DNA of 64,000 nt from Aureibaculum sp. 2308TA14-22. Its GTDB lineage: Bacteria; Bacteroidota; Bacteroidia; Flavobacteriales; Flavobacteriaceae. Below, piece after piece: positions 1-64,000 of this stretch (its first letter is position 1; every line of letters begins with the position of its first letter). The stretch is from NCBI RefSeq assembly GCF_040538665.1, contig NZ_JBEWXT010000001.1, positions 2,444,501-2,508,500 on the forward strand, in the 5' to 3' direction. Both the position numbers and the translations under genes were made by a program. The notes under the pieces are model-generated. The model ran no database searches, was not told the origin of the DNA, and was given only the letters and a program-made list of their open reading frames with translations.

Positions 1-449
1 TTGTTTGTGATGCAATTAGAACACCCGAAAATATTGGAATGTGTTTTAGGATTGCAGAATCTTTTGGCGTTGAAAAGATATATATTCACGAGAATTCGAT
101 AGGTTTAGAAAACAGAAAAGTTAAAAAAACAGCAAGAAATACAATACATCAAATTGAACATGAAAGATATGGCGATTTTAACAAGCTGATATCAAACCTT
201 AAAAATGACGGGGTTTTTATTGTTGGTCTTGAAATTACCGATAAGAGCAAAAAAATTCAAGATTTTGATTTTAAAAAATATCCTAGAACAGCTCTAATAG
301 TAGGTAGTGAACGAAACGGAATTTCTGATGTAAACTTGTTAGACCAAAGTGTTGCCATCCCCATGTATGGAAAAAACTCTTCAATGAATGTAATTCACAG
401 TTTAGCTATTGCACTTTATGAAATTACAAATCAATTAGATAAATTTTGA
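1..449 (+). CDS. TrmH/SpoU-family RNA 2'-O-methyltransferase, 5' end outside window
   Basis: The reading frame is open from base 3 to the left edge, so the gene begins outside the window. The first residues, TPENIGMCFRIAESFGV, match the SpoU motif 1 (N-x-G), and the ATG at 39 lies inside that motif and cannot be the start. Further on, VGSERNGIS is motif 2 and IPMYGKNSSMNVIHSLAI is motif 3, which form the knotted AdoMet-binding site of SPOUT enzymes. The family methylates the ribose 2'-OH of tRNA or rRNA. The specific target (for example tRNA G18 or an rRNA site) cannot be told from this fragment. The family is certain, the substrate unknown. Confidence 0.93.
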   Translation, partial: VCDAIRTPENIGMCFRIAESFGVEKIYIHENSIGLENRKVKKTARNTIHQIEHERYGDFNKLISNLKNDGVFIVGLEITDKSKKIQDFDFKKYPRTALIVGSERNGISDVNLLDQSVAIPMYGKNSSMNVIHSLAIALYEITNQLDKF

Positions 450-458
450 ATATTACTC

Positions 459-487
459 GTCATGCTGAACTCGTTTCAGCATCTCAT
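459..487. repeat. short palindromic intergenic repeat
   Basis: The arms ATGCTGAA (462-469) and TTCAGCAT (475-482) are perfectly complementary around a 5-base loop. The unit sits between two convergent genes (the methyltransferase and the TraB-like gene). It resembles dispersed palindromes that I recall from Flavobacteriaceae intergenic regions. It could also act as a bidirectional transcription stop, although no long T-run follows. Confidence 0.55.
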
Positions 488-567
488 TACCATTTGATGA
501 TTTCAATATTATTGAAAACGACCCTGAAATCGAAGATTCATGAATTCCATTGAAAAAGAACAGGAAA

Positions 568-3500
568 TTAATAATGAATACCTGCAGAAATATCGTTATA
601 TTGATTAGGGTTCAATCGCTTTCTCTTTTTATACTTAATCAAATTCAATGCCTCCTTAACCAATTCATTATCAGTTTTAGTATCGTTTAACATGACGCCC
701 CTGTTTGCCGTTATATAATAGGGCTTTGTTTTTATGCTAGTATCTTTCTTTTCAAAAGCAATATAATACAACCAATCTGTGTTGCCATAATCATTCAGAT
801 TTTTCAATTTGAAAAAATACACATCTATAGTTTTCTCATCAATTATTATCTTTTCTTTTTTAAAGAAAGAAATTTTATCTTTCTCTTTATCATAATAGGC
901 AGTTGAAAATAACTTGGATTGAGCATATTTTTGTTGAAACTCTTCAGTTTCTAAAACTTTTGGCAATAGCTTGTTCACCTTCAGCTTATCAATCAAAACA
1001 CTAATATTTTCTATTTTACCGATCGTTTTGTCGTTCAATTTTTTTGGTATGGATAACCTTTCGGACTTTAACAATACATAGTAATCGCTCAAGGCATTTA
1101 CATCGTTACTTTCTAAAAGCTTAGAATAGAATTGTTTAATATTACTATCCTCTTTAAAAGGGTATAATAGATTAACATAATAGCCCAATAACGATTCAGT
1201 AGCGTTGGAATTGCTGTATGAATTTCGATCGGTAAGGCTTCGTTTTAATTCAATTTTAGCATCATTTAAAAGTTGTGCTTTGTATTTTTTATAAATTTTT
1301 GGTTTAATTAAACTACTATCTTTAAGTCTAGACAATAAGCTATAAATTGGTTTTTTATATTCTCTTATGCTAGAGTATTTTAAAAGCTCTGGAAACAATT
1401 TCTTTTTTAAACGTAAAGAATCTTTTTTATACGGGCTATCAAAAATAGTATTCATTGAATAATTACCTATTGGAAAATCTTTCTCCAATAAATCCAATAC
1501 CAACTGATATGATTCACTGTTTTTCTTATCGATTAATGCTTTTATAATATCAATCTGCGTTTCCGGTTCGCTATATGATTCTATGTATAACTGCTTTAAA
1601 AATGGTGATGTTTTTTCACTTTTTAAGTCCGACAATTCACGTATAATATATCCTTTAGCATATTTTTCGTCTTTAGAGAATTTATATGTTTTTAACATAG
1701 AAATCATTGCATCAACATCTTTTTCTGTAAAATTTATCAGATAATGAGCATTGTCGGCAATGCTATCCTTATTTTTAAGTGCTTTAAAATAATCGCCAAC
1801 TTTATTTTCAAAAACGTCCTTGCCTAAAAGTGTATCTAAAGGGATAAATGTATTGTAAAAAGTTTCAACGAATTTTGAGGAAGTGCTTAAACTGTCTTCC
1901 ATAGTTTTCAGTTCAAACAATACTCCTTTTTTAAGTATGTTTTTTATTCTAACACGTTTTGCACTTAAACTGTCTTTTGCCAAAAAAGAATAGGTATAAA
2001 GCCCATTTTCCTTTTTCTTTTGTTTGTTTGTCAACTTAAATCTGTAGGCATATGATTTATCTACATCACTCCATAAACTATCAATATTGGCGAACATTTG
2101 TAAATCGTGATATTTAGTTCGCTTGATACTAATGTTCTCATTGGTTTTAGAACTGTATTGCGTAGTTTTTGTTTTTGCTTGGTAAGGTTTCTCTTTTACG
2201 CCTCCACCGTAAAAATTCATAGGAAATGGTGGTTTGGTATTTGTTTTTACCGTAAAGTAAAGAGCAGTATCCTGTACTTGTTTAAATTCATCTTTATAAA
2301 TAATATCTTTTAGTGTAAATGAATTAAAATAATTAATACCACTGGTTGTATCCTTTCCAACATAACCCAATAAATAATAAATCTCGTCTTTAACAATACT
2401 TTTTAAGGCTAGCTTCACATTGCTTACAGAATCTAAAATAGCTTCAGATTGATAAGTAGCATATTTATTAGAAATATCTTTTCCGTGATCTTGTTTTAAT
2501 TTTAAGTTTTTATAAAAAGCTTTGTGTATGTATTCTGCTTCAAACTGATCCTCTTCAATATAATTAACATCGTGCAATGGTACTTCTTGCAAAAAGTAAT
2601 ATCCGTTATCGTCATAGGCATGAATCAAGTTTTTACCTGCAATATCAAAACTTTCTGAACTGTAATTTTCCGGTATTTTAATCGAGTACTTTCCAAAACT
2701 TGGCGAAAACTCAATATGTTTATTTGAAATCGGTCGGAAAACGATCGAGTTAAAAACGGAATCGGCATGTTTTAAAGCATAGTCGCCTTTACCACCTAAC
2801 TTAATGATTACTATTTCTAATGGTGTTTTGTATATATGGTATTTCTGATAGTCGTTCTTTTTGGTTTTGTTTAAAATGCTGATACCAGGATAAGGCGAGG
2901 TTAATAGTTCTTTTTTGATGATTTTTCCTGGAATGTCTTCATACAGTAAATGGTCGATGTCGTCCAAATCAATTTTAGTACTTCCGTTTGTATTTAGATA
3001 ATCAAAAGTGTTCATTCTTGTTATTGCCAAATATCCGCCATTGGCCATATCGGTAGCAACATAATATTTTTGATTAAAAAAATTCAATTCTAATAACTTA
3101 TCAAAACTTAGAATACTTAAAAAATTATCTGGGGTCGACTCTTTTTTTAATGTTGGCTCAACAAAAGTTGATTCCAATTTATTTTTCATTGTCGTTGCCA
3201 CGGAAGTTCTTCTTGAGCTTAAGGGAGTAACGGTATATCCTTTTCTTCTCAGCATTTCTATTACTCCGTTTTCTCCAGGCAAATGTGCCGCACCTATACC
3301 CGTAAAAACAGATTTACGGTTCATTAGTGTGTCTAAAACGTTAACCATATTTTCATTCCGCTGGTATAACATGTATTTTCTAAAATGCTCGGTATTTGTA
3401 GCTTCACCAATAGAATCCAGTAAATCTAAATTTCTATCTCTATACGCATCTTCTGTAAGTGTATACATTGGTTTTGTTTCATACAGCTTTCGCAACCACG

Positions 3501-4068
3501 TGTCTTGTTGCTTTTTCATGGCATTGTAACTTGCCTTTGTAACCAAATAACGCGATTCGTTAAAATCTTCAAGACCCACGACTGGTTTATGATTCTTTTT
3601 ACCCGCTTGATAGATAAACATATCTAAATATGTTTCTTCTTCAAAATTATCAGAACCCAGCTGCTTTCTGTACAGGTAATTATTAACCAATGAATTGTCT
3701 ACACGTATAGCACTTCTAAGGGCTAGTTTTTGCGGAAAGGGCAATTCAAATAAAACGGCATAAAAATCCTTATTATAATAATTACGACCACCGTAATAAG
3801 ACATTCCTGCATTTATCATTTCGTAACTATTTTCTAGCCATTCTGTGGGATCAGACTCTAAAGCCACAACTTCACTTTTTTCTAACGATTTGTAAAAAAC
3901 ATCGTCTAAACGAAAAGCAACTTTACTACTTACGTGCATGGTTCCATATAAATAAGAATCTTTTTCAAGGTTATTCCCTGATATTTTCCAAAGCAGGCTT
4001 TGATATTTTTGTTGTGCGGAAAGCACCGTAAAAGAAAACATTAAGGATATAAGAATGATTTTTTTCAT
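568..4068 (-). CDS. TraB/GumN-domain exported protein with very long C-terminal extension
   Basis: About 1166 residues when started at the ATG at 4068, which gives a clean signal peptide (MKKIILISLMFSFTVLSAQQ). Upstream in-frame codons would only prepend a polar stretch. Residues about 25-285 look like the TraB/GumN family: YLYGTMHV near residue 40, ESDP, and the closing motif GIGAAHLPGENGVIEML. The family has a protease-like EreA/TIKI fold, though activity in bacteria is mostly unproven. The remaining ~880 residues match nothing I recognise. They contain charged helical stretches that may be repeats, but no clear membrane segment. The protein is probably periplasmic or surface-associated. 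TraB/GumN proteins are usually about 300 residues, so the extension is notable. Confidence 0.8.
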   Translation of the reverse strand: MKKIILISLMFSFTVLSAQQKYQSLLWKISGNNLEKDSYLYGTMHVSSKVAFRLDDVFYKSLEKSEVVALESDPTEWLENSYEMINAGMSYYGGRNYYNKDFYAVLFELPFPQKLALRSAIRVDNSLVNNYLYRKQLGSDNFEEETYLDMFIYQAGKKNHKPVVGLEDFNESRYLVTKASYNAMKKQQDTWLRKLYETKPMYTLTEDAYRDRNLDLLDSIGEATNTEHFRKYMLYQRNENMVNVLDTLMNRKSVFTGIGAAHLPGENGVIEMLRRKGYTVTPLSSRRTSVATTMKNKLESTFVEPTLKKESTPDNFLSILSFDKLLELNFFNQKYYVATDMANGGYLAITRMNTFDYLNTNGSTKIDLDDIDHLLYEDIPGKIIKKELLTSPYPGISILNKTKKNDYQKYHIYKTPLEIVIIKLGGKGDYALKHADSVFNSIVFRPISNKHIEFSPSFGKYSIKIPENYSSESFDIAGKNLIHAYDDNGYYFLQEVPLHDVNYIEEDQFEAEYIHKAFYKNLKLKQDHGKDISNKYATYQSEAILDSVSNVKLALKSIVKDEIYYLLGYVGKDTTSGINYFNSFTLKDIIYKDEFKQVQDTALYFTVKTNTKPPFPMNFYGGGVKEKPYQAKTKTTQYSSKTNENISIKRTKYHDLQMFANIDSLWSDVDKSYAYRFKLTNKQKKKENGLYTYSFLAKDSLSAKRVRIKNILKKGVLFELKTMEDSLSTSSKFVETFYNTFIPLDTLLGKDVFENKVGDYFKALKNKDSIADNAHYLINFTEKDVDAMISMLKTYKFSKDEKYAKGYIIRELSDLKSEKTSPFLKQLYIESYSEPETQIDIIKALIDKKNSESYQLVLDLLEKDFPIGNYSMNTIFDSPYKKDSLRLKKKLFPELLKYSSIREYKKPIYSLLSRLKDSSLIKPKIYKKYKAQLLNDAKIELKRSLTDRNSYSNSNATESLLGYYVNLLYPFKEDSNIKQFYSKLLESNDVNALSDYYVLLKSERLSIPKKLNDKTIGKIENISVLIDKLKVNKLLPKVLETEEFQQKYAQSKLFSTAYYDKEKDKISFFKKEKIIIDEKTIDVYFFKLKNLNDYGNTDWLYYIAFEKKDTSIKTKPYYITANRGVMLNDTKTDNELVKEALNLIKYKKRKRLNPNQYNDISAGIHY

Positions 4069-4404
4069 GTATTTATTTTTTACAAACATATTGATTACTA
4101 CAATCAATTAAACCCCTGTTTTAAGGGGGAAATTATTAATATGTTCTTTTAGAGCTATTTAGTCGGTTAAAAACTAATTTTTATAGTGTAATGCAATAAG
4201 GCATTATTAATAATACAACAACTGAAAGAGGTTAAATCCTAATAAAGCATAAATATATTTATTAAGCTGAAGATGGCAAATTCAAAATGAGTAAAATGTA
4301 CCAATCAGTTAGTTAACGGTATTTTTTCAAAAATCTTTTTGATTTACACTTTTTAAGCGGAAATTTAACGAATAATTGTATTTTTGTAAGCCAATTTGTC
4401 ATCA
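4069..4404. other. divergent intergenic region
   Basis: About 336 bases between the divergent TraB-like gene and hemH. It contains a small hairpin (CCCCT at 4113-4117 against AGGGG at 4124-4128) and the hemH promoter box near its right end. No coding sequence or RNA gene was recognised in it. Confidence 0.6.
4379..4386 (+). promoter_or_regulatory. hemH -7 promoter box
   Basis: TATTTTTG matches the Bacteroidota -7 consensus TAnnTTTG and ends 18 bases before the hemH ATG. No convincing -33 TTG was found at the usual spacing, so this is a probable rather than certain promoter. Confidence 0.5.
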
Positions 4405-5436
4405 ATGAAGAAAGGAATTTTATTAGTCAATCTTGGCTCTCCAGATAGTACCAAAGTAAAGGATGTTAGAAAATATTTGGATGAATTTTTAATGGACGAA
4501 CGTGTTATTGACATTCCACGATGGAAAAGATACTTACTGATAAAAGGTATTATTTTAAATACGCGACCAAAAAAATCTGCCAAGGCCTATAAAAAAATTT
4601 GGTGGAAAGAAGGATCGCCCTTGGTGGTAATTTCAGAGCGTTTTGCTAAAAAAGTGGCCGAAAAACTCGATGTTCCGGTTGTTTTGGGAATGCGATACGG
4701 TTCTATGAGCATTGAAAAGGGTATTGCCGAACTAGAGCGTAAAGGTATTCAAGAAATTTTATTAGTACCGTTATACCCTCATTATGCTATGTCTTCATTT
4801 GAAACTGTAGTAGAAAAGGCTAAGGAAATCAATAGAAAAAACTATCCCACCATAAAAATGGATGTGCTACCTGCGTTTTACAATCATCCTAATTATATTG
4901 AAGTAATGAGCAGCAATCTGAAACAACATTTATCAGATTTCGATTACGACCATATTTTGTTTTCCTATCACGGTATTCCCGAAAGGCATATTTACAAATC
5001 AGATACTACAAATTCGCATTGTAAAATAGATGACTCTTGCTGTAATACAGGCTCAAAAGCACATAGAACCTGTTATAGACATCAATGTTTTGAAACCACA
5101 AAAGGTATTGTAAAAACTTTGGGGCTCAAAGAAGGAACGTACAGCGATTCTTTCCAGTCACGATTATTAAAAGACCCATGGCTAAAGCCTTACACCGATT
5201 TTGAATTGGAACGTTTGGCTAAAGAAGGCATTAAAAATCTCGCAGTAATTACACCTGCTTTTGTAGCGGACTGCCTAGAAACGCTAGAAGAAATTGCTAT
5301 GGAAGGCGAACATCAGTTTAAAAGTGCTGGAGGTGAAAAATACAAACACATACCCTGTCTAAACGATAATGACGATTGGGTTGATGTAATGGTAAATTGG
5401 GTTAATGAATGGGTTGGTGAGCCGGTTACACTTTGA
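4405..5436 (+). CDS. hemH: ferrochelatase
   Basis: Inserts ferrous iron into protoporphyrin (or a porphyrin relative) in the last steps of haem synthesis. The N-terminus KKGILLVNLGSPDS is the ferrochelatase signature. The active-site histidine is in YHGIPERHI near residue 188, and the acidic partner is in the segment FVADCLETLEEI. The ATG at 4405 is preferred over the TTG at 4396 because it gives the usual family N-terminus. Length, 343 residues, is normal. A cysteine-rich stretch near residues 206-229 (C-x6-CC-x9-C-x4-C) could bind a metal or Fe-S cluster, as some bacterial ferrochelatases do; that is inference. hemJ lies downstream, separated by an inserted four-helix-bundle unit. Confidence 0.96.
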   Translation: MKKGILLVNLGSPDSTKVKDVRKYLDEFLMDERVIDIPRWKRYLLIKGIILNTRPKKSAKAYKKIWWKEGSPLVVISERFAKKVAEKLDVPVVLGMRYGSMSIEKGIAELERKGIQEILLVPLYPHYAMSSFETVVEKAKEINRKNYPTIKMDVLPAFYNHPNYIEVMSSNLKQHLSDFDYDHILFSYHGIPERHIYKSDTTNSHCKIDDSCCNTGSKAHRTCYRHQCFETTKGIVKTLGLKEGTYSDSFQSRLLKDPWLKPYTDFELERLAKEGIKNLAVITPAFVADCLETLEEIAMEGEHQFKSAGGEKYKHIPCLNDNDDWVDVMVNWVNEWVGEPVTL

Positions 5437-5442
5437 CTGGAG

Positions 5443-5894
5443 ATTAACGAATAACGAGTGTTGATTGATGAATTTTTCAACAATTTAAGAATTAATTACT
5501 TATGAAAACAAGCGATTTAGAAAATAGAGTTATTAATTTTTCGGTTCTTATTATTAACATTTGTGACAATCTTAAAACCAGTTATGCGTCTAATTATTAT
5601 GGAAATCAACTGATTAGATCTTCTGGAGCATCTGCTCTAAATTACGGCGAAGCAAGGAGTGCCGAATCACCAAAAGATTTTGTTCATAAAATGGGAATTT
5701 GTTTAAAAGAACTAAGAGAGAGTTATAATTGTTTACGCATTATAGATAAAGCCAACCTTTATAAAGGGAATCAAAATAAAATGGAAGAAGTGTTGGATGA
5801 AAACAACCAATTGATTTCAATTTTTGTTACAAGCATAAAGACATCAAAAAACAATAATTCAAAAGTCAAAAATCGTTAATCGTTGTTCGTTAAT
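5443..5894. mobile_element. IVS-like module: four-helix-bundle gene between inverted repeats
   Basis: 24-base arms at 5443-5466 and 5871-5894 are inverted copies that agree at 19 of 24 positions. Both share ATTAACGAA, AACGA and GATT when oriented alike. The unit lies exactly between hemH (stop 7 bases before the left arm) and hemJ (start 14 bases after the right arm). It contains one complete gene, whose stop codon lies inside the right arm. This is the architecture of intervening sequences in bacterial 23S rRNA (ORF within a stem), found here in a protein operon. Mobility is inferred, not shown. Confidence 0.5.
5502..5879 (+). CDS. four-helix-bundle protein (23S rRNA IVS-encoded type)
   Basis: 125 residues, predicted all-helical, with the family hallmarks NQLIRSSGASALNYGEA followed by KMGICLKELRES and a final polar helix. 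The family (TIGR02436, S23 ribosomal-like) forms a pentameric four-helix bundle with a basic groove and was first seen in intervening sequences of 23S rRNA genes. Its molecular role is not established; nucleic-acid binding has been suggested. Here it stands between hemH and hemJ, inside inverted repeats, and its TAA at 5877-5879 is part of the right repeat. It is likely co-transcribed with the haem genes but unrelated to haem synthesis. Confidence 0.9.
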   Translation: MKTSDLENRVINFSVLIINICDNLKTSYASNYYGNQLIRSSGASALNYGEARSAESPKDFVHKMGICLKELRESYNCLRIIDKANLYKGNQNKMEEVLDENNQLISIFVTSIKTSKNNNSKVKNR

Positions 5895-5908
5895 CAAATT
5901 TTTAAAAA

Positions 5909-6460
5909 GTGAACTACCTCTACCTCAAATCATTACACATTATTTTTATAACCACATGGTTTGCAGGGCTGTTTTATATTATTAGATTATTTATTTACTA
6001 CAAAGAAGCCGAAGATAAGCCTGAATTGGAACAGGGCATACTGCAAAAACAGTATAAACTGATGATAAAAAGGCTGTGGTACATTATAACTTGGCCCTCA
6101 GCAATCCTTACATTTATTTTTGCCTCTTGGTTACTTTACAATCAACCTATTTGGCTATCAACCACATGGATGTGGATTAAATTAGGTTTTGTATTATTGT
6201 TATATCTTTATCATTTTTCCTGCCAGCATATGGTCAATCAAGTTGAAAAAGGACATTTAAAATATTCAGCTTTTGGATTACGAATCTGGAACGAAGTGGC
6301 TACCATTCTACTTTTTGCTATCGTATTTTTAGTAGTGTTAAAAAATTCTTTGAGCTGGGTTTTTGGTACGTTAGGTATAATTGGCGTTTCTGTTTTATTA
6401 ATGTTGGGAATTAAACTCTATAAAAGAATTAGAGATAAGAAAAATTGGGATAAAGAATAA
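5909..6460 (+). CDS. hemJ: HemJ-type protoporphyrinogen IX oxidase (CopD-like membrane protein)
   Basis: 183 residues with about four to five transmembrane helices (residues ~8-28, 56-77, 85-105, 128-145, 148-166). The N-terminus MNYLYLKSLHIIFITTWFAG carries the conserved HemJ histidine at position 10, and LYLYHFSCQHM follows. HemJ oxidises protoporphyrinogen IX to protoporphyrin IX in the cytoplasmic membrane, the step before ferrochelatase, which fits the nearby hemH. The start is a GTG at 5909, and no in-frame ATG gives the family N-terminus. It lies 14 bases after the right arm of the IVS-like unit, so its translation signals may lie partly in inserted DNA. Confidence 0.88.
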   Translation: MNYLYLKSLHIIFITTWFAGLFYIIRLFIYYKEAEDKPELEQGILQKQYKLMIKRLWYIITWPSAILTFIFASWLLYNQPIWLSTTWMWIKLGFVLLLYLYHFSCQHMVNQVEKGHLKYSAFGLRIWNEVATILLFAIVFLVVLKNSLSWVFGTLGIIGVSVLLMLGIKLYKRIRDKKNWDKE

Positions 6461-6531
6461 GAAGACCAGTCATAAATTGACAGGAGAAAAAGACTATTAT
6501 AATTAGTTGAATAATTTAAAATATTGATTCA

Positions 6532-7320
6532 ATGCTTAAGTTAAAAAACCTGGTACTTGCTGTAATCGCTTTTGGTGTTATTTCTTGTAGTAATAAGAAT
6601 ACTAAAAAAGAGCCGCAATGGCAATCTCTTTTTAATGGTAAGGATTTAGAAGGTTGGGTGCCTAAATTTTATCATCACGATCTTGGAGATAATTACGCCA
6701 ACACGTTTAGAGTAAAAGATGGTGCTATTCAAGTTAACTATGACGGCTATACCGAATTTAATGACCGTTATGGACACCTTTTTTTCAACAAATCGTTTTC
6801 ATCGTATCATTTAAAGTTTGAATATCGTTTTACAGACCAATGGATGAAAGATGCAGCATCATATACCTATAGAAATAGTGGTGTTATGTTTCATTCTCAA
6901 GATCCTAAAACCATTTTAAAAGAGCAAAACTGGCCCATTTCTGTAGAATACCAAATCTTAGCTGAAGAAACAGAAGGAGTGAGCAGACCAACTGGTAATA
7001 TGTGCTCACCTGGAACCGAAGTCTTTGTTGATGACAAAATGGATCCAAGGCATTGTGTGCAATCTACTTCTAAAACGTATAAATGGAATGAGTGGGTAAA
7101 AGGAGAGTTAATTGTTTATAGTGACTCCTTAGTGATACATAAAGTAAATGGAAAAGAGGTCTTAAAATATACTAAGCCCCAAATAGGTGGCGGAACAGCC
7201 AATGGTTTTGACCCTAAAATTAAAATTGATGGAAAACCCTTAACCGAAGGTTATATTGGTTTGCAAGCAGAAGGACAAGGAGTGGAGTTTAGAGAGATAA
7301 AAATAAAAGAGTTTTTGTGA
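6532..7320 (+). CDS. DUF1080 (3-keto-disaccharide hydrolase-like) lipoprotein
   Basis: 262 residues. A lipoprotein signal ends at Cys19 (GVISC). The DUF1080 fold starts with WQSLFNGKDLEGWVPKF, followed by NSGVMFH, EYQILAE and a C-terminal EGYIGLQAEGQGVEFREIKI. This concanavalin-like beta-sandwich family is common in Bacteroidota and Planctomycetes. Some members hydrolyse 3-keto-glucosides. The protein is probably anchored in the outer or inner membrane. No carbohydrate neighbours are present here to define the substrate, and the exact activity is not known. Confidence 0.85.
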   Translation: MLKLKNLVLAVIAFGVISCSNKNTKKEPQWQSLFNGKDLEGWVPKFYHHDLGDNYANTFRVKDGAIQVNYDGYTEFNDRYGHLFFNKSFSSYHLKFEYRFTDQWMKDAASYTYRNSGVMFHSQDPKTILKEQNWPISVEYQILAEETEGVSRPTGNMCSPGTEVFVDDKMDPRHCVQSTSKTYKWNEWVKGELIVYSDSLVIHKVNGKEVLKYTKPQIGGGTANGFDPKIKIDGKPLTEGYIGLQAEGQGVEFREIKIKEFL

Positions 7321-7336
7321 TGGACAAATAGTCAAT

Positions 7337-7504
7337 CTAAACCTCTTTCTTTTTAAGTCTAATTTTCCGAACATATTCAACTAAAAAATAGACTAGCCCA
7401 ACATAAATGATTATTCTTCTTCCCGGAAAATCTATATGCATTAGACTAAGAATTGCTACCACAATTACTAATATTGAAAGGGCGATGTCAAATATTTTCT
7501 TCAT
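7337..7504 (-). CDS. 55-residue membrane microprotein
   Basis: Starts with ATG at 7504, MKKIFDIALSILVIVVAIL, a single hydrophobic helix. A second hydrophobic patch (IIIYVGLVYFLVEYV) and a basic tail (RKIRLKKKEV) follow. The start overlaps the stop of the upstream gene as ATGA (7501-7504), a translational-coupling arrangement that supports it as a real gene. I recognise no family. The likely topology is two short membrane segments with a positively charged C-terminus. Confidence 0.6.
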   Translation of the reverse strand: MKKIFDIALSILVIVVAILSLMHIDFPGRRIIIYVGLVYFLVEYVRKIRLKKKEV

Positions 7505-7698
7505 AATATTAAAAAATTATTATAATTCGTCTCTTTCTTTTCTTTTAAAAACAGCCTTTTTACAGCCTTAACCCTTAGTTTTTTATTTTTTGATGTTAAA
7601 AAATCACTATTTTTAATATCAAGTATTTTCTTCTTAAACTTTTCATTAACACTATCTAGGTAATCTCTTTGACGGTCGTGGTGTATTTCTAAATTCAT
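7501..7698 (-). CDS. 65-residue basic hypothetical protein
   Basis: Very polar and lysine-rich (MNLEIHHDRQRDYLDSVNEK, then KKKILDIK and LRVKAVKRLFLKEKKE), predicted helical and cytoplasmic. The ATG at 7698 is preferred. An upstream in-frame ATG at 7722 would overlap the preceding small gene by 14 bases. The stop overlaps the next start as ATGA. This is the middle gene of a three-gene micro-operon. No family was recognised; a small nucleic-acid-binding or regulatory role would be a guess. Confidence 0.55.
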   Translation of the reverse strand: MNLEIHHDRQRDYLDSVNEKFKKKILDIKNSDFLTSKNKKLRVKAVKRLFLKEKKETNYNNFLIL

Positions 7699-7708
7699 AA
7701 AATAAAAA

Positions 7709-7828
7709 TTAACAGTTTCCAACGGTTCTACCTATCATATAAGCTATTTCTCCTGCAAATAAAATTACAGCAACAGCTGATAGTATCACAACTGATCTTT
7801 TGTTCATTTTTGAAATTTTATATTCCAT
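7709..7828 (-). CDS. 39-residue single-pass membrane microprotein
   Basis: MEYKISKMNKRSVVILSAVA begins a basic N-terminus and one hydrophobic helix (residues 13-33), ending IGRTVGNC. It is the first gene of the three-gene micro-operon and lies 10 bases before the next start. A TAnnTTTG-type box lies 29 bases upstream. It is too short for reliable coding statistics. The support is position, coupling of the downstream genes and the promoter. Confidence 0.45.
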   Translation of the reverse strand: MEYKISKMNKRSVVILSAVAVILFAGEIAYMIGRTVGNC

Positions 7829-7856
7829 AATTCGGATTTAAATTTAAAACAAGATA

Positions 7857-7864
7857 CAAAATTA
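7857..7864 (-). promoter_or_regulatory. promoter box for the micro-operon
   Basis: Read on the minus strand the bases are TAATTTTG, matching TAnnTTTG, and lie 29 bases before the ATG at 7828. It sits in the gap downstream of recR, so the three small genes can be transcribed independently of recR. No clear -33 element was found. Confidence 0.45.
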
Positions 7865-7891
7865 TTTTAATTTGGAATTTAATTATCGATT

Positions 7892-8512
7892 TTACCCCTG
7901 TTTCAAACTCCCCTCAAAAGGAATTCTATTTAAGATACTTCTCCCTAAGGTAATTTCATCGGCATATTCCAGTTCATTACCTACAGCAATTCCTCTGGCA
8001 ATGGTAGAAACATTTATATCTAAATCTTCCAATTGCTTGTAAATATAAAAATTGGTAGTATCGCCTTCCATGGTTGGACTTAAGGCAAAAATAATTTCTT
8101 TAATTGTACCTTCTCGTACTTTAGATACCAAACTGTCAATAGTCAAATTTTGAGGGCCAACACCCTCAATTGGCGATATTTTTCCACCCAATACGTGATA
8201 CATTCCTCTAAATTGAGCTGTACTTTCAATAGCCATCACATCACGTATATCTTCAACAACACAAATTACCGTTTCGTTCCTATTGTTATTGGCACAAATT
8301 TCACAAATCTCCATATCAGAAATATTATGACACCTTTTGCACAGCTTAACTTTCTCCGTTAAATGTTGTAAAGCCTCCGTTAAATAAGTTGTACGTTCTT
8401 TAGGTTGCTTTAGTAAATGTAGCACTAAACGAAGAGCTGTACGCTTACCAATTCCAGGTAATTGAGACACTTCATTTACAGCATTTTCCAATAGTTTTGA
8501 AGAAAAATTCAT
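7892..8512 (-). CDS. recR: recombination protein RecR
   Basis: 206 residues, normal for RecR. It has an N-terminal helix-hairpin-helix ([17 protein letters not shown]), a zinc finger using Cys58, Cys61, Cys70 and Cys73 (CKRC...CEIC), and then a Toprim domain ([13 protein letters not shown]-like [17 protein letters not shown]). It acts with RecO (and RecF) to load RecA on SSB-coated single-stranded DNA at gaps. The ATG at 8512 gives the canonical N-terminus. Gene context is not informative: an SSS transporter is divergent. Confidence 0.97.
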
Positions 8513-8614
8513 GGTGGCTAATTTATAAAAATTAAACTAGAAATTCTCAGTTCAAAACTCGAAACATCAAACTAAAAAAACCTTATATTCGTATTCTATA
8601 ATTAAAACTAACTT

Positions 8615-10084
8615 ATGCAACCTTTTCATATTCTCCTTTTAATTGCTGGCTACTTTGGTGTTTTAATTTTGATTTCTTTTCTTACAGGAAAGTCAGCTAC
8701 CAATGAAACCTTTTTTAAAGCGAATAATAAATCGCCTTGGTACGTAGTGGCTTTTGGTATGATAGGAGCTTCACTGTCTGGCGTTACTTTTATTTCTGTA
8801 CCAGGCATGATTGGCGGGCAACAGTTTGCATATATGCAGGGTGTTTTTGGTTTTTTAGTAGGCTATTTGCTTATTGCATTTATTTTACTTCCGCTATATT
8901 ACAAAATGAACGTCACCTCTATTTATCAATATTTAGAACAACGTTTTGGTAAGGTAAGTTATAAAACAGGAGCATTTTTCTTTTTACTTTCTAGAGTTAC
9001 GGGTGCATCTTTTCGATTATTTTTGGTCGCCCTAGCCATGCAATATATCGTATTTGAACAAATGGGCGTTCCATTTTGGCTGACAGTAGTCATTTCAATT
9101 GTGCTGATTTGGGTGTACACATTTAAAGGCGGTATTAAAACCATTGTGTGGACGGACACTCTGCAAACCTTAACGATGCTTTCTGCGGTTGGTTTGGCAA
9201 TCTACCTCATTAACGATAAAATGGATTGGACCTATTTAGAGTTTTTACAAACCGATGCCTTTGCCGAAAAAGGAAGAATTTTCTTTTTTGACGACCCAAA
9301 TAGTACTACTTACTTTTGGAAATATTTTATAGGCGGTATATTTATAACCATTGCCATGACAGGTTTAGACCAAGATATGATGCAGAAAAACCTCACCTGC
9401 AAAAACAATGGCGACGCTCAAAAGAACATGATTTCGATGTCCATATTACTGGTTATTGTTAATTTTTTCTTTTTATCGTTAGGTGCATTACTTTTCATTT
9501 ATGCGGAAAATTTAGGTATCAGTATTCCCGAAGTAGATGGCAGAACCAGAACCGATTTGCTATTCCCAGAAATTGCCATGAATCAAGATTTAGGCACACC
9601 CCTAGCCGTTGTATTTATTATCGGATTGATTGCCGCTGCCTATTCAAGTGCAGATAGTGCTCTAACTTCATTGACCACATCAATATCCGTGGATTTTTTA
9701 GGTATTGAAAAGCGGCAAAAAGAGGAACAAATACCATTACGCAAAAAAGTACACGTTGGTGTATCACTTTTGTTGATTATTGTAGTAATCATTTTCAATT
9801 ATCTTCCTGGTAATGTGGTAAGTAACCTTTTTAAATTCGCAACTTTTACCTATGGACCTTTGTTGGGCTTATTCGTTTTCGGTATCTTTACAAAACATCA
9901 AATTAAGGACAAGTATGCTTGGATAGTAGCAATATTAGCTATAACCATTAGTTTCGGACTGACCTACTTACCTGAAAGTGTTATTGGAAAATATCAATTT
10001 CATTGGGAAATTTTACCGCTTAACGGATTAATTACTTTTATAGGATTGTGGCTTATCCGAAAGAAAGAAATAGTAACTTCGTGA
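8615..10084 (+). CDS. sodium:solute symporter (SSS family)
   Basis: 489 residues with about 13 hydrophobic helices. The N-terminus shows the SSS pattern: FLTGKSATNETFFKANNKSPW followed by VVAFGMIGASLSGVTFISVP. The IAAAYSSADSALTSLTTSIS segment contains the serine-rich motif that contributes to the sodium site. The substrate cannot be told; members carry sugars, amino acids, vitamins or organic acids. Only 1 base separates it from pdxH, so the two are co-transcribed, which hints at but does not prove a link to vitamin B6 or another nutrient. Confidence 0.9.
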   Translation: MQPFHILLLIAGYFGVLILISFLTGKSATNETFFKANNKSPWYVVAFGMIGASLSGVTFISVPGMIGGQQFAYMQGVFGFLVGYLLIAFILLPLYYKMNVTSIYQYLEQRFGKVSYKTGAFFFLLSRVTGASFRLFLVALAMQYIVFEQMGVPFWLTVVISIVLIWVYTFKGGIKTIVWTDTLQTLTMLSAVGLAIYLINDKMDWTYLEFLQTDAFAEKGRIFFFDDPNSTTYFWKYFIGGIFITIAMTGLDQDMMQKNLTCKNNGDAQKNMISMSILLVIVNFFFLSLGALLFIYAENLGISIPEVDGRTRTDLLFPEIAMNQDLGTPLAVVFIIGLIAAAYSSADSALTSLTTSISVDFLGIEKRQKEEQIPLRKKVHVGVSLLLIIVVIIFNYLPGNVVSNLFKFATFTYGPLLGLFVFGIFTKHQIKDKYAWIVAILAITISFGLTYLPESVIGKYQFHWEILPLNGLITFIGLWLIRKKEIVTS

Positions 10085-10085
10085 T

Positions 10086-10733
10086 ATGGAAAAAGATCTA
10101 AGTAATTACAGAGAAACATATAAAAAGGACGATTTACTTAAAAAAAATACTCCAGAAAACCCTATTGAATTATTTAGAGATTGGTTTTTGGTTGCCGATA
10201 ACGATGATAGCGTACATGAAGCCAACGCCATGAATATTGCCACTATCGGTTTGGATGGTTTTCCTAAGAACAGAGTGGTATTGCTTAAAAAGTTTACTTG
10301 GGAAGGTTTTATTTTTTATACCAATTATAATTCTGAAAAAGGAAAAGCAATTTTAAATAATCCTAACATTTGTTTGTCTTTTTTTTGGCCTGGGCTTGAA
10401 CGACAGATTATTATAAAGGGCAAAGCAGAGAAACTGGCTAAAAACCTATCCGACGGTTATTTTGAATCGCGACCAGATGGAAGCAAATTAGGTGCTTGGG
10501 CATCCGACCAAAGTGAAGTTGTAGCATCTCGAGAGGAACTGGACAAAGCATTAAAGACTTACGAAACCAAGTTCGAAGGCAAGCAAATTCCACGTCCTGA
10601 GCATTGGGGAGGTTTTTTGGTAAAGCCTGTAAGCATCGAATTTTGGCAAGGTCGCCCTAACCGTATGCATGATAGAATCAGATATACATTAGATAATGAA
10701 TTTAATTGGAAAAAAGAACGATTAGCACCATAA
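10086..10733 (+). CDS. pdxH: pyridoxine/pyridoxamine 5'-phosphate oxidase
   Basis: FMN enzyme that makes pyridoxal 5'-phosphate from PNP or PMP. 215 residues. Visible signatures are NAMNIATIGLDGFPKNRVVL, FYTNYNSEKGKAI (phosphate/FMN site), FFWPGLERQI and the C-terminal PROSITE-type motif WQGRPNRMHDRI. The ATG lies 1 base after the stop of the symporter gene. Several enzymes in this window use PLP, but that is not a functional link in itself. Confidence 0.96.
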   Translation: MEKDLSNYRETYKKDDLLKKNTPENPIELFRDWFLVADNDDSVHEANAMNIATIGLDGFPKNRVVLLKKFTWEGFIFYTNYNSEKGKAILNNPNICLSFFWPGLERQIIIKGKAEKLAKNLSDGYFESRPDGSKLGAWASDQSEVVASREELDKALKTYETKFEGKQIPRPEHWGGFLVKPVSIEFWQGRPNRMHDRIRYTLDNEFNWKKERLAP

Positions 10734-10825
10734 TTTACTTTTTTAATTTACGTTTTAATTGTACCTTAGCCATAAGGTAAATTAGTGTATCAATTATAAA
10801 CATCACACCATAGTTAGGTCTTAAA

Positions 10826-11314
10826 ATGAAAACACTCTATATTGTTCGTCACGCAAAATCTTCTTGGGAATATCCATCTACAAAAGATATAGACAGACCT
10901 CTTAAAGAAAGAGGCATAAATGATGCCTATTTAATTTCCAAAGTGTTACAAAAGAAGGTAAAATGTCCTGACGTTTTTTTATCGAGTTGTGCAAATAGAG
11001 CTTTGCATACAGGAATGATATTCAGCTATACCTTTAACTATCCATTGGCAAACTTACAAATCAGTAAAGCCTTATATAGTTTTAGTGATGGTTACCTTAT
11101 CAAAACCGTAATGGCTTTGGACGACGGATTTAAATCTGCCATTGTTTTTAGCCATGACCATGGTATTAATACCTTTGTAAATAAATTTGGTAGCGAACCA
11201 ATCAGTCATGTTCCTACTTGTGGTGTAATAGGTATTAAATTTGACACTAAACATTGGAAAAACATTAAAAAAGGAAAAACATTTTTAATAGAGTTTCCAA
11301 AATTTCATAAATAA
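10826..11314 (+). CDS. SixA-like histidine phosphatase
   Basis: 162 residues. The RHG-type catalytic motif appears as RHAKSSW (residues 8-14) with the SixA-style IDRPLKERG. The second catalytic histidine is in FSHDHGINTF. Family members remove phosphate from phosphohistidine proteins or small phosphoesters. SixA acts on the histidine phosphotransfer domain of ArcB in E. coli. The Bacteroidota target is unknown. The gene is followed after 16 bases by a Ppx/GppA gene, a common pairing that points to phosphate or polyphosphate metabolism. Confidence 0.9.
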   Translation: MKTLYIVRHAKSSWEYPSTKDIDRPLKERGINDAYLISKVLQKKVKCPDVFLSSCANRALHTGMIFSYTFNYPLANLQISKALYSFSDGYLIKTVMALDDGFKSAIVFSHDHGINTFVNKFGSEPISHVPTCGVIGIKFDTKHWKNIKKGKTFLIEFPKFHK

Positions 11315-11330
11315 TAAAAATGCTTTTAGT

Positions 11331-12212
11331 TTGAAAATAAAAAAATATGCCGCTATCGATATTGGTTCAAATGCGGTTAGGTTATTGGTTGCCAATGTAA
11401 TTGAAAAAGAAAATTCAACTGCACAATATAGAAAATCGTCTCTTGTGCGAGTACCGGTTAGACTGGGAGCCGATTCATTTACGGTCGGTACAATTTCCAA
11501 AAACAGTATCAATCGTATGATAAATACCATGAAAGCCTTTAAACTACTTATGGATGTTCATGGTGTCGAAAAATACAAAGCATGTGCAACTTCAGCCATG
11601 CGAGAGGCAGAAAACGGACAAGAAGTAGTTGAAAAAATACACAAGGAAACGGGCGTAAATATTGACATTATTAATGGTAAAACGGAAGCTGCCATAATTT
11701 CAGCGACAGATTTAAACGAACTGATTTTAGGTAAAAAGTCCTATTTATATGTTGACGTGGGAGGTGGTAGTACTGAAATTACATTATTTAGTAAAGGTAA
11801 AGTTATAGCTTCTAAGTCCTTTAAATTGGGTACGGTTAGACAAATTGATAAAGAAATCAATAAGAAAATTAAAATGTGGGTTGAAGAGCATAGTGCTGGT
11901 ATATCAAAAATAGCTTTGATTGGTTCTGGTGGTAATATTAATAAAATATTTAAGATGTCAGGTAGACCTGAAGGTAAACCCCTTTCGTATATATACATGA
12001 AGGCTCATTATAAGTTTTTAAAACAAATGACCTATGAGCAAAGAATAACGGAGTTGGGTTTAAACCCTGACCGTGCTGATGTAATTATCCCTGCGAGTAA
12101 AATTTATTTGAATGCCATGAAATGGAGTGGAGCTTCAACTATTTTTGTTCCTAAAATAGGATTAGCAGATGGCATTATTAAGGCATTGCACTTAGGGAAA
12201 CTAGAAGAATAA
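11331..12212 (+). CDS. Ppx/GppA-family exopolyphosphatase/pppGpp phosphohydrolase
   Basis: 293 residues, the short single-domain-pair form with the ASKHA fold. AAIDIGSNAVRLLVANV is phosphate loop 1. YVDVGGGSTEITLF is the second loop, and LIGSGGNINKIF the third. The enzyme removes terminal phosphate from polyphosphate or pppGpp. It lacks the C-terminal HD-type domain of long Ppx proteins. The start is a TTG at 11331, because the nearby ATG at 11320 runs into a stop after a few codons. Likely co-transcribed with the SixA-like gene. Confidence 0.92.
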   Translation: MKIKKYAAIDIGSNAVRLLVANVIEKENSTAQYRKSSLVRVPVRLGADSFTVGTISKNSINRMINTMKAFKLLMDVHGVEKYKACATSAMREAENGQEVVEKIHKETGVNIDIINGKTEAAIISATDLNELILGKKSYLYVDVGGGSTEITLFSKGKVIASKSFKLGTVRQIDKEINKKIKMWVEEHSAGISKIALIGSGGNINKIFKMSGRPEGKPLSYIYMKAHYKFLKQMTYEQRITELGLNPDRADVIIPASKIYLNAMKWSGASTIFVPKIGLADGIIKALHLGKLEE

Positions 12213-12218
12213 TCTTAT

Positions 12219-13016
12219 TTAATTCAATGCATACTTCCACAAAATCCGCAATCCTACAATTGCAATCAACACCGCAGTCATTCTTTTAATTATAAAAGGC
12301 GAAAGTTTTGAAATACTTAATCTTGATCCTATTTGCCCACCAATAAAAACCGTTATCATCAATATTAAAGCTAAATTTGCATCAAAAGTAAAATCAGTAA
12401 TATTATAGTATGTTAGATATTGCCCTAATAATCCTGCAATAGAATTTACCAATATAAAAAAGCTAGAAGTAGCTGCTATTTTTTTTGGCGTATCCCAATG
12501 GGTTAAGTGTAATAATGGAGACAAAAACACGCCTCCTCCAATTCCAACCATTCCTGAAATAAACCCAATAAAACCTCCTAAAAAACTATTTTTTGATATA
12601 GAATTTTGCTTAATATTAGCCGAACTGTCTACCAAATATTTAGAAATCCACATTAAAACCGCTGCTACAACTAAGATAACTCCTAGTAAAATAAAGAAAA
12701 AAGTTTGGCTGATTTTCAAATATCCACCCAGAAAAGCCAGTGGAACACTCATCAACGTTAACGGAATAATCTTTCGCCACTGAAAATAACCCTTTCTTAT
12801 ATAGATAAATGTACCACCACTCACTACAACTATATTGCATAATAAGGCAATAGCTCTAAATTGGATAAAGCTCAATCCCGTTAAAGCTAAAATTGCCAAG
12901 TAACTTGAGCCACCTCCAAAGCCTACAGAAGCATAAAGCATTGCAACTATAAAAAACAGCACTATTATTTCCCAGTATTGAAAAAAAACTGTCGAAAGTT
13001 CAGAAAATTCAACCAT
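12219..13016 (-). CDS. TSUP/TauE-SafE family membrane permease
   Basis: 265 residues and about eight hydrophobic helices in two related halves. MLYASVGFGGGSSYLAILAL in the first half and GGFIGFISGMVGIGGGVFL in the second are the duplicated glycine-rich TSUP motifs. The family exports or imports sulfur-containing anions (sulfite, sulfoacetate, taurine) or other organic anions. The ATG at 13016 is preferred over the GTG at 13034. It faces the Ppx gene convergently with only 6 bases between stops. Confidence 0.88.
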   Translation of the reverse strand: MVEFSELSTVFFQYWEIIVLFFIVAMLYASVGFGGGSSYLAILALTGLSFIQFRAIALLCNIVVVSGGTFIYIRKGYFQWRKIIPLTLMSVPLAFLGGYLKISQTFFFILLGVILVVAAVLMWISKYLVDSSANIKQNSISKNSFLGGFIGFISGMVGIGGGVFLSPLLHLTHWDTPKKIAATSSFFILVNSIAGLLGQYLTYYNITDFTFDANLALILMITVFIGGQIGSRLSISKLSPFIIKRMTAVLIAIVGLRILWKYALN

Positions 13017-13078
13017 ACGTCTAATTAATGCCACAAATTAAAGATTATATATTTATATTGCTACATATTTCACAAATT

Positions 13079-13333
13079 ATGGCCATAGAAAAACACAATA
13101 AATATTGGAAAGAGAACTTAAAATACCTTGCTATTCTTCTGTCTATATGGTTTTTAGTATCCTATGTTTTTGGAATTTTACTAGTTGACCAGTTAAACAC
13201 CATTAGATTAGGTGGATTTAAACTTGGGTTCTGGTTTGCACAACAAGGATCAATTTATGTTTTTGTTGTCCTCATTTTTGTCTATGTACGATTAATGAAC
13301 AAATTGGATAAAAAATATGGCTATAACGAGTAA
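13079..13333 (+). CDS. DUF4212 small symporter subunit
   Basis: 84 residues starting MAIEKHNKYWKENLKYLAI, with two transmembrane helices (about 15-37 and 49-70) and the family motif LGFWFAQQGSIYVFVVLIFV. The ATG at 13079 matches the family. An ORF extends upstream to 13028 but would overlap the divergent gene's start. DUF4212 proteins are encoded directly before ActP-like solute:sodium symporters and are thought to be their small subunit. That fits here: the large subunit starts 20 bases downstream. Confidence 0.92.
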   Translation: MAIEKHNKYWKENLKYLAILLSIWFLVSYVFGILLVDQLNTIRLGGFKLGFWFAQQGSIYVFVVLIFVYVRLMNKLDKKYGYNE

Positions 13334-13353
13334 TCTCTAAAATCAACCAACCT

Positions 13354-15099
13354 ATGGACGTACAAACTTGGACCTATATAATTGTCTTTGCAACTTTCGG
13401 GTTGTATATTGCAATTGCCATTTGGGCACGGGCTGGATCTACTAAAGAATTTTATGTGGCCGGAGGTGGCGTATCACCATTAGCCAATGGATTAGCAACT
13501 GCCGCGGATTGGATGTCGGCGGCATCTTTTTTAGGTATGGCTGGACTTATCTCTTTTAAGGGTTATGACGGTTCTGTTTACCTGATGGGTTGGACAGGAG
13601 GTTATGTTTTATTGGCTTTACTTTTAGCTCCATACCTACGAAAATTTGGAAAATTTACGGTTCCAGATTTTATTGGTGATCGTTATTATTCAAACATAGC
13701 AAGAACTGTAGCTGTATTTTGTGCATTGATAGTTTCTTTTACTTATGTAGCTGGCCAAATGCGAGGGGTTGGTTTAGTATTCTCTAGATTTTTAGAAGTA
13801 GACATTAATACAGGTGTTATTATCGGGATGATTATCGTATTGTTTTATGCTGTTTTGGGCGGTATGAAAGGGATTACCTATACCCAAGTGGCTCAATATT
13901 GTGTACTGATTTTTGCTTTTATGGTGCCTGCTATTTTTATTTCCATTCAAATGACTGGCAATCCGATTCCCCAATTTGGTATGGGCGACAAAATAACGGG
14001 CGAAGGTGTATATTTATTAGATAAACTCGACGGTCTTTCTACGGACTTAGGTTTTGCAGCCTATACTGACGGTTCAAAATCAATGATTGATGTCTTTTTT
14101 ATAACCGCCGCATTGATGGTGGGTACTGCAGGATTACCGCACGTAATCGTTCGGTTTTTTACGGTACCTAAGGTAAAGGATGCCCGTAAATCTGCTGGGT
14201 ATGCACTATTATTTATCGCAATTTTATACACTACCGCACCTGCTGTTTCTGTTTTTGCAAGAACCAATTTAATTGATACAGTAAGTGAAAAAGAATATGC
14301 TGAAATGCCCGCGTGGTTTTCTAAATGGGAAAAAACAGGACTAATTAACTGGGTTGATAAAAATAATGACGGTAAAATTCAATACTTAAATGGAGATGCT
14401 TATTTGAAAAATGATAAAGGGAAACCAGATTTTACCAAACCCAATCTAAAAACCAAAAATGAATTGAATGTTGACCCAGACATTATGGTATTGGCAAATC
14501 CTGAAATTGCAAAACTACCTAATTGGGTAATTGCTCTGGTTGCTGCTGGTGGCTTAGCAGCTGCACTTTCAACCGCTGCAGGATTGTTATTGGTAATTTC
14601 CACATCGGTTTCTCGCGATTTGATTAAAAAACAAATAAAACCGGATATTTCCGAAAAAGGAGAACTCATTGCTGCTCGGCTTTCGGCTGTGGTAGCTGTT
14701 GTTATTGCAGGTTATTTTGGCATTAATCCGCCTGATTTTGTCGCCGCAACCGTTGCTTTGGCCTTTGGTTTGGCAGCAGCCTCTTTTTTTCCTGCTATTA
14801 TCCTTGGTATTTTTAATAAGCGTATGAACAAAGAAGGAGCCATTGCAGGCATGGTAGTAGGTATTTTATCAATGCTATTCTACATGTTAAAGTTTAAATT
14901 TCAATGGTTCGGTGGCGGAGCAGAAGCCGATTGGTGGTTTGGTATTTCACCCGAAGGATTCGGTACAGTAGCTATGCTGATTAATTTTACAGTATCAATT
15001 ATAATTTCTAAATTTACTCCTCCACCTCCGACAGAAGTTCAAGAAATTGTAGAAAATATTAGAATTCCATCAGGTGCAGGAGAAGCTTCAGATCATTAA
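13354..15099 (+). CDS. ActP/VC_2705-type acetate (monocarboxylate) sodium symporter
   Basis: 581 residues with about 13 membrane helices. The N-terminal region FYVAGGGVSPLANGLATAAD and MSAASFLGMAGLISF are characteristic of cation/acetate symporters. AAALSTAAGLLLVISTSVSR is the serine-rich sodium-site helix. A hydrophilic loop near residues 310-385 carries an EF-hand-like segment (D-K-N-N-D-G-K-I from residue 335). It sits between the DUF4212 subunit and acs, so it most likely imports acetate (or propionate/lactate) for activation to acyl-CoA. Confidence 0.92.
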   Translation: MDVQTWTYIIVFATFGLYIAIAIWARAGSTKEFYVAGGGVSPLANGLATAADWMSAASFLGMAGLISFKGYDGSVYLMGWTGGYVLLALLLAPYLRKFGKFTVPDFIGDRYYSNIARTVAVFCALIVSFTYVAGQMRGVGLVFSRFLEVDINTGVIIGMIIVLFYAVLGGMKGITYTQVAQYCVLIFAFMVPAIFISIQMTGNPIPQFGMGDKITGEGVYLLDKLDGLSTDLGFAAYTDGSKSMIDVFFITAALMVGTAGLPHVIVRFFTVPKVKDARKSAGYALLFIAILYTTAPAVSVFARTNLIDTVSEKEYAEMPAWFSKWEKTGLINWVDKNNDGKIQYLNGDAYLKNDKGKPDFTKPNLKTKNELNVDPDIMVLANPEIAKLPNWVIALVAAGGLAAALSTAAGLLLVISTSVSRDLIKKQIKPDISEKGELIAARLSAVVAVVIAGYFGINPPDFVAATVALAFGLAAASFFPAIILGIFNKRMNKEGAIAGMVVGILSMLFYMLKFKFQWFGGGAEADWWFGISPEGFGTVAMLINFTVSIIISKFTPPPPTEVQEIVENIRIPSGAGEASDH

Positions 15100-15111
15100 A
15101 AGATTTAATTT

Positions 15112-17019
15112 ATGAGTAATTACAGTATCAAACATTTAGAAGAGTACTACCAAGTTTATAGAAAATCGGTTAGAGACCCCGAAAACTTTTGGGCAGAAAT
15201 TGCCGAAGAACATTTTATGTGGCGTAAAAAATGGGACAATATACTGAGCTGGGATTTTTCTAAACCAGAAATAAAATGGTTTGAAGGTGCTAAGCTTAAT
15301 ATTACAGAAAATTGTATTGACAGACACTTGGCTACCAAGGGAGATAAAACTGCTATTCTCTTTGAGCCTAATAGTCCCAACGAAGAAGCACAGCACATAA
15401 CCTACAAACGTTTGTACGAACGTGTAAATCAAATGGCTAATGTACTTAAAGATCACGGCATCCAAAAAGGCGACCGCGTTTGCATCTATTTACCGATGAT
15501 ACCAGAACTTGCCATTTCCTTATTGGCTTGTGCAAGAATAGGTGCTGTACATTCTGTAGTATTTGCGGGTTTTTCTTCTAATGCTTTATCGACTAGAATT
15601 AACGATAGTGACTGTAAAATGGTACTGACTTCTGATGGTTCTTATAGAGGTCCAAAAACCATCGATTTAAAAGGTATTGTTGACGTGGCTTTAGAAGACT
15701 GCCCCTCCGTTAAAGATGTTTTGGTAGTCAACAGAATTGACTCAGAAATTACGATGAGGGAGGGTCGTGACAAATGGTTACGACCTTTGTTAGATGAAGC
15801 TTCAACAGAATGCCCTGCAGAAATAATGGATGCAGAAGACCCTTTGTTTATTCTTTACACTTCAGGCTCTACTGGAATGCCTAAAGGTATGGTGCATACT
15901 ACAGCTGGCTATATGGTTTATACCGCTTATACTTTTAAAAATGTATTTCAATACAAAGAAAATGATGTGTATTGGTGTACTGCGGATATTGGTTGGATTA
16001 CTGGGCACAGTTATATTGTTTACGGTCCTTTAGCAAATGGGGCTACCACAGTCATGTTTGAAGGGGTACCCAGTTATCCTGATTTTGGGCGATTTTGGGA
16101 AATTGTTGCCAAACATAAAATCAATCAATTTTATACAGCCCCAACAGCCATCAGAGCCTTAGCGAAACAAAATTTAGAGTTTACCGAAAAACATGATTTA
16201 TCTTCATTAAAAGTATTGGGTTCAGTTGGTGAACCTATCAATGAAGAAGCATGGCATTGGTATAATGATATTATTGGTAAAAAGAAAAGCCCTATAGTAG
16301 ATACTTGGTGGCAAACGGAAACCGGAGGTATAATGATTACCCCATTACCTTATGTAACTCCCACAAAACCGACTTATGCCACCTTACCTTTTCCAGGAAT
16401 TCAACCTGCGTTAATGGATGAAAATGGTGAAGAAATTAAAGGCAATCAAGTAGATGGTAGGTTATGTATAAAATTCCCGTGGCCATCTATGGCAAGAACT
16501 ATTTGGGGCAACCATCAACGTTATAAAGAAACTTATTTTACAGCTTTTAAAGACAATTATTTTACAGGTGATGGTGCATTACGAGATGAAGTAGGATATT
16601 ATAGAATTACTGGCCGCGTGGATGATGTTATCATTGTTTCTGGGCATAATTTAGGTACCGCTCCAATAGAAGATGCTGTTAATGAACATCCCGCTGTGGC
16701 TGAATCTGCTATTGTAGGTTTTCCACATGATATTAAGGGAAATGCCCTTTACGGATATGTTATCTTAAAAGAAACTGGTGAAAGTAGAGATCAGGATAAT
16801 GTAAGAAAAGAGATCAATCAAATAATTACAGAACATATTGGCCCAATAGCTAAACTAGATAAAATTCAATTCACGAGTGGTTTACCCAAAACACGTTCGG
16901 GTAAAATTATGCGTAGAATTTTACGAAAAATTGCAAGTAGAGATATGAGTAATTTGGGAGATACCTCTACACTTTTAAATCCTGATGTAGTAAATGAAAT
17001 TAAGGATAATGTGATTTAA
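15112..17019 (+). CDS. acs: acetyl-CoA synthetase
   Basis: Converts acetate, ATP and CoA to acetyl-CoA through acetyl-AMP. 635 residues, full length for AMP-forming Acs. The ATP-binding P-loop is LYTSGSTGMPKGMVHTT, the acetate/CoA pocket includes WWQTETGG, and the C-terminal PKTRSGKIMRRILR holds the catalytic lysine that protein acetylases usually modify. The gene lies 12 bases after the symporter, giving a compact uptake-and-activation operon that feeds the TCA cycle (gltA is 23 kb away in this window). Confidence 0.97.
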   Translation: MSNYSIKHLEEYYQVYRKSVRDPENFWAEIAEEHFMWRKKWDNILSWDFSKPEIKWFEGAKLNITENCIDRHLATKGDKTAILFEPNSPNEEAQHITYKRLYERVNQMANVLKDHGIQKGDRVCIYLPMIPELAISLLACARIGAVHSVVFAGFSSNALSTRINDSDCKMVLTSDGSYRGPKTIDLKGIVDVALEDCPSVKDVLVVNRIDSEITMREGRDKWLRPLLDEASTECPAEIMDAEDPLFILYTSGSTGMPKGMVHTTAGYMVYTAYTFKNVFQYKENDVYWCTADIGWITGHSYIVYGPLANGATTVMFEGVPSYPDFGRFWEIVAKHKINQFYTAPTAIRALAKQNLEFTEKHDLSSLKVLGSVGEPINEEAWHWYNDIIGKKKSPIVDTWWQTETGGIMITPLPYVTPTKPTYATLPFPGIQPALMDENGEEIKGNQVDGRLCIKFPWPSMARTIWGNHQRYKETYFTAFKDNYFTGDGALRDEVGYYRITGRVDDVIIVSGHNLGTAPIEDAVNEHPAVAESAIVGFPHDIKGNALYGYVILKETGESRDQDNVRKEINQIITEHIGPIAKLDKIQFTSGLPKTRSGKIMRRILRKIASRDMSNLGDTSTLLNPDVVNEIKDNVI

Positions 17020-17125
17020 AGACAATCATTAATATTATATTAATTATCTGATTTTCAAACTCTTTGATATTTGGTTTTAGATTTATCATTTGGTTTTCTA
17101 CTTAAAAATTCGTAAATTGCGGGTT

Positions 17126-17497
17126 ATGATAGCAATAGACAAAACAGAAAATCAGGATTTATTAAAAGAATCGGTTACTTATGTTGAGAACTTAGGTTTT
17201 GAAAACATTAAGGCTGATATTGAAGGTTACGAAACTCCAAAATCGTATTCTCAAAAAGGTACAGATTTTTCGGTTACCCCAGATATAGTAGGCGAAAAAG
17301 CAGGTAGAAAACATTATTTTGAGGTGAGTTTAAAATCGGCAGAACCTAATCAGTTAAAATCTAAATGGCGTTTTTTGGAGGTACTAACCCGAATGAAAGA
17401 TAATCGTTTTAAAATTATCACTTACAGAGGTCATTACAAATTCACCGAAGAAATGTTACAGGACATTAATCTTGAGAAAAACCTGATTAAATTATAA
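17126..17497 (+). CDS. conserved hypothetical protein, possible PD-(D/E)XK nuclease fold
   Basis: 123 residues from the ATG at 17126 (the ORF extends to 17090 but those residues look non-native). No family was recognised with certainty. The middle holds TPDIVGEKAGRKHYFEVSLK, that is PD, a short gap, then ExxLK, which resembles the PD-(D/E)XK nuclease core; beta-alpha-beta elements follow (FKIITYRGHYKF). Such small proteins occur in DNA-repair and restriction contexts, but nothing nearby supports a specific role. A function stays open. Confidence 0.6.
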   Translation: MIAIDKTENQDLLKESVTYVENLGFENIKADIEGYETPKSYSQKGTDFSVTPDIVGEKAGRKHYFEVSLKSAEPNQLKSKWRFLEVLTRMKDNRFKIITYRGHYKFTEEMLQDINLEKNLIKL

Positions 17498-17558
17498 AAA
17501 TTTAACACCTAATTGCTATAAATACCCTGGTTTTTCGGAATATTTTTTATTAAACACA

Positions 17559-18014
17559 TCACGATTTTTCGTTCAATTTTCCTTTCAGAAGCTTGTTTTG
17601 TTCCTTCATCAAATCCGTTAGATCTGTTAACAGCTGAATATCCTTTGGAGTAACAACTGTTTTGTCTTTGGTGTCTTGAGCTTTACTACGCAATCTGTTC
17701 ATAAACTTCACTACGATAAAAACCGTAAATCCGATAATCATAAAATCTAAAAACGCTTCAAACAATGCACCATATCCTAGAGCAATTTGTTCTTGAATAA
17801 CTTCGCCCGAGCTATCTGTTACCGCCTCCTTTAACACTAAAATTTTGTCACTAAAGTGAACTCCATTAGTTAGATAATTTAATGGTGGCATCAGCACTTT
17901 TTTTACCAACACATCAATTACTTTATTGAAAGAAGCTCCTATAATAACACCGATGGCCATATCCATCATATTTCCCTTTACAGCAAATTCTTTAAATTCC
18001 TTAAGTAAACCCAT
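17559..18014 (-). CDS. mscL: large-conductance mechanosensitive channel
   Basis: 151 residues. The N-terminal helix and first membrane helix (MGLLKEFKEFAVKGNMMDMA, then IGVIIGASFNKVIDVLV) are the MscL signature, followed by a periplasmic loop, the second helix (FLDFMIIGFTVFIVVKFMN) and a charged C-terminal helix. It forms a homopentamer in the inner membrane that opens on hypo-osmotic shock. Single gene, convergent with the hypothetical gene to its left. Confidence 0.97.
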   Translation of the reverse strand: MGLLKEFKEFAVKGNMMDMAIGVIIGASFNKVIDVLVKKVLMPPLNYLTNGVHFSDKILVLKEAVTDSSGEVIQEQIALGYGALFEAFLDFMIIGFTVFIVVKFMNRLRSKAQDTKDKTVVTPKDIQLLTDLTDLMKEQNKLLKGKLNEKS

Positions 18015-18111
18015 AATCTATCTTTTTTTGTAAGATGTAAAAATATTCTAATTAAAATAGATATAAAAACTCAATAACCAATAGTTATTCAAGATGTAGT
18101 AATAATTTCTA

Positions 18112-18119
18112 TATCTTTG
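18112..18119 (+). promoter_or_regulatory. -7 box of the DUF3124 gene
   Basis: TATCTTTG matches TAnnTTTG and lies 30 bases before the ATG at 18150. An inverted repeat, AATAAC (18073-18078) and GTTATT (18084-18089), lies just upstream at roughly -40 and might be a regulator site. Confidence 0.5.
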
Positions 18120-18149
18120 TGTATATACTCCATATAACAAACTTCAATA

Positions 18150-18659
18150 ATGAAAAAATTCTTATCTCTATTTTTTATAATAATCATCGTTATTGCTTGT
18201 GGTAGAAAAGAAGAAGCAAACGAAATTGAAAAAGTAGATTGGAAAAAAAGAACTGCAACTATTAGTCAACAAGATTCGCTGATATTCGGAAGATCATACC
18301 TATCCGTATATTCACAAATCTATAGTTTTACCGAGCATAAAACGCATAACCTTACCGCTATGGTAAGTTTGAGAAATACCAGTTTTAATGATACCATTTA
18401 TATTCTAAAAGCCGATTATTACCATACCAAAGGACAGCTAATAAGGACTTACATTAAACAACCTATTTACTTAGCACCTTTAGAAACTGTCGAAATTATT
18501 ATTGACGAGACGGACATTGAAGGAGGTACGGGATCTAATTTTATTTTTGATTGGAACATTCCTAAAACTTCACCCGAACCGCTGTTCGAAGGCATAATGA
18601 GTTCTACCATGAGCCAACAGGGACTTTCTTTTACTACACAGGGAAAGCGTATCAAATAA
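18150..18659 (+). CDS. DUF3124 lipoprotein
   Basis: 169 residues. The lipobox ends at the cysteine in IVIACGRKEE. The mature part contains SVYSQIYSFTEHKTHNLTAM, the strand NDTIYILKADYYHTKGQLI, and a closing GGTGSNFIFDWN. This is the DUF3124 pattern, a small beta-sandwich-like family of unknown function. The protein is membrane-anchored and faces the periplasm or cell surface. It has its own promoter box. Confidence 0.82.
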   Translation: MKKFLSLFFIIIIVIACGRKEEANEIEKVDWKKRTATISQQDSLIFGRSYLSVYSQIYSFTEHKTHNLTAMVSLRNTSFNDTIYILKADYYHTKGQLIRTYIKQPIYLAPLETVEIIIDETDIEGGTGSNFIFDWNIPKTSPEPLFEGIMSSTMSQQGLSFTTQGKRIK

Positions 18660-18694
18660 TTTTTAGTACAAATTTTTAAAAAAAGTACAAAAAA

Positions 18695-18725
18695 TTTGTT
18701 TAGTTAGGATTCCTTACTATATTTG
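18695..18725 (+). promoter_or_regulatory. promoter with palindromic operator for the thioredoxin-like gene
   Basis: TTTG at 18695-18698, a 19-base spacer, and TATATTTG at 18718-18725 form a complete Bacteroidota-type promoter. The spacer contains AGTTAGGATTCCTTACT (18702-18718), symmetrical at 14 of 17 positions. The palindrome is placed so that a bound protein would cover the -7 box. Related sites lie before the 19078 gene and the MarR gene, so the MarR protein is the natural candidate to bind it; this is inference. Confidence 0.6.
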
Positions 18726-18762
18726 CAATAGCAATAGTGCTAAAATTTTAAAATCTATAATT

Positions 18763-18996
18763 ATGAGTAAATCTATTTTCTATCATGCTGGCTGTCCTGT
18801 GTGCATTAGTGCAGAGCATGACATTATCGACCTAGTGGGTTCTTCTAACGTTGATATTGTTCATTTAGGCGACGAACCCGCAAAAATTGAGACCGCGGAA
18901 AACGCTGGTGTAAAGTCAGTACCAGCTCTGGTTACACCAAATGGTAACGTATTACACATTAATTTCGGAGCATCTATGGCAGATGTAAAAGGATAA
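18763..18996 (+). CDS. small thioredoxin-like CxxC protein
   Basis: 77 residues. MSKSIFYHAGCPVCISAEHD places a CPVC motif at residues 11-14, after a first beta strand and before a helix, as in thioredoxin and glutaredoxin folds. A cis-proline-like region (KSVPALVTPNG) follows near residue 49. It has no signal peptide, so it should work in the cytoplasm on thiol-disulfide exchange. The promoter carries a palindromic operator shared with the nearby MarR gene, which suggests redox- or thiol-responsive control. Confidence 0.8.
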   Translation: MSKSIFYHAGCPVCISAEHDIIDLVGSSNVDIVHLGDEPAKIETAENAGVKSVPALVTPNGNVLHINFGASMADVKG

Positions 18997-19011
18997 TTTT
19001 TTAATCAATAA

Positions 19012-19028
19012 AGTTAGGATTCCTAATT
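19012..19028 (+). promoter_or_regulatory. palindromic operator before the secreted-protein gene
   Basis: AGTTAGGATTCCTAATT; its core TTAGGATTCCTAA (19014-19026) is a perfect palindrome apart from the central base. It lies 50 bases before the ATG at 19078. The following bases, TAATTTAT, are a weak -7 box. The site closely matches the one at 18702-18718. Confidence 0.55.
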
Positions 19029-19077
19029 TATTAAGAATTCTGACTTCATTAAAATCAATACCATTAAATAATAAAGT

Positions 19078-19800
19078 ATGAAAAAAATAACAAAAGTATT
19101 CGTATTGACAATGCTTTTAGGCATCACATTAAACTCTTGTGCCCAAAAAAGCCAATATAACAATGACAATTTCTCCATTCAAGGAGTAACGGTAACCCAT
19201 CAAGAAGATTTAGGTCTAACCGTATGGAAAATTAACGTAAAAGGGTTGGCGGGAAAAACTACACCTACCCCTGCCGGCCAAATGGACGGAGCACCTGTTT
19301 TAGGCTATGTTTTTCCAACCTCGTTAAAATCAACAGATGTTGGTTTTGGAGAAACGGAAGGTATAGTTGCACTTGCCCTAACCTCTCATCCTGATTTTGA
19401 CGATACGCCTTTATGGGATGAAAATACGGACAACATTTTTGATAACGATGGTGTTATCTGGCATCCGCATTGGGTAATTTTAATTGAAGATAAACGTGTT
19501 AAAGGTGGTCTAGCGGTTAAACAATTTAAAAAAGACGATAAAACGGTAGTATTACCACCTACAAATCCCGGAATGCCAATGTACATGGATTCTCCAGGTT
19601 ATCCCGTAAAAAGTACCAACAATACAATAAGAGTAGTTGTTCCAGATTATCGTATCAACAATAAAACCAATTTTAACTATGATGGTGTTGCCGCATTTAT
19701 GAAAGTGAACACCTCAAATTCCGAACTACCCTTGCTCGGTGTTTACGAGGTATATAGTGTGGCCAGTGGCGACCTATCATTGCCCTATACCGTAAAATAA
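19078..19800 (+). CDS. secreted hypothetical lipoprotein
   Basis: 240 residues. The signal is followed by a lipobox-like LNSCAQ, so it is probably lipid-anchored. The mature protein is rich in aromatic and aspartate residues (LWDENTDNIFDNDGVIWHPH, then HWVILIEDKRV) and ends in a beta-rich part (LPLLGVYEVYSVASGDLSL). It looks like a single beta-sandwich domain. I do not recognise the family with certainty. It lies in the cluster of genes that share a palindromic operator, between the thioredoxin-like and DUF2024 genes, so it may take part in the same response. Confidence 0.7.
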   Translation: MKKITKVFVLTMLLGITLNSCAQKSQYNNDNFSIQGVTVTHQEDLGLTVWKINVKGLAGKTTPTPAGQMDGAPVLGYVFPTSLKSTDVGFGETEGIVALALTSHPDFDDTPLWDENTDNIFDNDGVIWHPHWVILIEDKRVKGGLAVKQFKKDDKTVVLPPTNPGMPMYMDSPGYPVKSTNNTIRVVVPDYRINNKTNFNYDGVAAFMKVNTSNSELPLLGVYEVYSVASGDLSLPYTVK

Positions 19801-19838
19801 GTACCTTTATCTTTTATGTAATAAAATTTAACGATTAG

Positions 19839-20063
19839 GATACTTGGTTAACAACATTAACAACTAAAACGCCTCAAGAAGGTTTTGAATTGGCCATAAA
19901 ATTGGCAAGAATGGGCGTGAAATATACCCAGCCCGATATGGACAAACTCAAACAGGGCAGAAAACAATGCGATGATAACGCCGAATTTCTAATTGCTGCC
20001 TCGCACGTTATCGCCGTACATTATCAAACCGTCGCGGCGGCAAATAATTATTGGAAGACTTAA
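19839..20063 (+). pseudogene. headless ORF fragment before the DUF2024 gene
   Basis: An open frame of 74 codons reads DTWLTTLTTKTPQEGFELAI, then KLARMGVKYTQPDMDKLKQG and AASHVIAVHYQTVAAANNYW, which looks like genuine helical protein. It has no start codon at its 5' end: a TAG at 19836-19838 precedes it, and the first in-frame ATG is internal (19911). Either the gene has lost its N-terminus, or a short 50-residue form starts at 19911 (or at the TTG at 19890). It ends 6 bases before the DUF2024 start, so the two are co-transcribed. A half-site of the local operator (TTAGGAT at 19835-19841) overlaps the point where the frame opens. Confidence 0.45.
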
Positions 20064-20069
20064 TAAATT

Positions 20070-20333
20070 ATGGAAGTATCTGTATGGGACACCTATGTAA
20101 AAAGAGATGATGGTAAACGTATGCATTTTGATATTTTAGTGCCATCTTCATTGAACGATAAAAACACAATTTTTGAATTTGGGATTGCTTATTTAAAAAG
20201 CAAACCTTTTGAAACTGGTATGCTAACAGCAAAAGAATGTAGGTTTTGCCATGTGGAAGAAGCACCAAAAGAGGTTGTAGATGCTATTTCTAAACAGGGG
20301 TTTTATATATTGGAAATGCAAAACTGCGATTAA
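20070..20333 (+). CDS. DUF2024 family protein
   Basis: 87 residues. EVSVWDTYVKRDDGKRMHFD and the later MLTAKECRFCHVEEAP are the recognisable ends of this family; GFYILEMQNC closes it. Cys57 and Cys60 form a C-x2-C pair that could bind metal or undergo redox change. The function is not established. It follows the headless ORF by 6 bases and lies in the group of genes with thiol-type motifs that precedes the MarR gene. Confidence 0.85.
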   Translation: MEVSVWDTYVKRDDGKRMHFDILVPSSLNDKNTIFEFGIAYLKSKPFETGMLTAKECRFCHVEEAPKEVVDAISKQGFYILEMQNCD

Positions 20334-20633
20334 GTTTATTTTATCAGAAACGTCCTAAATAAATTCGTTCATTTTTTCCATTGATGAAAAAACGAACCAA
20401 AAAAATCTAGGCTGACTAAAAAAACATAAGAAAAATACTACGGAAACCCCAGCCACCGATGAAAAGAACTCGGGCTGCATTATCAGTCCTCAAACAGCTT
20501 TTCATCGTCATCCAACGCTGCTTCCTTGATTTTTAATATTTTTTTAGATAGGCCATCTAGAACTCAATAATATCTGAAATATCCATAAAATAGTGGTATT
20601 CAAAAGTTTTTGTATAAATATATTAGGACGGAA
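20334..20633. repeat. non-coding region with inverted repeats, likely repeat remnant
   Basis: About 300 bases with no credible ORF. CGATGAAAAG (20457-20466) and CTTTTCATCG (20498-20507) form a perfect 10-base inverted repeat, and TTCGTT (20364-20369) with AACGAA (20391-20396) forms an outer arm around complementary T- and A-rich tracts. The base composition is more mixed than in the neighbouring intergenic DNA. It looks like the remains of a dispersed repeat or small mobile element; no transposase was seen. Confidence 0.4.
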
Positions 20634-20667
20634 TTGGTTTATTATTTAATAAGGATTACTAACTTTG
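20634..20667 (+). promoter_or_regulatory. promoter with overlapping operator of the MarR gene
   Basis: TTG (20634-20636), a 23-base spacer and TAACTTTG (20660-20667) form a Bacteroidota promoter. AATAAGGATTACTAACT (20648-20664) matches the local consensus AGTWAGGAWTCCTWACT at 15 of 17 positions and overlaps the -7 box, so autorepression is likely. Confidence 0.55.
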
Positions 20668-20672
20668 CGTGT

Positions 20673-20700
20673 TTAGGGTAGCTTACAACAATTACCCTAA
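20673..20700 (+). promoter_or_regulatory. inverted repeat in the MarR 5' leader
   Basis: TTAGGGTA (20673-20680) and TACCCTAA (20693-20700) are a perfect 8-base inverted repeat with a 12-base loop, ending 15 bases before the MarR ATG. It may be an RNA hairpin in the leader or a second protein-binding site. Confidence 0.4.
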
Positions 20701-20715
20701 GCAAGCAATTTTTTT

Positions 20716-21336
20716 ATGGATAATAGCATTTTTAATACCATAGCCCAACAAGAGCACCTCAGCAATAAAATTGTAGTCGGGCTTGAACGTATTTCAGAAG
20801 CTTTTAAAACCTTGCTTTGGGATCAGGCCAAAGTACTGGGATTAAGCCCCATACAGATTCAAATTCTTATTTTTATCGCTTATCATAAGGAGGAACTTTG
20901 CAATGTCAGTCATTTGGCCAAAGAGTTTAATGTGACCAAACCGACCATAAGTGATGCGGTAAAAGTGCTGGAGAAAAAAAATCTTATTAAAAAAATCCCT
21001 TCAAGCACCGATAGCAGAAGTTATAGCATTTTACTTTCCGGTCATGGCAAAAAGGTTGTAAATACAACGCATTCGTTTGCCAATCCTATAAAAAATGAAG
21101 TAGAAAAAATTGAGGATACCGACTTAGAAGTGCTATATAATTCTCTGAGCAAGCTGATATACAATTTAAACAAAGTGGGTATTTTAAATGTGCAACGTAC
21201 TTGTTATGCTTGTGTCTTTTATGAAAAGAAAAAAGAAAATCATTATTGCAATTTTTTAGAAAAACCATTGGCCAATAAAGAAATTAGGATTGATTGTCCC
21301 GAATTTGAAGCAAAATTAGTAGGTAGCACTTCTTGA
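20716..21336 (+). CDS. MarR-family regulator with C-terminal four-cysteine tail
   Basis: 206 residues. The winged helix-turn-helix is clear: LGLSPIQIQILIFIAYH, LAKEFNVTKPTISDAVKVLE (recognition helix), then KKIPSSTDSRSYSILLS (wing). Unlike ordinary MarR proteins of ~150 residues, it continues into a cysteine module, C-x2-C-x11-C-x15-C (CYAC...C...DCPEF), which could bind zinc or an Fe-S cluster and sense redox or metal. It probably represses itself and the CxxC thioredoxin-like, secreted and perhaps DUF2024 genes through the shared palindrome. The ligand is unknown. Confidence 0.85.
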   Translation: MDNSIFNTIAQQEHLSNKIVVGLERISEAFKTLLWDQAKVLGLSPIQIQILIFIAYHKEELCNVSHLAKEFNVTKPTISDAVKVLEKKNLIKKIPSSTDSRSYSILLSGHGKKVVNTTHSFANPIKNEVEKIEDTDLEVLYNSLSKLIYNLNKVGILNVQRTCYACVFYEKKKENHYCNFLEKPLANKEIRIDCPEFEAKLVGSTS

Positions 21337-21340
21337 TTCA

Positions 21341-21369
21341 TTTGCCATGTACATATTTTACTATATTTG
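21341..21369 (+). promoter_or_regulatory. promoter of the epimerase-like gene
   Basis: TTTG at 21341-21344, a 17-base spacer and TATATTTG at 21362-21369 fit the Bacteroidota -33/-7 consensus. The box ends 16 bases before the ATG at 21386. Confidence 0.55.
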
Positions 21370-21385
21370 TTAGAAATCTTTCCAA

Positions 21386-22564
21386 ATGAAAAAATCTACT
21401 ACCCGAAGAAAATTTATTAAAAAAACTGGATTTGTAAGTTTAGGTATTCCGTTGCTAGGTTCTCAAATAATATCATACGGTTCAAAAGCAGAAGAAAAAA
21501 AGACAGAAGAAAACAAAACTGCAAAAAAATTAAAAATCCTCATTTTAGGTGGTACTAGCTTTTTAGGACCACATCAAATAGCGTATGCCATTTCCAGAGG
21601 ACATTCCATCTCTACTTTTACGCGTGGCAAAACTATACCGACAATTTATAGTGAATTGTTTAAAAATGTGGAGCAACTTATTGGAGATAGAGAGAATGAC
21701 CTTAAAGCCTTAAAAAACAAAAAATGGGATGTGGTAATTGACAATTCGGGACATAAAGTAGAATGGACAAAAAAAACAGCTGAATTGTTAAAGGACAATG
21801 TGGGTACTTATGTATATATTTCTTCAACAGGTGTGTATTATCCGTACCTAAGTGATAACATTGACGAAGAGACCCAACTTTTGCTTAAAGAACCTGATGT
21901 TATAGAAAATGAAGATGAAAAATTGGAATATTGGTATGGTGTTATGAAAGCCAATTCTGAACTTGAAGCCATAAAAGCATTCGGTAAAGACAGATCATTA
22001 ATTGTTAGGCCAACTTATATGATGGGACCGGCCGATAGAACAGATCGGTTTACTTATTGGCCAATACGACTTTCAAAAGGTGGTGAAGTTTTAGTGCCAG
22101 GGAAGCCAAACGACCCTGTTCAATATATTGATGTGAGGGATGCTGCAGAATGGACAATTAGGTTGATTGAGGAAAAACAAATGGGTGCTTACAATGCTGT
22201 TGGCCCAAAAAGCAAACAAACCATGACGGCATTTGTGAATGAGGCTAAAACAGCATTTGATGTAGAATCAACTTTAGTAAGTGTTGACGATTATGAATTT
22301 CTAAAAGAAAACGAAATACCTTATTTAGTACCATGGATTATGCCCGAAGGTAAAAATTATGGTTCATCAAGAGTAACAAACAAAAAGGCCTTAAAAGCAG
22401 GATTAACATTTAGACCCTTAAAAACTTCCATTAAAGATATTTATGAATGGTGGAACTCAGACGCACTAACTGACGAAAGAAGAAATAAACTGGAAGCTGA
22501 TCCAAAAAGCTTATTGTTGCGAGAACAATCTGTTCTTGAAAAATGGAAAAAATTAAAAAAATAA
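21386..22564 (+). CDS. Tat-exported NAD-dependent epimerase/dehydratase-like protein
   Basis: 392 residues. The N-terminus TTRRKFIKKTGFVSLGIPLL is a twin-arginine signal, so a folded, cofactor-loaded protein is exported. The Rossmann nucleotide-binding turn is ILGGTSFLGPHQ, and the SDR/epimerase catalytic region shows STGVYYP and YWYGVMKANSE, with YG-x2-K. Members of this exported group are annotated as NAD-dependent epimerases or isoflavone-reductase-like proteins in Bacteroidota; substrates are unknown. The next gene, an exported amidohydrolase, follows after 21 bases, so a common degradative pathway is likely. Confidence 0.85.
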   Translation: MKKSTTRRKFIKKTGFVSLGIPLLGSQIISYGSKAEEKKTEENKTAKKLKILILGGTSFLGPHQIAYAISRGHSISTFTRGKTIPTIYSELFKNVEQLIGDRENDLKALKNKKWDVVIDNSGHKVEWTKKTAELLKDNVGTYVYISSTGVYYPYLSDNIDEETQLLLKEPDVIENEDEKLEYWYGVMKANSELEAIKAFGKDRSLIVRPTYMMGPADRTDRFTYWPIRLSKGGEVLVPGKPNDPVQYIDVRDAAEWTIRLIEEKQMGAYNAVGPKSKQTMTAFVNEAKTAFDVESTLVSVDDYEFLKENEIPYLVPWIMPEGKNYGSSRVTNKKALKAGLTFRPLKTSIKDIYEWWNSDALTDERRNKLEADPKSLLLREQSVLEKWKKLKK

Positions 22565-22585
22565 TTAGCTGAAACATACTTTACA

Positions 22586-23671
22586 ATGAATAGCATTAAA
22601 ATAAGTCTAGCATTTTTACTAGTTAGCACAACACTATTAGCTCAAGACCTTACTTTTGAGGAATACAACCCAAAATCAACTTTGGTTGTACCGGGCAAAA
22701 TCATTAAAAAAGCGAAATTTAAGTTTATAGATGTACACGGACATCAATATAGAATGCCAGAGCAAGATTTAACGCCTGTTGTAGCCGCAATGGACACCTT
22801 GAATATGGGCATAATGGTCAATTTAAGTGGCCGAAGCGGAAAAGATTTGCAAAAATCAGTTGAAAATATCGCTTCAAATTTTCCTAATCGTTTTGTGGTT
22901 TTTGCCAATGTAAATTTTGACGGCGTGGGGAAAAAGGATTGGGCCAAAAATACGGTAGCTCAACTGAGACAAGATGTTAAAAACGGGGCAAAAGGATTGA
23001 AAATTTATAAAAGTTTAGGCTTACGTAATAAAGATACCGAAGGCAATAGAATTGCTATTGATGATGCCAGACTAGACCCCATTTGGGCGGTTTGTGGCGA
23101 ATTGGGAATTCCTGTTTTAATTCATGCCGCAGACCCAAAATCGTTCTGGGATCCTTTTGATGGCGATAACGAACGATGGTTAGAACTAAAAACACGTCCA
23201 AGAAGAAAACGTGAAGCAAACGATCCAGCACCCTGGGAGCAAATTATAGGTGAACAGCACAATATGTTTAAAAAACATCCTAAAACAACTTTTATCAATG
23301 CCCATATGGGGTGGTTTGCCAATGATTTAGGTAAATTAGGACAATTGTTAGATGAAATGCCCAATATGAATGTAGGCATTGGTGCTATAATTGCTGAATT
23401 AGGACGTCAACCGCGTTTTGCAAAAGCCTTTTTTATCAAATACCAAGACCGAATTCTGTTTGGGAAAGACAGTTGGAAACCTGAGGAGTTCCCAACGTAT
23501 TTTCGGGTGTTGGAATCTGATGATGAATATTTTCCGTACCATAAAAAATACCATGCTTTTTGGCCTATGTATGGATTAGATTTGCCTGATGATGTACTTA
23601 AAAAAGTATATTATAAAAATGCCTTACGGATTGTACCGGGGTTAGATAAAAGTTTGTTTGAATCCCGATAG
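22586..23671 (+). CDS. exported amidohydrolase-family (TIM-barrel) metal-dependent hydrolase
   Basis: 361 residues with a signal peptide (AFLLVSTTLLAQDL). FIDVHGHQYRMPEQD gives the first metal-binding D-x-H-x-H pattern, PVLIHAADP the later histidine, FINAHMGWFAND another, and ILFGKDSWKPEEF the final aspartate. This is the Amidohydrolase_2 (ACMS decarboxylase-like) type, acting on a C-C or C-N bond of a small carbonyl compound. The substrate is not determinable. Likely co-transcribed with the Tat epimerase upstream. Confidence 0.86.
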   Translation: MNSIKISLAFLLVSTTLLAQDLTFEEYNPKSTLVVPGKIIKKAKFKFIDVHGHQYRMPEQDLTPVVAAMDTLNMGIMVNLSGRSGKDLQKSVENIASNFPNRFVVFANVNFDGVGKKDWAKNTVAQLRQDVKNGAKGLKIYKSLGLRNKDTEGNRIAIDDARLDPIWAVCGELGIPVLIHAADPKSFWDPFDGDNERWLELKTRPRRKREANDPAPWEQIIGEQHNMFKKHPKTTFINAHMGWFANDLGKLGQLLDEMPNMNVGIGAIIAELGRQPRFAKAFFIKYQDRILFGKDSWKPEEFPTYFRVLESDDEYFPYHKKYHAFWPMYGLDLPDDVLKKVYYKNALRIVPGLDKSLFESR

Positions 23672-23694
23672 TTATCTGGATAGTTTAATTACTG

Positions 23695-24624
23695 TTATTT
23701 AGAATTTCGATATCTCATTACTATTTTATGAGAATCAGTTGTTTTTTGATGATAATACATTATGCTTTTATCAACAGTTAGCGTAGGAGCTTCTACAAGA
23801 TTTGCAATTTTTTTTGAAAACAAAACTTTTGGTACTGAAAATTCTAACGAGTCATCACTTCTCACAGCAACACACATTTCAAATACGGTGTTTTCAGTAA
23901 TTTCACCTTTTAAATATCTTGTATAATACAATTCCAAATTATCACTACTTATACAAGGTGCATAATAAATATAATTTAAATTGTTAATGTTTTTTAAGAT
24001 TGACTCAGAATTTGAAAGTGTAGTAAATTTCGAGGAATTATCTTTTTGTGCGACTCCAATTGTTGTTTCACAGGCTCCTTGACAGTTTTCTTTATCAAAT
24101 CTAGCATTAATAAAATACAAATAGTCTCCGTCTAAACTTATTCCGTGATCCATAATTAGCCAACCAGGAGTATTTTTATTAAAGTCTCCATTTACTCTTT
24201 CAATATCACTAACTTTTCCGTTACTAAAAGTCCCACGAAATAGATTATTTAATTCTGCGGGGTAATTTCTGGTGGAAGTCCAATAAAAATTCCCATTCGC
24301 ATCCATATCGGCCACCGCATCTAAGTGAGGTGCTACTGTTTGGTTTGTTCCTACTAACTCTCCTACATAAGTAAAGGTTGAATCATTAACTTTTTTTGCA
24401 TAATAAAGTTTAGTGTTTTTACCATCATTCAAATTATTAAAGAATAGGTAATTTCCATCAGGTGACACAAATGGCTCCATAGCATCAAAGGATAAACCAT
24501 TAATAGTTACCTCAATTTCAGAACTAAATGAAGGATATATCTTTGAGTTATCAATATCATTATCACTAGATGAGCAAGAAATAAATAACAATGATATACA
24601 TATTATTTTAAATAAGGTTTTCAT
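23695..24624 (-). CDS. lipoprotein with TolB-like beta-propeller repeats
   Basis: 309 residues. Lipobox at LLFISCSSSDND. Repeated elements such as MEPFVSPDGNYLFFNN, ISLDGDYLYFINARF and APCISSDNLELYYTR follow the PD40/WD40-like pattern (S-x-DG-x-LYF), giving perhaps five or six blades. No enzyme motif is visible, so a sensing or binding role at the cell surface is likely. The gene is convergent with the amidohydrolase, 23 bases away. Confidence 0.75.
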   Translation of the reverse strand: MKTLFKIICISLLFISCSSSDNDIDNSKIYPSFSSEIEVTINGLSFDAMEPFVSPDGNYLFFNNLNDGKNTKLYYAKKVNDSTFTYVGELVGTNQTVAPHLDAVADMDANGNFYWTSTRNYPAELNNLFRGTFSNGKVSDIERVNGDFNKNTPGWLIMDHGISLDGDYLYFINARFDKENCQGACETTIGVAQKDNSSKFTTLSNSESILKNINNLNYIYYAPCISSDNLELYYTRYLKGEITENTVFEMCVAVRSDDSLEFSVPKVLFSKKIANLVEAPTLTVDKSIMYYHQKTTDSHKIVMRYRNSK

Positions 24625-24712
24625 GGGTTACGCTTTGAATTATATTCAATAAAGTATAAACACATTACACTTGTGCATATTATATATCATTAATTTTGGA
24701 ATAATTTTAAAA

Positions 24713-24750
24713 AAGAAAAAACCGAACTAAGTATAACTCAATTCGGGTTT
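24713..24750 (-). terminator. terminator after the DUF4136 gene
   Basis: On the minus strand a short stem (CCGAA pairing with TTCGG, from 24742-24746 and 24722-24726) is followed by a run of T. It lies 28 bases after the DUF4136 stop and would end the DUF5522-hutU-DUF4136 transcript. Confidence 0.55.
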
Positions 24751-24773
24751 CTCAAATAAAAACAGAAAAATTG

Positions 24774-25328
24774 CTATTCTATAACCGGCGGATATTTCGC
24801 CATAATTTCTGTTACAAATTCTTTTATACGTGCTTCTTTTTTAGAAATGTCTCTTGAAGATGCTAATGCACCTGTACCCATTCCTTGCCACGCCAATTCT
24901 TTTTTGTTGGCATCTATTAGGTCTATAAATAATGTTCCTTCTGTAGATCGGGAAACGTTATTGTTAAACGCCCCCATTCCAAAACCATAAGGACCAAAAC
25001 CTCCATAATACCAAGGATACCAACCCATATAATTATTGTTATACACATTAATTTTTTCTCTTGACTTGGTAAAGATATTTACAAGCAAGTCTGGATTTTC
25101 AGATTTTGTAAAACCCTTAGCCAATAAATCGGCCTCAACGGCACGTAAAATTCTACGCTTATCCAAATCGGATATATCCACTTTATCAATTCCTTTTTTA
25201 TAAAAAGCAAAGGTTTTGTATTGGTTAAAATCTACTTCTTTATCATAATCTGAAGAGACCCTGACCGAAGCACAAGAGGATACTAAAAAAAGTACCACAA
25301 CCACAGAAAGTAATTTTACGTATTTCAT
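24774..25328 (-). CDS. DUF4136 lipoprotein
   Basis: 184 residues. Lipobox LVSSCASVRV. The mature part begins SSDYDKEVDFNQYKTFAFY, the standard opening of DUF4136, and later has the typical GTLFIDLIDANKKELAWQG and KYPP ending. A glycine/tyrosine/tryptophan-rich insert (YMGWYPWYYGGFGPYGFGMG) sits in the middle. The function is unknown; the family is common in Bacteroidota and Proteobacteria and is periplasmic. It is separated from hutU by only 13 bases, probably by operon read-through rather than shared function. Confidence 0.88.
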   Translation of the reverse strand: MKYVKLLSVVVVLFLVSSCASVRVSSDYDKEVDFNQYKTFAFYKKGIDKVDISDLDKRRILRAVEADLLAKGFTKSENPDLLVNIFTKSREKINVYNNNYMGWYPWYYGGFGPYGFGMGAFNNNVSRSTEGTLFIDLIDANKKELAWQGMGTGALASSRDISKKEARIKEFVTEIMAKYPPVIE

Positions 25329-25341
25329 AATTTTTTAATTT

Positions 25342-27527
<2,186 letters not shown>

Positions 27528-27534
27528 TTATCGG

Positions 27535-27572
27535 ATAAATTTACTATAATTATGCTAAAATAAATTTACTAT
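27535..27572. promoter_or_regulatory. direct repeats in the divergent promoter region
   Basis: ATAAATTTACTAT occurs at 27535-27547 and again at 27560-27572, 25 bases apart (just over two helical turns), between the divergent DUF5522-hutU operon and the desulfhydrase-like gene. TATTTTCG overlapping the second copy is a near -7 box. Direct repeats at this spacing could bind a regulator on one face of the helix. Confidence 0.4.
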
Positions 27573-27584
27573 TTTCGCCTTAAT

Positions 27585-28493
27585 ATGGATTTTAATTTAA
27601 ATAGTAGAAATCAATCTGTTCAGTTTTCTTTATTGAAAGATATTGAACTAGTCATTAAACGAGAAGACGAAATCCATTCCTATATTTCAGGCAATAAATT
27701 CCGAAAACTCAAATACAATTTAATTGCCGCTAAAGAACAAAGTTTAAACACTTTGCTCACTTTTGGCGGAGCATATTCCAATCATATTGCAGCAACAGCT
27801 TCCGCAGGAGCAACATTCGGATTTAAAACTATTGGCATTATTAGAGGAGAAGAACTAGTTAATAAAATTGAAGCAAATCCCACCTTGTCTTTCGCAAAAA
27901 ATTGTGGAATGCATTTCAAATTCGTTTCAAGAGGTTTATACCGAGAAAAAGAAAGTTCTGAATTTATAGACAGTTTAAAAAAAGAATTTGGCGATTTTTA
28001 TCTGATTCCCGAAGGTGGTACCAACACATTAGCCATAAAAGGCTGTGAAGAAATTTTGACCGAAGAAGATAAATCCTTTGATTATATTTGCACATCGGTA
28101 GGTACGGGCGGAACTATCTCGGGCACCATAAATAGTGCAGAGAATCATCAGAAAATAATAGGGTTTTCAGCCTTAAAGGGTGATTTTTTAAATGATGAAA
28201 TCACCAGATGGACCACCAAAAAAAATTGGGAGTTGAAAACCAATTATCATTTTGGAGGTTACGGTAAAACAAATACCGAATTGATTACGTTAATAAATAA
28301 ATTTAAAAAAGAAACAAACGTTCCCCTAGATCCTATCTATACTGGAAAAATGCTTTATGGAATTGTTGACATGGTAAAAAACAAAGCATTTAAAAAAGGT
28401 AGTAAACTTCTTGTTGTCCACACAGGTGGTCTACAGGGTATAGAAGGAATGAACAAAGTATTGAAACAAAAAAATTATTTGCAATTAGTTTAA
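27585..28493 (+). CDS. PLP-dependent D-cysteine desulfhydrase/ACC deaminase family
   Basis: 302 residues, fold-type II PLP enzyme. SGNKFRKLKYNL (residues 35-46) contains the Schiff-base lysine, by homology Lys41. TFGGAYSNHIAATAS is the substrate/PLP loop and SVGTGGTISG binds the PLP phosphate. In Bacteroidota these enzymes are annotated as 1-aminocyclopropane-1-carboxylate deaminase or D-cysteine desulfhydrase; the two differ by few residues and cannot be separated by eye. Its stop is 1 base from the next gene. Confidence 0.88.
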   Translation: MDFNLNSRNQSVQFSLLKDIELVIKREDEIHSYISGNKFRKLKYNLIAAKEQSLNTLLTFGGAYSNHIAATASAGATFGFKTIGIIRGEELVNKIEANPTLSFAKNCGMHFKFVSRGLYREKESSEFIDSLKKEFGDFYLIPEGGTNTLAIKGCEEILTEEDKSFDYICTSVGTGGTISGTINSAENHQKIIGFSALKGDFLNDEITRWTTKKNWELKTNYHFGGYGKTNTELITLINKFKKETNVPLDPIYTGKMLYGIVDMVKNKAFKKGSKLLVVHTGGLQGIEGMNKVLKQKNYLQLV

Positions 28494-28494
28494 G

Positions 28495-29346
28495 ATGAAG
28501 TATTTAAAACTATTTATAAGTATATGTATTATAAGTTTTTTGGTAAGTTGTGGTTCTCATAAAAGAACAAGTCAAAAATATCCAACTAAAGCACCGACAA
28601 CTCCAAGAACAAAAGTTGCTAAAAAAACACCAACCCCAGTAAAAATTCAGAAAATTGACGAGGCTGATGTAATCCACGCTAATTTGATTCGCAAAAAACC
28701 CAATTTGAATAAAAATACACTTGCTTATATTGATGAGTATAACGATATTGCAATCTTAGAAATGATTGCCTATAAAATACCTGCCAGCATTACGTTGGCT
28801 CAAGGTATTTTAGAATCCAACAGCGGTAGAAGCCGACTTTCTGTTAAGGGCAACAATCATTTTGGAATAAAGTGCCATAGTAGTTGGACTGGAAAACGTA
28901 TGTATCATGACGATGATGCCAGACAGGAATGTTTTAGAAAATATGAACATCCTCTGACTTCATTTAGAGACCATTCTTTATTTCTTTACGGAAGAAAACG
29001 GTACGCTGATTTATTTGAACTAAAAAAGAAAGATTATAAAGGCTGGTCTAAGGGGTTAAAAAAAGCGGGTTATGCTACTGACCCCAGATATCCCAAAAAA
29101 TTAATTACACTTATTGAAACCTATGAACTAGATAAGTATGACGATTTTGATGAAAGTTTTTTATATAGTGGCAAAGTGATGAAGAAGAAAGAAAATAGTT
29201 CTAAGGCCAAATATGTGATAGTAGCAAAAGGTGATACATTGTACTCCTTGGCAAGAAACAACAATTTAACCGTTGATAAATTAAAGTGGCTAAACGGATT
29301 AAAAAACAATGAACTTTCTATTGGACAAAAAATTTATGTAGAATAG
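28495..29346 (+). CDS. glucosaminidase-LysM lipoprotein (peptidoglycan hydrolase)
   Basis: 283 residues. Lipobox at LVSCGS (Cys19), a proline/lysine/threonine linker to about residue 60, then a glucosaminidase (GH73-type) domain: IPASITLAQGILESNSGRSR, NHFGIKCHSSWTG and the C-terminal KKAGYATDPRYPKKLI. A LysM domain (about 239-283; VAKGDTLYSLARNN, WLNGLKNNELSIGQKIYV) binds peptidoglycan. Glu in GILESNSG is the expected catalytic acid. It cleaves glycan strands in wall turnover or daughter-cell separation. Located in the periplasm. Confidence 0.93.
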   Translation: MKYLKLFISICIISFLVSCGSHKRTSQKYPTKAPTTPRTKVAKKTPTPVKIQKIDEADVIHANLIRKKPNLNKNTLAYIDEYNDIAILEMIAYKIPASITLAQGILESNSGRSRLSVKGNNHFGIKCHSSWTGKRMYHDDDARQECFRKYEHPLTSFRDHSLFLYGRKRYADLFELKKKDYKGWSKGLKKAGYATDPRYPKKLITLIETYELDKYDDFDESFLYSGKVMKKKENSSKAKYVIVAKGDTLYSLARNNNLTVDKLKWLNGLKNNELSIGQKIYVE

Positions 29347-29373
29347 TACGAGTTTTCATTATAATAATGGTAT

Positions 29374-29447
29374 GTCATTCCGACGTAGGAGGAATCTCAA
29401 TAGTATGAGTACTTATCATAAAAAGATTCCTCGTTCCTCGGAATGAC
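29374..29447. repeat. inverted repeat of the GTCATTCCGA type
   Basis: The 24-base arms at 29374-29397 and 29424-29447 are inverted copies with 21 of 24 matches; both have GTCATTCCGA and GAGGAATCT when oriented alike. It sits between the convergent glucosaminidase and Spy-like genes. Such units are dispersed in Bacteroidota genomes and may be non-autonomous elements. A perfect stem would also stop transcription on either strand. Confidence 0.65.
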
Positions 29448-29490
29448 AACTAAGAATGATTTGTCAATTAAAAACAGAACCTAATCTTAA

Positions 29491-30027
29491 TTATTCTTTA
29501 GAGCCTTGCCCTTTTCTTTCTTGTCTTTTTTTGCCTTTTTGATGCTGTCTCATTTTTTTATGCTTTCGTACTTTTTTCATTTTATGAGCCTTATGTTTTC
29601 TAGACTTTTTCCAAGTTTCATATTGACTATCATTTAAAATGCTTTTCATTTCTTTTTGATGAGCCAATGCTTTATCCAATCTTGTATTTTTTCTGGTAAA
29701 AAGATCATCTCCAGTTGGTTTTTCTCCCTTTTCACGTAAAGCCATTCTTTCTTTTCTTTTTGCTTCACGCTCAATAGCGTTCTCTTTATTCAACTTATAG
29801 ATCTTTTTTTGTTGAGATTCATTTAATTCCAAGCCTAACGTCATTTTTTTAGTTTGCAACTCGGCAATTTGATCTGGGGTTAGTTTGGGTTTTTCAAATT
29901 CTCTTTTTTGGTTTTGGGCAAAAGTACCTACGGTCAGTAATGCCATTAACCCGCCAATTACTAATTTTTTACCCCTAAAAGTTTTACTTTCTTTAGATTG
30001 ATTGTCTGTGTGTTTTAAAATTTTCAT
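29491..30027 (-). CDS. Spy/CpxP-like exported protein with basic tail
   Basis: 178 residues starting at the ATG at 30027. A hydrophobic segment (LVIGGLMALLTVGTFAQ) after a 20-residue polar lead is the signal peptide. Two LTxxQ-type helical motifs are visible: LTPDQIAELQTKKMTLGLEL (with ESQQKKIYKL) and LNDSQYETWKKSRK. The C-terminal ~35 residues are lysine, histidine and arginine rich (KMKKVRKHKKMRQHQ). Spy and CpxP are periplasmic chaperones. The basic tail could bind anionic polymers or metal. The LTxxQ-type assignment is good; the function is inferred. Confidence 0.7.
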   Translation of the reverse strand: MKILKHTDNQSKESKTFRGKKLVIGGLMALLTVGTFAQNQKREFEKPKLTPDQIAELQTKKMTLGLELNESQQKKIYKLNKENAIEREAKRKERMALREKGEKPTGDDLFTRKNTRLDKALAHQKEMKSILNDSQYETWKKSRKHKAHKMKKVRKHKKMRQHQKGKKRQERKGQGSKE

Positions 30028-30153
30028 GATGTATATTTTTATTGTTTCGCTCTTTTGACCATAGCTATAAGACAAGGTTTAATTAAAGTTCTGATTTTAA
30101 CAGTAGATTAACATTACTGTCCAAAATCCAAGGTGATTAAAAATTTGATTAGC

Positions 30154-30830
30154 TTAGCAATTCTCTATATTTTGTGCAATTACAGCTTTAAAAATTAGGT
30201 ATTGTGCCATTAGGTAGGTTAACATGATAACTATTGGAAAAAATTCGTTTGTACTATAAAACTTATTTATAGCCAGTACGGAATCAGAAATAATAAAAAG
30301 TGAAGCTCCAACTACCATAAATAATGCAGATAAACTTTTATTATTCAGATAATTCAATAATGAAACATAGCCCATAATGGCTATGGTTATTCCATAGACT
30401 ACAACAGGAATAAACAAATCGTTCAAATTATTCTTTAATAAATTTATAAGTACAAAAAACAAGATTAGAAATGGTATAGCAGCTACTGCTTTTGTTTTTA
30501 AAGAAGTCTTATTGAGCCAGCATAAGACAATTTTAATATAAATAATATGTGCTAGTAAAAATGAAATTAGCCCCAGAATAAAATAAATTTCTCCTTCAAA
30601 TAATAGCAATACATCACCGAAAAATGAAAATACTAATGCACCAATATACCACCCATTAAAATTACGCTCCGAAACCAAATAGAGAAGCAACAAGGTTAAC
30701 ATTAACAGCGGTTTAAAAACGAATCGAAGTTGATTTAAGTGGAAAATAATTCCCGCCAAATCACATAATGAAACGATTACAAAAAGTGCCGTTACAATTT
30801 TGACCTTAGTATTGTTTTTAGCGGCACTCA

Positions 30831-30831
<1 letters not shown>
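30154..30831 (-). CDS. YhhN/TMEM86-family membrane protein (lysoplasmalogenase-like)
   Basis: 225 residues with about eight membrane helices. RFVFKPLLMLTLLLLYLVS, LVFSFFGDVLLLFEG and GASLFIISDSVLAINKF are the family signatures with the conserved D residues. The eukaryotic member hydrolyses the vinyl ether of lysoplasmalogens; the bacterial role is little known. Its ATG shares one base (30831) with the ligA stop, so it is translated from the ligA mRNA. A biochemical link with ligA is unlikely. Confidence 0.88.
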
Positions 30832-32828
<1,997 letters not shown>

Positions 32829-32904
32829 TTAGGGTGTTACTTTTAAAAGTTAAAAATAAGGAAATAAATTGGGAACGTTTACATCCAAAATTGGTTTTGA
32901 AATT

Positions 32905-32953
32905 ATCCGTTTTTACCTGCCCGACAAGTTGGCGGGACGGTAAATAAACGGAT
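32905..32953. repeat. nested inverted repeat of the CTGCCCG type
   Basis: Outer arms ATCCGTTT (32905-32912) and AAACGGAT (32946-32953) are perfect. Inner arms around TTACC/GGTAA, and GCCCGAC against GTTGGCGGG, complete a long stem with a central loop near AA. This G/C-rich core in A/T-rich DNA resembles dispersed Flavobacteriaceae palindromes. It lies upstream of ligA and just left of the cassette-like region. Confidence 0.55.
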
Positions 32954-33094
32954 GGCTTTTCATCATTGCTCAACAAAAGCCTAAATAGTAATGCTTCTGG
33001 GCATTGCTATTAAATTAAATAAGTATCTTGCAAAACCGCAATGCGGTTATACATATGTTGTGCTTAATTAAAGAATCAAAATGAATGGAATGGA

Positions 33095-33571
33095 ATGGAA
33101 TGGCCTGACTATCATAAAACTCTAGATAACCTGAGGTTTTCCGAGGGAGCAGAAAAATCACTTAAAGAAACAAGCAATTGGATTTTAGGAATCTCGGTTG
33201 GTCTTTGCTCATTACTTTTATTTAAATCAACAGATTTTGACCTAAATAAATATGACAACGCAACGGTTTTCTATAAGGTTTTATTGATATTTTCTATAGT
33301 TACAGTTTTCATTTCTGGATTTAGCAAATTTCTGATTTTAAATAGAGAATCCAAGCTGAATATTGGACTTGGATTGTTGCAAAGAAGGCTCTATGTGGAC
33401 AAAAAGGATTTTACTGAAGATGAGTTTTTTCTTCATTGGAACGAAATATTGGCGAATTGGACAAAAGAACGTAATCGATTGAACTTCGTTGCACAATTTT
33501 CTAATTTCGCGAGTATTTTAACTTTGCTATTGTTTATTTCTTCAACAATTCTCGTTATCACTTTAATATAA
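33095..33571 (+). CDS. hypothetical membrane protein (cassette gene 1)
   Basis: 158 residues. The N-terminal half is polar, followed by hydrophobic stretches at about residues 28-43, 58-80 and 138-158, so three transmembrane segments. No family was recognised. The ATG at 33095 lies in a tandem AATGG repeat (four copies, 33084-33103); each copy offers an ATG in another frame, but only 33095 opens this ORF. The gene sits between inverted repeats TGTTGTGCTTA and TAAGCACAACA, as the first unit of the cassette-like array. The product may be a small membrane protein of an accessory type; a toxin or immunity role is conceivable but unsupported. Confidence 0.7.
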   Translation: MEWPDYHKTLDNLRFSEGAEKSLKETSNWILGISVGLCSLLLFKSTDFDLNKYDNATVFYKVLLIFSIVTVFISGFSKFLILNRESKLNIGLGLLQRRLYVDKKDFTEDEFFLHWNEILANWTKERNRLNFVAQFSNFASILTLLLFISSTILVITLI

Positions 33572-33577
33572 AATGAC

Positions 33578-33706
33578 TAAGCACAACAACGTATCCTATG
33601 AAAAGTACTAGTTACGAAAGTCCTCACGGACTTTCTATTCAGTTTATATTTGCTAAATTAGTTTATTAAACACACAACGAAACCATACACAAACACGTTG
33701 TAAAAC
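33578..33706. repeat. cassette-boundary element A (complete)
   Basis: Begins with the inverted arm TAAGCACAACA, then CAACGTAT (33587-33594). A perfect hairpin follows, GAAAGTCC (33616-33623), loop TCAC, GGACTTTC (33628-33635), then ATTTGCTAA and CATACACAAACACG (33684-33697). It ends in TTGTAAAAC, which belongs to the next unit. This is the most complete copy and the best template for searching the genome. Confidence 0.65.
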
Positions 33707-33709
33707 ATT

Positions 33710-34303
33710 ATGAAGAAAATCTTGAACATAAAAAAACACTTCATCAAATTGATTTTAATATTAGTTTGTGGAATGAGTTATGGACAAGTTGAAATAAGAG
33801 GAAAAGTAATTTCTGAATTATCAAAAGAAACTCTTTGGTATGGTTATTCAATAAAGCCGAATATAAAAGAACATCCGAAAAGTAAACCTAATGAATCTGG
33901 AGAATTTATAATTGAATATTTAGAACCAAATAAAGAATATGATATTATAATTTCTGCTGTTGGATATGAAGATCAAATATTTAAAGTAAAAACGAATGAA
34001 AGTATAACTTATAAAAATTTTGAATTAAAAGTAAACTGTTTTTATAGTTCAGAAAAAGCTGAAAATGATTGAAAAAATGGAAAACCACAATTCTTATTAA
34101 TTGGTTCAATTGCACCTATTGGAAACACTAAATCTGACAATAAGTTTGAGAAAAAACACAAAATTGAATATTATGATTTTGGTTGTGAAATTTCGAACTA
34201 TGAATGTATTGAACTTTACAATCAGAAAATTGCGGAATTAATGGACAAAAAATATGGAAAGAAATGGAGAAAAAAAGCAAGAAAAGATATAATCGGAATT
34301 TAA
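33710..34303 (+). pseudogene. cassette gene 2: exported protein interrupted by an in-frame TGA
   Basis: The first part is 120 residues: a signal peptide (IKLILILVCGMSYGQ) and a carboxypeptidase-regulatory-like beta domain (IRGKVISELSKETLWYGYSI ... NESGEFIIEYLEPNKEYDII). A TGA at 34070-34072 stops it, yet the same frame stays open for another 76 codons (GKPQFLLIGSIAPIGNT, then YYDFGCEISNYECIEL and KKYGKKWRKKARKD) to TAA at 34301-34303. The second part looks like native protein. So either a nonsense mutation (TGG, CGA, AGA or GGA to TGA), read-through, or a sequencing error. TGA serves as a normal stop elsewhere in the window, so it is not a reassigned codon. Inverted arms TTGTAAAAC and GTTTTACAA bracket the gene. 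Confidence 0.65.
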
Positions 34304-34308
34304 AAAAC

Positions 34309-34361
34309 GTTTTACAATATCGTATATAATTTATTGCTTTCTTCTAGCCTACTTACGAAAA
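34309..34361. repeat. cassette-boundary element C (truncated)
   Basis: Starts with GTTTTACAA (the inverted arm of unit 2), then CGTATATAATTTATTGC and TAGCCTACTTACGAAA. It aligns with element B over CGTATA, ATTGC and TAGCCTA, and with A over TTACGAAA. It stops directly at the ATG of the PhzF-like gene at 34362, so the second half (hairpin and CATACACAAACACG) is missing. Confidence 0.6.
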
Positions 34362-35177
34362 ATGACTAAAATAGAAACCTACATAGTTGATTCTTTTACA
34401 GACAAACCTTTTAAAGGAAATCCTGCTGGAGTTTGTGTTTTAGATCAAAAATTGACAGATGAACAAATGCAATCTATTGCAAAAGAATTGGGACTTTCTG
34501 AAACTGCATTTATAACTCTAATTGATAAACCTAACAAATATTCAATAAGGTACTTTTCTCCAGTAATGGAAATTCCTCTTTGTGGGCACGCAACACTTGC
34601 TTCTTCAAAAGTTCTTTTTGAAATTAATCCGACAATGACTGACATTCACTTTAAGAATATTCAGGATCTAGATTTAATGATTAAAAAATATCAAGAAAAA
34701 ATTGAAATGGAATTCCCTGTTTATGACACAATTCCTCTAAATACCCCTAACGAATTATTAAAAGCACTAGGAATAGAAAAAATATCAAACAGTGAGTTTA
34801 ATAAAGAAACAAACATTTTACTAATTGAGATAGAAAGCTGTCAATTGTTAAATAATCTATCTCCTAATTATGAGAAATTAAAAGCTTCTCATGATTCTAT
34901 AAATGGAGTATTAGTTACTGCAATATCTGACAAAAATGACTTTGACTTTGAATCGCGATATTTTTGGCCTTGGAGCGGAACAAATGAAGACCCTGTAACA
35001 GGAGGAACTCATACATTTCTAGCAAAATATTGGGCTACAAGATTGAATAAAAAGAAAATGAATTCTTTTCAATGTTCTGAAAGAAGTGGTTTTATGGAAG
35101 TAGAATTAATAAGCGAGAGTAAATTGACAATAAAAAGTGAAGCTCAAATAATTCTAAAAGGAGAATTGAGAATATAA
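34362..35177 (+). CDS. PhzF-family isomerase (cassette gene 3)
   Basis: 271 residues. The start YIVDSFTDKPFKGNPAGVC and the following LSETAFI are the PhzF signature; the catalytic glutamate is in SETAF. RYFSPVMEIPLCGHATLAS is the second conserved block, and EDPVTGGTHTFLAKYW the C-terminal half's. The fold is a diaminopimelate-epimerase-like duplicated beta barrel. Family members isomerise phenazine precursors or serve unknown metabolic roles. No other phenazine genes lie here, so it should not be called a phenazine gene. Located inside the cassette-like array. Confidence 0.9.
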   Translation: MTKIETYIVDSFTDKPFKGNPAGVCVLDQKLTDEQMQSIAKELGLSETAFITLIDKPNKYSIRYFSPVMEIPLCGHATLASSKVLFEINPTMTDIHFKNIQDLDLMIKKYQEKIEMEFPVYDTIPLNTPNELLKALGIEKISNSEFNKETNILLIEIESCQLLNNLSPNYEKLKASHDSINGVLVTAISDKNDFDFESRYFWPWSGTNEDPVTGGTHTFLAKYWATRLNKKKMNSFQCSERSGFMEVELISESKLTIKSEAQIILKGELRI

Positions 35178-35182
35178 AAACC

Positions 35183-35311
35183 GTTACAAACAACGTATAA
35201 AATTCATTGCCAGTGATAGCCTAGAAGCATCGGAGCTCGCGGACTTTCTATCTGTGATTTATTTGCTAACTTTAGTACTTAAACTACGCAACTAAATCAT
35301 ACACAAACACG
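35183..35311. repeat. cassette-boundary element B (complete)
   Basis: Starts GTTACAAACAACGTATA, then ATTGC and TAGCCTAG, then GGACTTTCTAT (35241-35251, identical to 33628-33638), then ATTTGCTAA and CATACACAAACACG (35298-35311, identical to 33684-33697). The hairpin is decayed: the left half reads GGAGCTCG instead of GAAAGTCC. It is followed by CTAGAATTAAATCAGC, with no matching inverted arm seen downstream of the next gene. Confidence 0.65.
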
Positions 35312-35351
35312 CTAGAATTAAATCAGCTAAAAATAAATACCAACAACTTAT

Positions 35352-36839
35352 ATGGCCAACAAACGAGAAAATTCAATAGAAATAAGTAAGACCGAGTTTC
35401 GAAAAATTGGCTACGAACTTATAGATACTATTTCTGATTTTTTTGAGGGTATTTCTGAAAAACCCGTAACAACCAGTAAATCTCCAAAGGAATTACAACA
35501 TACTTTAGGCAAAGCCTCTTTACCTGAAAATGGATTGCCAGCGGAAGAATTATTAGCTTCCGCCTCAAAATTATTATTTGATAACTCTTTGTTTAACGGT
35601 CATCCCAAATTTTTTGGATTTATAACCTCTTCGGCAACTCCAATTGGAGCTTTGGCTGATTTATTAGCGTCTTCAGTTAACCCAAATGTCGGTGGGCAAA
35701 TACTAAGCCCAATGGCCACCGAAATTGAGAAACAAACTATTAAATGGCTAGCAGAATTTATTGGAGTATCACCAACCTATGGAGGTGTTTTAGTTAGTGG
35801 TGGAAACATGGCAAATTTCACTGCCTTTTTAGCAGCAAGAACAGCTAAAGCTCCAAAAAGCATTAAAGAAGATGGTCTTTCAAACGCTTCAAAACAGTTA
35901 ATAACCTATTGTTCAAAATCTACACATACATGGGTTGATAAAGCAGTTATTTTATTTGGGCATGGTAGCAATTCTATCCGTTGGATACCCACTGATGCAT
36001 CAAATAAAATGGATAATCACGTTTTAAAGCAAACCATAAAAGAGGATTTAAAAAATGGTCATCAGCCATTCATGGTAGTAGGTACCGCTGGTGACGTAAG
36101 CACTGGGGTTGTAGATAACCTCAAAGCCATTGCTACTATTTGTAAAGCATATGATTTATGGTTCCATATAGACGGTGCTTATGGTGTTCCTGCGGCTATT
36201 ATTCCAGAATTAAAAGAATTATTTGCTGGACTAAAAGAAGCCGATTCTATTGCACTAGATCCACATAAGTGGTTGTATAGTCCATTAGAAGCGGGGTGTA
36301 CTTTGGTAAAAAATCCAAAGCATCTTATTGACACTTATAGTTCACACCCAGAATATTATAATTTCAGTTTAACTGAAGAAGGCGGATCTCTAAATTACTT
36401 CGAATATGGTCTTCAGAATTCTCGTGGTTTTAGAGCCTTAAAAGTATGGCTAGCATTACAACAAATTGGAAGTAATGGCTATATGAAACTTATTAGAGAA
36501 GATATAGAGCTATCAAAATACTTTTATAAATTGGCAGAAAAACATACGGAATTAGAGCCAATAACACAAAATTTAAGTATTGCTACATTTAGGTATATTC
36601 CAGAAAATCTTGAGGTTAATGGTAAAAAAAGAAAAGAATATTTGAATACTCTAAATGAGGAATTAGTAAATGGATTACAACAAGGTGGAGAGATGTTTTT
36701 ATCTAATGCCATAGTAGATCAACAATATTGCCTCAGAACATGTATTGTAAATTTTAGAACTACAAAAAAGGATATAGAAGAATGTATTGATATTATAGTT
36801 AAAGAAGGTAGAAAAATACACCTATCACTTCGAGAATAA
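35352..36839 (+). CDS. PLP-dependent group II amino-acid decarboxylase
   Basis: 495 residues. The PLP lysine is in LDPHKWLYSPLEAG; the HIDGAYGVPA stretch (HxDxAY) holds the aspartate that binds the pyridine nitrogen; SGGNMANFTAFLAART is the N-terminal PLP-binding block. The family includes aromatic-L-amino-acid, glutamate, aspartate and histidine decarboxylases; which substrate applies here is not clear. It may be co-transcribed with the SGNH hydrolase 32 bases downstream. It starts 40 bases after cassette element B but shows no cassette end, so it is probably chromosomal. Confidence 0.88.
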   Translation: MANKRENSIEISKTEFRKIGYELIDTISDFFEGISEKPVTTSKSPKELQHTLGKASLPENGLPAEELLASASKLLFDNSLFNGHPKFFGFITSSATPIGALADLLASSVNPNVGGQILSPMATEIEKQTIKWLAEFIGVSPTYGGVLVSGGNMANFTAFLAARTAKAPKSIKEDGLSNASKQLITYCSKSTHTWVDKAVILFGHGSNSIRWIPTDASNKMDNHVLKQTIKEDLKNGHQPFMVVGTAGDVSTGVVDNLKAIATICKAYDLWFHIDGAYGVPAAIIPELKELFAGLKEADSIALDPHKWLYSPLEAGCTLVKNPKHLIDTYSSHPEYYNFSLTEEGGSLNYFEYGLQNSRGFRALKVWLALQQIGSNGYMKLIREDIELSKYFYKLAEKHTELEPITQNLSIATFRYIPENLEVNGKKRKEYLNTLNEELVNGLQQGGEMFLSNAIVDQQYCLRTCIVNFRTTKKDIEECIDIIVKEGRKIHLSLRE

Positions 36840-36871
36840 TAGGAAAGGTTTTTATTAAAGGACTAGAACAT

Positions 36872-37531
36872 ATGATAAAAAGTAAGATTTATTTGGTCTC
36901 TGTAATTTTAATTACACTCTTGCTAACTGGTTATAGCGAAAAGAAACCCAAAATATTAATTATAGGTGATTCTATTTCAATAGGATATACTCCATTTGTA
37001 AAAGAACATTTTGGGGATAGGGCAATGATTTCCCATAACCCTGGAAATGCCCAACATACCGGAACTGGATTAGAAAAAATAACCGAGTGGATAGGAGCAG
37101 AACAATGGGATATTATCCAATTTAACTGGGGGCTTTGGGATTTGTGTTATCGTCATCCAGATTCTAAAGTGCAAGGCAACAGAGATAAGGTAAATGGGCA
37201 ACTAACATATAGTGTTGTGGATTATACAGCCAATCTCGATTCTATCGTTTCCACTTTAAAGAAAAAAACCAAAGCCAAATTAATTTTTGTTACTACTTCT
37301 TATGTTCCTGAAAATGAAGCAGGCAGATTTAAGAGTGACGCCATAAAATATAATAATGCGGCAAAATCAATAATGAAAAAACATTCCATTATTGTAAATG
37401 ATATTTATGAGCAGTCTAAACAAATTCACAAAGAATTTGGAAAAGGATCTGATAACGTGCATTATACCAAAGAAGGCTATCAAAAATTGGGTAAATTGGT
37501 TACTGATTTTTTAGAAACCGAAATAAACTAA
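36872..37531 (+). CDS. SGNH/GDSL-family hydrolase, exported
   Basis: 219 residues with a signal peptide (VSVILITLLLTGYSEKK). ILIIGDSISIGY carries the catalytic serine (GDS), the asparagine/glycine blocks are in FNWGLWDL and TSYVPEN, and DNVHYTKEGYQKLG contains the catalytic D-x2-H. Family members are esterases or deacetylases of polysaccharides or lipids. The substrate is unknown. It overlaps the convergent amidinotransferase-fold gene by 4 bases at the stops. Confidence 0.85.
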   Translation: MIKSKIYLVSVILITLLLTGYSEKKPKILIIGDSISIGYTPFVKEHFGDRAMISHNPGNAQHTGTGLEKITEWIGAEQWDIIQFNWGLWDLCYRHPDSKVQGNRDKVNGQLTYSVVDYTANLDSIVSTLKKKTKAKLIFVTTSYVPENEAGRFKSDAIKYNNAAKSIMKKHSIIVNDIYEQSKQIHKEFGKGSDNVHYTKEGYQKLGKLVTDFLETEIN

Positions 37532-38442
37532 TCTCTTATCAACGGCATTGTAGAACACCTGAGTAAACCTTCCTGTTTAGCAATTTCCGCATAAGGCACT
37601 TCTTCGACAATGAATCCCTGTTGGCGTAACCACTTATTTAATCTGGTAAAATTGCGTTCGGAAACAATTACATTTTCTGAAATTGAAAATATATTACTGT
37701 TCATATTGTACATCTCTTCTTTGGTAATTTCAAAAATATTTTCAGTGCCAAAATAGTTGACCAACCAATTGTACTCTTCTTCAATTAAAAAACCGTTTTT
37801 ATGCAAAATTGCTTTATTCTTACCAATGGGTTGAAAACAGCAATCTAAATGTAGGGCGTTTTCTTTTGCATTTGTATTTGATTTTCGCAGCTCAAAAGAT
37901 TTTACCTTTTTGTGAGGAAATAATTCTTGCAGGGCTTCAACCGCGTAACTATTCGTTCTTGCCGTAATCAGGTCAGGATAATCATCACCTGTATAAACTC
38001 CAATAAAAATATAATCGTTCCAAGGCATTACATCGCCACCTTCAACATGCACTTTTTCAGGTAATTTGATAACATTTTTTGGATCAATTTGTTGAACAAC
38101 ATGTTCGATAGCTTCAATTTCTCTATCTCTATCAGGTAGAATATTAGATTTTATAAATTTATCTTCAATTACAAAAGCAATATCCCTGGCAAAAATTTGA
38201 TTGTAATTTTCAATAGGTTTTGGTCTAAACACTTGTACATCGTATTTTTTTAAAACTTCTGCAACTGCTTCCATTTCGGTTACCATATCTTTAACTTTTG
38301 GATAAGTACCCGCCAAAATATGTTCTCTAGATTTTGGATCGTAAGCTTCTTCAAAAGTTGGTGCAGAGCCATTACTAAGGGCAGTACCGAGCACTACAGC
38401 CTTTAACCTAGAAGTCTCGTTTTGTATATTTAGTTTTAACAT
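37528..38442 (-). CDS. amidinotransferase/DDAH-fold hydrolase
   Basis: 304 residues of the pentein fold. EKVHVEGGDVMPW holds the EGGD acids, LHLDCCFQ the histidine, and LLRCSTMPLIRD the C-terminal catalytic cysteine. Such enzymes include arginine deiminase, dimethylargininase and amidinotransferases. Bacteroidota members are often annotated as arginine deiminase-related proteins, with uncertain substrate. A strong hairpin plus T-tract lies in its leader, immediately before the ATG. The gene overlaps the SGNH gene end. Confidence 0.85.
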   Translation of the reverse strand: MLKLNIQNETSRLKAVVLGTALSNGSAPTFEEAYDPKSREHILAGTYPKVKDMVTEMEAVAEVLKKYDVQVFRPKPIENYNQIFARDIAFVIEDKFIKSNILPDRDREIEAIEHVVQQIDPKNVIKLPEKVHVEGGDVMPWNDYIFIGVYTGDDYPDLITARTNSYAVEALQELFPHKKVKSFELRKSNTNAKENALHLDCCFQPIGKNKAILHKNGFLIEEEYNWLVNYFGTENIFEITKEEMYNMNSNIFSISENVIVSERNFTRLNKWLRQQGFIVEEVPYAEIAKQEGLLRCSTMPLIRD

Positions 38443-38450
38443 AAAAAAAA

Positions 38451-38484
38451 TGTCATTTTTTCCAAAAGTATGGAAAAAATGACA
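38451..38484 (-). terminator. terminator of gltA just before the next start
   Basis: TGTCATTTTTTCCA (38451-38464) and TGGAAAAAATGACA (38471-38484) are perfect 14-base inverted arms with a 6-base loop. On the minus strand the stem is followed by eight T and then the ATG of the amidinotransferase-fold gene at 38442. It ends most gltA transcripts but would also be the leader of any read-through transcript. Confidence 0.8.
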
Positions 38485-38505
38485 GTATATAATGTTCTTA
38501 AAAAA

Positions 38506-39792
38506 TTATCTTTTATTAAGTGGTACAAATGGTCTTGACGTCTCGCCAACGTATATTTGACGAGGTCTCCCGATAGGTTCTTTATTTAAACGCATTTCTC
38601 TCCACTGTGCAATCCAACCTGGCAAACGCCCTAGAGCAAACATAACCGTAAACATATCAGTCGGAATACCTAAAGCACGGTAAATAACACCTGAGTAAAA
38701 ATCAACATTTGGATATAATTTTCTATCAACAAAATATTGATCTTCCAATGCTTCTTTTTCTAATCCTTTTGCAATATCAAGTACAGGATCTTCAATACCT
38801 AAATCATTTAAAATGGCGTCAGCAGCCTTTTTAATAATCTTAGCTCTTGGATCAAAATTCTTATAAACTCTATGTCCAAAGCCCATTAGGCGAAAAGGAT
38901 CTTCTTTATCTTTTGCTTTGGCCATATATTTTTTGGTATCACCGCCATCTTCTCTAATAGCTTCTAACATTTCTATTACTGCTTGGTTGGCACCACCATG
39001 TAATGGACCCCAAAGGGCAGAAATTCCTGATGCTAATGAAACAAATAATCCAGCATGTGACGAACCTGCTATACGCACTGTACTTGTAGAACAATTCTGT
39101 TCGTGATCTGCATGTAAAATTAATAACTTATCTAAAGCCTCAACAACAATAGGGTTTAGAACATAATCTTCATTAGGCTGCCTGAACATCATTCGTAAGA
39201 CATTTTCTACATAGCCTAAAGATGTGCTTCCATAATTTAGGGGAAGTCCCATTTTTTTACGCATAGTCCAAGCTACCAATACCGGAAATTTACCCAATAT
39301 TCTTACAATTGCATTGTACATAGCCTCTTCAGACCTAACATCTACTGAAGTTGGGTTAAAAGCCGTTAACGCACTAGTTAATGAGGATAAAACTCCCATA
39401 GGGTGTGCCGACTTAGGAAAAGCATCTAAAATCTTTTTCACATCCTCATCAACAGTAGATTGTTTTTTAATATCATTATGAAATTTTTCTAATTCATCTA
39501 CATTTGGTAATTCTCCAAAAATTAGTAAGTAAGCCACTTCTAAAAAATCTGCTTTTTCAGCCAACTCTTCAATGGAGTATCCTCTATAATGTAAAATTCC
39601 TTTTTCGCCATCTAAAAAAGTAATTGCACTTTCGCATGATCCAGTATTTTTAAACCCTGGATCTATAGTAATTACACCTCCTGTACTACCACGAAGCTTA
39701 CTAATATCTATGGCTAGCTCTTCTTCTGTACCTTTTATTATAGGTAATTCATACGATTTTCCGTTTACTGCTAACGTTGCTTTTTCTGACAT
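38506..39792 (-). CDS. gltA: citrate synthase
   Basis: 428 residues. Condenses acetyl-CoA and oxaloacetate. Visible signatures: SAHPMGVLSSLTSALTAF, the GSSHAGLFVSLASGI-SALWGPLHGGANQA block with the catalytic histidine, LMGFGHRVYKNFDPRA (second histidine), and the C-terminal PGWIAQWREM. This is the hexameric-type length of most bacterial enzymes. Downstream of eno in the common Flavobacteriaceae order carA-eno-gltA. Confidence 0.97.
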   Translation of the reverse strand: MSEKATLAVNGKSYELPIIKGTEEELAIDISKLRGSTGGVITIDPGFKNTGSCESAITFLDGEKGILHYRGYSIEELAEKADFLEVAYLLIFGELPNVDELEKFHNDIKKQSTVDEDVKKILDAFPKSAHPMGVLSSLTSALTAFNPTSVDVRSEEAMYNAIVRILGKFPVLVAWTMRKKMGLPLNYGSTSLGYVENVLRMMFRQPNEDYVLNPIVVEALDKLLILHADHEQNCSTSTVRIAGSSHAGLFVSLASGISALWGPLHGGANQAVIEMLEAIREDGGDTKKYMAKAKDKEDPFRLMGFGHRVYKNFDPRAKIIKKAADAILNDLGIEDPVLDIAKGLEKEALEDQYFVDRKLYPNVDFYSGVIYRALGIPTDMFTVMFALGRLPGWIAQWREMRLNKEPIGRPRQIYVGETSRPFVPLNKR

Positions 39793-39895
39793 ATGTTACT
39801 TGAATTTTTATTAAAAATAGAATAAGGCTAATTTACAAAAAATTACACATAATTCTTTAAGAAAAAGAAAATGAATTTTAAGAATTACACAAAAA

Positions 39896-39922
39896 AAAGC
39901 GATTACTTAAAGTAACCGCTTT
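39896..39922 (-). terminator. terminator after enolase gene
   Basis: AAAGCG (39896-39901), TTACTT (39903-39908), AAGTAA (39910-39915) and CGCTTT (39917-39922) fold into one stem. On the minus strand it is followed by at least eight T. It lies 21 bases after the eno stop. Confidence 0.8.
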
Positions 39923-39942
39923 CATTTTATTTATACGTTATA

Positions 39943-41268
<1,326 letters not shown>

Positions 41269-41392
41269 TTAATGTAGTGTAAAGTTACGAAATTACTAGC
41301 GTTTACATATTAAAAAACACTAATTTATACGACAACGTTTTCGATAGAACTCTATGATAACCAACCTCAAAAGAGCCTAAGGGCAGTTAAGT

Positions 41393-42493
41393 CTAACTCT
41401 CAATCATTTCAAAAAACTGATCAAAAAGATATTCAGCATCATTAGGACCAGGACTGGCCTCTGGGTGATATTGAACAGAAAAACATTTTTTATCTTTTAT
41501 CCGAATGCCCGCAACAGTATGATCGTTTAAATGCATATGTGTAATTTCTACATTGGCATTCTTTTCAGTTTCTTCTTTATTTATTGCAAATCCGTGATTT
41601 TGAGAAGTGATTTCTCCCTTGCCTGAAATAATGTTCTTTACCGGATGATTGATCCCTCTGTGTCCGTGGTGCATTTTATAAGTGCTAATTCCGTTTGCCA
41701 ATGCAATAACCTGATGCCCCAAGCAAATTCCGAATAAAGGTAAGTTTTTGTCGATAATTTCTTTTGCAACTTGTTGGGCTTCAACTAATGGTTCTGGGTC
41801 ACCCGGGCCATTTGACAAGAAATAACCATCAGGTTTAAAATTATTCATTTCTTCAAAAGTAGCATTATAAGGAAACACTTTAATGTATGCATCTCGCTTA
41901 GCTAAATTCCGTAAAATATTCTTTTTAATTCCAATATCTAAAGCCGAAATTTTATATTTAGCATTTTCTTTTCCAACAAAATAAGGCTCTTTTGTTGAAA
42001 CTTTTGAAGCTAGTTCTAATCCGTCCATATCGGGTACTTCTGCCAACTGCCTTTTTAACTTATCTATATCATCAACTTCAGTAGAAATTATAGCATTCAT
42101 CGCTCCATTTTCTCTAATATAGGTAACTAAAGCTCTTGTATCTACATCAGATATAGCAATTAGATTATGCTTTTGGAACCAATCTTTTAAAGAGCCGTTT
42201 GCATCTACACGAGAATAATCAAAACTAAAATTTCTACAAATTAAACCTGATATTTTTATACCTTCAGATTCAACCTCTTTATCGTTAACTCCATAGTTAC
42301 CAATATGGGCGTTAGTTGCTACCATTAATTGACCATAATAAGAAGGGTCAGTAAAGATTTCTTGATAACCGGTCATGCCTGTGTTAAAACAGATTTCTCC
42401 AGTAGATGAACCTTCTATCCCTATAGATTTTCCTTCAAACACAGTTCCATCTGCTAATAAAACTATTGCCTTTTTTCTAGTTTGATACTTCAT
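41393..42493 (-). CDS. carA: carbamoyl-phosphate synthase small subunit
   Basis: 366 residues. Glutaminase subunit that feeds ammonia to CarB for carbamoyl phosphate (arginine and pyrimidine synthesis). The N-terminal half has STGEICFNTGMTGYQEIFTD; the C-terminal class I amidotransferase has LSNGPGDPEPL, the nucleophile in LFGICLGHQVIA and the His-Glu pair in SVQYHPEASPGP. carB is not in the window. The upstream gene is separated by a terminator. Confidence 0.97.
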   Translation of the reverse strand: MKYQTRKKAIVLLADGTVFEGKSIGIEGSSTGEICFNTGMTGYQEIFTDPSYYGQLMVATNAHIGNYGVNDKEVESEGIKISGLICRNFSFDYSRVDANGSLKDWFQKHNLIAISDVDTRALVTYIRENGAMNAIISTEVDDIDKLKRQLAEVPDMDGLELASKVSTKEPYFVGKENAKYKISALDIGIKKNILRNLAKRDAYIKVFPYNATFEEMNNFKPDGYFLSNGPGDPEPLVEAQQVAKEIIDKNLPLFGICLGHQVIALANGISTYKMHHGHRGINHPVKNIISGKGEITSQNHGFAINKEETEKNANVEITHMHLNDHTVAGIRIKDKKCFSVQYHPEASPGPNDAEYLFDQFFEMIES

Positions 42494-42524
42494 TTATTTG
42501 GTTTTTACAAAAATAATATAAAAA

Positions 42525-42555
42525 AAAGGATAAACTAAAGTTTAGTCTACCCTTT
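42525..42555 (-). terminator. terminator between the hypothetical gene and carA
   Basis: AAAGGATAAACTAAA (42525-42539) and TTTAGTCTACCCTTT (42541-42555) pair with few mismatches. On the minus strand the stem is followed by about eight T. It insulates carA from the gene upstream. Confidence 0.75.
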
Positions 42556-42576
42556 GTTATTAGAATTATTAACTAG

Positions 42577-43254
42577 TTATAAAGAATTATAATAATCAAA
42601 TATTATCTTTAAATCTTTGTCTTTTTTATATGACAATTTGTTTTGCTTAACATACTTTTCTATACTCTCAGAATTAAGCTTCAAAAGACCTAAAACATTC
42701 TTTTTACTCAATTTAAATTTTCCAATTTTATTATCTTTTATTAAGTAATAAGTTTTTCTAACTATATATTTATCACTTGAAAAATCCTTGTATCCTTCTG
42801 GCTTAATCTTTTTAACCTCTGTACTGTAATCTTTTAAAAGAATAAATAAATCGTTGTCCCAAATAATTTCGAATATTTTATCGTCATTTGTTTTATTAAA
42901 GTGAAAACTTTTAAACCTTTTAGAATTTACTAAGATCTCAGAACCGTTTAAATCAAAACCAACTATAGAGTCTTTATCATTTTTATATTCAAAAAAATTA
43001 TTTTTAATATTGAAATTAATATTCTTAATTTTATAATACTTATCATTCTTAGCATGTATCAAACCGTGATTATTCCATCCTTTAAATAAGTGATAGGATC
43101 CTGATATTTCTTTTGGAGTTTTCTCAATACTACCAACCAAACCACCCTCTTGTTGACTATTTTCAAGCTTTAAAGTATTAATTGCACTATTATCCCCTTG
43201 TGATAATATGTTAAGTGAAAAAGTAAAAGCTAAAACGTATAAAACATGTTTCAT
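42577..43254 (-). CDS. exported hypothetical protein
   Basis: 225 residues with a signal peptide (HVLYVLAFTFSLNILSQG). The mature part is lysine- and asparagine-rich with repeated short beta-like elements (HLFKGWNNHGLIHAKNDKYY, then KRFKSFHFNKTNDDK). I do not recognise a family. It lies alone between rplQ and carA, with terminators on both sides and its own leader, so it looks like an insertion into a usually conserved gene order. Its composition is more A/T-rich and lysine-rich than the neighbours, consistent with an accessory gene. Confidence 0.72.
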   Translation of the reverse strand: MKHVLYVLAFTFSLNILSQGDNSAINTLKLENSQQEGGLVGSIEKTPKEISGSYHLFKGWNNHGLIHAKNDKYYKIKNINFNIKNNFFEYKNDKDSIVGFDLNGSEILVNSKRFKSFHFNKTNDDKIFEIIWDNDLFILLKDYSTEVKKIKPEGYKDFSSDKYIVRKTYYLIKDNKIGKFKLSKKNVLGLLKLNSESIEKYVKQNKLSYKKDKDLKIIFDYYNSL

Positions 43255-43347
43255 AACTATACAGGTTAAGATTATAACTATAAAGTTATTATACTCAGCA
43301 TATTTATAAATCTAATTTAACATTTTTAACACGCTCTTAAAATGCAA

Positions 43348-43380
43348 AAAAAGGGCAAACTAAATTAGCTTGCCCTTTTT
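43348..43380 (-). terminator. terminator of the ribosomal supercluster
   Basis: AAAAAGGGCAA (43348-43358) and TTGCCCTTTTT (43370-43380) are perfect arms, with CTAA/TTAG continuing the stem inside. On the minus strand the stem is followed by T and lies 20 bases after the rplQ stop. Confidence 0.85.
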
Positions 43381-43400
43381 ATTAATGTATTGTTAGTGCT

Positions 43401-43886
43401 TTATTCTTCCTCTTCAGCTTTAGAAGCTTTTTTATCTGCAACTGGTACAGGCGGAACAACATTGGCTTTTTTACCTCTTCTACTTCTTCTTGTAGTTTTC
43501 TTTTTGTTACCATTAGGATTATAAGTTGTATTATAATCAACTAACTCTACCATAGCCATATCAGCATTATCTCCTAAACGGTTACCTAATTTGATAATTC
43601 TTACATAACCTCCAGGTCTATCAGCTACTCTAGTAGCAACTTCTCTAAATAGTTCTGTTACCGCCTCTTTTTGTCTTAAGTAACTAAAAACTACCCTTCT
43701 GTTATGTGTAGTATCTGCTTTAGATTTAGTAATTAAAGGCTCAACAAACTGTCTTACTGCTTTAGCTTTGGCAACTGTAGTATTGATTCGCTTATGTTCA
43801 ATTAACGAACAAGCCATGTTAGCCAACATTGCTTTTCTATGAGCAGTTTTTCTACTTAAATGGTTAAATTTCTTTCCGTGTCTCAT
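43401..43886 (-). CDS. rplQ: ribosomal protein bL17
   Basis: 161 residues. The core, [40 protein letters not shown] and [20 protein letters not shown], is the standard L17 of ~120 residues. A ~40-residue C-terminal extension (basic, then acidic, ending KASKAEEEE) is typical of Bacteroidota L17. Large-subunit protein near the exit tunnel. Last gene of the alpha operon; 11 bases after rpoA. Confidence 0.97.
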
Positions 43887-43897
43887 CTCTTCTATCC

Positions 43898-44890
43898 TTA
43901 TTCTTTGTCTAACTTATATTTACTTAAATCCATTCCAAAAGTTAGTCCTTTAACGTTCACCAACTCATCTAATTCGGTCAATGATTTTTTACCAAAGTTT
44001 CTAAACTTCATTAAGTCATTTTTATTGAATGATACTAAATCACCTAAAGTATCCACTTCAGCAGCTTTTAAACAATTTAATGCTCTTACTGAAAGATCCA
44101 TATCAATCAATCTTGTTTTTAACAACTGTCTCATGTGAAGTGATTCTTCATCATAGGTTTCAGTTTGTGCAATTTCATCAGCTTCTAATGTAATACGCTC
44201 ATCAGAGAATAACATAAAGTGATGTATTAAGATTTTTGCAGCTTCTGTCAAAGCATCTTTAGGATTAATAGAACCATCGGTAACAATATCAAAGATTAAT
44301 TTTTCATAATCTGTCTTTTGTTCTACACGAAAGTTTTCAACTGCATATTTTACATTTTTAATAGGTGTAAAAATAGCATCAGTAAATATAGTTCCTAAAG
44401 GAGCATTTGATTTTTTATTCTCTTCAGATAACACGAAACCTCTACCTTTTTCAATGGTAAATTCTAAATCAAGTTTAACTGATTTTTCCATATTACAAAT
44501 AACCAAATCAGGATTCAACACTTGGAAACCAGAAATGAAATTTTGAAAATCTCCGGCTGTTAATTGATCCTTTCCTGTTACAGTTACTGTTACAGTTTCA
44601 TTTTCAGTCTCTTCAATTTGTTGTTTAAAACGTACTTGTTTTAAATTCAACACCATTTCAGTCACATCTTCTACCACACCTTTTACTGTAGAGAATTCAT
44701 GCTCAACACCTTCAATTCTTAAAGATGTAATAGCATATCCTTCTAAAGAAGATAGTAAAACTCTACGTAATGCATTACCAACTGTTAAACCATAACCTGG
44801 TTCTAAAGGTCTGAATTCAAATCTACCTTCAAAATCAGTAGATTCAATCATTATTACTTTATCGGGTTTTTGAAAATTTAATATTGCCAT
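43898..44890 (-). CDS. rpoA: RNA polymerase alpha subunit
   Basis: 330 residues. N-terminal dimerisation domain ([40 protein letters not shown]) and C-terminal DNA-binding alphaCTD with helix-hairpin-helix ([20 protein letters not shown], then [15 protein letters not shown]). The alphaCTD contacts UP elements and activators. Sits between rpsD and rplQ as in other bacteria. Confidence 0.98.
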
Positions 44891-44911
44891 AAGTTCAAAT
44901 ACTATCTTTAA

Positions 44912-45517
44912 TTATTTAGAGTATAATTCTACAATAAATTGTTCATTAATATTTTCTGGAATTTGAATCCTTTCAGGTACAGTTACGAAAGTACCTTGCA
45001 TTGTGTCTCCATTCCAGTTTAACCACTCATATACTGCACTATTATTAGCCAATGAATTTTCAATAGCTACCAAAGACTTAGATTTTTCTCTAACACCTAC
45101 AACATCACCTTCTTTTAAAGAGTAAGAAGGTATGTTAACCAACTTACCGTTAACAGTGATATGCCTATGAGATACTAATTGACGAGCACCACTACGAGAA
45201 GGAGAAATACCCAATCTATAAACTACATTGTCTAAACGAGACTCACATAATTGTAATAAAATCTCACCAGTAATACCTCTACTTCTAGAAGCCTTTTCGA
45301 ATAAATTTCTAAATTGACGCTCTAGAATTCCATAAGTATATTTTGCTTTTTGCTTTTCCATTAACTGGATAGCATATTCTGATTTTTTACCTCGACGACG
45401 GTTGTTACCGTGTTGTCCTGGAGGATAATTTCTTTTTTCGAATGATTTGTCATCTCCGAAAATTGACTCGCCGAATTTACGAGCGATTTTAGTTTTTGGT
45501 CCTGTATATCTTGCCAT
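44912..45517 (-). CDS. rpsD: ribosomal protein uS4
   Basis: 201 residues. [18 protein letters not shown] is the start, and the S4 RNA-binding domain is [20 protein letters not shown] followed by [17 protein letters not shown]. It is a primary 16S rRNA binder in 30S assembly, and in many bacteria it represses its own operon. A longer gap of 146 bases separates it from rpsK upstream, which contains a palindrome (ACTAAAT-TAT-ATTTAGT, 45611-45627) and may hold an additional promoter or regulatory site. Confidence 0.97.
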
Positions 45518-45663
45518 TTCTTTTGTTTTATAAAAGGGATTATGAATTAAGGCTTATCCTTCGATAATCTATATGTCCTTTTAATTGATTAAAATTTATT
45601 ATTAACAGTTACTAAATTATATTTAGTGTTTTTATTTTATTTCTTAGTTGAAATAAATCCAAC

Positions 45664-46047
45664 TTATACTCTACGTCTTTTTGGAGGACGACATCCATTA
45701 TGAGGCAATGGAGTAACGTCAATAATTTCAGTTACTTCAATACCAGCATTATGTATAGTTCTGATAGCAGATTCTCTACCATTTCCTGGTCCCTTAACAT
45801 AAACTTTCACTTTTCTTAATCCTGCTTCATGTGCTACTTTAGCACAATCTTCAGCTGCAGTTTGGGCAGCATAAGGAGTGTTCTTTTTAGAACCTCTAAA
45901 GCCTTGCTTACCTGCAGAAGACCAAGAAATAACGTCTCCTTTTTTATTAGTTAAAGAAATAATAATATTATTGAATGTAGCTTGAATATGAGCTTCGCCA
46001 ATAGCATCAACTACAACTTTACGTTTTTTTGAACTTGTTTTTGCCAT
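45664..46047 (-). CDS. rpsK: ribosomal protein uS11
   Basis: 127 residues. [40 protein letters not shown] and the C-terminal [18 protein letters not shown] are the S11 signature. The protein forms the 30S platform with S18 and S6. 12 bases after rpsM. Confidence 0.97.
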
Positions 46048-46059
46048 AATTAATTATAA

Positions 46060-46434
46060 TTATTTAGTTGCTTTCTTTTTATTGGCAACAGTTTTTCTCT
46101 TACCTTTTCTCGTTCTAGAATTATTCTTAGTTCTTTGACCTCTTAACGGCAAACCAGATCTATGACGAATACCTCTATAACATCCAATATCCATTAAACG
46201 TTTAATGTTCAATTGAGTTTCAGAACGCAATTCACCTTCAATAGTATAAGTACCTACTTGCTCTCTAATTTTACTGATTTCATCATCAGTCCAATCTTGA
46301 ACTTTAGTACTTTCATCTACTTTTGCATTTGCTAATATTTCTTTAGCTCTATTTCTTCCAACACCATAAATGTAAGTTAATGAAATAACTCCTCTTTTGT
46401 TTTTTGGTATGTCAATACCTGCTATTCTTGCCAT
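46060..46434 (-). CDS. rpsM: ribosomal protein uS13
   Basis: 124 residues. [20 protein letters not shown] and the conserved [20 protein letters not shown] are visible, with a basic tail ([17 protein letters not shown]). It sits in the 30S head and contacts L5 and the P-site tRNA. Only 2 bases separate it from the preceding rpmJ gene. Confidence 0.97.
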
Positions 46435-46436
46435 AA

Positions 46437-46553
46437 TTATCCTTGTCTTTGTTTAAATCTAGGATTCTTTTTATTGATTACATATAATCTACCTTTTCTG
46501 CGTACTATTTTACAGTCGGCACTTCTCTTTTTTACTGATGCTCTTACCTTCAT
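46437..46553 (-). CDS. rpmJ: ribosomal protein bL36
   Basis: 38 residues: [20 protein letters not shown] at the start and NPRFKQRQG at the end. Canonical L36 binds zinc with C-x2-C-x12-C-x4-H; here only one cysteine remains, so this is a zinc-free form. The gene is short but conserved in position between infA and rpsM. Confidence 0.96.
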
Positions 46554-46563
46554 CGTTATATTT

Positions 46564-46779
46564 TTAGTATCTGTAAGTTATTCGAGCCTTAGTTAAATCA
46601 TAAGGACTCATTTCTAATTTTACTTTATCACCAGGCAACAATTTAATATAGTGCATACGCATTTTACCTGAAATGTGAGCGGTAACAATATGACCATTTT
46701 CTAGTTCAACGCGAAACATAGCATTAGATAATGCTTCTATAATTGTTCCGTCTTGTTCTATTGCTTGTTGTTTTGCCAT
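46564..46779 (-). CDS. infA: translation initiation factor IF-1
   Basis: 71 residues, an OB-fold S1-like domain: [40 protein letters not shown] and [20 protein letters not shown]. Blocks the A site during initiation. It is located after secY by a single base, as usual in Bacteroidota (adk and map are absent here). Confidence 0.97.
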
Positions 46780-46780
46780 G

Positions 46781-48118
46781 TTATGCTACTGATTTTCTAT
46801 TAGTTCCTGTTTTCATTAAACCATCATAATGACGATTTAATAAATGTGAATTTATTTGTTGAATTGTATCTATAGCCACGCCAACCATAATTAATAATGA
46901 TGTTCCTCCATAAAAGATTGCCCATCCTGGTTGCACACCTGCCTTTACTATAAAAGCTGGTAATATTGCTAATAGTGCTAAAAATATTGAACCTGGTAAT
47001 GTTATTCTAGATAATATAGTATCTAAATAATCTGCTGTTTCCTTACCTGGTCTAATACCTGGTAAAAATCCACCGCTTCTTTTCAGGTCATCAGCCATCT
47101 TATTAGTAGGTATTGTAATTGCAGTATAGAAATAACTAAAAATTATTATTAAAATAGCAAAAACTACATTATACCAAAAACCAAACATATCTTGAAATTC
47201 TATTCCTATAGATTGAATCGTTGTATTTCCAGACTGAGCCAATAAACCTGGTACAAACATTAATGCCTGTGCAAATATAATAGGCATTACACCAGATGAA
47301 TTTACTTTCAATGGAATATATTGTCTAGCACCCGCTGCATCTTGAACATTACCTGCAACGGTACGCCGTGCATATTGTACAGCTATACGCCTGACTGCGG
47401 TTACTAAAAATACACAGGCCAATATAGCTACCAACCATAAAATTACTTCTATTAACACCATTAATAATCCTCCATTAGATTGTGTTACTCTTGAGGTAAA
47501 CTCTTGCATAAACATTGATGGCAACGTAGCAATAATACCAATCATAATTAATAATGAGATACCATTACCAATACCTTTATCTGTTATTCTTTCACCCAAC
47601 CACATGGCAAATACAGTACCTGTAGTCAATAATAAAATTGAAGAAAACCAGAACATTGGCCCTCTACCCAATAAAAATGCACTCTCAGGAATACCCAAAC
47701 TCGGTAAACTAGCAATGTAAGCTGGAGCTTGTATCAATAATATACCAATAGTTAACCAACGGGTAATTTGGTTTATCTTTTTACGTCCGCTCTCACCTTC
47801 TTTCTGTAATTTTTGTAGATACGGCACAGCAATACCCATTAACTGCACCACAATGGAAGCAGAAATATAGGGCATAATACCTAACGCCATTACAGATGCT
47901 TGAGCAAATGCCCCACCTGTAAAAGCGTTTAATAATCCTAGCAAATTATTATCAGCAGTTTTATTTGCAAGATTAGTTAATTGAGAACCATCAATACCTG
48001 GTAACGTTAATTGAGCAGCTAAACGATACACAACCATTAAACCAAGTGTTAAGATAATCTTATTTCTTAACTCTTCAATTTTCCAAATATCTTGTATGGT
48101 ACTTATAAATTTTTTCAT
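46781..48118 (-). CDS. secY: protein translocase subunit SecY
   Basis: 445 residues, ten transmembrane helices. [16 protein letters not shown], the cytoplasmic loop [33 protein letters not shown], and [20 protein letters not shown] near the C-terminus are the signature motifs. Central pore of the SecYEG translocon in the inner membrane. Gene lies between rplO and infA. Confidence 0.98.
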
Positions 48119-48125
48119 TTATTTC

Positions 48126-48578
48126 TTATAATGTTACTGCTTTTCCTCCTGCTTTTTCAATAGCTTCCTTTGCAGTTGCAGTAAATTTATGAACAGTAAT
48201 ATCTAATTTTGCTTTCAATTCTCCTCTACCTAATATCTTTACTAAATCATTTTTACCAACAACACCATTAGTAACTAAAGTTTCAAATGTAACAGTATCT
48301 TTAACACTACCATTATCTACCATTTCTTGTAGAGTATCTAAATTTAAAACTGCGTATTCTTTACGGTTAATATTAGTAAATCCAAATTTAGGTACACGAC
48401 GTTGAATTGGCATTTGACCACCTTCAAAACCTATCTTTTTAGAATAACCTGAACGCGATTTAGCACCTTTATGACCTCTAGTAGCTGTACCTCCTTTTCC
48501 AGATCCTTGACCTCTACCTATTCTTTTCGCTTTACCTTTAACTGCACCTTTAGCAGGTCTTAAGTTATTTAATTCCAT
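48126..48578 (-). CDS. rplO: ribosomal protein uL15
   Basis: 150 residues. MELNNLRPAKGAVKGKAKRI and RIGRGQGSGKGGTATRGHKG begin the protein, followed by GFEGGQMPIQRRVPKFGF. It joins late in 50S assembly near the peptidyl transferase region. It is 9 bases after rpmD. Confidence 0.97.
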   Translation of the reverse strand: MELNNLRPAKGAVKGKAKRIGRGQGSGKGGTATRGHKGAKSRSGYSKKIGFEGGQMPIQRRVPKFGFTNINRKEYAVLNLDTLQEMVDNGSVKDTVTFETLVTNGVVGKNDLVKILGRGELKAKLDITVHKFTATAKEAIEKAGGKAVTL

Positions 48579-48587
48579 ATCGTTATC

Positions 48588-48773
48588 TTATTTAACTTCT
48601 TCTACAGAAATTAAGTGTTTAACTTTGTTTACCATTCCAAGGATAGCTGGCGAAGCATCATGCTCTACCACTTGATCCAATTTACGTAACCCTAACGCCT
48701 CTAATGTTCTTTTTTGGTTTTGAGGTCGTCTGATTTTACTACGTATTTGTTTTACTTTAATTTTTTTCATCAC
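48588..48773 (-). CDS. rpmD: ribosomal protein uL30
   Basis: 60 or 61 residues depending on which of two adjacent ATGs starts it. KKIKVKQIRSKIRRPQNQKR followed by LEALGLRKLDQVVEH is the L30 motif. Typical short bacterial L30. 9 bases after rpsE. Confidence 0.95.
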   Translation of the reverse strand: MMKKIKVKQIRSKIRRPQNQKRTLEALGLRKLDQVVEHDASPAILGMVNKVKHLISVEEVK

Positions 48774-48782
48774 CTCTTTACT

Positions 48783-49307
48783 TTATCCGTTAAAAACTTT
48801 ATTTAAAGAAATTCCTCTTTCCTTGGCAATCGTATTTGCATCACGCATTTGTAATAAAGCATCAAAAGTTGCTTTTACTACATTATGAGGATTTGAAGAA
48901 CCTTGAGATTTTGATAATACATCATGTACACCAACTGATTCCAATACCATACGTACAGCACCACCTGCAATTACTCCGGTACCATTTGTTGCAGGTTTTA
49001 AAAATACTTTAGCACCAGCATACTTACCTTTTTGTTCGTGAGGTATCGTATTTTTAATGATAGGTATTCTTATTAAATTTTTCTTAGCATCTTCAATGGC
49101 CTTTGCTATAGCAGAGGCAACATCTTTAGACTTTCCAAGACCATGACCTACAACACCATTTTCATTACCAACAACAACAATTGCTGAAAAACCAAATGTT
49201 CTACCACCTTTAGTTACTTTAGTAACCCTTTGTACTCCTACCAAATGGTCTTTTAAATCTAAACCACTTGGTTTTACGTGTTCAACGTTTCCGTATTTTT
49301 GATACAT
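48783..49307 (-). CDS. rpsE: ribosomal protein uS5
   Basis: 174 residues. The double-stranded RNA-binding S5 domain ([40 protein letters not shown]) is followed by the C-terminal domain ([20 protein letters not shown], then [18 protein letters not shown]). Acts in decoding accuracy at the 30S body. Confidence 0.97.
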
Positions 49308-49316
49308 AATCTTTTA

Positions 49317-49670
49317 TTAAAATTTTAGTCCTGCTTCTCTTGCTCCTTCTGCAAGAGCTTTAACTCTACCGTGATACAAATATCCATTTCTGTCAAAAGC
49401 AACAGTTTCTATGCCTGCTTTAGATGCCTTTTCCGCTAATGCTTTACCCACTGCGGTAGCCACTTCAACTTTTGTGCCTTTAGCAGCAACTTTTTTATCT
49501 CTTGACGATACAGCAACCAATGTGTTACCAGTAATATCATCTATTAATTGAGCATCAATCTCCTTATTGCTTCTATATACTGAAAGTCTAGGCTTTTCAG
49601 CAGTACCTGAAACAATCTTTCTAATTCTCTGCTTAATTCTTTGTCTTCTTTGTAGCTTTGATAATGCCAT
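49317..49670 (-). CDS. rplR: ribosomal protein uL18
   Basis: 117 residues. [38 protein letters not shown] and the C-terminal [20 protein letters not shown]. It binds 5S rRNA with L5 and L25. 9 bases separate it from rpsE. Confidence 0.97.
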
Positions 49671-49682
49671 AATATCTATTTA

Positions 49683-50225
49683 TTATGCAGATTTACCTGC
49701 TTTTCTTCTTAATTCTTCTCCTACAAATTTAATTCCTTTCCCTTTATATGGTTCTGGTTTACGATAAGAACGAATCTTAGCTGCAACCTGACCTACTAAC
49801 TGCTTATCAAAAGAAGTCAGTTTTACAATTGGGTTTTTACCTTTTTCAGATACTGTCTCAACTTTAACTTCTGGAGCCAAATTCAATACAATATTGTGTG
49901 AGTAACCTAGTGCCAAATCCAACTTTTGACCTTGGTGGCTAGCTCTGTATCCTACACCGACTAATTCTAATTCTTTAGTCCATCCTTTAGAAACACCTTC
50001 TATCATATTGAACATAAGAGCTCGGTATAAACCATGCTTTGCTTTATCTTCTTTACTATCTGAAGAACGTGTAACCAAAATGTTTCCGTATTCAACTTTT
50101 ACAGCTACATTAGAAACCTCTTGAGTTAATTCTCCTAATTTTCCTTTAACGGTAACTGTATTTTCTTTAATATCAACGGTAACCCCTTCAGGAATTACTA
50201 CTGGATTATTTCCTATTCTTGACAT
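49683..50225 (-). CDS. rplF: ribosomal protein uL6
   Basis: 180 residues. MSRIGNNPVVIPEGVTVDIK start; the second L6 domain ends with KIRSYRKPEPYKGKGIKF and the final GEELRRKAGKSA. It lies near the factor-binding site of the 50S subunit. Confidence 0.97.
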   Translation of the reverse strand: MSRIGNNPVVIPEGVTVDIKENTVTVKGKLGELTQEVSNVAVKVEYGNILVTRSSDSKEDKAKHGLYRALMFNMIEGVSKGWTKELELVGVGYRASHQGQKLDLALGYSHNIVLNLAPEVKVETVSEKGKNPIVKLTSFDKQLVGQVAAKIRSYRKPEPYKGKGIKFVGEELRRKAGKSA

Positions 50226-50238
50226 TTCTTATCCTTTA

Positions 50239-50637
50239 TTAGTAAACGTAACATAAAACTTCTCCACCAACATTTTCTTGTTTGGCTTTCTTGTTAGTCA
50301 TAACTCCCTTAGAAGTTGAGACTATAGCAATACCAAGGCCATTTAAAACTCTTGGTAAATCAGAAGAACTTACATATTTACGTAAACCTGGTTTACTAAT
50401 TCTTTCAATTTTCTTGATTACAGGTTGTTTTGAAATTTTATCATACTTCAAAGCAATCTTAATTGAATCTTGAACTTTATTTTCTTCGAACTTATAACTT
50501 AAAATATAACCTTGATCAAACAAGATTTTGGTCATTTCCTTTTTTAAGTTAGAAGCTGGTATTTCAACAACTCTTAGACCTGCATTGGCTGCATTTCTAA
50601 TTCTAGTTAAATAATCTGCAATAGGATCTGTGTACAT
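50239..50637 (-). CDS. rpsH: ribosomal protein uS8
   Basis: 132 residues. DPIADYLTRIRNAANAGLRV is the N-terminus; VLNGLGIAIVSTSKGVMTNK with a final GGEVLCYVY closes it. S8 binds the central 16S domain and in E. coli represses the spc operon. Spacing to rpsN upstream is 70 bases, wider than most in the cluster. Confidence 0.97.
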   Translation of the reverse strand: MYTDPIADYLTRIRNAANAGLRVVEIPASNLKKEMTKILFDQGYILSYKFEENKVQDSIKIALKYDKISKQPVIKKIERISKPGLRKYVSSSDLPRVLNGLGIAIVSTSKGVMTNKKAKQENVGGEVLCYVY

Positions 50638-50707
50638 ATATATTTAATTACGGTTTTGGTTTTTAACTCCCAGAAATTGGCGTTAAACCTGAAACCAATT
50701 TATAATT

Positions 50708-50977
50708 TTACCAACTTGCTTTTTTAACGCCCGGTATTAAACCTTGATTTGCCATTTCACGGAATGTTACACGCGAAATTCCAAAAGTTCTCATATACCC
50801 TTTTGGTCTTCCAGTTAATTTACAGCGATTGTGTAAACGCACAGGAGAAGCATTTTTTGGTAACTTTTGTAATGCCTCATAGTCTCCAGCTTCTTTTAAA
50901 GCTTTACGTTTCTCAGCATACTTAGCTACTGTTTTTCTTCTTTTTACCTCACGGGCTTTCATTGATTCTTTAGCCAT
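50708..50977 (-). CDS. rpsN: ribosomal protein uS14, zinc-free type
   Basis: 89 residues, beginning [20 protein letters not shown], with the conserved [20 protein letters not shown]. The long form without the paired CxxC motifs, so no structural zinc. Located in the 30S head. 3 bases after rplE. Confidence 0.97.
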
Positions 50978-50980
50978 CTC

Positions 50981-51532
50981 TTAATTTTTTTTAAAGGGTA
51001 AACCTAATTCAGTTAATAATGATTTCGCCTCTTTATCTGTATTGGCAGATGTTACAAAAGTAATATCCATACCACTGATTTTATTTACCTTATCAATATC
51101 TATTTCAGGAAAAATTATTTGTTCAACAACTCCTAAATTATAATTACCTCTACCATCAAAACCAGTTGATTTTATACCTCTAAAATCTCTTACACGTGGC
51201 AATGATGCAGTAACCAACCTATCTAAAAATTCGTACATTTTTTGATCACGCAACGTTACTTTAACACCAATTGGCATTCCCTTACGTAATTTAAATGATG
51301 CAACATCTTTTTTAGATAGTGTAGCAATAGCTTTTTGACCCGAAATATTTGTTACCTCTTCAAGAGCGTAATCAATTAATTTCTTGTCAGCTACAGCAGC
51401 ACCTACTCCTTTACTAATTACAATTTTTTGTAATTTAGGAACTTGCATTACATTTTTGTAGCCGAATTCTTCGGTTAAAGCAGCTTTAATTCTGCTATTA
51501 TATTCTTCTTTAAGTCTTGGTACGTATGCCAT
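50981..51532 (-). CDS. rplE: ribosomal protein uL5
   Basis: 183 residues. [20 protein letters not shown] and [20 protein letters not shown] are characteristic. L5 binds 5S rRNA and contacts the P-site tRNA. Overlap-free spacing of 2 bases to rplX. Confidence 0.97.
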
Positions 51533-51534
51533 AA

Positions 51535-51846
51535 CTAAATAATTTCTTTTGTTTTTTTAGAGATCCTCACTTTTTTGTCGCCCTCCATTTTATATCCAAC
51601 TCTAGTGGTAGTTCCATTTTCAACTAACATTATGTTAGAAATATGAATTGGAGCTTCAAATTTTGAAATTCCACCCTGAGGATTTTGGGCACTAGGCTTA
51701 GTATGTTTAGACACCATATTTACACCTTCAACAATTGCTCTGTTCTTATCTTTAAGAATTTTAACAATTTTGCCTTCTTTACCTTTATCTTCTCCAGTTG
51801 TTACTCTAACTGTATCTCCTGTTTTTACTTTTATCTTTACCATCAT
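51535..51846 (-). CDS. rplX: ribosomal protein uL24
   Basis: 102 or 103 residues, depending on which of two adjacent ATGs is used. [20 protein letters not shown] is the KOW motif; [20 protein letters not shown] follows. L24 starts folding of 23S rRNA during 50S assembly. 8 bases after rplN. Confidence 0.97.
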
Positions 51847-51854
51847 CTATAAAT

Positions 51855-52223
51855 TTAAAGCACTTCTGGTGCTAGTGATACAATTTTCATGAATTGTTTT
51901 TCACGAAGTTCTCTAGCTACTGGTCCAAAAACACGAGTACCTCTCATTTCTTCTGTCGGACTTAACAATACACATGCATTATCATCAAATCTTATATAAG
52001 AACCATCTTTACGACGTACTTCTTTTTTTGTTCGTACAACAACAGCTCTAGAAACCGTTCCTTTTTTTACTGTACCGTTAGGTGTAGCATGCTTTACCGA
52101 AACTACTATTTTATCGCCAACAGATGCGTAACGTCTTTTCGTTCCGCCCAACACTCTAATAACCAGTACTTCTTTTGCACCCGTATTGTCAGCTACTTTT
52201 AATCTTGATTCTTGTTGTAACAT
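51855..52223 (-). CDS. rplN: ribosomal protein uL14
   Basis: 122 residues, starting [20 protein letters not shown] and ending in [20 protein letters not shown]. One of the most conserved 50S proteins, near the L19/L3 interface. Sits 2 bases after rpsQ. Confidence 0.98.
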
Positions 52224-52225
52224 AA

Positions 52226-52483
52226 TTATTTAGCTCTTTCTAAGATTTCTACTAATCTCCAACGTTTGGTTTTACTTAAAGGCCTTGTTTCCATTATCTT
52301 TACCGTATCACCTTCATTGCAGTCGTTTTTTTCGTCATGTGCAACATACTTCTTCGTTTTAATAACGAACTTTCCGTACATAGGGTGCTTGGCTTTTGAT
52401 ACTTCACTAACAACAATAGATTTCTCCATTTTGTTACTTGAAACAACTCCTATTCTTTCTTTTCTAAGATTTCTTTTTTCCAT
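52226..52483 (-). CDS. rpsQ: ribosomal protein uS17
   Basis: 85 residues, an OB-fold. [20 protein letters not shown] and [20 protein letters not shown] followed by [20 protein letters not shown] are visible. Binds 16S rRNA helix 7-11 junctions early in 30S assembly. Confidence 0.97.
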
Positions 52484-52502
52484 CTTGTAAATACGAATAC
52501 AA

Positions 52503-52694
52503 TTATTGTACTTCTCTTTTAGTTAATTCTGTGGCTAATCTTGCAACTGTTTTTCTTATATCTCTCAGTTGAATTGGGTTTTCTAAAGGCGAAATAGCAT
52601 GTGCCATTTTCAAATCCGTATAGTTCTTTTTTACGTCAGCCAATTTCTCTTGTATATCTGCAACAGATAATTCTTTTATTTCTGATTGTTTCAT
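52503..52694 (-). CDS. rpmC: ribosomal protein uL29
   Basis: 63 residues beginning [20 protein letters not shown] at the ATG at 52694. A longer ORF to 52742 overlaps rplP and adds residues that no L29 has. Two helices, at the exit tunnel, where trigger factor and SRP dock. Conserved [19 protein letters not shown]. Confidence 0.96.
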
Positions 52695-52704
52695 AATAAT
52701 AGTT

Positions 52705-53139
52705 TTAAGCTTCGTTTTCGTCGTAATCTCTGGCGATAACAAACTTTGTTCTTACCGGTAATTTTTGTGCTGCTAATCTCAATGCTTCTCTAGCAGTTTC
52801 GATTGGTACGCCACCAATTTCAAATAAAATTCTACCTGGTTTTACCACAGCTACAAAATATTCTGGAGCACCTTTACCTTTACCCATACGAACCTCTAAA
52901 GGTTTTTTGGTTATTGGCTTATCCGGAAAAATTTTGATCCAAATACTACCTTGCCTTTTCATGTAACGCGTTGCCGCAATACGAGCAGCTTCAATCTGAC
53001 GCGATGTAAGCAAATCTTGATCTAAAGATTTTATACCAAACATACCGTTAGAAAGTCTATGACCTCTTTGGGCATTCCCTTTCATGTTCCCTTTTGCTTT
53101 CTGTACTTTACGGTATTTTGTTCTTTTTGGTTGTAACAT
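52705..53139 (-). CDS. rplP: ribosomal protein uL16
   Basis: 144 residues, beginning [40 protein letters not shown] and [20 protein letters not shown] are diagnostic. It places tRNA in the A site at the peptidyl transferase centre. 19 bases after rpsC. Confidence 0.98.
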
Positions 53140-53158
53140 TTCTTAAAACTTTAAAAAA

Positions 53159-53875
53159 TTATTTTCTTCTTTGAGGTCTTCTTCCTCCACCTTTATTACC
53201 ACCTTTACCTTGTTTTTTAGATAAACCAACTAAAGGAGATAATTCTCTTTTACCATATACTTCGCCTTTCATAATCCAAACCTTAACACCTATTCTACCA
53301 TAAGTAGTATGTGCCTCAACTAAAGCGTAATCTATATCTGCTCTAAAAGTAGAAAGTGGAATTCTTCCTTCTTTATAACCTTCTGAACGTGCCATTTCAG
53401 CTCCATTTAGACGACCTGAAATTTGAACTTTTATACCTTCGGCATTCATTCTCATTGTAGCCGCAATAGCCATTTTTATAGCTCTTCTATAAGATATTCT
53501 ATTTTCAATTTGACGTGCAATACTTGACGCTACTAAAAATGCATCTAGTTCAGGGCGTTTAATTTCAAAAATATTTATCTGTACTTCTTTACCAGTAATT
53601 TTTTTAAGCTCTTCCTTTAACTTATCAACTTCTTGACCACCTTTACCTATAATAATTCCAGGACGAGCAGTAGTAATTGTTACCGTAATTAATTTAAGAG
53701 TACGTTCTATAATTACTCTAGAAACACTAGCTTTAGATAACCTAGTATGTATATACTTTCTTATTTTATCATCTTCTGCAAGCTTATCGCCATAATCATT
53801 TCCACCATACCAGTTAGATTCCCATCCTCTGATAATTCCTAAACGATTTCCTATTGGATTAGTTTTTTGTCCCAT
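53159..53875 (-). CDS. rpsC: ribosomal protein uS3
   Basis: 238 residues. [20 protein letters not shown], the KH-type motif [20 protein letters not shown] and [20 protein letters not shown] identify it. A basic glycine-rich tail ([16 protein letters not shown]) extends the C-terminus. S3 lies at the mRNA entry site and has helicase activity with S4. Confidence 0.98.
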
Positions 53876-53881
53876 ATCTAT

Positions 53882-54292
53882 TTACGAATTGCTTGTATTA
53901 TTTTTTTCTCCTAATATCATAGTAACATGATTTGAACGTTTTCTTATTCTATGTGCACGACCTTGTGGAGCTGGTCTCAATCTCTTTAACATTGCGGCAC
54001 TATCAACATAAATTTCCTTAACAAACAGGCCTGCATCCTCAATATTTGCATCTTCATTTTTTGCTTGCCAGTTAGCTATTGCAGATAATGTTAATTTCTC
54101 TAAATTTCTAGCAGCTTCTTTTGGGCTAAATTTTAAAATAGCTAATGCTTTTTCAACATCTACACCTCTTATTTGGTCAGCTACTAAACGCATTTTTCTT
54201 GGCGATGTAGGACAACCGTTTAATTTTGCAAAAAACTTAGTTTTGCGATCTTCTTTAAGCTGCTGTGCTCTTAATTTTTTTCGAACTCCCAT
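53882..54292 (-). CDS. rplV: ribosomal protein uL22
   Basis: 136 residues. [20 protein letters not shown] and [20 protein letters not shown] are diagnostic. A long hairpin loop lines the nascent-chain tunnel. It lies 6 bases before rpsC. Confidence 0.97.
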
Positions 54293-54295
54293 TGC

Positions 54296-54574
54296 TTATT
54301 TTTTACCTTTATTCTTTGCACCTGCATGCCCTCTAAAAGAACGTGTTGGTGAAAATTCTCCTAATTTATGACCTACCATGTTTTCAGTAATATATACTGG
54401 TACAAATTGACGACCATTGTGTACACCTATTGTTTGTCCAACAAAATCAGGTGTAATCATTGATGCTCTTGACCATGTTTTGATTACTGATTTTTTACCA
54501 GAATCTATATTAGCTTGTACTTTCTTTTCCAATTTATGGAAAACGTAAGGTCCTTTTTTTAATGAACGTGCCAT
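54296..54574 (-). CDS. rpsS: ribosomal protein uS19
   Basis: 92 residues, [20 protein letters not shown] start, [20 protein letters not shown], then [20 protein letters not shown]. Small-subunit head protein that forms a complex with S13. It starts 9 bases after the rplB stop. Confidence 0.98.
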
Positions 54575-54583
54575 ATCTTTCTC

Positions 54584-55408
54584 TTATTTTTTTCTACGTT
54601 CTATAATGTACTTATTACTCGCTTTTGTCTTAGAACGTGTTTTATATCCTTTTGCAGGAATACCATTTCTAGATCTAGGATGTCCACCTGCTGACTTACC
54701 TTCACCACCACCCATTGGATGATCAACCGGATTCATTACCACAGGTCTAGTTCTTGGTCTTCTACCTTTCCATCTTGTTCTACCTGCTTTACCTGAAACT
54801 TCTAATTGATGATCTGAATTAGAAACAACGCCAATGGTAGCTTTACAAGTAAGTAAAATCAATCTGATTTCACCAGATGGTAATTTAATTGTTGCATATT
54901 TACCTTCTCTTGCAATTAATTGAGCAAAAGAGCCTGCACTACGTGCAATAACCGCCCCTTGACCAGGGTGCAATTCTATACAAGAGATAACAGTACCTAA
55001 AGGTAAATCCTTTAAGGTTCTAGCATTGCCAACTTCTGGTGTTGCTTTATCTCCTGAAATTACTGTTTGTCCAACTTGTAATCCAGCCTGGGCAATTATA
55101 TATCTTTTTTCACCATCAGCATAGTTCAACAACGCAATATATGCTGTACGATTCGGATCATATTCTATACTTTTTACAATAGCAGGAACACCGTCTTTAT
55201 CTCTCTTAAAATCAATAATACGATATCTCTTTTTATGACCGCCGCCCATATAACGCATGGTCATTTTTCCTCCACTATTTCTACCACCCGATCTTTTTTG
55301 AGGTGCCAACAAGCTCTTTTCAGGCTTATCGGTTGTTAACGTTTCAAAAGTATTTAATACTTTATGACGTTGACCTGGCGTTACTGGTTTTAATTTTCTT
55401 AATGACAT
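54584..55408 (-). CDS. rplB: ribosomal protein uL2
   Basis: 274 residues. [20 protein letters not shown] start; [19 protein letters not shown], then the C-terminal [20 protein letters not shown] with the histidine essential near the peptidyl transferase centre. Ends with a basic tail. 10 bases after rplW. Confidence 0.98.
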
Positions 55409-55418
55409 CTTTTTCGTC

Positions 55419-55709
55419 TTAAATATTGCTATAAAAATCTATGCTATCACCTTCGGCTAACTCAATAATAGCTTTTTTGTAAGCCCCTATTTTACCTGTA
55501 ACAATCCCTTTTTTGGTAAACTTTGTATTACGTTTAACCGGATAGTTTAAAGTTCTTACATTGCTAACAGACACTCCATAAGTGCTTTCAATAGCATTTT
55601 TTATTTCTATCTTATTTGCACGCTTATCAACCTCAAATGTGAATCTATTATGCAACTCACTAAGGTCATTTGCTTTTTCTGTAATAATTGGTTTTATTAA
55701 AATGCTCAT
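55419..55709 (-). CDS. rplW: ribosomal protein uL23
   Basis: 96 residues from the ATG at 55709 ([20 protein letters not shown]). The upstream-extended ORF (to 55766) overlaps rplD and adds residues absent from L23. [20 protein letters not shown] is the conserved core. It docks chaperones at the tunnel exit. Confidence 0.96.
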
Positions 55710-55713
55710 GTTA

Positions 55714-56343
55714 TTACTTGCTAAGATTTGATTCAACTTCCTCAATACTACCTTCAGTAAGCACAATTTTATTTGCGTTTAACATATTGTAAGTATTTAA
55801 TCTTGAAGCACTTACAACATTAGTGCCTTTTAAATTGCGAGAGGACAAATATACATTTTTATTTGAAGCATCCAACACAAACAAAGACTTTTTGTTATCA
55901 AGCTCTAAAGCACTTAAAATAGAAGTAAAATTCTTTGTCTTTGGAGTATCAAATTCAAAATTTTCCAATACAACAATGTTATTGTCTTTTGCTTTGATAG
56001 ATAATGCAGATTGTCTAGCCAAACGTTTTAAATTTTTGTTCAATTTAAAACTATAGCTTCTAGGTCTAGGTCCAAAAATTCTACCCCCACCTCTAAAAAT
56101 TGGAGATTTTATAGAGCCTGCACGTGCTGTACCTGTACCCTTTTGCTTTTTAATCTTTCTAGTACTACCTTTAATGTCAGCTCTTTCTTTAGCTTTGTGC
56201 GTACCTTGTCTCTGATTTGCTAAAAATTGCTTAACATCTAAATAAACAGCATGCTTATTTGGTTCTATAGCAAAAATTGAGTCTGAAAGCTCAACCTTTC
56301 TTCCAGTTTTTTTCCCGTTGATATCTATAACTTCTACTTTCAT
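55714..56343 (-). CDS. rplD: ribosomal protein uL4
   Basis: 209 residues. [20 protein letters not shown] and [20 protein letters not shown] are diagnostic. L4 reaches the tunnel constriction and in E. coli represses the S10 operon by binding its leader. Its ATG shares one base with the rplC stop. Confidence 0.97.
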
Positions 56344-56960
56344 TATTTCTGAATAGTTATATAAGCGTTTTTGTGACCAGGCACAGCTCCTTTTACTACT
56401 AAAAGATTCTTTTCTGGAATTACTTTTAAAACTCTTAAATTTTGAACTTTCACTTTTTCTCCACCCATTCTTCCTGCCATTCTCATACCTTTAAATACTC
56501 TTGCAGGATAAGATGCTGCTCCGATAGAACCAGGAGCTCTAAGACGATTATGCTGACCGTGAGTTGCTTGTCCAACACCCGCAAAACCATGACGCTTTAC
56601 AACACCTTGAAAACCTTTACCTTTTGAGGTTCCGGCAACATCAACAAATTCACCTTCTTTAAAGTGATCTACGGTGATTGAATCACCTAATTTGTACTCC
56701 TCATCAAAACCTTGAAATTCGGCAACGCGATTCTTAGCATTTGTACCAGCCTTTTTAAAGTGTCCTTTTAACGCTTTAGTTGTCTGCTTTTCTGCTTTGT
56801 CATCGAAACCTAGTTGTAAGGCTTCATAGCCGTCAACTTCTTTGGTTCTGACTTGGGTAACTACACATGGACCAGCTTCGATAACAGTACAAGGAATATT
56901 TTTCCCATTGTCATCAAAAATACTGGTCATTCCAATTTTTCTTCCTATTAACCCAGACAT
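56343..56960 (-). CDS. rplC: ribosomal protein uL3
   Basis: 205 residues. [20 protein letters not shown] start, [20 protein letters not shown] with [20 protein letters not shown] as the diagnostic block. It is a primary 23S rRNA binder, and its loop contacts the peptidyl transferase centre. It overlaps rplD by one base; the gap to rpsJ holds a hairpin (see that entry). Confidence 0.98.
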
Positions 56961-57004
56961 TTTACTTATTTATTAATTAATTATTGTTTTATTAACTTTT
57001 ATTC

Positions 57005-57035
57005 AAAAAAATAGGGTCAAAAACACTTCAACCCT
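57005..57035 (-). terminator. intra-operon hairpin and U-tract between rpsJ and rplC
   Basis: On the minus strand, AGGGT (57035-57031) and ACCCT (57017-57013) form a short stem with a ~13-base loop, followed by seven U (57011-57005), as in a factor-independent terminator. It lies between rpsJ and rplC in an operon that is otherwise tightly packed (gaps mostly 2-20 bases). It may attenuate rather than stop transcription. Confidence 0.5.
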
Positions 57036-57082
57036 GAATGTATTTTTTTCCGTTTTTCCCTTGTCAACCGCTTGGGACATGT

Positions 57083-57101
57083 TTTCCTGCCTTTGCAGAA
57101 A
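57083..57101. repeat. small hairpin of the CTGCCTTTGCAG type next to rpsJ
   Basis: TTTCCTGC (57083-57090) and GCAGAAA (57095-57101) form a hairpin just downstream of rpsJ. Its sequence resembles a dispersed family of imperfect CCTGC/GCAGG palindromes common in Flavobacteria, so this may be a relic of a repeat inserted into the operon. Confidence 0.4.
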
Positions 57102-57107
57102 TGATAA

Positions 57108-57413
57108 TTATACTTTTATCTCAACTTCAACACCACTTGGCAATTCTAACTTCATTAAAGCGTCAATTGTTTTTGATGATGAACTGTAAATATCTAATAA
57201 TCTCTTATAAGAACTTAATTGAAATTGTTCTCTAGATTTTTTATTTACGTGAGGAGACCTCAATACAGTAAATATTTTTTTGTGTGTTGGTAATGGAATT
57301 GGTCCATTGATAACAGCACCAGTACTTTTTACCGTTTTAACGATTTTTTCAGCAGATTTATCTACTAAATTATGATCGTAAGACTTTAATTTTATTCTAA
57401 TTTTTTGACTCAT
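57108..57413 (-). CDS. rpsJ: ribosomal protein uS10
   Basis: 101 residues. [20 protein letters not shown] and [20 protein letters not shown] are characteristic. S10 is in the 30S head and also binds NusB (NusE role) in antitermination. Start 18 bases after the fusA stop, linking the str and S10 operons. Confidence 0.97.
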
Positions 57414-57431
57414 CTTTATCTATTTAGTAAA

Positions 57432-59552
57432 TTAACCTTTTACATTTTTAATTACTTCCTCAGCAATATTCGATGGTGTTTCTGCGTAATGCGAAAATTC
57501 CATTGTAGAAGTTGCTCTACCTGATGACAATGTTCTCAAGGAAGTTACATAACCAAACATTTCCGATAACGGAACTTCTGCTTTTACTACTTTAGATCCA
57601 GCTCTATCAGACATATCACTAACTTGACCTCTTCTTCTGTTCAAGTCACCAACAATATCACCCATGTTTTCTTCAGGTGTTAACACCTCTAACTTCATGA
57701 TAGGCTCCATCAACACAGCCCTAGCGGCTTTTGCAGCATCTTTATAACCGATTTTTGCAGCTAATTCAAACGATAAAGCATCAGAATCAACAGGGTGGAA
57801 AGAACCATCCTTAAGAGTTATTTTCATAGAATCCATTTCAAACCCGGCCAATGGACCGTTTTTCATAGCTTCTTTGAAACCTTTTTCTACTGATGGGATA
57901 AATTCCCTTGGAATATTACCACCTTTAATTTTGTTTTCAAACTCTAACCCTTGTTTACCTTCATCGGCAGGCTCCATTGTAAATACAATATCAGCAAATT
58001 TACCACGACCACCAGATTGTTTTTTATACACTTCTCTATGATCAGCCGATCTTGTTAAAGCTTCTTTATATTCAACCTGAGGTTGACCTTGGTTCACTTC
58101 AACCTTAAATTCTCTTTTAAGACGATCAACAATAATATCTAAGTGAAGTTCGCCCATACCAGAAATAATAGTCTGACCCGAAGCTTCGTCTGTTTTAACC
58201 GTAAATGTAGGGTCTTCTTCAGCTAACTTACTTAACGCCATTCCTAATTTATCAATATCAGCTTTAGTTTTAGGCTCAACCGCAATACCAATTACTGGAT
58301 CTGGAAAATCCATACTTTCCAAAATAATTGGGTGTTTTTCATCTGTTAATGTATCACCTGTTTTAATATCTTTAAATCCAACTGCTGCACCAATATCTCC
58401 AGCTTCGATATAATCTAAAGCTGTTTGTTTATTTGCGTGCATTTGGTAAATACGCGAAATACGCTCTTTTTTACCTGAACGATTATTCAATATATATGAA
58501 CCAGCATCTAAGCGACCAGAATATGCTCTAAAAAATGCTAAACGACCAACAAAAGGATCAGTAGCAATTTTAAAAGCCAATGCAGAAAAAGGTTCCTTCA
58601 CATCAGGTTTTCTAGAAATTTCATTACCTGAATCAGGATCAGTACCAATAATTGCTTCTTTATCTATAGGAGAAGGCAAATAACGGCAAACTGCATCTAA
58701 CAAAAATTGTACTCCTTTATTTTTAAAAGAAGATCCACATATCATAGGAATGATAGACATATCCATAACTGCTGCTCTTAATGCTGCGTGGATTTCATCT
58801 TCCGTAATTGAGTTCTCATCCTCAAAGAATTTTTCCAATAACTCTTCATCATATTCCGCAACAGCTTCAATCAAAGCAGCTCTATATTCATGCACTTCAT
58901 CAGCCATTTCAGCAGGAATATCAACCACATCAAAAGTAGCTCCCATATTCTCTTCATGCCAAATAATAGCTCTATTTTTTACTAAATCAACTACACCTTT
59001 AAAATCAGCTTCATCACCTATTGGTAAAACGATAGGAACTGCGTTAGAACCTAACATTTCTTTAACCTGATTGTTAACCATCAAAAAGTTAGAACCCTGA
59101 CGATCCATTTTGTTTACAAAACCAATTCTTGGAACTTTGTAATTGTCGGCTAATCTCCAGTTTGTTTCTGATTGTGGCTCAACACCATCAACTGCAGAAA
59201 ATAAAAACACCAATCCGTCAAGTACTCTTAACGAACGGTTAACTTCAACTGTAAAATCAACGTGACCTGGTGTATCAATTATATTAAAATGGTATCCTTT
59301 AGTATCGTCTAATGACTCACCATTTTGTGTTGGAAAATTCCAAGTACAAGTAGTTGCTGCCGAAGTGATTGTAATACCTCTTTCAGCTTCTTGCTCCATC
59401 CAGTCCATAGTAGAAGCACCATCATGCACCTCACCAATTTTATGATTCACACCTGTGTAAAATAAAATACGCTCAGTTGTTGTAGTTTTACCTGCATCAA
59501 TATGAGCTGCAATACCAATATTTCTTGTATATTTTAAATCTCTTTGTGCCAT
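57432..59552 (-). CDS. fusA: elongation factor G
   Basis: 706 residues, five domains. The GTPase elements are visible: P-loop [19 protein letters not shown], switch [21 protein letters not shown], switch [10 protein letters not shown], and NKMD for guanine. It drives translocation of tRNA and mRNA. It is 19 bases upstream of rpsJ and 3 bases after rpsG. Confidence 0.98.
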
Positions 59553-59555
59553 CTA

Positions 59556-60032
59556 TTAAAATCTAAAGTGTGAAAATGCTTTATTTGCTTCTGCCATTTT
59601 GTGCACATCTGTTCTTTTCTTAACAGCCGCACCTTCTTCTTTAGCCGCAGCTAAAACCTCATTTGCCAAACGTTGAGCCATTGACTTTTCATTACGCTTT
59701 CTAGAATATGAAATCATCCATTTCATAGCCATAGAAACCTTTCTGTCCGGTCTAATTTGCATTGGTATTTGGAATGTAGCACCACCTACTCTTCTACTTC
59801 TTACTTCAACATGTGGCATAACATTAGATAACGCTTCCTTCCAAACTTCTAAAGCGGTTTTTTCTTCGTCTTGTTTTTTCTCCTCAACTATATCCATAGC
59901 ATCATAAAAAACTTTAAAAGCTACTGACTTTTTACCGTCCTTCATTAAGTTGTTTACAAAACGAGTTACTAACTGATCGTTAAATTTAGGATCAGGTAAT
60001 AAATGTCTTTTCTTTGCACTTCTTTTTCTCAT
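59556..60032 (-). CDS. rpsG: ribosomal protein uS7
   Basis: 158 residues. [20 protein letters not shown] start and the conserved [20 protein letters not shown]. It nucleates 30S head folding and in E. coli represses the str operon. 25 bases after rpsL. Confidence 0.97.
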
Positions 60033-60057
60033 TACTTCTTACATTAAAGTGTTTAAA

Positions 60058-60432
60058 TTATTTTTTAGGACGTTTAGTTCCATATTTGGAACGGCGTTGC
60101 GTTCGTCCCTCAACCCCTGCAGTATCTAAAGCACCACGTACAACGTGATATTTAACTCCAGGTAAATCTTTTACTCTTCCACCTCTAACTAATACTATCG
60201 AGTGCTCTTGCAAATTGTGCCCCTCTCCAGGTATGTAAGCATTTACTTCATTACCGTTAGTTAACCTTACCCTTGCTACTTTACGCATAGCAGAATTTGG
60301 TTTTTTTGGTGTAGTAGTGTAAACACGTGTACATACGCCTCTTCTCTGTGGACAAGAATTTAATGCAGCCGATTTGTTCTTCTTAGTTATTTGGGTTCTT
60401 CCCTTGCGTACTAATTGCTGTATAGTTGGCAT
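60058..60432 (-). CDS. rpsL: ribosomal protein uS12
   Basis: 124 residues. [20 protein letters not shown] and [20 protein letters not shown] are diagnostic; the decoding-centre lysine of TPKKP is wild type with respect to streptomycin sensitivity (K in TTPKKP). It is the first gene of the str-S10-spc-alpha cluster. Confidence 0.98.
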
Positions 60433-60484
60433 ATAAATTAATTGTTATTTCTTATTAAAAATAAACCTCTTTTTTAAGAGTGTG

Positions 60485-60515
60485 CAAATGTATAAATAAA
60501 ATCCGTTTCTACAAA
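60485..60515 (-). promoter_or_regulatory. promoter of the ribosomal supercluster
   Basis: On the minus strand TTTG (60515-60512), a 19-base spacer and TACATTTG (60492-60485) make a full Bacteroidota promoter. The -7 box ends 52 bases before the rpsL ATG, leaving a leader that contains a small hairpin (CTCTT against AAGAG, 60467-60480). Confidence 0.65.
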
Positions 60516-60601
60516 CAGGTCTTAGCTAAAATTTATCATCATTTTAAAAACATTTTTAATTTTACATTTTTTCAACAGTTTTAAGCTAATTTTGAGCTGT
60601 T

Positions 60602-62281
60602 TTGAAACAGAAATTTACACCATATATATACGTATTATTTTTGATACTTGTTTTTAATCAATCTTATGGTCAAAAAAAAGTGTTAAAAATTTCTACTATC
60701 GATAGCACATCTTCGTTTTTAATTAAGGATATTCAATATCAAAAAATTCATTTTACCGAAAATACCATTTCAAAAACATTAGATTCGGTTAAGCTTCAAA
60801 TTGAAAGAATGGGCTTTATAAATTACAATCTCGACAGCCTTGTTAAAGATGATAGTTTACATATTGCCTATTTCAATTTAAGGAATCAAGTGCAAAAAAT
60901 TAGAGTTTATTATGATAGGAACGAAATCGACCCAAGCGTGATTTTAATTAAAAACAGAAAAACGTCATTGAACTATTTTGAAGTTAAGCCAGACAACCTA
61001 CCCTCTAAACTGCAATCCATAAGTAATGCACTTGAAAATGACGGCAATTCGTTCTCGGAAGTAGTTTTAAAAAACTTATCTGTGATAAACGACACCATAA
61101 TTAAAGCCAATCTATTTATAAAAACATCAACTGTTAGAAAAATTGACAAAATTATTATCAATGGATACACCTCTTTTCCAAAAACTTATATCAAGCACTT
61201 TTTAAGATTAGAAAAAAACATAATTTTCAACAAAAAAAAGCTAGATAACTATTCAGATGCGATTAATGCATTACCTTTTGTTTCAGAAATAAAACCGCCC
61301 GAAGTACTTTTTACAAAAGATTCTACGATTGTTTATCTGTACCTAAAGAAAGAAAACACAAACAAGTTTGATGGATTGATTGGTTTTACCTCAAAAAAGA
61401 TTGGAAAAGGAATTTCTTTAAATGGTTATTTGGACTTATCGTTAAACAACCTATTTGATTCTGGAGAATATTTTAATTTGCTTTGGAAAAATAACGGCAG
61501 CAATAGACAGGTATTTGATTTAGACATTTCATTTCCTTACATCTTTAATTCAAAAGTATCACCTAATATTGCCTTAAACATATACAAACAAGATTCTTCT
61601 TTTGTAAATACCCTGTTTAAATTCGCTTTACCATATAGTATTAATAATAGAAGTTCCGTTGGTTTAGTTCTGCATTCAGAAAGCTCCTCTAATCTTTTGA
61701 CAATTGCCGATAGTAGTATTGAAGATTACAAAAACACTTTCTACGGACTTAGTTACAATTATACTGTTCCAAACAATCATCCATTTTTTAGAACAAAATT
61801 TAATTTATTCTCCGAAGCACTAACAGGTAAAAGAAAAAGTACTTTCAAAGTCAATCAAACAAAGTTTCATTTAAAAACTAATTTTCTGTGGAGTTTGAAT
61901 TTTAAAAATCATATTTTTTTTCAAAATCAAAGTGGTTTAATTAATTCAGAAAAACTAATTGATAACGAATTATTAAGAATTGGGGGAGTAAATTCCATAC
62001 GCGGATTTGATGAGGAGAGTATTTTGGCATCAATTTACAGCACTTTTAATATTGAATACAGATATAACACCAACAATAATTCCTATCTATATACAGTTTC
62101 AGATTTGGGATATATTGAAAATAAAAACCTATCTTCGCAAATCTATTCTTTAGGCTTAGGCTATGCCTTTACTTCAAAACTAGGGTTTATTAATTTAAGC
62201 TATGCTCTAGGAAAGTCTTCTGAAATTCCATTTAATTTTAACAACTCAAGGTTTCATTTAAAAATTGTTAACTTCTTTTAG
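60602..62281 (+). CDS. BamA/TamA-family outer-membrane protein
   Basis: 559 residues, starting at a TTG (60602). No nearby in-frame ATG gives a better signal peptide (FTPYIYVLFLILVFNQSYGQ). An N-terminal periplasmic part (to about residue 260) has POTRA-like segments, for example RKIDKIIINGYTSFPKTYIK. The C-terminal beta-barrel contains LLRIGGVNSIRGFDEESILA, which includes the Omp85 lid-lock RGF motif, and ends in F (ending ...LKIVNFF), as barrel proteins do. It probably assembles or exports a surface protein or lipid. It is close in type to the patatin-less TamA/FhaC-like group; the partner is unknown. Confidence 0.85.
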   Translation: MKQKFTPYIYVLFLILVFNQSYGQKKVLKISTIDSTSSFLIKDIQYQKIHFTENTISKTLDSVKLQIERMGFINYNLDSLVKDDSLHIAYFNLRNQVQKIRVYYDRNEIDPSVILIKNRKTSLNYFEVKPDNLPSKLQSISNALENDGNSFSEVVLKNLSVINDTIIKANLFIKTSTVRKIDKIIINGYTSFPKTYIKHFLRLEKNIIFNKKKLDNYSDAINALPFVSEIKPPEVLFTKDSTIVYLYLKKENTNKFDGLIGFTSKKIGKGISLNGYLDLSLNNLFDSGEYFNLLWKNNGSNRQVFDLDISFPYIFNSKVSPNIALNIYKQDSSFVNTLFKFALPYSINNRSSVGLVLHSESSSNLLTIADSSIEDYKNTFYGLSYNYTVPNNHPFFRTKFNLFSEALTGKRKSTFKVNQTKFHLKTNFLWSLNFKNHIFFQNQSGLINSEKLIDNELLRIGGVNSIRGFDEESILASIYSTFNIEYRYNTNNNSYLYTVSDLGYIENKNLSSQIYSLGLGYAFTSKLGFINLSYALGKSSEIPFNFNNSRFHLKIVNFF

Positions 62282-62342
62282 TTCAAAAAAGATAACAAAC
62301 CTTACATTTTTTAACAATTTATTATGATTTTTTTAAAAAAAT

Positions 62343-62381
62343 AGTCATAAAAAATTGTTTTGTTAACATTTTTTTATGACT
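62343..62381 (+). promoter_or_regulatory. perfect 12-base inverted repeat before the SusC-like gene
   Basis: AGTCATAAAAAA (62343-62354) and TTTTTTATGACT (62370-62381) with a 15-base spacer. It lies about 30 bases before the SusC-like ATG, overlapping a near -7 box (GACTTTTG). Either an operator for a SusC regulator, or an attenuating hairpin. It could also terminate the BamA-like gene upstream. Confidence 0.55.
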
Positions 62382-62412
62382 TTTGGCAAAATTTAATTCA
62401 AATAATTAAAAT

Positions 62413-64000
62413 ATGAAAACAAAGTTTAATGGAATTTTAACGCTATTACTGGCGTTGGTAGTGCAATTTACTTTTGCACAAGAAAAAACTGTCACAGGTA
62501 CGGTTTCTGATGAAACAGGACCATTACCGGGTGTTAGTGTAGTAATTAAAGGTACAACTACAGGTACTGAAACTGATTTTGATGGTAATTACACCATTCA
62601 AACTAAAGAAGGTGATGTGCTTTCCTTTAGTTTTATTGGAATGGCTCCAAAAGAAGTTACAGTAGGTGCATCTAACACTATTAATGTAGTTTTAGAAGCA
62701 GACAATGTACTTGATGAAGTAGTTGTTACAGGTCTAGGTATTAGAAGAGAGAAAAAAGCCTTAGGGTATTCTCAACAATCTGTAGATGCCGAACAACTAC
62801 AAAAAGGTAAAGACATTGACGTTAACAACGCATTAGCTGGTAAAGTGGCAGGTGTGCAAATTGTTGGTCAAGCTAGTACTGGTTTTAGAGACTCTCAAAT
62901 TAAATTAAGAGGTGAATCTAATGTTCTTTACGTTGTTGATGGTGTTCAAGTGTATCAAGTTGGTGATATCAATACCAACGATATTGCAGATATGTCTGTA
63001 CTAAAAGGTGGATCAGCAACAGCAATTTATGGTCCCGATGGGCGTAACGGTGTAATTATCATTACAACTAAAAAAGGGAAAAGTGGTAAGGCAACATTTA
63101 CAGTAGACCATTCAACTATTGTAGGTAATGTTACTAATTTACCAGAATACCAAAATGAATATGGAGGTGGTTATAGCCAAACATTTAATACATTTAGCTA
63201 TGACCCAGCAGTTGATCCAGCTGATTGGGCAAGTTTTGATGGAGACCCCTATCCTGATTTTTTCGCAGATGAATCTTGGGGTCCAAGATTAGATGGAACT
63301 CCAGTACGTCATTGGGACTCTTGGATACCAGGAACTCCTGAATTTGGAGAATTAAGAGCTTGGGAACCAACACCAAATGATGTTGAGACATTTTATAGAA
63401 CAAGTATAACTAACAATACTTCATTAAGTTTTGCTAAAGGAGGAGATGGTTATAATATTAGGTCTGCAATTTCTCTTATTGATAAAGGAGGTATTATTAC
63501 TAATTCTGATCAAAAGACAGTAAACCTTTCTTTAAATGCTAGTTATGACATTTCTGAAAAATTTACAGTTAATGTAAATGTTAACTACCAAGATAGAAAA
63601 ACTAGAAATGACCCTGATCAAGGTTATGCCAACTTAGCTTCAAACATGAACCAATGGTGGCAAAGACAATTAGATTTTGATAGATTAAAAGACTATGAAC
63701 GTGCAGGACAAATTGTTTCTTGGAACATTAGAGGCACAAGAGATGCTAGACCATTATATTGGGATATGCCAGGTTTTGAATCTGAAGAAAATTTAAAACA
63801 TGAATATAAAAATTCAGCATATGGTAAAATTGGAGGTACTTATACCTTCAATGATAAATTTAATGTTGTTGCAGAGGTGAGATCTACTTTTCATAATTTT
63901 GCTAGAGATGATCGTGAAACAACTAAAAGTTTGTTAGACCCTGCTTCTTACGCAGAATATCAAAGAAGATTTAATAAAGAACATTATTTTTCAATGTTAA
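62413..64000 (+). CDS. SusC/RagA-type TonB-dependent outer-membrane receptor, 3' end outside window
   Basis: The frame is open from the ATG at 62413 to the right edge (529 codons seen; such proteins are usually about 1000). Signal peptide ending ...QFTFAQE. CarboxypepD_reg-like domain (VTGTVSDETGPLPGVSVVIK, DGNYTIQTKEGDVLSFSF), the TonB box-like region (NVLDEVVVTGLG), then the plug (NALAGKVAGVQIVGQAS, LYVVDGVQVYQ, SATAIYGPDGRNGVIIITTK). These identify the SusC/RagA family. It imports oligosaccharides or peptides with a SusD-type lipoprotein, expected just downstream, outside the window. Confidence 0.95.
   Translation, partial: MKTKFNGILTLLLALVVQFTFAQEKTVTGTVSDETGPLPGVSVVIKGTTTGTETDFDGNYTIQTKEGDVLSFSFIGMAPKEVTVGASNTINVVLEADNVLDEVVVTGLGIRREKKALGYSQQSVDAEQLQKGKDIDVNNALAGKVAGVQIVGQASTGFRDSQIKLRGESNVLYVVDGVQVYQVGDINTNDIADMSVLKGGSATAIYGPDGRNGVIIITTKKGKSGKATFTVDHSTIVGNVTNLPEYQNEYGGGYSQTFNTFSYDPAVDPADWASFDGDPYPDFFADESWGPRLDGTPVRHWDSWIPGTPEFGELRAWEPTPNDVETFYRTSITNNTSLSFAKGGDGYNIRSAISLIDKGGIITNSDQKTVNLSLNASYDISEKFTVNVNVNYQDRKTRNDPDQGYANLASNMNQWWQRQLDFDRLKDYERAGQIVSWNIRGTRDARPLYWDMPGFESEENLKHEYKNSAYGKIGGTYTFNDKFNVVAEVRSTFHNFARDDRETTKSLLDPASYAEYQRRFNKEHYFSML

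Follow-up and report, generated by a model that had tools for sequence, protein, structure and literature searches.

A probable IVS-type mobile unit: a four-helix-bundle gene between inverted heptamer arrays, inserted into protein operons in the sense direction

The four-helix-bundle (S23p) family has so far been known mainly from inserts in rRNA genes, and the solved relatives of the protein described here are homopentamers. The intervening sequence (IVS) in the 23S rRNA gene of Coxiella has 28-bp terminal inverted repeats and an S23p open reading frame, and is cut by RNase III within the stem (PMC4990558). It also carries tandem GACAGAT heptamers, whose copy number varies between strains (PMC4990558). 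A homologous four-helix-bundle fold is found in Avd of diversity-generating retroelements, which the family includes or resembles (PMC10053308). Heptamer repeats are over-represented in bacterial genomes and have been little studied; the Xanthomonas repeat GGGAATC often occurs as inverted pairs (PMC4692102), and TAACTGA repeats are present in Beggiatoaceae, cyanobacteria and Bacteroidetes (PMC4679880). In the open-access literature, searched mainly at the level of titles and abstracts, no report was found that places four-helix-bundle genes flanked by heptamer arms inside operons of protein genes.

Here, we describe such a gene in a haem operon. Positions 5442-5895 of the window (the whole 64-kb stretch of DNA that was analysed) form one unit, made of a left arm, a four-helix-bundle reading frame and an inverted right arm, inserted between hemH and hemJ:

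4396-5436, plus strand: hemH (ferrochelatase), upstream host gene; TIGR00109 at 269.7 bits (cut-off 124.6), PF00762 at E 1.5e-102
5442-5476, plus strand: left arm, a degenerate heptamer array (ATTAACG AATAACG A...); inverted repeat of 35 nt at 77%, lag-7 identity 17/27
5502-5879, plus strand: four-helix-bundle gene (S23p / 23S rRNA IVS protein family), 125 aa; TIGR02436 at 6e-19, PF05635 at 2e-9
5861-5895, plus strand: right arm, an inverted heptamer array (ATCGTTA ATCGTTG TTCGTTA ATC); inverted repeat, lag-7 identity 25/35 over 5854-5895
5909-6460, plus strand: hemJ (protoporphyrinogen oxidase, UPF0093), downstream host gene; PF03653 at E 1.3e-37, TIGR00701 at 116.7 bits

Profile matches to TIGR02436, PF05635, TIGR00109 and PF03653 bear out the original prediction of a four-helix-bundle gene between hemH and hemJ. 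The 125-aa protein meets the cut-offs of both family profiles (68.2 against 24 bits for TIGR02436; 37.8 against 33.8 bits for PF05635), and in the PDB the family profile has just two matches, 2gsc (Xanthomonas XCC0516) and 2rld. For hemJ, which starts with GTG at 5909, the TIGR00701 score falls below that profile's cut-off of 138 bits. The left arm begins 5 nt from the hemH stop (5436), and the right arm overlaps the 3′ end of the four-helix-bundle frame, including its stop codon at 5877-5879. Between the arms no other frame reaches 60 aa; this one matches no Pfam or NCBIfam family but its own, and no transposase or recombinase was found in the element. Elsewhere in the host genome, a 197-aa frame has a weak TIGR02436 match below the cut-off (E 0.015; L005, 1501-1707).

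The arms had been described as 24-base inverted repeats with 19 of 24 positions matching and the stop codon inside one of them, and this is exactly what they are (5443-5466 and 5871-5894). Pairing extends to 35 nt at 77% (5442-5476 with 5861-5895), a weaker extension reaches 46 nt at 72%, and none of 5000 random pairs with the same geometry in the window scored as high as the arms. Joined by a short linker, these inverted repeats are able to form a stem (z = -7.1), and the fold of the whole 477-nt element is weak (z = -1.6). What the prediction lacked is that the arms are degenerate heptamer arrays with no single fixed sequence. The left arm opens with ATTAACG AATAACG, and the right arm, reverse-complemented, reads ATTAACG AACAACG ATTAACG ATTTTTG. 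A lag-7 scan of all 64 kb picked out only two stretches, the right arm and one at 46179, which lies within a coding sequence read as rpsM and was set aside. The exact arm was likewise rejected as a genome-wide repeat, since ATTAACGAAnAACGA brackets only the hemH-hemJ copy in the host genome. Short GC-rich palindromes similar to those of the REP type also occur inside or beside arms, such as CCTGCACGCCGGCAGGCGGG in the left arm of L097 and CTTCGCCATTGGCGAGGCAGG before hemJ in L042.

Congeners preserve empty, filled and remnant versions of the same site. The hemH-hemJ junction is empty, with a gap of 1-2 nt, in three of them (G011, G012 and G008); the unit is present in G000 (the host), G001 and G002; and G003 has no four-helix-bundle match, yet keeps an arm remnant. 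An empty site in relatives was what the original prediction called for, and the gene does not stand at the same place in all of them. Loss instead of gain at this site was rejected, the gaps of the relatives being 1-2 nt, whereas G003 retains its remnant. The other good copy in the host (L003, 1405-1910; G000:C1 near 3503900) lies between the ATPase and permease genes of a Mn/Zn ABC transporter, and its inverted arms are built from a different heptamer, TTAGNNN. This tro/mnt site is empty in G015 and G016, where the ATPase stop overlaps the permease start (TAATG); with the unit in place in G000, the permease ATG reads ATA.

Within the genus, the subfamily of the hem copy occupies three sites: hemH-hemJ, a position downstream of a gene for a 142-aa membrane protein (in L097 and L100) and one adjoining a deacetylase gene (L104). 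When the hem copy is aligned with a copy from another site (L002 with L097), strong similarity starts at the left arm and falls away outside the arms. Some copies survive only as remnants, reduced to arms or deleted internally, and L100 and L104 also carry tandem copies in one or other of these states. Several other loci deserve mention. An arm-only array of about five ATCGTTA heptamers, without a four-helix-bundle gene, sits in a ribosomal protein operon between rplF-like and rplR-like genes (L177, 1450-1570; G009:C186). In three congeners (L169, L171 and L187), a single right-arm-like stretch, TCAAAAATCGTTAATnATT, stands by the apparent start of ruvB and is perhaps an old remnant. In L112 a further haem-pathway insertion separates a hemD-like from a hemE-like gene, and L144 has the same site.

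The sharpest junctions come from cyanobacterial plasmids. Three related copies with 78-82% DNA identity stand at unrelated operon sites, and their homology spans arm to arm. At plasmid site 1, the empty sequence is GTAATTAACAAATAAAT-ATG, flank identity is about 98%, and in the filled copies GTAAT stands on either side of the unit, a clean 5-bp duplication. Site 2 has a gap of 3 nt when empty and contains the unit when filled; no exact duplication is present, and an approximate TTCTA recurs only if one base is ignored. Site 3, on a sister plasmid at the next junction of the site-2 operon, is occupied by another element, whose heptamers are different. At sites 4 and 5, where flank identity is about 92-93%, the unit went in ahead of the upstream gene's stop codon, by a few to 14 codons, and the arm replaces the end of that gene. 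On this ground stop codons were rejected as a strict target, and gene ends are read as the places where copies survive. Target duplication is thus clean at one of five plasmid sites, with none clear at sites 3-5. Within the inserted DNA the arms are terminal or nearly so.

How general this build is was surveyed with 112 full family copies and their flanks, from 17 congeners and 119 genomes. Arms were scored by local alignment of the upstream flank with the reverse-complemented downstream flank, with a threshold of 28 that was our own choice; 168 genes from the same loci, and arms swapped between copies, served as controls. The median arm score was 26 for family copies against 16 for control genes, and 43% of copies reached 28, compared with 1.8% of controls and 2.4% of swapped arms. 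At this threshold strong arms are absent from over half of the family copies, through decay or divergence. The first copies taken were the best-scoring ones, so these proportions may fail for weak family members, and copies from related genomes or shared sites do not count as independent. At lag 7, identity reaches 0.42 in the upstream and 0.44 in the downstream flank, other lags giving about 0.30 apart from extra peaks at 14 and 21; the flanks of control genes have a weak lag-7 bump of their own (0.33 and 0.35 against about 0.30). Upstream arms are G-rich and downstream arms C-rich. A loose heptamer consensus, TAGTRRT, has a mean log-likelihood of 2.39, compared with 1.99 after shuffling (sd 0.11, 20 shuffles).

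A second set of 80 named loci from GTDB extends the build beyond Bacteroidota, where 70% of 30 loci reach 28. These include Clostridia, Deltaproteobacteria, Acidobacteria, Planctomycetes, Gemmatimonadetes and CPR (about a dozen other phyla), and in one locus, L235, the arms match at 31 of 31 positions. The expectation that arms would accompany other copies of the family holds in that inverted arms flank copies generally, but not in their sequence, which differs between subfamilies. Arm similarity among copies at different sites rises with protein identity: at 70% protein identity or more, 65% of non-orthologous pairs have downstream arms in common, and under 35% identity about 1% do. Many sites are common to several genera, among them fadB-fadA, sufA-like-sufB and moaE-moaC (gene names as read from sequence). 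Related copies were not enriched within genomes, and no recent copying inside one genome was seen. Across many bacterial phyla, units of this build have gone into many operon junctions, oriented in the sense direction. Neither finding that would have refuted the original prediction was made, as hem junctions without the unit exist and arms stand beside other copies. Its central proposal, that an IVS-type module can enter protein operons, is supported and proves much more general than was stated, cutting of the stem apart.

Orientation is strongly biased. Both neighbours lie on the copy's own strand for 103 of 109 copies, compared with 64 of 104 controls, and both are opposed for one of 109 copies against 10 of 104 controls; the neighbour calls behind these counts are mechanical and based on reading frames. 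Sense orientation also holds in the wider set, for 49 of 50 copies in Bacteroidota and 21 of 27 elsewhere. As judged from substitution rates, the four-helix-bundle protein is under purifying selection, with a dN/dS of about 0.1. The hem-site gene gives 0.07-0.12 against relatives at the same site and at another, and diverged pairs, at shared sites and between sites, give 0.07-0.16; near-identical pairs are uninformative. No terminator-like site was found in 5300-6000, and promoter-like sites in the hem region are no more frequent than in shuffles. From these two results for the unit, we infer transcription from the promoter of the host operon.

We think it probable that these observations are best explained as a whole by a mobile unit with a protein that recognises the paired arms, an enzyme acting in trans, and survival of sense copies at gene ends. 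The unit would be transcribed from the promoter of the operon it enters. Its four-helix-bundle protein would recognise the paired heptamer arrays, whether as a DNA hairpin or cruciform or as an RNA stem, although no binding data exist, and might then bring the two ends together for the enzyme. Surviving copies would be sense-oriented ones located at gene ends, since there they could be expressed and would break little. No catalytic protein in the element or linked to it was identified. Besides this gap, several points count against the explanation: heptamers differ between subfamilies, unlike ordinary transposon ends; only one of five plasmid sites has a clean target duplication; related copies are not enriched within genomes; and strong arms are missing from over half of the family copies.

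The same parts could also work at the level of RNA, with arms pairing in the transcript, RNase III cutting the stem, and the excised RNA being mobile with or without a reverse transcriptase acting in trans. Insertion through RNA would account for the strong bias to sense orientation, the joined arms fold well (z -7.1), the 23S IVS of Coxiella is made of the same components (PMC4990558), and the family includes or resembles Avd, the accessory protein of diversity-generating retroelements (PMC10053308). Yet among arm mismatches in 108 elements, G-U/U-G pairs do not outnumber A-C/C-A pairs (67 against 91; p = 0.07 in the opposite direction). This wobble-bias test gave no support to selection for an RNA stem, and the arms may accordingly act as DNA ends. 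At shared sites the two arms of one element score 26.6 with each other and arms crossed between relatives 25.2 (p = 0.11), so any co-evolution is weak, and the fold of the whole element is weak as well (z -1.6). Dependence on a resident reverse transcriptase is unsupported, as 86 of the 119 genomes have no RVT_1, among them the host and genomes with 17 and 11 copies (G020 and G019). Together, the missing wobble bias, the weak co-evolution and the absence of RVT_1 weigh against the RNase III route and do not exclude it. We consider movement through RNA unlikely while keeping it in contention, and recognition of the arms as DNA somewhat more likely than recognition as RNA.

Two further accounts give mobility of the element no part or only an incidental one. 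In the first, the gene would belong to the host like any other and owe its distribution to homologous recombination and to horizontal transfer of whole operon segments, with arms that are merely local, slippage-prone repeats. The many sites common to several genera would fit, as would purifying selection in place and the strain differences in Coxiella heptamer number (PMC4990558), but this account has to contend with plasmid sites that are empty to within a few nucleotides at high flank identity, with homology between unrelated-site copies that begins and ends at the arms, and with one heptamer mirrored on both sides, swapped arms reaching 28 in only 2.4%. We find it improbable. Still harder to credit is that the arms are a regulatory device, an attenuator or mRNA stabiliser kept by the host, with mobility incidental. 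Their position at stop/start junctions and the sense orientation would suit such a role; the absence of a terminator-like site in 5300-6000 and the divergence of shared-site arms without clear co-variation do not, and unrelated operons are hit, some insertions even truncating the upstream gene (plasmid site 4).

The preferred reading, a mobile unit whose protein recognises its arms, can be taken further. There may be a pan-bacterial minimal mobile class, defined by a four-helix-bundle gene, inverted arrays of a subfamily-specific, TAGTRRT-like heptamer and sense insertion at operon gene ends, with no known transposase or reverse transcriptase, in which 23S IVSs are the rRNA-resident members and remnants make up part of the heptamer excess. 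We put this forward tentatively, the case for it falling somewhat short of persuading us. If true, a widespread gene family of unexplained function would be the cargo, and probably the DNA- or RNA-binding part, of a transposase-less mobile class. The puzzle of 23S rRNA IVSs would be tied to the evolution of operons (hemH-hemJ, fadB-fadA, sufC-sufD, moaE-moaC and others), and over-represented bacterial heptamer repeats would have a possible source. The empty and filled plasmid pairs offer a direct experimental system.

Among known systems, the 23S rRNA IVSs of Coxiella and Leptospira share with the hem unit an S23p frame inside terminal inverted repeats and an overall length of about 430-450 nt. 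The Coxiella IVS (in its 5′ region) and the hem unit also both have heptamers in the arm region, although this is not a formal criterion of an IVS. It is this combination of inverted repeats, S23p frame and heptamers in Coxiella that links 23S IVSs to the operon units. An IVS lies in a 23S rRNA gene, whereas the hem unit has hemH and hemJ as its neighbours; when the wider loci were scanned with five short motifs of 23S rRNA, none matched. Further, the heptamers of operon units vary between subfamilies, and excision by RNase III has not been shown for them. Diversity-generating retroelements differ in that no reverse transcriptase or template repeat adjoins the hem-site gene, and the host lacks RVT_1. 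MITEs and insertion sequences are likewise short units with terminal inverted repeats, empty sites and deletion derivatives, and a clear 5-bp duplication was seen at one of the five plasmid sites; unlike them, the units described here have no transposase, end in heptamer arrays that vary by subfamily, and are nearly always in sense orientation in operons. Finally, the heptamer simple repeats of Xanthomonas (GGGAATC), Nostoc (GGGGA(T/C)T) and Beggiatoaceae (TAACTGA) are intergenic arrays like the arms. The papers that describe such repeats (PMC4692102, PMC4679880) contain neither of the terms S23 and four helix, and a link between these repeats and four-helix-bundle units is suggested here without a test on those genomes.
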